Shown in pieces: positions 1 through 22,270 of a DNA stretch of 22,270 nucleotides. The stretch is from a virus. A program made the translations under genes and the position numbers. Where the stretch lies: the IMG/VR virus record IMGVR_UViG_3300017917_004979, positions 1-22,270 of that record; one strand, written 5' to 3'. How positions within the stretch are numbered: position 1 is the stretch's first letter; every line of letters begins with the position of its first letter. The notes beneath the pieces were generated by a model that ran no database searches, was not told the origin of the DNA, and saw nothing but the letters and a program-made list of their open reading frames with translations.

Positions 1-69
1 ATGGTGAGTATAAAGAAGATTTTTGATTTCTTCTTTACACACCTTATCTATATAAAAATCAGATTTCAT
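1..69 (-). CDS. Partial hypothetical protein (N-terminus only)
   Basis: The first 23 codons of a minus-strand gene are present; the rest lies beyond the left edge. The ATG is at 69 and the frame stays open to position 1, starting MKSDFYIDKVCKEEIKNLL. Upstream is only a weak GAG, but a TATAAAAT box lies 27 nt before the start. It follows the sulfotransferase-like gene in the same direction after a gap of about 40 bp. Too little is visible to name a function. Confidence 0.55.
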   Translation of the reverse strand, partial: MKSDFYIDKVCKEEIKNLLYTHH

Positions 70-96
70 TAAGTATTTTTACTCAGTTTTGTTTGG

Positions 97-104
97 ATTT
101 TATA
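97..104 (-). promoter_or_regulatory. Possible phage late promoter (TATAAAAT)
   Basis: The minus strand reads TATAAAAT at 104..97, close to the T4-type late consensus TATAAATA. It sits 27 nt before the ATG at 69, a spacing like that of the boxes before gp26 and gp4. The sequence is very AT-rich here, so chance occurrence is likely enough to keep confidence low. Confidence 0.3.
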
Positions 105-108
105 ACAA

Positions 109-831
109 TCAAAGAAAATTTTCTGGAATATCAATATTATTTTTTGCCCAATCTACCAATTCTACGATTCTTTTTGTATTCCAACAGAGATCATCTTCAA
201 TAACACCATATGAAGGATAAACTAGGTTTATTTGCTGGGAATAATTTGCACCAATTTTAGAAATCTCAACATTATTATTATTAAATCCAAGTTGTTTGAC
301 ATGATATTGTTGATAGGAATAATCTTCAACTTCTTTTAAATTTAAAAATTGGCATGTTTCTCTCAAAGATTTTGTTTTTTTAGATAAAAAATAATTTGCT
401 TCTACCCAAAAACAATTCTTACTTTCCAACATCCAAAGCATTCGGTTGGCCCAAAGAAAAATATATTTTCTATCATTTGTGTCAAAATTAACAGATTTTA
501 ATTTTAAGTGGCAATGCTCTAAGTGAAATTGATATTGTTTTTCTAAGTAATTATATTTGCTATGGTCTAATAGCAACAATTTAAACAAATGATTTTTCAA
601 ATTACGATATAGAAATATTTTTTTATCTTCAGTTAAATGAGAAAAACAGCAAAGACTACTTGGCAATTTTATAAGTGAATTTTTATATTCTTTTATCTTT
701 TCAAGAAAATAGACATTCCTTCCTTGAATAATTTCATGACACCAAGAAGGTTCTGAATATGTAGGAATTACATTGCTTAATAATGATGCTAAGAGAGTAG
801 ATCCGCAATGAGATGTGTGATAAATTTGCAC
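109..831 (-). CDS. Sulfotransferase-like P-loop protein
   Basis: This 240-aa protein has an N-terminal motif YHTSHCGSTLLASLLSN at residues 4-20, followed by SEPSW. That is the layout of the PAPS-binding P-loop of sulfotransferase-family proteins (S-x-x-GSTLL, then an EP a few residues later). The family moves sulfate from PAPS to a hydroxyl or amino group; the substrate cannot be told. The start is GTG at 831, separated by one base from the stop of the preceding oxygenase (TAA-C-GTG), so translation is probably coupled; no clear ribosome binding site is seen. The gene is extremely AT-rich compared with the core genes and lies in an accessory cassette. Beyond the N-terminal motif I see no further diagnostic residues, so a degenerate or differently acting P-loop protein is possible. 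Confidence 0.5.
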   Translation of the reverse strand: MQIYHTSHCGSTLLASLLSNVIPTYSEPSWCHEIIQGRNVYFLEKIKEYKNSLIKLPSSLCCFSHLTEDKKIFLYRNLKNHLFKLLLLDHSKYNYLEKQYQFHLEHCHLKLKSVNFDTNDRKYIFLWANRMLWMLESKNCFWVEANYFLSKKTKSLRETCQFLNLKEVEDYSYQQYHVKQLGFNNNNVEISKIGANYSQQINLVYPSYGVIEDDLCWNTKRIVELVDWAKNNIDIPENFL

Positions 832-832
832 G

Positions 833-1450
833 TTAGTTAAGTTTTAAAAACTGCATCATAGAATATTTTCCTCTTCCACTGTAATAATCATTTTCATTCA
901 TTATTACTTTTTTAGCAGCATGTGTAATGTATGAAGGAAACAATATCATTGCATTATTTTTGGATTCAAAAATAATATCATGTTCGGGAAAAAATAATTC
1001 TCCGCCATTAAATGACTTTGGAGTTTTATGGAAAAAAGTTATTGCGGTATAGTTATAAAAATCTATGTGTGGAGAATAATCAATTCCATTTTCATAATAT
1101 CTTATTTTTGTAAAATCTAAATTTTGATATAGAATAGATTTTGAAAATTGAGATATTTGAGAAAATGTTTGCAAATATCCATTACCAAATAATTTTCTGT
1201 TTACATTTAAAATATTTGATACGGACCTTTGGCTATAAATGTTATCCAAAAGTATAGACTTACTTTGTGATTTTATATTACCATCTTCGTCTCTATCCGT
1301 TGCCAAATCATCATCTATTATTAATTTATTTGGTTTTGTAAGAAAATTTAACTCTTCCCAAATCAAATTCAATTCTTCTTCATTATACATATTTTCCACA
1401 ATCATATGCGGAAAAGGATTTTCAAAAACTTTAATTTTCTGGGGTTCCAT
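833..1450 (-). CDS. 2OG-Fe(II) oxygenase (prolyl-hydroxylase-like), copy A
   Basis: This 205-aa protein has the jelly-roll dioxygenase signature: H128-x-D130 in YYENGIDYSPHID, the strand motif GGELFFP near 149-155, the distal metal ligand H177 in SYITHAAKKV, and a basic residue for 2-oxoglutarate in SGRGKYSMMQF (R193 or K195). Such enzymes use Fe(II), O2 and 2-oxoglutarate to hydroxylate a protein, lipid or small molecule; the substrate is unknown. It is a paralogue of the gene just upstream (1457-2059), sharing the NPFP...Y(N)(K/E)EEL..IWEEL start and the catalytic layout. The ATG at 1450 is 6 bp from the upstream stop. A modification role together with the downstream sulfotransferase-like gene is inference. 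Confidence 0.75.
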   Translation of the reverse strand: MEPQKIKVFENPFPHMIVENMYNEEELNLIWEELNFLTKPNKLIIDDDLATDRDEDGNIKSQSKSILLDNIYSQRSVSNILNVNRKLFGNGYLQTFSQISQFSKSILYQNLDFTKIRYYENGIDYSPHIDFYNYTAITFFHKTPKSFNGGELFFPEHDIIFESKNNAMILFPSYITHAAKKVIMNENDYYSGRGKYSMMQFLKLN

Positions 1451-1456
1451 GAAATA

Positions 1457-2059
1457 TTATTGAGATACGAATTGACTTATACAAAATCTTCCAAGTTTTT
1501 TATTACGATATTTTTCATCCATGCGAATATCTTCCACTGCATGTCGAATCATGCCTGGAAAAATTACAGTAGTATTATTTCTCAATTTAATATCAATAGA
1601 AAAATCTGAAAAATATAAATCTCCACCAGAAAATTTTTTTGGTTCTTTAAAAAACCAATTTAGTATTGTTATCAAATTAGAATCTCTATGTGGATAATAA
1701 TAATCTCCATTTTCATAGTACGATACTAAAGTTGAATGTGTTCTTGTATCTGAATTTTGGCAAAACCAAGAATTAATTTTTTTGTAATCTTTTACAAGAT
1801 ATTCAAAAACCTTTTCCGTTACCTTTGTAATATTTGAAATCTCAGAATTATAATATAACTGGTTTAAGAATATACCAGAATTTTTTTTGGATTCTACTGC
1901 CGCAGTTATATGAGCAGTGCCAGTTTGATTTGGAGGAAGAAGTTTATGCGGATAGCATAAAAAATCTAACTCTTCCCAAATTGAGATTAATTCTTCTTTA
2001 TTATAAAGATCCTCTATTATGACATAAGGAAATGGATTTACATACTCTTTAATTTTCAT
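1457..2059 (-). CDS. 2OG-Fe(II) oxygenase (prolyl-hydroxylase-like), copy B
   Basis: This 200-aa paralogue of the downstream oxygenase keeps all family landmarks: YYENGDYYYPHRD with H124 and D126, GGDLYF near 145-150, H173 in MIRHAVEDI, and R191 in LGRFCISQF. It begins MKIKEYVNPFPYVIIEDLYNKEEL, aligning with copy A from its residue 5. The ATG overlaps the end of the upstream 52-aa ORF by 11 nt, which suggests coupled translation. The two copies have diverged strongly between residues 40 and 110, so they may act on different substrates. Function beyond the enzyme class cannot be read from the sequence. Confidence 0.75.
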   Translation of the reverse strand: MKIKEYVNPFPYVIIEDLYNKEELISIWEELDFLCYPHKLLPPNQTGTAHITAAVESKKNSGIFLNQLYYNSEISNITKVTEKVFEYLVKDYKKINSWFCQNSDTRTHSTLVSYYENGDYYYPHRDSNLITILNWFFKEPKKFSGGDLYFSDFSIDIKLRNNTTVIFPGMIRHAVEDIRMDEKYRNKKLGRFCISQFVSQ

Positions 2060-2207
2060 TTTTAAAATACTCCAATTCTATCCAACGAAGAAGTGTATTA
2101 TACGCAGTGATTGCTGCTTGATTTGCATTATCTTGTTGCATACTGGAAATATAATATTCGAGTGCTTCAATGACCATTTGGCGGTCTTTTTGTGAAAGTA
2201 ATGACAT
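2049..2207 (-). CDS. Small hypothetical protein (52 aa)
   Basis: An ATG at 2207 opens a 52-aa frame, MSLLSQKDRQMVIEALEYY..., ending EYFKNEN. It is predicted to be mostly helical (residues 6-46) and contains no cysteine. It lies between tRNA-Thr and oxygenase B and overlaps the oxygenase start by 11 nt (AATGAAAATTAA), which favours a real translated gene. No good ribosome binding site is visible upstream (AACAAAAACTCTA). I do not recognise the family. Confidence 0.55.
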   Translation of the reverse strand: MSLLSQKDRQMVIEALEYYISSMQQDNANQAAITAYNTLLRWIELEYFKNEN

Positions 2208-2226
2208 TAGAGTTTTTGTTAACTCA

Positions 2227-2298
2227 AGCCCCCGATCTGATTTGAACAGACGACCGATGGTTTACAAAACCATTGCTCTACCACTGAGCTACAGAGGC
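2227..2298 (-). tRNA. tRNA-Thr (anticodon TGT)
   Basis: The minus strand folds as a 72-nt cloverleaf. The acceptor is GCCTCTG/CGGGGGC with one G-T pair. The D arm contains GCTCAGTGGTAGAGC, the anticodon stem is ATGGT/ACCAT around loop TTTGTAA (anticodon TGT, reads ACA), and the T arm is GTCTG-TTCAAAT-CAGAT. The discriminator is T and no CCA is encoded. It reads ACA threonine codons, favoured by an AT-rich phage. Confidence 0.95.
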
Positions 2299-2302
2299 AA
2301 TA

Positions 2303-2319
2303 CCACATTATATATGTGG
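2303..2319. repeat. Small inverted repeat between the two tRNAs
   Basis: CCACAT and ATGTGG form a 6-bp stem with a 5-nt loop in the 23-bp spacer between the tRNA genes. It could be a spacer structure in a joint tRNA precursor. It is short, and function is inferred only from position. Confidence 0.4.
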
Positions 2320-2321
2320 GA

Positions 2322-2405
2322 TAGGGCGAGGGGGACTTGAACCCCCACGGGATTGCTCCCAACAGATTTTAAGTCTGGTGTGTCTACCACTTCCACCACC
2401 GCCCC
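2322..2405 (-). tRNA. tRNA-Leu (anticodon TAA)
   Basis: This 84-nt class II tRNA has acceptor GGGGCGG/TCGCCCT, with G-T pairs at both ends of the stem. The D arm contains GTGGAAGTGGTAGACAC, the anticodon loop is CTTAAAA (anticodon TAA, reads TTA), the long variable arm is GGGA-GCAA-TCCC, and the T arm is GGGGG-TTCAAGT-CCCCC. The discriminator is A, the leucine identity base. Pair 27-43 is a C-T mismatch. No CCA is encoded. Confidence 0.95.
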
Positions 2406-2411
2406 AAAAAA

Positions 2412-2591
2412 TTAAAGAGGAGAATAAAACAGAGTTTTTTCATCAAGTGTGCTACGGACAAAGTTTAGCACATTCATGAATTCTTCGACGGTTTCACAGA
2501 CCACTTCTTTTTCTGTCCCTTCACTGGAATAAAGATAAATGGTCCTTTTTATGGGATCGACAACACATTTTGTCAAGTAACCGTCTTTCAT
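2412..2591 (-). CDS. Small hypothetical protein (59 aa)
   Basis: An ATG at 2591 gives a 59-aa frame beginning MKDGYLTKCVVDPIKRTIYL and ending FYSPL just before tRNA-Leu. An alternating hydrophobic N-terminal half (YLTKCVVD, RTIYLYSS) followed by an acidic helix (VCETVEEFMNVLNFV) suggests a small beta-alpha domain. It follows the spike gene by 36 bp, and no ribosome binding site is obvious. Codon use resembles the neighbours. I recall similar small ORFs in cyanomyoviruses but cannot name a function. Confidence 0.65.
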   Translation of the reverse strand: MKDGYLTKCVVDPIKRTIYLYSSEGTEKEVVCETVEEFMNVLNFVRSTLDEKTLFYSPL

Positions 2592-2627
2592 AGGGTCATT
2601 TCTGTTGGTATATCCAGAATAGCATGG

Positions 2628-3530
2628 TCAGGATGGATTGTCAAGGTGATCTTTCACTGTTTTTTGAATTAGATTTTTCACGTAATTATGCTCAAAATTA
2701 AATGAGTATCCTTCGTTTCCTCCAGGATAATCTTCATGAGACTCTCCCTGATATTCAACAATTAAATCATCATCAAGTCTACGTGCAATGATATGATAAT
2801 CCGCATTGATTGGACCTCCTGCATTATTTCTGACGATAATTTGCTTCCCCCAAATGATTTCTTTTACAAACAATTCTTGCCAGCATCCAATTGGGGTCAA
2901 ATTAATTGTCATATCTTCGGGATTTACAAGACCATCCCAAAAACTTGGAAGGTCAATAACTCCATTTGCAGGAACTTTCCCTCTACAATATACAGCAATT
3001 TCTGGTCCTTCAATACAAACGTGGCGAAGTCTCCATCCAGGTTTGTTGGGGTGAGGCATATCAAAAGGAAGATCTTTTTTTGCCGAAAGAACATGTACGC
3101 CACCATTAGATGTAACTTCTCCTTGAGCTGCCATATAAGATTGGGAAGTAATTTCTTCAGTAGCGTGGGCCCATCCTTCAATATCTAAATTACCACGAAA
3201 CTTACTATTACACTCTGGTGGACTAACCACTGTAAAGCATCCTTGATGATAACTGTCTCCAATGTGTTGCATTTTTCCATTATGATAGTAATCGCCGTCT
3301 TGTGTAGTGTCTCCCTTAACATAAACCGAATTGCTTGGAGTTTCACAATCTTGATTCGCAAGAGGGGCAACCATTAAAGTTGCATCAACTCCAGAAAAAG
3401 CATCATGAGCACCAATATGAGTTGGACCCTGAAGTGTTACAGATCCACGAATTGTGCCCACCGCATCACTATCATGTTCTCCAACATGAAGTTGATTTCC
3501 ACAACTTACACTATCAAAACCATATGGCAT
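2628..3530 (-). CDS. Tail or baseplate structural protein with EGPE-type tip domain
   Basis: This 300-aa protein has two parts. Residues 1-115 are rich in Gly, His and Asp with short repeats (HVGEHDS, HIGAHDA, HIGDSYH), as expected of a beta-structured fibre or spike stalk. Residues from about 155 onward carry the motif HPNKPGWRLRHVCIEGPE followed by VYCRG and NLTPIGCWQELFVKEI, a C-terminal module common in structural proteins of marine phages. A ribosome binding site AGGAG (3541..3537) lies 6 nt before the ATG and overlaps the stop of the upstream gene. It is the last gene of the hub operon after gp5, which fits a tip, spike or fibre role. The exact role is inferred. Confidence 0.65.
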   Translation of the reverse strand: MPYGFDSVSCGNQLHVGEHDSDAVGTIRGSVTLQGPTHIGAHDAFSGVDATLMVAPLANQDCETPSNSVYVKGDTTQDGDYYHNGKMQHIGDSYHQGCFTVVSPPECNSKFRGNLDIEGWAHATEEITSQSYMAAQGEVTSNGGVHVLSAKKDLPFDMPHPNKPGWRLRHVCIEGPEIAVYCRGKVPANGVIDLPSFWDGLVNPEDMTINLTPIGCWQELFVKEIIWGKQIIVRNNAGGPINADYHIIARRLDDDLIVEYQGESHEDYPGGNEGYSFNFEHNYVKNLIQKTVKDHLDNPS

Positions 3531-3536
3531 TTTTGT

Positions 3537-3541
3537 CTCCT
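3537..3541 (-). promoter_or_regulatory. Strong ribosome binding site (AGGAG) overlapping a stop codon
   Basis: AGGAG on the minus strand ends 6 nt before the ATG at 3530 and shares bases with the TAG of the preceding 192-aa gene. It fixes the start of the 300-aa protein. It is one of the few clear Shine-Dalgarno sites in the structural region. Confidence 0.7.
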
Positions 3542-4118
3542 ATTTTGTCATATTTTGCTTTATACCATTAACTGGCGGTTTTTGTGAGGATGAATTAGAA
3601 AATGCTTTACACATTCCCACCCCCATTTCCATAACATTTGAAATTTTTAGCGCACCATTCCCAGATGAAACTAATTTTAGCATTCTTTTTGCATCAATGT
3701 CAATTGTTGGTGCATGAATAGAAACCTTTTCAGTGCCTTTAATATGCACAGATCCATTTGCATTATCAGATGCTCCATGCCCCGCTTCAATATGAATATT
3801 TCTTGCCTTAAGCAACAGGTCACCATTGTCAACAGTAATTGCAACATTTCCATTTTCGGCAACCATAAAAATTGCATTACTTCCTTCAGGAGTTTTGGCA
3901 CCTGCTTTACATTGCCAAGTTCCTGGACTACTAAAAAGAGTCCATCCAGATCCTTCAGGACCACGATTTACATCAAATGAAAAATAATGAAGTGGATCGT
4001 ATCCAGATGTTATCTTATAAGAGCTAAAAACTGTTTCGTCGGCCCAATATCTGCCAGATTCAATAATTCGATCTGCATTGGAATCAAATTGAGCCCACTC
4101 TGAATGATAATCTGCCAT
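3540..4118 (-). CDS. Baseplate spike or needle-like structural protein
   Basis: This 192-aa protein follows gp5. Its middle (about 85-155) is a run of short beta strands with hydrophobic alternation: NGNVAITVDNGDLLLKA, RNIHIEAG, GSVHIKG, KVSIHAPTIDIDAK. This resembles the intertwined beta-helical needle repeats at the C-terminus of gp5/VgrG proteins. The N-terminus (WAQFDSNADRIIESGRYWAD) is unlike gp5. Its ATG overlaps the gp5 stop by one base (TAATG), so the two are translationally coupled, supporting a role as a separate spike extension or hub-tip protein. In T4 the needle is the C-terminal part of gp5, so a split architecture here is an inference. Confidence 0.6.
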   Translation of the reverse strand: MADYHSEWAQFDSNADRIIESGRYWADETVFSSYKITSGYDPLHYFSFDVNRGPEGSGWTLFSSPGTWQCKAGAKTPEGSNAIFMVAENGNVAITVDNGDLLLKARNIHIEAGHGASDNANGSVHIKGTEKVSIHAPTIDIDAKRMLKLVSSGNGALKISNVMEMGVGMCKAFSNSSSQKPPVNGIKQNMTK

Positions 4119-6715
4119 TATATTTTACCAACACAATCAATTACACTAATCAATTTTCCTTCATTATACGCATATTCTGGATTATATGCATTATTTCTTA
4201 AATCTTCTTCTGAAACGTATTCACTATTCATAATTGGGAAAATATCAGCATTGACTCCAGTATTTGATTTTATGTATAATTTTGGCCTTTCTGGAGCACA
4301 GACACCCCTATTTAGAATCTTAACGTTAATCAATCTTCCATATGGATCATATTCTGGTTTGAAAACTGCACCAACGTCTGGATCACACTTTATTTCATCA
4401 TCAAAGGAATAATTAATTCCGGTGTCTTTGATGATAATTCCACTAACTCTTGTGCAAACTTTATAAGTTTTTGATTCTTCTGGAGTTGTAGATCCAATTC
4501 CTATAGGTCCTACAGGACCTATAGAGCCTTTAATCTGAGAAGGAGTCGTAAACCCAATGCCGCAAGGAATTCTAATTGTAGCACCTGTTGGAAAATAATA
4601 CTGATTATCAGTTTTTTTATAGTCGGTGGTCAATCCAATAATTGGCTCAGAAATTTTTGGAACAATAATTGTTGCCTCTGGAGGAAGATTTACTGTAATT
4701 CCACAAGGAACTGGAATTGGAATATTATAATACTCTGTAGTTACGCCACAATTTGGAGTTAAGGCTGGCAATTCATTGGTGGTCGAAATTCCAGATATAA
4801 TTTCATCTATAAACAAATCCTCAAATCCAAAAGTATTTGTTGTAATTCCGGTAGATCCTTTACCCAAAAGAATAAGAGACTTAGCATCAGATCCAACACC
4901 AATAACAGTATCTCCTTCTGATCCCATACTTCCATCTGGAGACGGTAAGTATCCTTTTCCACCATCAATAACTTTGATTTCTAAAAGTTTTCCACATTTA
5001 TTATAACCTTTTAGTTGTGAATTTGATTCTGGATCTGGATCTGGTCCAACAATTGCAACGGCTTTAGCACCAGATCCATTTCCACAGGCATCATCAAAAT
5101 AAATGAATGGATTACTATAATAATCAATTCCACGATTAATAAGATCAACTGCTAGAATTTCTCCAGATGGAGAAACAATTGCATTTGCAATGGCACCATC
5201 TCCTCCGCCGCCAAAAATTTTAACTAAAGGTGGTCCGCAGTTTGTAAGACCAGTATCACAACCACCAATACTTTGATTATTTGCTCCATAATTATTAAAT
5301 AAACTATTTTTTTTCGCTAAGTTTGTAAGAGATGATGTTGGATAGTTTCCAACTTTACTTACGGCATTTGCAAATCCGGCAGAAGATTCTGGTTTAGGAC
5401 CATCTAACCAAGACCATTTATTAATATCTGGACACTTATCTTTTTGCTCACAAGAAAAGAAACTTGTCAGTGAAGATATAAAATTAGCAGCCGCATCAAT
5501 ACTAAGAAGAATATTTCCAGCACCCGATAATAATAAATTTATTCCTGATAAAACGGTAGATAATATATTTTGTATTGGGCCCAATATAGAGTCTAGAAGA
5601 GCTGCAATCATATTATCAACTAAACAAGATGCTGCAGATAATAATCGATCTAGCATTTTTGTTAAAAAGTTTTTAACCAGATCAAAGAGTCCAGAAATAA
5701 TATTATTAAAAGCACAAGAAATTGCATTGATTGCTTTTTCTTGCTCTTCAGCAAGTTCATTTTGTTTCTTTATGCCAAGAGATGCAGATACATCTTTTAT
5801 TCCTGCATTAATGTTATCGAGAATATAAGATCTTACTCCATTTAAAATATCCTTCAAATATCCAGAAATAATTCCTGTAACATTTGTAATTTGTGAAGAA
5901 ATTTTAGAAATTTCATTTGTAACGGGTTTCACATATGCATCGAAATATTTTCTAATCGACCGCATAAATTTTACTAAATTTTTAATTGCGGTTTGAATTG
6001 CAGATCCTTGTTTTTTGTTATCTTTACATGCGTTTGCTGTTGTAAATTCTTTGTTATCTTCTTGTTGTGCTTCTTGATGGTTTGTTGTTTGATCAGCCGT
6101 CGCCCTAGAAGATTCTTGACTTTCAGAATCTGTATTTGATGGAGACGTTATTGGAATAAGTGCCGAAGATTGTTCGCCTGCGGATCCTGTTGGAATACTT
6201 TGATTTGGATTTGGAATTCGAGAATTTTCTATACTCTTAGAATCTTTCAAACTATGATTTGGAATTCTTTTCAAACTGGAAGAGTATCCAGAAAAAGGTT
6301 TAAATCCAACTGAAGGAATTGTTTTTGATAATAGAGTCTGTGTAGAATTGCCCAACAATCCAATAATGACAGGTTGCTGGCCATTATCACCATCTAAAAA
6401 GAATCCAAAAACAAATTCTCCCCCAGCAAATCTTGGGCTTACAGCATTTGCACCAGATCCGCCTCCTGCAGTTGTTGGCAGCATCACAAGAGCCCAAGGA
6501 AGATCTTCATCAGACAAAAGATTTACATTTGAAGTATGATACCCCAAAATTCTAACTTTAACTCGATCCTTAAATCCTGGAAGATTTGACGAATTACTCT
6601 GTGGTAAAGTTGGTACATTTCCTTTCCAAACTTTGGCATCAGGAATTTGACCAATCCACCAAATGAATCCGTCTCTTCCTATAAAATTTTTAGATAACAA
6701 TCCAGAATCAAGCAT
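4118..6715 (-). CDS. gp5: Baseplate hub/spike protein gp5
   Basis: This is a large (865-aa) hub protein. Residues 1-125 match the gp5 OB-fold region: FIGRDGFIWWIGQIPD, then DRVKVRILGYH, LPWALVMLP, and FVFGFFLDGDNGQQPVIIGLLGN. The OB domain sits on the gp27 ring and carries the membrane-piercing spike. Residues about 240-440 are long hydrophobic helices unlike the T4 lysozyme domain; no lysozyme catalytic motif is seen. The C-terminal half has repeated Gly-rich beta units (around 508-555, 573-593 and 770-840) and a short collagen-like stretch GPVGPIGIG near 732. T4 gp5 is 575 aa, so this one is much longer. The start overlaps the cp12 stop (TGATG). Immediate neighbours are a gp27-like protein upstream and spike proteins downstream. 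Confidence 0.8.
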   Translation of the reverse strand: MLDSGLLSKNFIGRDGFIWWIGQIPDAKVWKGNVPTLPQSNSSNLPGFKDRVKVRILGYHTSNVNLLSDEDLPWALVMLPTTAGGGSGANAVSPRFAGGEFVFGFFLDGDNGQQPVIIGLLGNSTQTLLSKTIPSVGFKPFSGYSSSLKRIPNHSLKDSKSIENSRIPNPNQSIPTGSAGEQSSALIPITSPSNTDSESQESSRATADQTTNHQEAQQEDNKEFTTANACKDNKKQGSAIQTAIKNLVKFMRSIRKYFDAYVKPVTNEISKISSQITNVTGIISGYLKDILNGVRSYILDNINAGIKDVSASLGIKKQNELAEEQEKAINAISCAFNNIISGLFDLVKNFLTKMLDRLLSAASCLVDNMIAALLDSILGPIQNILSTVLSGINLLLSGAGNILLSIDAAANFISSLTSFFSCEQKDKCPDINKWSWLDGPKPESSAGFANAVSKVGNYPTSSLTNLAKKNSLFNNYGANNQSIGGCDTGLTNCGPPLVKIFGGGGDGAIANAIVSPSGEILAVDLINRGIDYYSNPFIYFDDACGNGSGAKAVAIVGPDPDPESNSQLKGYNKCGKLLEIKVIDGGKGYLPSPDGSMGSEGDTVIGVGSDAKSLILLGKGSTGITTNTFGFEDLFIDEIISGISTTNELPALTPNCGVTTEYYNIPIPVPCGITVNLPPEATIIVPKISEPIIGLTTDYKKTDNQYYFPTGATIRIPCGIGFTTPSQIKGSIGPVGPIGIGSTTPEESKTYKVCTRVSGIIIKDTGINYSFDDEIKCDPDVGAVFKPEYDPYGRLINVKILNRGVCAPERPKLYIKSNTGVNADIFPIMNSEYVSEEDLRNNAYNPEYAYNEGKLISVIDCVGKI
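4501..4524. repeat. Perfect 11-bp palindrome inside gp5
   Basis: CTATAGGTCCT, a 2-nt centre AC, and AGGACCTATAG form a perfect inverted repeat. On the minus strand it encodes the collagen-like SIGPVGPIG segment of gp5, so the palindrome may simply follow from the alternating Gly-Pro-Ile/Val codons. A mRNA hairpin would nevertheless be stable. Confidence 0.85.
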
Positions 6716-6927
6716 CAGTTTTCGTAAATCCTACATTCCAAAGCTTCGGGGTTAGCATCACAAAATAACTCAAATGCCGTGGGATCATGAGTGTCATTTG
6801 GATGATTTTCTTGATACTGAAGAAGATCATCTAATTCACACTCTAGATAACGACGACGTTGACTACTAATGCCAGCATCGTATAAATCAATTTTATTTTT
6901 ATCAATATGGGCTTGTATACTTTCCAT
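6715..6927 (-). CDS. cp12: CP12-like Calvin cycle regulator
   Basis: This 70-aa protein ends FELFCDANPEALECRIYEN, matching the C-terminal CP12 signature (C-x8-C followed by xxYD/E) that binds glyceraldehyde-3-phosphate dehydrogenase. HPNDTHDPTAFELFCD also matches marine picocyanobacterial CP12. CP12 forms a redox-controlled complex with GAPDH and phosphoribulokinase, switching off the Calvin cycle; cyanophage copies are thought to redirect host carbon flow to the pentose phosphate pathway. The C-terminal Cys pair is C56/C65. The N-terminal pair is absent, with only a single C30. The ATG is 29 bp after the gp27-like stop with no clear ribosome binding site, and the stop overlaps the gp5 ATG. 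An auxiliary metabolic gene between structural hub genes is unusual in position. Confidence 0.88.
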   Translation of the reverse strand: MESIQAHIDKNKIDLYDAGISSQRRRYLECELDDLLQYQENHPNDTHDPTAFELFCDANPEALECRIYEN

Positions 6928-6956
6928 AAAAAGAGGAAATAATATCTACTATTTAA

Positions 6957-8330
6957 TCATTTTTTTCCTACGGAATCCCTGACCAAATTCAAATACGTAT
7001 AGTGATATTTTCTATCAACTTTCTGATTTACTTCAGAAATTAAATAGTTACCACTCAATTCAGCATTAATTTGATTCTCTTGAGTATTATTAGACGATGG
7101 GTTTGCAAATTCACAGTAAATCATATCTCCTGCATGAAGAGTAAAATCTCCTGGCACTGTAATTGAGATTTGATTTGAAAACAACTGATTAAATCTTGAA
7201 ATTGATTGGTAAAGAGTAAGATCTTTTTTATCATTCATTGTTGTAGGTTGGGATTTCCAAGATTCTAATTGTTTTGCAGCATTTATTCCAGATGGAAGAT
7301 TTCCATTATCTTTCACCACACACATCAATCTGCATGGTTTGTCTGGATTAAGAAATTGTTGATCAATAAAATCTAATTTTTTCCCCGCAGTATTGGCTTT
7401 TTTTGTTTGTGGCGATGCAGTAGATACTTGAGGTTGGTCACTATCTGCACTTCTTTCTGCTGCTTGTCTTCCAACTTCTTGCACAGAATTAATTATTGCA
7501 TCGACTTTGAAAGTATAGGGATCAAAATATAGTATTCTTGTATTATATGTGCCCATTTGCATTTTATTTTGCACATTTATATTTTGATTAATCGAATATT
7601 GAAGTATTCTACCAATTGATTTGTCTGGATTTTCTTTTGTTTTTTCTGGTGGAGTATTTGTATGCCTAAATTTTGCTTTTATTGGTTGCTCTAATAATTT
7701 ATCAACAGATTTATACTTATATCCTTCTGCAGTTTGATAGAAAAAATATCCAGCACATGATCCACTTTTACCTTCGGGGATTGATTTTGAAGATAACCAA
7801 TCTAGCACCCACAAAGGTTTGCGATCATTTCCAATAAAATTATATACATTTTCAGTATCTTCGATATCAAAATCAGATTCCTTGAGACCAAATATATTTG
7901 GATCTTTCAATATTTCTTTAATTGATTCTGAAATTTTTCCATCATATCTTTTAACGCATCGAGTTTGCTCATTTGAAAGAAATTCTTTTGACACTAACTG
8001 CATATCAAAAGATACTTTCTGAGTGGTGACATCTCCAGATTCAACTGTGTTTGTATACAAAATGTGTTTTAGTTTTTGACCACTTGAATCTTCAAGAATA
8101 ATATCAATTTTTTCTCCACCTCGGATCGGCAACCCAGACAAAATATTAGTTTGCTTTCCATTTATAATTCCCGCACCAGAATCAATCAAAGAAACTTGCA
8201 TAGTAACAAAAGATGCCAAAATACTTTCATAATAGTTGGCAACAGCAACTGCACCAGAAATATCTGTATCATTGATTGTGAATCGAATGAATTTAGATTC
8301 TTTAGATGAAATTAAATCTGGATTTGACAT
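6957..8330 (-). CDS. gp27: Baseplate hub protein, gp27-like
   Basis: This 457-aa protein has a tail-hub layout: an N-terminal beta domain (FIRFTINDTDISGAVAVANY...FVTMQVSLID) with the loop PIRGGEKIDIILED. A central domain (about 110-215) contains WVLDWLSSK and AGYFFYQTAEGYKYKSVD, and a C-terminal beta domain contains FTLHAGDMIYCEF and GNYLISEVNQKVDRKYHYTYLNLVRD. The last motif is typical of gp27/gpD/VgrG-type hub rings. It lies directly before cp12-gp5, and gp27 forms the trimeric ring that holds gp5. T4 gp27 is 391 aa and I cannot align it residue by residue, so the name rests on domain pattern and synteny. The start touches the stop of the lysozyme-domain gene (TAATAATG). Confidence 0.65.
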   Translation of the reverse strand: MSNPDLISSKESKFIRFTINDTDISGAVAVANYYESILASFVTMQVSLIDSGAGIINGKQTNILSGLPIRGGEKIDIILEDSSGQKLKHILYTNTVESGDVTTQKVSFDMQLVSKEFLSNEQTRCVKRYDGKISESIKEILKDPNIFGLKESDFDIEDTENVYNFIGNDRKPLWVLDWLSSKSIPEGKSGSCAGYFFYQTAEGYKYKSVDKLLEQPIKAKFRHTNTPPEKTKENPDKSIGRILQYSINQNINVQNKMQMGTYNTRILYFDPYTFKVDAIINSVQEVGRQAAERSADSDQPQVSTASPQTKKANTAGKKLDFIDQQFLNPDKPCRLMCVVKDNGNLPSGINAAKQLESWKSQPTTMNDKKDLTLYQSISRFNQLFSNQISITVPGDFTLHAGDMIYCEFANPSSNNTQENQINAELSGNYLISEVNQKVDRKYHYTYLNLVRDSVGKK

Positions 8331-8332
8331 TA

Positions 8333-10852
8333 TTAACTTGTAGCTACAATATCTAAAATTTGTTTATCTATATTATTTACACCAGAAGATTGAGAAGTAA
8401 TAATTTGTGAGGTGCTTTGAGATTGATTCATTGGCACATAAACAACATCCCTTATGACTTGCAACTTATTTCTATCATATGATGCTCTTGTTGAAATAGC
8501 AGAATATGAGTTTGCAGAAATAGATGATGGCTTTGTTTGAGCAATTGGTGCCCCACCAGATCTAGATTGAATTGGTTTTATAGATTTTATTTCACCACCC
8601 TGTTTGCTTAGTCCATATTTCTGAGGATTTTTTAAAATATCTTCAGCAAACCCAAATCTATTTCCTTCTTCATCATATCCTTCATATTTTCGAATAAATT
8701 TCATATGCTCAGATTTATTATTGCTTTTCATCATTGAAAGACCTGAGTTATAAGTCTGACCTTCAACAATTGTATATTCTAACTGAGCATAAAAATCTCC
8801 CGGATTTTTATTACTATTTTTTGCCCAATTCAAATATCCCAACCATCTTGCACCAGAAGCTGCATCAATTCTCCATTGGGCCAATCCAAATGCTTTTCCG
8901 TTATCGCCTTTGGCATCAGGTCTTAATCCAGATTCCTGCAAAAGATTGCCAACCATGTAAGCAGCACCAGTATCAGAAAATCCTTTAGATTTATAGAATG
9001 CAATTGCTGCTTTAATTTTATCCTCTTTCCCCGCAGGAACATTCACAGGAGTTACATTGCCAACTTGTGCGTCTTTTTCTTCCGCTGCTCTTTGAGATTC
9101 TTGTTTTGATCTCAACATCGTAATTTTAATCAATTCGGTTAAAGGACTTATACTTTTATAAATTTCATTTCCTAAGTATTGAGTAATCCAATTAGAAAGA
9201 AAAATAGGAAAAGTTTTGCCTGCAATTTTTTGCACTAAGTTGCCCAATCCTGGCATCGTTTTATTCAAAAATTTATAAATGCCAAAAGAAAGTGGATTTC
9301 CAAGAAGATTTCCAATACCTCCAGCGATTGCATTTGCATTTGCTTTTGTAAATGATTGCCCTAAAGATAAATTGATGCCAAGTGCTGCAAATGCACCAAT
9401 ATAAGGCACACTGGATAAAAGATTACTAATATTAACAAACGATTTAGTAATTGTATTTCCAATTAAATCTACAATTTGTTTTTGTGGATTAACACTAGTA
9501 ATTGTTTGTGTCGAAACATTTGTCTGTTGTATACTCTTTTGTGCCGATCCAACATTTCTTGAAGAAGATGGTTTTGATACTGTTTTTCTTCCACTAAAGA
9601 AATTACCAATTCCACGAATAACTCCTCCCAAAAAATATTTTTTTCTTTTTGGTTTTTGATCTGTAAATGAAGAAACTGCATCATATAAAGATCCACCAAC
9701 GATATCTCCAAGCAAACCACCAAGAGCGGCGCCAACAATAGCACCAAGTCCAAATGTGGCGCCGCCGGCGACGGCAGCTCCTAAAGCAGCGCCTAAAGTC
9801 GATCCAACTGCTTTGGCCGCTGCTCTGCCTGGTTTTTCTCTAAGTATGAAAACGTTATATAAAAAATCAATCAACCCACCTATAATTGGAATTCTGCTAA
9901 AAACTTTTCCAGTTGCTCTAACAACACCTCTTCCAAATATATTTCTTGCACCACGAAGAGACATTGCTCCGACATTTCGTGCTCCTCTTTGAAGAGCATT
10001 TCTTTGCATATTTCTTGGAAGATTTTCAATTGCATCTTGACCAAACTTGCGAATAAAGGCATTCCTTCCAAATCTTTGATAATATCTACGTTGAGCACCT
10101 TTTGATACTTTTCCTGAATCAGCAGAAAACGCTTTTCCAGGTCGATCAAATAAATCCAATCCATCAAAAACGGCAGAAAAAATATCCCCGATAACAATTC
10201 CCGCCATCAAAGCATTTACAATGCTAAATTTCTTATCAAGCTCATTGATTGCTACAGCAAGGTCTTTTTCATTTTTATCAATTTGAGCACCAGTAATAGA
10301 ACCTAACATCTTAGTGCCAGCAAGAGTTACATTATAAAATACAGACGCTAAAGCATCAGTTGCTGGTTTTAAAAATTTATTAATCTCTTCCAATTTTTTT
10401 ATAAAATTAGAAACTCCAGTTATAATTTTAGGAATATACTCAAAAAATCTATTAATTAACCACCCAAAAAATATCATTACGATTGCATTTTTAATTCGAT
10501 CAAAAAAACTAGCGAAAGGAAGATTTATCTTTGGTAATTTAATTCGAGATTTATCTTTTCTTTTTTCTAAAATATCCTCCTCCAATTTTTTTTCTTTTTT
10601 ATCTTCTAATATTTTTTCTTCTTTATTATTCTTTTTCAAGTTTTTGTATCGTGTATTCAAATAATTGCCAATATTAATTAAAGTTTCATATATTGAAAAT
10701 AACTTTTTAGAAGAATTTGATTCTGTAGATTTATTGACTACAAGGTTCTTTTTGGAAAGAGATCCTAAGTTTGAAACCTTCACCATCGAAGAAGACACTT
10801 TGATTGATGAAGATTTTGCTGGTGGTAATAGTTTTTGAGTAGATATTGCCAT
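8333..10852 (-). CDS. Tail-interior protein with phage tail-lysozyme domain
   Basis: An 839-aa protein. Residues 1-110 are basic and lysine-rich. Around 117-140 is a hydrophobic helix IKNAIVMIFFGWLINRFFEYI that also occurs in the upstream 643-aa protein. Around 340-386 is a Gly/Ala zipper (STLGAALGAAVAGGATFGLG) typical of tape-measure proteins. Residues about 615-760 look like a phage tail-lysozyme domain: KAAIAFYKSKGFSDTGAAYM, GNLLQESGLRPDA with likely catalytic E640, and AFGLAQW. It probably rides inside the tail or hub and cuts peptidoglycan during infection, replacing the lysozyme that T4 carries in gp5. Its ATG lies 4 bp after the preceding stop. It may be a second tape-measure or hub protein (gp29-like position); the exact T4 equivalent is uncertain. 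Confidence 0.72.
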   Translation of the reverse strand: MAISTQKLLPPAKSSSIKVSSSMVKVSNLGSLSKKNLVVNKSTESNSSKKLFSIYETLINIGNYLNTRYKNLKKNNKEEKILEDKKEKKLEEDILEKRKDKSRIKLPKINLPFASFFDRIKNAIVMIFFGWLINRFFEYIPKIITGVSNFIKKLEEINKFLKPATDALASVFYNVTLAGTKMLGSITGAQIDKNEKDLAVAINELDKKFSIVNALMAGIVIGDIFSAVFDGLDLFDRPGKAFSADSGKVSKGAQRRYYQRFGRNAFIRKFGQDAIENLPRNMQRNALQRGARNVGAMSLRGARNIFGRGVVRATGKVFSRIPIIGGLIDFLYNVFILREKPGRAAAKAVGSTLGAALGAAVAGGATFGLGAIVGAALGGLLGDIVGGSLYDAVSSFTDQKPKRKKYFLGGVIRGIGNFFSGRKTVSKPSSSRNVGSAQKSIQQTNVSTQTITSVNPQKQIVDLIGNTITKSFVNISNLLSSVPYIGAFAALGINLSLGQSFTKANANAIAGGIGNLLGNPLSFGIYKFLNKTMPGLGNLVQKIAGKTFPIFLSNWITQYLGNEIYKSISPLTELIKITMLRSKQESQRAAEEKDAQVGNVTPVNVPAGKEDKIKAAIAFYKSKGFSDTGAAYMVGNLLQESGLRPDAKGDNGKAFGLAQWRIDAASGARWLGYLNWAKNSNKNPGDFYAQLEYTIVEGQTYNSGLSMMKSNNKSEHMKFIRKYEGYDEEGNRFGFAEDILKNPQKYGLSKQGGEIKSIKPIQSRSGGAPIAQTKPSSISANSYSAISTRASYDRNKLQVIRDVVYVPMNQSQSTSQIITSQSSGVNNIDKQILDIVATS

Positions 10853-10856
10853 TTAC

Positions 10857-12788
10857 TTATCCACCAATTCCTCTTCGAGCAGCTGCCATTTGAGTTTGAG
10901 CTGCATTTGGATTTCTTGCCGATCCTGGTGGTATTTCATTGCTAGCTCCCTTTGCACCACCAGATGAAGTTGGGACAGATGTAACACGATCAATTGTTGG
11001 AAGAATGTCCAATCCTCTACCAACAGGTTGTGCAATATATTGAAGATATGCAGAAGCTAATCTTCTTTCTTCTTCAGAGGCAAAAGTTAACATTGCTGGA
11101 GAAGAAGATTTAGTTGCATCTTCTGGATTAGATGCAATAGCAGAAGAATCATCAGAAGTAGAAACTGCCTTTCCTGCAGTGATATAATTTACAAATTTTT
11201 CATGAAAAGATGGGTTTGCATCAACATGCAAATGCTGCCCCAGTCTTCCAGGTGGATCTACACTTCCAGTATATCCTTGTATACCTAAAGACTTACCCGC
11301 TTTAATTTTTTGTCCTGTAGAAACTTTAAGTTTGTTGAGATGACCAAATAATCCAAGAAGTTTACCCTTTTCATCAATTAACTCTACGGAATTTCCATAC
11401 CCATCATTTCTATTACCAGCATACTTGACCACGGCATCAACTGGAGTAGGAACGTCTACATCATAATTATTTGGATTGTCTTTAGAATATAAGACATAAT
11501 CTTTTGTAAGACCATAAGCTCTTTTAGTATCTCCCTTTCCATGATGAGGTTTGAGTTGAGAAAAACTAACTTGTCCAGAAAGTCTGACCCTGCCGCCGCC
11601 ACTAGAATCAATCGCTAATCCGCCGCCGGCAAAAGCACGTCTTCCAGAAGACATTGTTGGTTGATTTGTGCCGCCGCCAAGTTTATTCAATGCCTCATAA
11701 AAATCAACTCCCCAAGTATCTACTGCACTTTTGGAAGATATAAATTCACCCTTTGTAACTTTTGCATCAATCTTATCTCTACCCTCTGGACCCTCACTAA
11801 TTAATCCAGGATCTAAAACTTTAGCACCTCCAGAATATTCTGGTATTCGAATGGCGCCACCACCATAATATTCTGGAACATTAGACGCAAATGCAGTCTC
11901 TGCGGCAGTTGCAAGTCCAAGTCCGATTGTCGGAGCTGCAGATGCTCTCCTTCCACCAAAAGTGCTACGACCTTTCGCTTTATCTGCAAGAGATTTTCCT
12001 TTCGTCAAATCTCGAATCATTTTTACAAGGAAAGAAATCATATTTCTTCCCAACCATCTAATAACCTTAACTAAAGGATTGTTTAAAGCGACAAATAAAA
12101 GTAATAATTTACCAGCATTTCTTGATAGAAAATCGACAATTGCGTCAAAAGTTTTTTTATTTTGTGGATTTGAAATCCAATCAAATAATCGATTAGCTGC
12201 CCATCCCAAAATAATGAGCATAATAGTGTCACGTATTTTTTTAAAGATGTCAATAACAGGTTTAAAAGTTTTCTCTATTCCCTTTAAAATTTTCTTTGAT
12301 GTAGATTCTAATGAAGACTCTTTAGAAGATTTTTTTAATTTATCTTCTTTTTTCTTTTTCTCTCTTTCTTTCTTTTTATTTTCTTTTTCCTCGTTTGACA
12401 GATTTCCCCAAATTTCTCGCAAAAGAGCATCAATCTTATTCAAGATATCAGATTCATCATCTTTTCTTTCAATTAGTTTTCTTGCTAAAGATCCCGGAGC
12501 ATTTGGTTTGTATTTAACTAAAGCACCACTACTTTTAGCATTTGATCCAAATACAACTTTTGGGTTAATTTTTGTTTTTTTAATTCTGACTGATCTTTCT
12601 TTTCCCCTAACTCTTTGATATTCCTCGCGGACCATTATTTCTTCTTCACGAGAAAGACCACTCTTCCCCATGCTGATTTCTGTTAATTTTTCTCGCAAAA
12701 ATCCCTTGTAGGATTCCATATCAATTTCATCGGTTTCTTCAAGTCCTAGTATTCTAAGTATGTCTGTGCTTACTTGATCAACCGCCAT
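10857..12788 (-). CDS. Tape-measure-like tail protein with M23-like domain
   Basis: This 643-aa protein directly follows the gp26/gp51 chaperone region, where lambda-type phages have their tape measure. It has a charged N-terminus with a Lys/Glu-rich coiled coil (about 125-160). A hydrophobic helix IRDTIMLIILGWAANRLFDWI (about 184-204) is shared with the next gene. A module DKIDAKVTKGEFISS, SAVDTWGVDFYEALN (about 339-374) resembles the GEYVI...FLDALN motif of tape measures. The M23 peptidase-like domain (about 436-535) contains VPTPVDAVV, LFGHL and H519-L-H521. The canonical first zinc ligand His of HxGxD is replaced by N441 (NYDVD445). The ATG overlaps the gp51-like ORF by 11 nt. It could act as a tape measure or as an accessory hub protein. 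Confidence 0.65.
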   Translation of the reverse strand: MAVDQVSTDILRILGLEETDEIDMESYKGFLREKLTEISMGKSGLSREEEIMVREEYQRVRGKERSVRIKKTKINPKVVFGSNAKSSGALVKYKPNAPGSLARKLIERKDDESDILNKIDALLREIWGNLSNEEKENKKKEREKKKKEDKLKKSSKESSLESTSKKILKGIEKTFKPVIDIFKKIRDTIMLIILGWAANRLFDWISNPQNKKTFDAIVDFLSRNAGKLLLLFVALNNPLVKVIRWLGRNMISFLVKMIRDLTKGKSLADKAKGRSTFGGRRASAAPTIGLGLATAAETAFASNVPEYYGGGAIRIPEYSGGAKVLDPGLISEGPEGRDKIDAKVTKGEFISSKSAVDTWGVDFYEALNKLGGGTNQPTMSSGRRAFAGGGLAIDSSGGGRVRLSGQVSFSQLKPHHGKGDTKRAYGLTKDYVLYSKDNPNNYDVDVPTPVDAVVKYAGNRNDGYGNSVELIDEKGKLLGLFGHLNKLKVSTGQKIKAGKSLGIQGYTGSVDPPGRLGQHLHVDANPSFHEKFVNYITAGKAVSTSDDSSAIASNPEDATKSSSPAMLTFASEEERRLASAYLQYIAQPVGRGLDILPTIDRVTSVPTSSGGAKGASNEIPPGSARNPNAAQTQMAAARRGIGG

Positions 12789-12954
12789 TTTGTTGCTGTT
12801 TGAGTTTCTCTTCTTCTAAATGTTGCTTCAATAAACCAACATAGACTTCCCTCTCCCAAGGAATCCAGTTTTCAATTTCAGTCAAAGAATATTTATGATA
12901 CTGCATGAGGGAGAAATTAATTTTATAATATGATTCTAAGTCAATATGACTCAT
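12778..12954 (-). CDS. gp51: gp51-like tail-assembly chaperone extension
   Basis: This 58-aa frame begins MSHIDLESYYKINFSLM and contains the helical segment EIENWIPWEREVYVGLLK, ending in a Gln-rich tail. It lies directly after gp26 and before the tape-measure-like gene, the position of T4 gene 51 (hub assembly catalyst) and of the lambda T part of gpGT. The ATG is 2 nt past the gp26 stop, has no ribosome binding site, and lies partly inside a predicted 7-bp hairpin. The frame is exactly -1 relative to gp26 and is open from the slippery site onward. Expression may therefore be mainly as a gp26-gp51 fusion of about 300 aa, or by reinitiation. Sequence similarity to T4 gp51 cannot be confirmed by eye. 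Confidence 0.7.
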   Translation of the reverse strand: MSHIDLESYYKINFSLMQYHKYSLTEIENWIPWEREVYVGLLKQHLEEEKLKQQQNGG

Positions 12955-12969
12955 GCTTATGCGAAAAAA
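12937..12969 (-). promoter_or_regulatory. Putative programmed -1 ribosomal frameshift signal
   Basis: In the gp26 frame the codons are TCT TTT TTC GCA TAA, giving the heptamer T TTT TTC (12969..12963), which fits X XXY YYZ. After a 9-nt spacer come TGAGTCA (12953..12947), loop TAT, and TGACTTA (12943..12937), forming a 7-bp stem with one G-U pair. The -1 frame then reads R-I-S-M and continues through the gp51-like ORF with no stop. Confidence 0.75.
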
Positions 12970-13679
12970 GATGCTAATCCCTCCAAAACGACATTACTCT
13001 TCACCTTTGTTTTTGGATTTGTAATTTCAATTTGATGACTCAGTTTTGGCATTGTTTCAAAGAATTTTTCAATTTCTTTAAACTGTTTAGAATTTAACTG
13101 CTCAAGAAATTCCACTAATTCTTTTTTAGAAACTTCTTCAGATGACCAAGCCTCATCTTCACTATAAATTTGATCGATACAAGAAGCAATCAAATCAAAT
13201 GATTGATCAATATTTGCATTATTTCCAGTAAAATCAAAGTTGTTTTTAATAAACTGCTCTAATGAAGGATATTTCAATCTCATTGTCAGTTTATCATCAA
13301 GAATAATATCTCGATTATGAGATTCTGATTCTTTTACTTGAATCTCATCAAGATTGATCTTGACAGAAACGACAGTTTCTTCATCGTCTGGACAAATTAC
13401 ACTAACTTCAACATCTTCTCCAACAGACTTTCCACGAATATTAAGAAACAAATATTCAATATCAAATGTTGGAAGTTGCTCTATTTTAATTCCTTTGGTG
13501 ACAATACAATTATTTAAAACTGTTTTAATTGCTGTAGAAATTTGCTTGTTATCTTGACTTTCTAAAGCCAAGACTAAAAGTTTTTCTTCTTTAACTAAAA
13601 ATGGTCTATATTTGATTTCTTGTTTTGTTGATGGTAATTCAAGAAAATATGTAGGAGTAGCAATCTTTGGTAAAGGCAT
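12957..13679 (-). CDS. gp26: Baseplate hub assembly protein gp26 (tail chaperone)
   Basis: This 240-aa protein starts MPLPKIATPTYFLELPST and contains YRPFLVKEEKLLVLALES and IYSEDEAWSSEEVSKKELVEFLEQL, with EKFFETMPKLSHQIEI near the end. These are characteristic of the T4 gp26 / T4-type baseplate protein family found across T4-like phages. T4 gp26 is needed for hub assembly and is viewed as the counterpart of siphophage tail-assembly chaperone gpG. An ATAAATA late box lies 25 nt before the ATG; no Shine-Dalgarno is evident. The last codons form a slippery heptamer leading into the gp51-like frame (see the frameshift feature). Length is slightly above the T4 protein. Confidence 0.85.
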   Translation of the reverse strand: MPLPKIATPTYFLELPSTKQEIKYRPFLVKEEKLLVLALESQDNKQISTAIKTVLNNCIVTKGIKIEQLPTFDIEYLFLNIRGKSVGEDVEVSVICPDDEETVVSVKINLDEIQVKESESHNRDIILDDKLTMRLKYPSLEQFIKNNFDFTGNNANIDQSFDLIASCIDQIYSEDEAWSSEEVSKKELVEFLEQLNSKQFKEIEKFFETMPKLSHQIEITNPKTKVKSNVVLEGLASFFA

Positions 13680-13704
13680 AATGACCGATAGATTTCAGTG
13701 AGAT

Positions 13705-13711
13705 TATTTAT
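13705..13711 (-). promoter_or_regulatory. Late promoter box (ATAAATA) for gp26 operon
   Basis: The minus strand reads CATAAATAATC, containing ATAAATA at 13711..13705, in the 40-bp gap between gp54 and gp26. It ends 25 nt before the gp26 ATG. The match to the T4-like late -10 element and its intergenic position support a late start point for the hub genes. Confidence 0.6.
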
Positions 13712-13719
13712 GGGGCAAA

Positions 13720-14574
13720 TCAGAGAAGAGGAATTCCTGTCCTTTCAATAAATTGAGATCTTACAATATCTGCAGCTTCAATAGCGTCCAAATTTCCAGA
13801 AGCAAGTGCTTCGGTGTATTGAATATCAATTGCTTCTATTTTGTCACCATACCCAAAAGCTTTTTCTTGTCTGCTCGCTAATGGGGAAGGTTGTGGAGCA
13901 GGAGCAATGTATTCACCAATTGGATCAAATATGTATCTATCGTATGAAAACGCCACACTGCATTTTAAAATGTCTGAAGAATCATAACTAACAGGCATTG
14001 TAGTAATATCGATTGGAAAAGCATTAATAAATCGATATGATATTTTTGATGATATTTCTGCATCTTTATTGAATTTTGCAACATACAAGTTGCATTTATA
14101 AGCATCTGGATAATTGAATCTAAAAGATGCTCTGCTACTACTTTCATATATTGCCTGACCAAGACCATATGGACTTGCAATATAACTCATCCAACCCTCA
14201 AAAAATTTAATTACTTTGTATTCATCATCTACATAAAAGGTAAGTTGAAGATCATTGTAAATTTTGCGATATGGAAATTTTTGAGTAACTCCAGGAAAAT
14301 CGCTTGTCATTTCACTGGTGGCAAAAGAATTTCCAGGTAAAGAAGCTTCGCTGCACAACATACCCAAATTTTCACCAATAAATCTAGAGTCAACTCCACG
14401 AGTAGATAACAACTCTTTTAATGTTTTTTTGGCACCCGAAGATTTTAATCCACCTGCTGCAATTTCTGTCAATGGTGCTAAGTAAACATAATATTGCGAA
14501 GTCTGGGCAAGACTAGAAAATTTACTTAAAATTTCAGATGTTTTATAATGTCTGACTGGAATATTTGCGGACAT
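13720..14574 (-). CDS. gp54: Baseplate tail-tube initiator, gp54-like
   Basis: This 284-aa protein shows the gp19/gp54 tail-tube fold pattern: CSEASLPGNSF, then FPYRKIYNDLQLTFYVDDEY, FFEGWMSYIA, FNYPDAYKCNLYVAKFN, YRFINAFPIDITTMPVSY, and ILKCSVAFSYDRYIF. gp54 sits on the completed baseplate and, with gp48, starts tube polymerisation. T4 gp54 is 320 aa. The gene is divergent from gp4 and the first gene of the minus-strand structural run. The closely related tube protein gp19 normally lies elsewhere in T4-like genomes, so gp54 is the better call given nearby gp48, gp53 and gp26. The C-terminal 60 residues are Pro/Ala/Ser-rich then helical. Confidence 0.72.
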   Translation of the reverse strand: MSANIPVRHYKTSEILSKFSSLAQTSQYYVYLAPLTEIAAGGLKSSGAKKTLKELLSTRGVDSRFIGENLGMLCSEASLPGNSFATSEMTSDFPGVTQKFPYRKIYNDLQLTFYVDDEYKVIKFFEGWMSYIASPYGLGQAIYESSSRASFRFNYPDAYKCNLYVAKFNKDAEISSKISYRFINAFPIDITTMPVSYDSSDILKCSVAFSYDRYIFDPIGEYIAPAPQPSPLASRQEKAFGYGDKIEAIDIQYTEALASGNLDAIEAADIVRSQFIERTGIPLL

Positions 14575-14580
14575 TTAAGA

Positions 14581-14587
14581 ATAAATA
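14581..14587 (+). promoter_or_regulatory. Late promoter box (ATAAATA) for gp4 operon
   Basis: AGAATAAATATC in the 39-bp divergent gap between gp54 and gp4 contains ATAAATA, 26 nt before the gp4 ATG. Spacing matches the box before gp26. No equally good box is seen on the minus strand for gp54. Confidence 0.6.
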
Positions 14588-14613
14588 TCTTTTAGTGGGT
14601 ATATACTATGTAG

Positions 14614-15048
14614 ATGAGTTATAAGGGAAAATTTAAACCATCAAACTATGAAAAGTATAAAGGAGATCCAACAAATATAATTTACAGATCTCTTTGGGAA
14701 TTGAAATTCATGAATTGGTGTGATAAAAATGAAAATATTTTAGAGTGGGGATCTGAAGAATTTTGGATTCCATACAAATCTCCTCTGGATAACAGAATTC
14801 ATAGATATTTTCCCGATTTTTATGTAAAACTTAGAACGAAAGACAATAAAGTCAAAAAATATATTGTTGAAGTCAAACCTTATAAACAGGTTGTTGAGCC
14901 AAAAGTGCAAAAAACAAAATCAAAAAAATATCTTACCGAAGTAACAGAATGGGCAAAAAATCAAGCAAAATGGAAAGCTGCTAGAGAATATTGTGAAGAT
15001 CGACTGATGGAATTTAAAGTCATCACAGAAAAAGAATTAGGAATATGA
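14614..15048 (+). CDS. gp4: Head completion protein gp4
   Basis: This 144-aa protein begins MSYKGKFKPSNYEKYKGDP and contains IIYRSLWELKFMNWCDKN, EWGSEEFWIPY, HRYFPDFYVKL and KYIVEVKPYKQ. The E(38)...D...E-x-K pattern (WELKF, FPDFY, IVEVKP) is the TnsA/PD-(D/E)XK-type fold of T4 gp4 (gp50). In T4 it completes the filled head before tail joining and is about 150 aa. The start at 14614 is preceded by an out-of-frame ATG-TAG and no strong ribosome binding site. Its stop overlaps the next ATG (ATGA). Confidence 0.88.
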   Translation: MSYKGKFKPSNYEKYKGDPTNIIYRSLWELKFMNWCDKNENILEWGSEEFWIPYKSPLDNRIHRYFPDFYVKLRTKDNKVKKYIVEVKPYKQVVEPKVQKTKSKKYLTEVTEWAKNQAKWKAAREYCEDRLMEFKVITEKELGI

Positions 15049-15395
15049 ATAGAATTTCTCCAAAAGACCGAGATAGAATAAAATCATATGGAAGCGCAGA
15101 TGATAGGATGCTTTATATTTTGGAATTGTTGACAGAAACAGAAATCATACCAAACATTAACGATCTTTATACCTTTGTATATTTGGCAAAAACGCCAGAA
15201 ATTGAATACGATCAACATCCATTAGTGGTTGTCACAGACATATATCGATGGGGATTTCGTGGGTTTAATTTTCATTGGCAATCTCCACACAATTATACTT
15301 GGATTGAAATTGTTGGATATCTTCATAAAGTTTACAAGGAAGAGTTGCCCACTTTACTATCCTTAAATTATCAAAAGTTTAGAATAAATACATAA
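15045..15395 (+). CDS. Conserved-type hypothetical protein between gp4 and gp48
   Basis: This 116-aa protein overlaps the end of gp4 by 4 nt (ATGA), so it is translated with it. The N-terminal half is helical and acidic (DDRMLYILELLTETEIIPN). The C-terminal half is aromatic and compact: DIYRWGFRGFNFHWQSPHNY, TWIEIVGYLHKVYKEELP. No catalytic pattern or cysteine is visible. Its place in a late head/tail operon suggests a structural or assembly role. I recognise the aromatic segment as recurring in marine myovirus genomes but know no function. Confidence 0.7.
   Translation: MNRISPKDRDRIKSYGSADDRMLYILELLTETEIIPNINDLYTFVYLAKTPEIEYDQHPLVVVTDIYRWGFRGFNFHWQSPHNYTWIEIVGYLHKVYKEELPTLLSLNYQKFRINT
15384..15390 (+). 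promoter_or_regulatory. Late promoter box (ATAAATA) for gp48
   Basis: AGAATAAATACAT holds ATAAATA over the end of the 116-aa gene, 18 nt before the gp48 ATG. If used with the usual late spacing, the leader would be only about 12-14 nt, without a Shine-Dalgarno sequence. Confidence 0.5.
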
Positions 15396-15408
15396 AAGTA
15401 TTAAATAA

Positions 15409-16968
15409 ATGACCTTTAGCGATAGAGGAGCAATTACAACACCCTCAGCACCAACTCAAAGAGAAACTGCACTAATAAATCATAGTTGGTTGGTAAAAAA
15501 TCCACTAGCTGGAGTAAAGGTTGGTGGAAATGCTCAAGTTGCAGTAAACAGAGACTTTGTGGAGGTCATGAATCATAGAACAGGATCTGTTGATTTATAT
15601 ATTGCAAACGCATTTGGAAGAGAATTAGTTGCAACAAAAAATAGTGGGGATGCTCAATGGACAAATCAATTAAAATCCACTAGTTCATTAACAGCAGATC
15701 AAAGAAGAGGTTTAATTAAAGAGTTAAATGCAGGAAGCACATTTAATAAAAAATTAGATCAAGTACTTTTAAATACTGCTGCCCAAGATTTTCAAGGGGG
15801 AAAAGAAGACGCAGTTAAAATTTATGGAAAAAGTATTAATTTAAAAGAAAATCCAAGAGCACCAGGCACTGATTCAAATCCAGGAGATGCTGGAGGAGGA
15901 GATGGTGCCGGTGGTGGATCGGATGTTAAGTTTACTGAGCAAGAATCTAAACAAGCAAAGAATTTCATCAGCCAAACAGTCAAGGCACGAACAAAATACG
16001 GAGAAAATTTACAATATCCAATAACGTATGATGGAAACGATTTCACATTTATTGAAATGATTCGTTATGTGCCTGAAACTAATCTAGGACTTGGAGCCAG
16101 CCCAAATGCTCCTGCAGATGATCAAAGTCCTTTATTGGGGGGTACAATCAGAAGAATTGGAGAAAGATCTCTTAAAGAATCAGCAATCGCAACGATCAAA
16201 CTTCCAATTCCCTCAAATTTAGTTGATTCAAATCCAGTGGACTGGCAACAAAAAGATATGGATGTAATTCAAGCATATGGTGCTGGGGCCATCGGTAGAA
16301 TTTTTTCAGATTCGAATTTAGGTGCTGGATTTGGAAGAGAAGTTAGAAATGCATCTGGGGTGCTTGAAAAACAAGGAGATGCAATAAGACCAATGATTAA
16401 TGCAGCATTGATTTCAAAAATCATTGGATTGGGAAAAAATGATTTGATTACAAGATCAAGTGGCGCTGTAATTAATGCAAACACAGAGCTTTTATTCCAA
16501 GGACCACAATTAAGAACATTTCAATTTAATTTTAAAATGACTCCAAGAAATCAAAAAGAGTCTGATACCGTTAGAAAGATAATTCGCACCTTCAAGCAAG
16601 GTATGTCAATAAAAAGAGCTGCAGGAGGGATTTTTCTAGCGTCTCCAAATGTGTTTAGAATTAAATTTATGTATGTGCCCCCAGAAACTGATGAAAGAGA
16701 TCGTGAAATATCTGCAGGATCCCCAACATTGCACCCATATTTACCAGTTCTTAAGGTATGTGCATTATCAAACTTATCCGTCAATTACACTCCAGATGGG
16801 TCATACATGACTTATGGAGATGGATCTATGGTTTCATATGAAATGACTTTAACTCTTTCTGAAATAGATCCAATCTTTGATGAAGATTATGATGATCTTG
16901 AAAAAACAGATCAAAAAACATCAGATGGAAACTCAAAATACGACACAGATTCTTTAATAGGATATTAA
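15409..16968 (+). CDS. gp48: Baseplate tail-tube cap protein gp48
   Basis: This 519-aa protein contains IKLPIPSNLVDSNPVDWQQK, LQLR-like GPQLRTFQFNFKMTPRNQKE, RKIIRTFKQGMSIKRAAGG, FLASPNVFRIKFMYVPPETD and NYTPDGSYMTYGDGSMVSYE, all typical of gp48 in T4-like phages. gp48 closes the baseplate and is the platform for gp54 and the tail tube. T4 gp48 is 364 aa; the extra length includes a Gly/Asp-rich linker (DAGGGDGAGGGSD, about 160-173). The start ATG at 15409 follows the late box closely, with AT-rich sequence and no ribosome binding site. Its stop is one base before the gp53 ATG. Confidence 0.85.
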   Translation: MTFSDRGAITTPSAPTQRETALINHSWLVKNPLAGVKVGGNAQVAVNRDFVEVMNHRTGSVDLYIANAFGRELVATKNSGDAQWTNQLKSTSSLTADQRRGLIKELNAGSTFNKKLDQVLLNTAAQDFQGGKEDAVKIYGKSINLKENPRAPGTDSNPGDAGGGDGAGGGSDVKFTEQESKQAKNFISQTVKARTKYGENLQYPITYDGNDFTFIEMIRYVPETNLGLGASPNAPADDQSPLLGGTIRRIGERSLKESAIATIKLPIPSNLVDSNPVDWQQKDMDVIQAYGAGAIGRIFSDSNLGAGFGREVRNASGVLEKQGDAIRPMINAALISKIIGLGKNDLITRSSGAVINANTELLFQGPQLRTFQFNFKMTPRNQKESDTVRKIIRTFKQGMSIKRAAGGIFLASPNVFRIKFMYVPPETDERDREISAGSPTLHPYLPVLKVCALSNLSVNYTPDGSYMTYGDGSMVSYEMTLTLSEIDPIFDEDYDDLEKTDQKTSDGNSKYDTDSLIGY

Positions 16969-16969
16969 A

Positions 16970-17665
16970 ATGTATTTTAGATCAATTCCCAACTTTAAAT
17001 ATCACTCCACTCTCGAAAATAAAACATCTAGTTTAAACACGTTTGATGTTAAGAATTTTTTTAGAAGAGGGAAAATTCGTGCGGATATTTTCAATAATTC
17101 CACATTTTTTACAAAATATACGATTGTTGGAGACGAAAGGCCAGATCAAGTTTCAGAAAAATTTTATGGATCCCCAACTTATGATTGGGTAATATTATTG
17201 GCAAATAATATTCTTGATGTTTATAACGAATGGCCTTTAAGTCAACAGGGTTTATACGACTATATGCTTGAAAAATATGGAAATATTGAAGAATTTTATA
17301 GTATAAAGCACTATAAAACTTTAGAAGTTAGAAATTCAAATAATCAAATTGTCCAAAAATCTGGGTTAATCGTCGATAATGACTTTTTCAACAAATCACT
17401 TACAAAAAACGAAGCAGCCCTAGAATATTATGACGAAATTATTGGCACAGTCATTAGATTATCTGGAAATGAAATCTGCCGACCAATCAGTTTTGCAGAA
17501 TATGAAGAGGAAATCAATGACAACAAAAGAAATATTTTTATTTTAAATGATATCTATCTCCAAGAAGCAATCAATGATCTTGAAGAAATTGGCACGTATA
17601 AACCATCCTCACAATTTATTAGTGATAATATGAAAAAAACTAATAATCTTAGTGCGACTCTATAA
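16970..17665 (+). CDS. gp53: Baseplate wedge protein gp53
   Basis: This 231-aa protein contains DERPDQVSEKFYGSPTYDWV and ILLANNILDVYNEWPLSQ, the conserved LysM-like core of T4 gp53 (compare T4 PEELANAIYGNPQLYWVLLMCND). gp53 joins the wedges around the hub. T4 gp53 is 196 aa. AGGA lies 8 nt before the ATG, within the end of gp48. It is the last gene of the plus-strand island and converges on gp32 across a terminator hairpin. Confidence 0.88.
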   Translation: MYFRSIPNFKYHSTLENKTSSLNTFDVKNFFRRGKIRADIFNNSTFFTKYTIVGDERPDQVSEKFYGSPTYDWVILLANNILDVYNEWPLSQQGLYDYMLEKYGNIEEFYSIKHYKTLEVRNSNNQIVQKSGLIVDNDFFNKSLTKNEAALEYYDEIIGTVIRLSGNEICRPISFAEYEEEINDNKRNIFILNDIYLQEAINDLEEIGTYKPSSQFISDNMKKTNNLSATL

Positions 17666-17710
17666 AAAAGTAAAAGGGGCAAAAATTGCCGGGAAAATTT
17701 TTGCCCCCCA
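17664..17710 (-). terminator. Strong hairpin terminator after gp32
   Basis: GGGGCAAAAATT (17676-17687) and AATTTTTGCCCC (17696-17707) form a perfect 12-bp stem with an 8-nt loop. On the minus strand the hairpin is followed by TTTTACTTTTTT, a U-tract, so it terminates the gp32 transcript. On the plus strand the downstream sequence is not U-rich, so termination after gp53 would be weaker. Confidence 0.88.
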
Positions 17711-17736
17711 AATGTAATTAAAAGTTGATTTTGGAT

Positions 17737-18642
17737 TCACTCTTCAGCAAGCCGCTGAAAATAAGAGAGCGCATCATCCTCATCTTCATCAACTGATTCA
17801 ATCTTTGGAAGACTAACTGACTTGAAGTTTGGAGTAAAGGATTGCTCCTCTTCTTCTCCACGATACTCTTCATCCACCACTTCTGAATCAATTCTTGCTT
17901 GCTGTTTTGCACCCAACACGTAGTTAAGACGCTTCTCCAATTCATCATAAGACTTAAATTGATCGGCAGCAACAAATTGAGTCAGTGAATATTGCTTCTT
18001 CCAAAGTGCTTCCAAAGCATCATCATCATCGAGCAGAGCACCAGGACGATCAAACTCGGACTTATCGTAATTCCAATAACCATCCTTCTTCACAATCTTT
18101 AATTTGAAGTTAGCACCTTGCCAGAAGTCAAAAGGATTAATTGCTTCTTCATCATCAAACTCAGGTTGCATTGCGCCCATAATCTTGTCAAAGATTTTCT
18201 TACCAAACTTATAAAGAAAAACCTTACCTTCGTTTTGTGGATTGGCAGGATCCTTTACAACGTAGATATTGGAGTAGTAAGACAGTTTGCGCTTTTGCTT
18301 ACGCACAGTTTCCTTATCCTTCTCGTTACCACTATTCCACAAACCTCGATTGTATTCCGATACGGGATCTTTTTGCCCGAGAGTAGTCAGAGAATTTTCA
18401 ATATACCATCCCCCAGGTCCTTGGAAAGCGTGACTCCAAACCTTCGACCAAGGAAGATCTTCTCCATCTGGTGCGGGAAGAAAACGGATAGTTGCAAATC
18501 CATTTCCAACTTTATCTACTTCTGGTTTCCAGAATCGGTCATCTGCACCAGATTCTCCTGTATTCAATTTTTCTACTTCTTTTACCAACTTAGCAGTCAA
18601 TGAGCCAAGTTTAGACTGTTTTTTAAGGTCTGAAAAAGACAT
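17737..18642 (-). CDS. gp32: Single-stranded DNA-binding protein gp32
   Basis: This 301-aa protein has the same length as T4 gp32. The N-terminal basic LAST-like region (MSFSDLKKQSKLGSLTAKL) supports cooperative binding. The core has WYIEN, RKLSYYSNIYVVKDPANPQN, EGKVFLYKFGKKIFDKI and INPFDFWQGANFKLKI. The C-terminus is strongly acidic (EEYRGEEEEQ, VDEDEDD), as needed to contact gp59, gp43 and other replication proteins. There is no cysteine anywhere, so the T4 zinc site (His plus three Cys) is absent. A sigma70-type promoter lies about 45 nt upstream, GGAG 7 nt before the ATG, and a terminator follows. GC is clearly higher than in the accessory cassette. Confidence 0.95.
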   Translation of the reverse strand: MSFSDLKKQSKLGSLTAKLVKEVEKLNTGESGADDRFWKPEVDKVGNGFATIRFLPAPDGEDLPWSKVWSHAFQGPGGWYIENSLTTLGQKDPVSEYNRGLWNSGNEKDKETVRKQKRKLSYYSNIYVVKDPANPQNEGKVFLYKFGKKIFDKIMGAMQPEFDDEEAINPFDFWQGANFKLKIVKKDGYWNYDKSEFDRPGALLDDDDALEALWKKQYSLTQFVAADQFKSYDELEKRLNYVLGAKQQARIDSEVVDEEYRGEEEEQSFTPNFKSVSLPKIESVDEDEDDALSYFQRLAEE

Positions 18643-18649
18643 TCGTATT

Positions 18650-18653
18650 CTCC
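18650..18653 (-). promoter_or_regulatory. Ribosome binding site of gp32 (GGAG)
   Basis: GGAG at 18653..18650 lies 7 nt before the gp32 ATG. It fixes the start and contrasts with the SD-poor late genes. Confidence 0.75.
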
Positions 18654-18685
18654 GTATTAATTGTATTTGGTCGGATTACTTTTGT

Positions 18686-18714
18686 ATTCTAAATGATAAT
18701 TTAATTGCTGTCAA
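18686..18714 (-). promoter_or_regulatory. Sigma70-type promoter for gp32
   Basis: The minus strand has a perfect -35 TTGACA (18714..18709), a 17-bp spacer, and -10 TAGAAT (18691..18686), one base from TATAAT. The promoter overlaps the last codons of the DUF1825-like gene and would give a leader of about 38 nt for gp32. It allows early, host-polymerase-driven gp32 expression. Confidence 0.75.
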
Positions 18715-19036
18715 TTCTATTTTTTGTACATGTTAAAATGCTGCTCATCGAATTAAACAAATCAATTAAATTGCATTGTGGATTCATTCCACTTTGCACT
18801 GCATAATTAATCATCTTTTGTTTCATATCCTGAGCATCTGGATCTTCAGATAAACTGAGTCTAGTGTACAAAAGTTTTTGTTTTTCAATTAATTCATTTA
18901 CCATGTGTATGTGTTTGATTTTATCTTCCTTATTCATTGAAGGAAAGACAAAAATGTTTTTATAAATTTTTTTCTGAAGATTTGAGATATTTTTAATATC
19001 TTCTTTTACTATTTCCGAATTAAAAAAATTACTCAT
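18701..19036 (-). CDS. DUF1825-like small protein
   Basis: This 111-aa protein begins MSNFFNSEIVKEDIKNISNL and contains EKQKLLYTRLSLSEDPDAQD followed by MKQKMINYAVQSG. The FF(D/N)SEIV start and the LYTRLSLS(E/D)DP motif resemble the DUF1825 family of cyanobacteria and cyanophages. Function is unknown. It is all-helical in appearance with two late cysteines. The ATG overlaps the gp59 stop (ATGA), and its own 3' end carries the gp32 promoter. In T4 gp59 and gp32 are adjacent; this gene is inserted between them. Confidence 0.6.
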   Translation of the reverse strand: MSNFFNSEIVKEDIKNISNLQKKIYKNIFVFPSMNKEDKIKHIHMVNELIEKQKLLYTRLSLSEDPDAQDMKQKMINYAVQSGMNPQCNLIDLFNSMSSILTCTKNRIDSN

Positions 19037-19629
19037 TTGCCTTCCGAGATAATTTGTATGAGCATTTTCTTATATTCAAACACATTAATATTTAGAAATG
19101 GGTTATATTTCCGAACCCTGATACTCACAGACTCCCAAATCGGATCTTTCAATTTTTTATCAAAATCTTTTCCATAATGAAATATTTGATCATAGATGAC
19201 CAATGTTTCTAAACTGATCTTACCACTCAAGAAATTCTTTAAGAGTGGAGGATGTCCTTTAGAGCAATCAAAAATTTCCTCCAGTTGATAGGAAGAAAAT
19301 ATCTTTTCAGAATCTTGTTTAAACACATAGGACAATGATTGTATTTTCTTTTTCCACTCACTGTATTTTGTTTCGCCGCTGCGAATGATTTCTCCAATCC
19401 AAAGTGACTGTGGATCATCGGAAGATGCAAAGTTAGCAACAAAAAAACTTTCAACTTCTTTGTCACTTCGTTGTCTTGAAGTTTTTTCAAAAAAATAACG
19501 ATCCTTACGTTTGTAAAAAGAATCTAAAGAAGCTCTTGTCTTTTTACAATATTTGTGATAATCGTAAGACTCTTTTGTGAAATGATTTTTCAATGCCAAA
19601 TATGTTTTATAAGCATCAAAAGGTGTCAT
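19033..19629 (-). CDS. gp59: DNA helicase loader gp59
   Basis: This 198-aa protein matches T4 gp59 along its length: MTPFDAYKTYLALKNHF at the start, KRKDRYFFEKTSRQRSDKEV (T4 KRRDKYFFQKLSEKYKLKEL), SLWIGEI, and ETLVIYDQIFHY near 139-150. gp59 loads helicase gp41 onto gp32-coated forks and recombination intermediates. T4 gp59 is 217 aa. It overlaps gp33 upstream by one base and the DUF1825-like gene downstream by four. Order 33-59-32 is as in T4. Confidence 0.88.
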   Translation of the reverse strand: MTPFDAYKTYLALKNHFTKESYDYHKYCKKTRASLDSFYKRKDRYFFEKTSRQRSDKEVESFFVANFASSDDPQSLWIGEIIRSGETKYSEWKKKIQSLSYVFKQDSEKIFSSYQLEEIFDCSKGHPPLLKNFLSGKISLETLVIYDQIFHYGKDFDKKLKDPIWESVSIRVRKYNPFLNINVFEYKKMLIQIISEGK

Positions 19630-19883
19630 TAAAACTTCAGCATTGCTCTACTTGTTTTTTTCAAAAAATTAAGTTGAATTGCTTCACACTTCAATTTTTC
19701 CTTTAAAGGTTTTGTCATCAGTTTTGGAACAGATTCAACCTCTAAAGAATTATCTTCACAAAATTGAATAATGGCATCAATATAAGTTATATTATATTTT
19801 TTAACCAATGTCTCAACTTTTTGAGAGAATTTATCTGAGCATAAAAACTTTTCTTCAAACGCTTGTGCTATCTGGTCTTTCAT
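19629..19883 (-). CDS. gp33: Late promoter co-activator gp33
   Basis: This 84-aa protein aligns with the C-terminal three quarters of T4 gp33: NITYIDAIIQFCEDNSLEVE, then KPLKEKLKCEAIQLNFLKKT. gp33 bridges RNA polymerase (beta flap) and the sliding clamp gp45 to activate late transcription together with sigma factor gp55. The T4 protein is 112 aa, so the N-terminus is shorter here. Its start lies inside the end of the nuclease gene (29-nt overlap). No good ribosome binding site is visible. gp55 is not in this window, but ATAAATA boxes of the kind used by this system are. Confidence 0.85.
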   Translation of the reverse strand: MKDQIAQAFEEKFLCSDKFSQKVETLVKKYNITYIDAIIQFCEDNSLEVESVPKLMTKPLKEKLKCEAIQLNFLKKTSRAMLKF

Positions 19884-20547
19884 GTGTGTTAAAGGTTACG
19901 AATTCTTTGATGTAACGTACTAATAACTTAATATAATCCTCTTTGTTTCTTTTGTCAAATATTTCTACTTCTCCATGTGGAGTTACCATAATTGTAATCA
20001 GTTTTTTTACAGGTATTTTTGTTAACTCGTAATACATGCAAGCATAACCCGTCTCTTGCACAAAATAATTTTCAATCCACTCTTCTGGTTTGATTTTATC
20101 TGAAGTTTTAAAGTCGATTACTGCAAGTTCTCCCTCATATTCGGCAATACAATCAACTCGTCCTGCAAGTCCAAAATACTCAGAGTAAAGTGTTCTTTCA
20201 ATTGCATGAATATTATTTATCTTATCAAGATATGGTTTTGCATGAATAAACATGATCTTTGTCAAGGGTTTATAATCATCCCAATTTAACTCTTTGTTTT
20301 CAAGATAATTTTGACAGACTTGGTGAAAATCATTGCCCCTTGCGGTTGCTCTTTTAGTAATGCGATTTGCTTCTTCAAGTCCTTTACGTTTTCTCCAATC
20401 GATAAAGATTTGTCGATTAAAAAATGAGGTAACAGATGTAATTGAAACACACCATTTACCAGACGGCAAAAGATAATATCTCTTATCATCAACTTCTTTT
20501 TTTTCTAATTCAAGATCACCTAAAAAATTATGATGAATAAACTTCAT
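19855..20547 (-). CDS. PD-(D/E)XK nuclease (Cas4/RecB-like)
   Basis: This 230-aa protein has the ordered nuclease motifs: H75 in RGNDFHQVCQNYL, D132 in GLAGRVDCIAEYEG, D145-F-K147 in ELAVIDFKTSDK, and Q164-x3-Y168 in QETGYACMYYEL. This set is diagnostic of the Cas4/RecB-type exonuclease group. Such enzymes act in recombination and end processing; a role in phage recombination or host DNA breakdown is likely but not shown. No iron-sulphur cysteine cluster is seen (Cys at 33, 78, 133 and 170 only). The ATG overlaps the phoH stop by 4 nt, and the gene runs into gp33. Confidence 0.82.
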   Translation of the reverse strand: MKFIHHNFLGDLELEKKEVDDKRYYLLPSGKWCVSITSVTSFFNRQIFIDWRKRKGLEEANRITKRATARGNDFHQVCQNYLENKELNWDDYKPLTKIMFIHAKPYLDKINNIHAIERTLYSEYFGLAGRVDCIAEYEGELAVIDFKTSDKIKPEEWIENYFVQETGYACMYYELTKIPVKKLITIMVTPHGEVEIFDKRNKEDYIKLLVRYIKEFVTFNTHERPDSTSV

Positions 20548-21299
20548 AAACCCAATTCCATTTTTGTTGTAATATACTCTTTGACGAGACCAGATCTTAC
20601 AATATCATCAACACTAAACTCAATCGTTTCAAAGGAAGGCATTGCTCTCAGAATTCTCATGAAATCAATAATACCATTTCTTTCATTTGTTTTAATAAGA
20701 TCGGTTTGAGTTGCATCACCACAAAACATAATTTTAGAATCTTCACCCACACGAGTAATAATACTATCTAATTCATGAAAATTCAAGTTTTGAAATTCAT
20801 CAACAATGATGATTGATTTATCAAGAGTTGTGCCGCGAATGAAAGAAGTGCTCCAGAAAGAAATTGTACCTTGTGCCTTTAGATTGCCGTAAAGCATTTC
20901 AAAATCAGATTCTGACGGCAATTCAAACATATATTTTACCATATTCTTATATGGAATTTGGTAAAGCGAAGATTTGTCTTCATGATCGCCGGGAAGAAAA
21001 CCAATTTCTCTTGTAGCTACGAGAGATCTTACGATATAAATTTTTTCATATGGAGATCTTTCATCCAATACATCTTTTAATGCATTATAAAGTGTAATGA
21101 ATGTTTTTCCTGTGCCAGCACATCCATAAGCAACAATGTGCTGATCTAAGTCATATGCTTTATAAAGTTTTTCTTGATTATCTGTGAGAGGTTCTATGTC
21201 TCTCATGATATCAAGATTAATTGGTTTTTTCCTTTTCATTTGCTTATTACTCATTCCAAAAGGAACTGGAGATGCGGGTTGATTTCTTTTTCTTGCCAT
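20544..21299 (-). CDS. phoH: PhoH-like ATPase
   Basis: This 251-aa P-loop ATPase has Walker A GCAGTGKT (59-66), Walker B IIIVDEFQN (163-171) and MFCGDATQTDL near 191-201. Residues IVRSLVATREIGFLPGDHED are the usual PhoH signature. It is a near-universal marker gene of marine phages; the role is uncertain (RNA helicase or nucleotide-linked stress function), and the link to phosphate regulation is not established in phages. A basic N-terminus (MARKRNQP...KRKKP) may bind nucleic acid. The ATG follows directly on the stop of the 80-aa gene, and its end overlaps the nuclease start. Confidence 0.93.
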   Translation of the reverse strand: MARKRNQPASPVPFGMSNKQMKRKKPINLDIMRDIEPLTDNQEKLYKAYDLDQHIVAYGCAGTGKTFITLYNALKDVLDERSPYEKIYIVRSLVATREIGFLPGDHEDKSSLYQIPYKNMVKYMFELPSESDFEMLYGNLKAQGTISFWSTSFIRGTTLDKSIIIVDEFQNLNFHELDSIITRVGEDSKIMFCGDATQTDLIKTNERNGIIDFMRILRAMPSFETIEFSVDDIVRSGLVKEYITTKMELGL

Positions 21300-21542
21300 T
21301 TAGATTTTAGTTACTTTTGATCCGGGTGCTTTTGATGCTCTGTCTAAAACTTCATTCCATCCTGGGTTTTTGGAGATCAATTTGTTTTTCCACTCTCCAA
21401 CTTCCCCTACCGAAGCACATCCTTGTGACCAATCTTTATCCCAATCAGGATTATCTTTTCTCCATTGTGTATAGTCAGACACACTCATCTCAAGTGTCGT
21501 TGTCTCTTTAGTTTTTAGATTTATAACAGGATAAATGGGCAT
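21300..21542 (-). CDS. FmdB-like small phage protein
   Basis: This 80-aa protein starts MPIYPVINLKTKETTTLEMS, resembling the FmdB-type opening MPxYxxxxxxTGE, and continues YTQWRKDNPDWDKDWSQG, then SKAPGSKVTKI at the end. The paired CxxC zinc ribbon of true FmdB proteins is missing; only one Cys remains. The C-terminal half (EWKNKLISKNPGWNEVLDRA) is typical of cyanophage versions, as far as I recall. Function is unknown. It lies directly before phoH with no gap, so both are cotranscribed. Confidence 0.65.
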   Translation of the reverse strand: MPIYPVINLKTKETTTLEMSVSDYTQWRKDNPDWDKDWSQGCASVGEVGEWKNKLISKNPGWNEVLDRASKAPGSKVTKI

Positions 21543-21564
21543 TATTTAAAGATCATTCCATGAA

Positions 21565-21571
21565 TATTTAT
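21565..21571 (-). promoter_or_regulatory. Possible late promoter box (ATAAATA)
   Basis: ATAAATA on the minus strand at 21571..21565 lies just after the thyX stop, 22 nt before the ATG of the FmdB-like gene. Position and spacing match the structural late boxes, but the genes behind it are replication genes, so the assignment is doubtful. Confidence 0.4.
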
Positions 21572-22222
21572 TTAATTCCATTCAAGTGCTTCAGAGACCG
21601 CTGGAAACTGCTCTCTGAAGACTTGTTTACATGCCTCAGCAATCTCCATGTGCTCCTTCTGAGTGCCATTCGCAGACCGCAGATTGATGTAGTGAATCCA
21701 ACTACGGCATGATCCAGTCATGTAGATTCTAGTTGGAGTTGCCAAAGGAAGCACAAATCTTGCACACTCTTTAGCAACACCTTGACTTAAAAGAAAATTA
21801 TAGACATCTTGAGCATCTCTGAAGAGCTCTTGGATCATCTTATTCATTACAAAAACTTTTTCTTCATCCAAATCATCAATCGAATTTTGACGATTTTTAG
21901 TATCTTGTCTACGTAATTCTGGCAAAGGAATGTCAGTGCTCAGTAAATTGGTATCAGCATAACGTTGAGAAAACTCTTGAAATGTAAAACTACGGTGTCG
22001 AAGTATCTGTGCTGCAATACCACGAGTAGTTTCAATTTCGAGAGTCATAGAAGACTGCTCAAACACAGACCAATGATTATGCTTAATACAATAAGCAAGC
22101 AACTTGGCATAGTTTTCGTTGTCCTGATTCGCAGGATTAGAAACTCTAGCAATATATGCCATTGTTTTTTCTGCATCTGGAGTAATACTAATCAGTTTTA
22201 CTTTATCAGTCTGGATATCCAT
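21572..22222 (-). CDS. thyX: Flavin-dependent thymidylate synthase ThyX
   Basis: ThyX makes dTMP from dUMP using FAD, NADPH and methylene-tetrahydrofolate, supplying thymidine for AT-rich phage DNA. The exact RHRx7S motif is present in RHRSFTFQEFSQRY, together with ARVSNPANQDNENYAKLLAY, HNHWSVFEQSSMTLEIET, and RIYMTGSCRSWIHYINLRSA near the C-terminus. Length is about 216 aa from the chosen ATG at 22222, which has GGAG 6 nt upstream and precedes the conserved KVKLISITPDAEK. Other in-frame ATGs exist at 22249, 22237 (with GAGG 6 nt upstream) and 22225, so the start is not certain. Its beginning overlaps the end of an upstream acidic gene. Confidence 0.94.
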   Translation of the reverse strand: MDIQTDKVKLISITPDAEKTMAYIARVSNPANQDNENYAKLLAYCIKHNHWSVFEQSSMTLEIETTRGIAAQILRHRSFTFQEFSQRYADTNLLSTDIPLPELRRQDTKNRQNSIDDLDEEKVFVMNKMIQELFRDAQDVYNFLLSQGVAKECARFVLPLATPTRIYMTGSCRSWIHYINLRSANGTQKEHMEIAEACKQVFREQFPAVSEALEWN

Positions 22223-22270
22223 CATCGTCTCCGTCATAAAATACCTCATCGTAATCTGTAATGTAAGGCA
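22206..22270 (-). CDS. Partial gene end with acidic tail
   Basis: From the right edge a frame runs PYITDYDEVFYDGDDDGYPD and stops at TGA (22208..22206), overlapping the start of thyX in another frame. The acidic, aromatic tail looks like a genuine C-terminus, and the overlap fits the packed style of this operon. Only 20 residues are visible, so no function can be given. Confidence 0.45.
   Translation of the reverse strand, partial: PYITDYDEVFYDGDDDGYPD

Follow-up and report, generated by a model that had tools for sequence, protein, structure and literature searches.

We asked whether translation of gene 26 in a marine T4-like phage always ends at the stop codon or whether some ribosomes shift into the -1 frame and continue into the adjacent 51-like open reading frame (ORF). 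The question is raised by one junction in the stretch of viral DNA analyzed here (22,270 nucleotides, hereafter the window), where gp26 ends in TTG GAG GGA TTA GCA TCT TTT TTC GCA TAA and a 58-aa ORF (12954-12778, minus strand), starting with the ATG at 12954, sits in the -1 frame of gp26. The original prediction for this locus was a frameshift like that of lambda G/GT. Comparative evidence across relatives supports this reading, and we consider it highly likely that the locus encodes a G/GT-type pair of tail-assembly chaperones made by -1 frameshifting at the end of gp26.

The gp26 junction in the window

The predicted elements were all found where they had been placed: a heptamer, T TTT TTC, in frame at the end of gp26 (12969-12963), a 9-nt spacer (12962-12954, minus strand), and a 7-bp stem with a 3-nt loop. 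No stop codon interrupts the -1 frame across the junction, where it runs through R-I-S-M into the 58-aa ORF, and translation of the predicted slip product gave 300 aa, in agreement with the approximate length anticipated, with ...ASFF followed by RISMSHIDLESYYK... at the junction (Table 1). Under the proposed mechanism, gp26 would be the short form of the chaperone. With P-site UUU and A-site UUC on U UUU UUC, a fraction of ribosomes would slip back one base, read CGC (Arg), go past the gp26 stop, and enter the 51-like frame to produce the long form. Like lambda gpG and gpGT, the two forms would coat the tape measure and bring in tail-tube subunits. That slippage occurs, and any rate assigned to it, we infer from sequence. 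Tryptic peptides predicted for the junction are SNVVLEGLASFFR for the fusion and SNVVLEGLASFFA for the short-form end in the window, and ENEVVLEGLQSFFR and ENEVVLEGLQSFFV, respectively, in P-SSM2. In-frame XXXYYYZ heptamers number 88 per 6,909 codons in the main ORFs of the AT-rich window (~1.3% of codons), and for this reason a heptamer near a gene end is weak evidence in a single genome; the one at the junction owes its significance to its conservation in relatives.

Table 1. Features at and around the gp26 junction, listed in the direction of transcription
Feature	Position	Strand	Support
Tail tube protein, directly upstream of gp26	13720..14574	-	PF23849 1.1e-18; phrog_45 1.4e-39
gp26, putative short form of tail-assembly chaperone (TAC-N, G-like), 240 aa	12957..13679	-	PF12322 T4_baseplate 3.6e-75; phrog_150 9.4e-81
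GGAGGGA, Shine-Dalgarno-like, ends 8 nt 5′ of heptamer; candidate stimulator	12978..12984	-	
Slippery heptamer T TTT TTC, 0 frame, 10 nt upstream of stop	12963..12969	-	kept in 88/89 non-redundant relatives
Extension in the -1 frame, 61 aa counted from slip site, with T-like domain ("gp51")	12778..12962	-	phrog_634 1.6e-27; phrog_150 columns 241-281 at 5.9e-05
TAA stop of gp26; -1 shift would bypass it	12957..12959	-	
Hairpin 9 nt 3′ of heptamer, with 7-bp stem and 3-nt loop; candidate stimulator	12937..12953	-	group-level folding
Following gene of 643 aa with M23 peptidase domain; its position makes it a tape-measure candidate	10857..12788	-	PF01551 5.9e-11

The gene following the junction had been described as tape-measure-like, which is plausible from its position, while its matches to tape-measure families are weak. 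It is one of two consecutive large tail genes after the chaperone, the other (8333-10852, minus strand) carrying a phage lysozyme domain (PF18013). In HTVC008M, Cr30, and phiM12, a gene that is either annotated as a tape measure or similar to one is found one small ORF further on. Elsewhere in the window, tandem 2OG-Fe(II) oxygenase-like genes (833-1450 and 1457-2059, minus strand; PF13640, with the second below the curated cut-off) lie near virion genes. A search of the window's own assembly returned the window itself and no further copy.

The AlphaFold model of gp26 (pLDDT 87) had no significant match in a fold search of the PDB, and a PDB sequence search returned no significant homologue. 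Among the matches listed by Foldseek, the highest probabilities belonged to 3FGX (0.51) and 2OB9 (0.47), at a nonsignificant E value of about 3, and a viral fold search returned mostly gp26-family and unnamed phage proteins. Both 2OB9 (HK97 gp13) and 3FGX (Rbstp2171) are phage tail-assembly chaperones (PMC9603447), of about 100 residues compared to 240 for gp26. The pair likely functions as lambda gpG and gpGT do, to judge from its location behind the tail tube gene, its layout as two forms, T4 genetics, and this weak fold match. The short form would coat the tape measure, and the rarer long form would recruit tube subunits through its tail.

The putative slip site and the -1 frame in relatives

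We compared the junction across 191 related gp26 genes with readable ends, as well as a non-redundant set thinned to <85% protein identity; loci were treated as independent, such that the conservation statistics ignore shared ancestry. Heptamer, frame, and position are kept in this comparison, a kind of check suggested with the original prediction: in 188 of the 191 relatives, the gp26 end has an in-frame T TTT TT(C/A/T) whose distance to the stop is 7 to 13 nt (mostly 10 nt), and the 51-like frame is in -1. The same holds for 88/89 of the non-redundant set (TTTTTTC in 61 and TTTTTTA in 22, at 10 nt, and five others), and the heptamer persists with fixed phase and place in relatives with as little as about 20 to 30% protein identity. 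Carriers include marine cyanophages, pelagiphage HTVC008M, Caulobacter phage Cr30, Stenotrophomonas phage Ps15, and Agrobacterium phage OLIVR5, along with KVP40-like, Aeh1-like, and phage-65-like phages; Sinorhizobium phage phiM12 and Acinetobacter phage nACB2 have TTTTTTT, and Variovorax phage V45v66 has TTTTTTC. Two exceptions have a gp26 frame that is broken relative to near-identical relatives. In L177 the frame stops inside gp26 while the tblastn match spans the whole gene, and in Stenotrophomonas phage IME-SM1 (L189) the reading frame proceeds in what is the +1 frame of the closely related L089; both are probably indels or sequencing errors, judging from these alignments. Separately, the 51-like ORF of L029 is shortened in its first half near position 3718 (39 versus about 60 codons), with the heptamer intact.

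Substitution patterns around the heptamer indicate that selection at the slip site is acting on nucleotides, beyond the protein alone. The codon preceding the slip may be AGT, TCT, GAT, AAT, ACT, GCT, or CAT, with a final T in every case (P of about 1e-17 given the amino acids and codon usage, assuming independent loci). Synonymous variation at both Phe codons is zero in the window's wider clade, compared to a mean of 0.40 over codons 15 to 120 from the end. Furthermore, a whole clade has replaced Phe with Leu (TTC to TTA), a change that leaves the heptamer slippery; 22 non-redundant loci have it.

The -1 extension is itself open and conserved. Conservation of the -1 peptide begins at the first post-slip codon, usually Arg, with the motif R-[IVL]-x-[LM], and extends into the residues that follow. 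A start codon of its own is dispensable, as 35/87 non-redundant loci, including one from the window's own clade (L011), have no ATG, GTG, or TTG in the first 10 -1 codons, and in such loci the first start codon often comes 18 to 19 codons in, within the conserved block. The 51-like gene is mis-annotated or unannotated in L086, L088, L092, L093, L094, and many phage records: the -1 ORF is without annotation in Ah1 and ZPAH1, and in HTVC008M, OLIVR5, and BUCT-ZZ01 the gene is annotated from an internal ATG, with loss of conserved residues.

According to the original prediction, related phages lacking the heptamer, or with gp51 in another frame, would count against a frameshift. Most relatives have both as predicted, but the heptamer is not universal, since some phages keep the 51-like ORF without any XXXYYYZ. 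These are Vibrio phages D506, K364, and 1.244.A (L090, L197, and L219) and Ackermannviridae SP1, LIMEstone1, and KP6 (L214, L215, and L216), which represent three genera; in all of them, the 51-like ORF directly follows gp26 and is in -1. An ATG overlaps the gp26 stop in the D506-type phages (TAATG) and in LIMEstone1, and ATT occupies this place in SP1 and KP6.

Candidate stimulators and competing explanations

The hairpin pairs 12953-12947 with 12943-12937, including one G.U, and is present as originally drawn. In the window alone (-6.5 kcal/mol) it is not significant, with a z score of -1.4 against dinucleotide shuffles and a P value of 0.16 against shuffles preserving the -1 peptide; being not significantly better than shuffles, it was rejected as stand-alone evidence. 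Significance emerges in relatives, where a hairpin lies 5 to 9 nt downstream of the heptamer. At the group level, folding of the downstream RNA averages -8.5 kcal/mol, compared to -3.4 kcal/mol for shuffles that preserve the -1 peptide. Covariation supports the hairpin in a cyanophage clade (changes on both sides in 20 cells, with 2/500 shuffles as high) and in the TTTTTTA clade (11 cells, 0/500 shuffles); in the window's own clade, the pattern is at most consistent with it. Upstream of the heptamer, GAGGGN or GAAGGG starting at 14 nt is used in 57 of the 72 non-redundant loci with a Glu-Gly pair there, compared to 32% expected from codon usage (P of about 4e-16, ancestry ignored). The window's GGAGGGA, a Shine-Dalgarno core 8 nt upstream of the slip site, resembles the dnaX arrangement. 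It is possible that the Shine-Dalgarno-like element and the hairpin stimulate slippage.

A rival reading has no frameshift: the 51-like ORF would be a gene by itself, and termination-reinitiation at TAAGCATG would start its translation at the ATG at 12954. The window has this ATG 2 nt 3′ of the gp26 stop, an ATG occurs within the first 10 -1 codons in 47/87 non-redundant loci, and the D506-type phages have TAATG and no heptamer. However, the remaining 40/87 loci have no ATG there, over a third have none of the common start codons, and conservation starts 5′ of the ATG, which no Shine-Dalgarno sequence directly precedes. Reinitiation would also leave the invariant heptamer unexplained, and we therefore regard it as improbable.

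Transcriptional slippage, in which an altered number of U residues in the mRNA would join the frames, draws on the T run itself, which is 6 long in the window and 8 long in HTVC008M-type phages. Six T residues are few for a bacterial polymerase to slip on. What is conserved, moreover, is a codon-phased XXXYYYZ ending in C or A together with the downstream hairpin, neither of which transcriptional slippage needs, and we give it a very small probability, below that of reinitiation. The frequency of in-frame heptamers in the window would favor a functionless heptamer arising by chance in AT-rich DNA, but this reading is refuted by the constancy of phase and place in the non-redundant relatives, and we assign it a negligible probability. 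Ribosomal frameshifting at the heptamer is thus the explanation we prefer.

T4 and other known tail-assembly chaperones

The short form is homologous to T4 gp26 and the fusion to full-length T4 gp51 (hmmsearch 1e-27 and 2e-16, respectively). T4 gp26 matches the short part only, and T4 gp51 matches the fusion over both parts, including the 51-like domain; no match besides genes 26 and 51 was found in the T4 genome. Residues 1 to 201 of T4 gp51 correspond to PF12322, and the protein matches phrog_150 nearly end to end, plus phrog_634. We found gp26 in 612 phage records and a match over most of T4 gp51 in 1,334. The T4 proteins, listed as hub assembly chaperones (PMC3004832), therefore belong to the same family, with gp26 as the short form and gp51 as the full-length counterpart of the fusion. 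As the original prediction noted, 26 and 51 are normally described as separate genes in T4-like phages; in T4 they are divergent genes with no frameshift arrangement, whereas in the window adjacent genes are joined in -1. No heptamer was found in gene 26 of T4-type loci (6 from a viral contig scan with T4 gp26 and eight from a phage collection), even where EFF is retained with FF as TTC TTT, and it therefore appears that the slip site vanishes once a gene of its own encodes the long form. One protein pair would thus be made by frameshifting in some lineages and from two genes in others.

This interpretation would account for two earlier observations by Sullivan et al. 2010 (PMC3037559), who described cyanophage gp51 as about 20% of the usual length and gp51 as missing in Aeh1. 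The 200 residues by which cyanophage gp51 falls short (~80% shorter than T4 gp51) would be those of gp26, reached by frameshifting, and the 51 part of Aeh1 is found at the same slip site. The interpretation is relevant, too, to the statement of Atkins et al. 2016 (PMC5009743) that G-T frameshifting is conserved "except T4." Hundreds of relatives of this phage very probably frameshift at the end of gene 26 as well, judging from the conserved junction, and the two annotations would need to be joined in hundreds of phage records.

Vladimirov, Gautam, and Davidson (2022; doi 10.1016/j.virol.2021.11.003) reportedly identified the T4-like tail-assembly chaperone genes and seemingly also their poly-T slip sites. 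According to a passage of the PRFect paper, Vladimirov et al. 2022 found that some T4-like phages have a short gene together with a longer, fused one, and a passage of the Adele paper cites the same work for -1 signals of the poly-T kind in the chaperone genes of T4-like phages. Going by these passages, a frameshift mechanism for T4-like chaperones is most likely already recognized. A family-wide count, the covarying hairpin, the Shine-Dalgarno-like element, start-less loci, and heptamer loss in two-gene loci were not found in the literature examined and may be in Vladimirov et al. 2022. We offer only tentatively, as the less probable case, that the 2022 paper is mainly about the T4 two-gene solution and that the whole picture would be new. 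In this picture, the -1 frameshift at 26/51 extends across the family, in Kyanoviridae, in KVP40-, Aeh1-, and phage-65-like phages, and in phages of alphaproteobacteria; a hairpin that covaries and a Shine-Dalgarno-like stimulator accompany it, and the arrangement switches to two genes in T4 or to a junction lacking the heptamer in Ackermannviridae and D506-type phages.

Chaperone genes of Vandenendeviridae and Andersonviridae likewise have a -1 extension at a conserved poly-T motif (PMC12846349), located where the short chaperone gene ends; the motif there is GTTTTT rather than TTTTTT(C/A/T), and the phage families are different. With the lambda G/GT tail-assembly chaperones (Levin 1993; Xu 2004, 2013, 2014, as cited in PMC5009743), the locus shares two overlapping frames, a heptamer for a -1 slip shortly before the first ORF ends, and short and long forms. 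The neighbors are alike as well, with the tail tube gene immediately preceding and a large tail gene following. Lambda slips at G GGA AAG and the window's heptamer is U UUU UUC; the likeness drawn here is one of layout. Unlike lambda, many of the relatives examined here add a downstream hairpin and an upstream GGAGG-like element to this shared layout.
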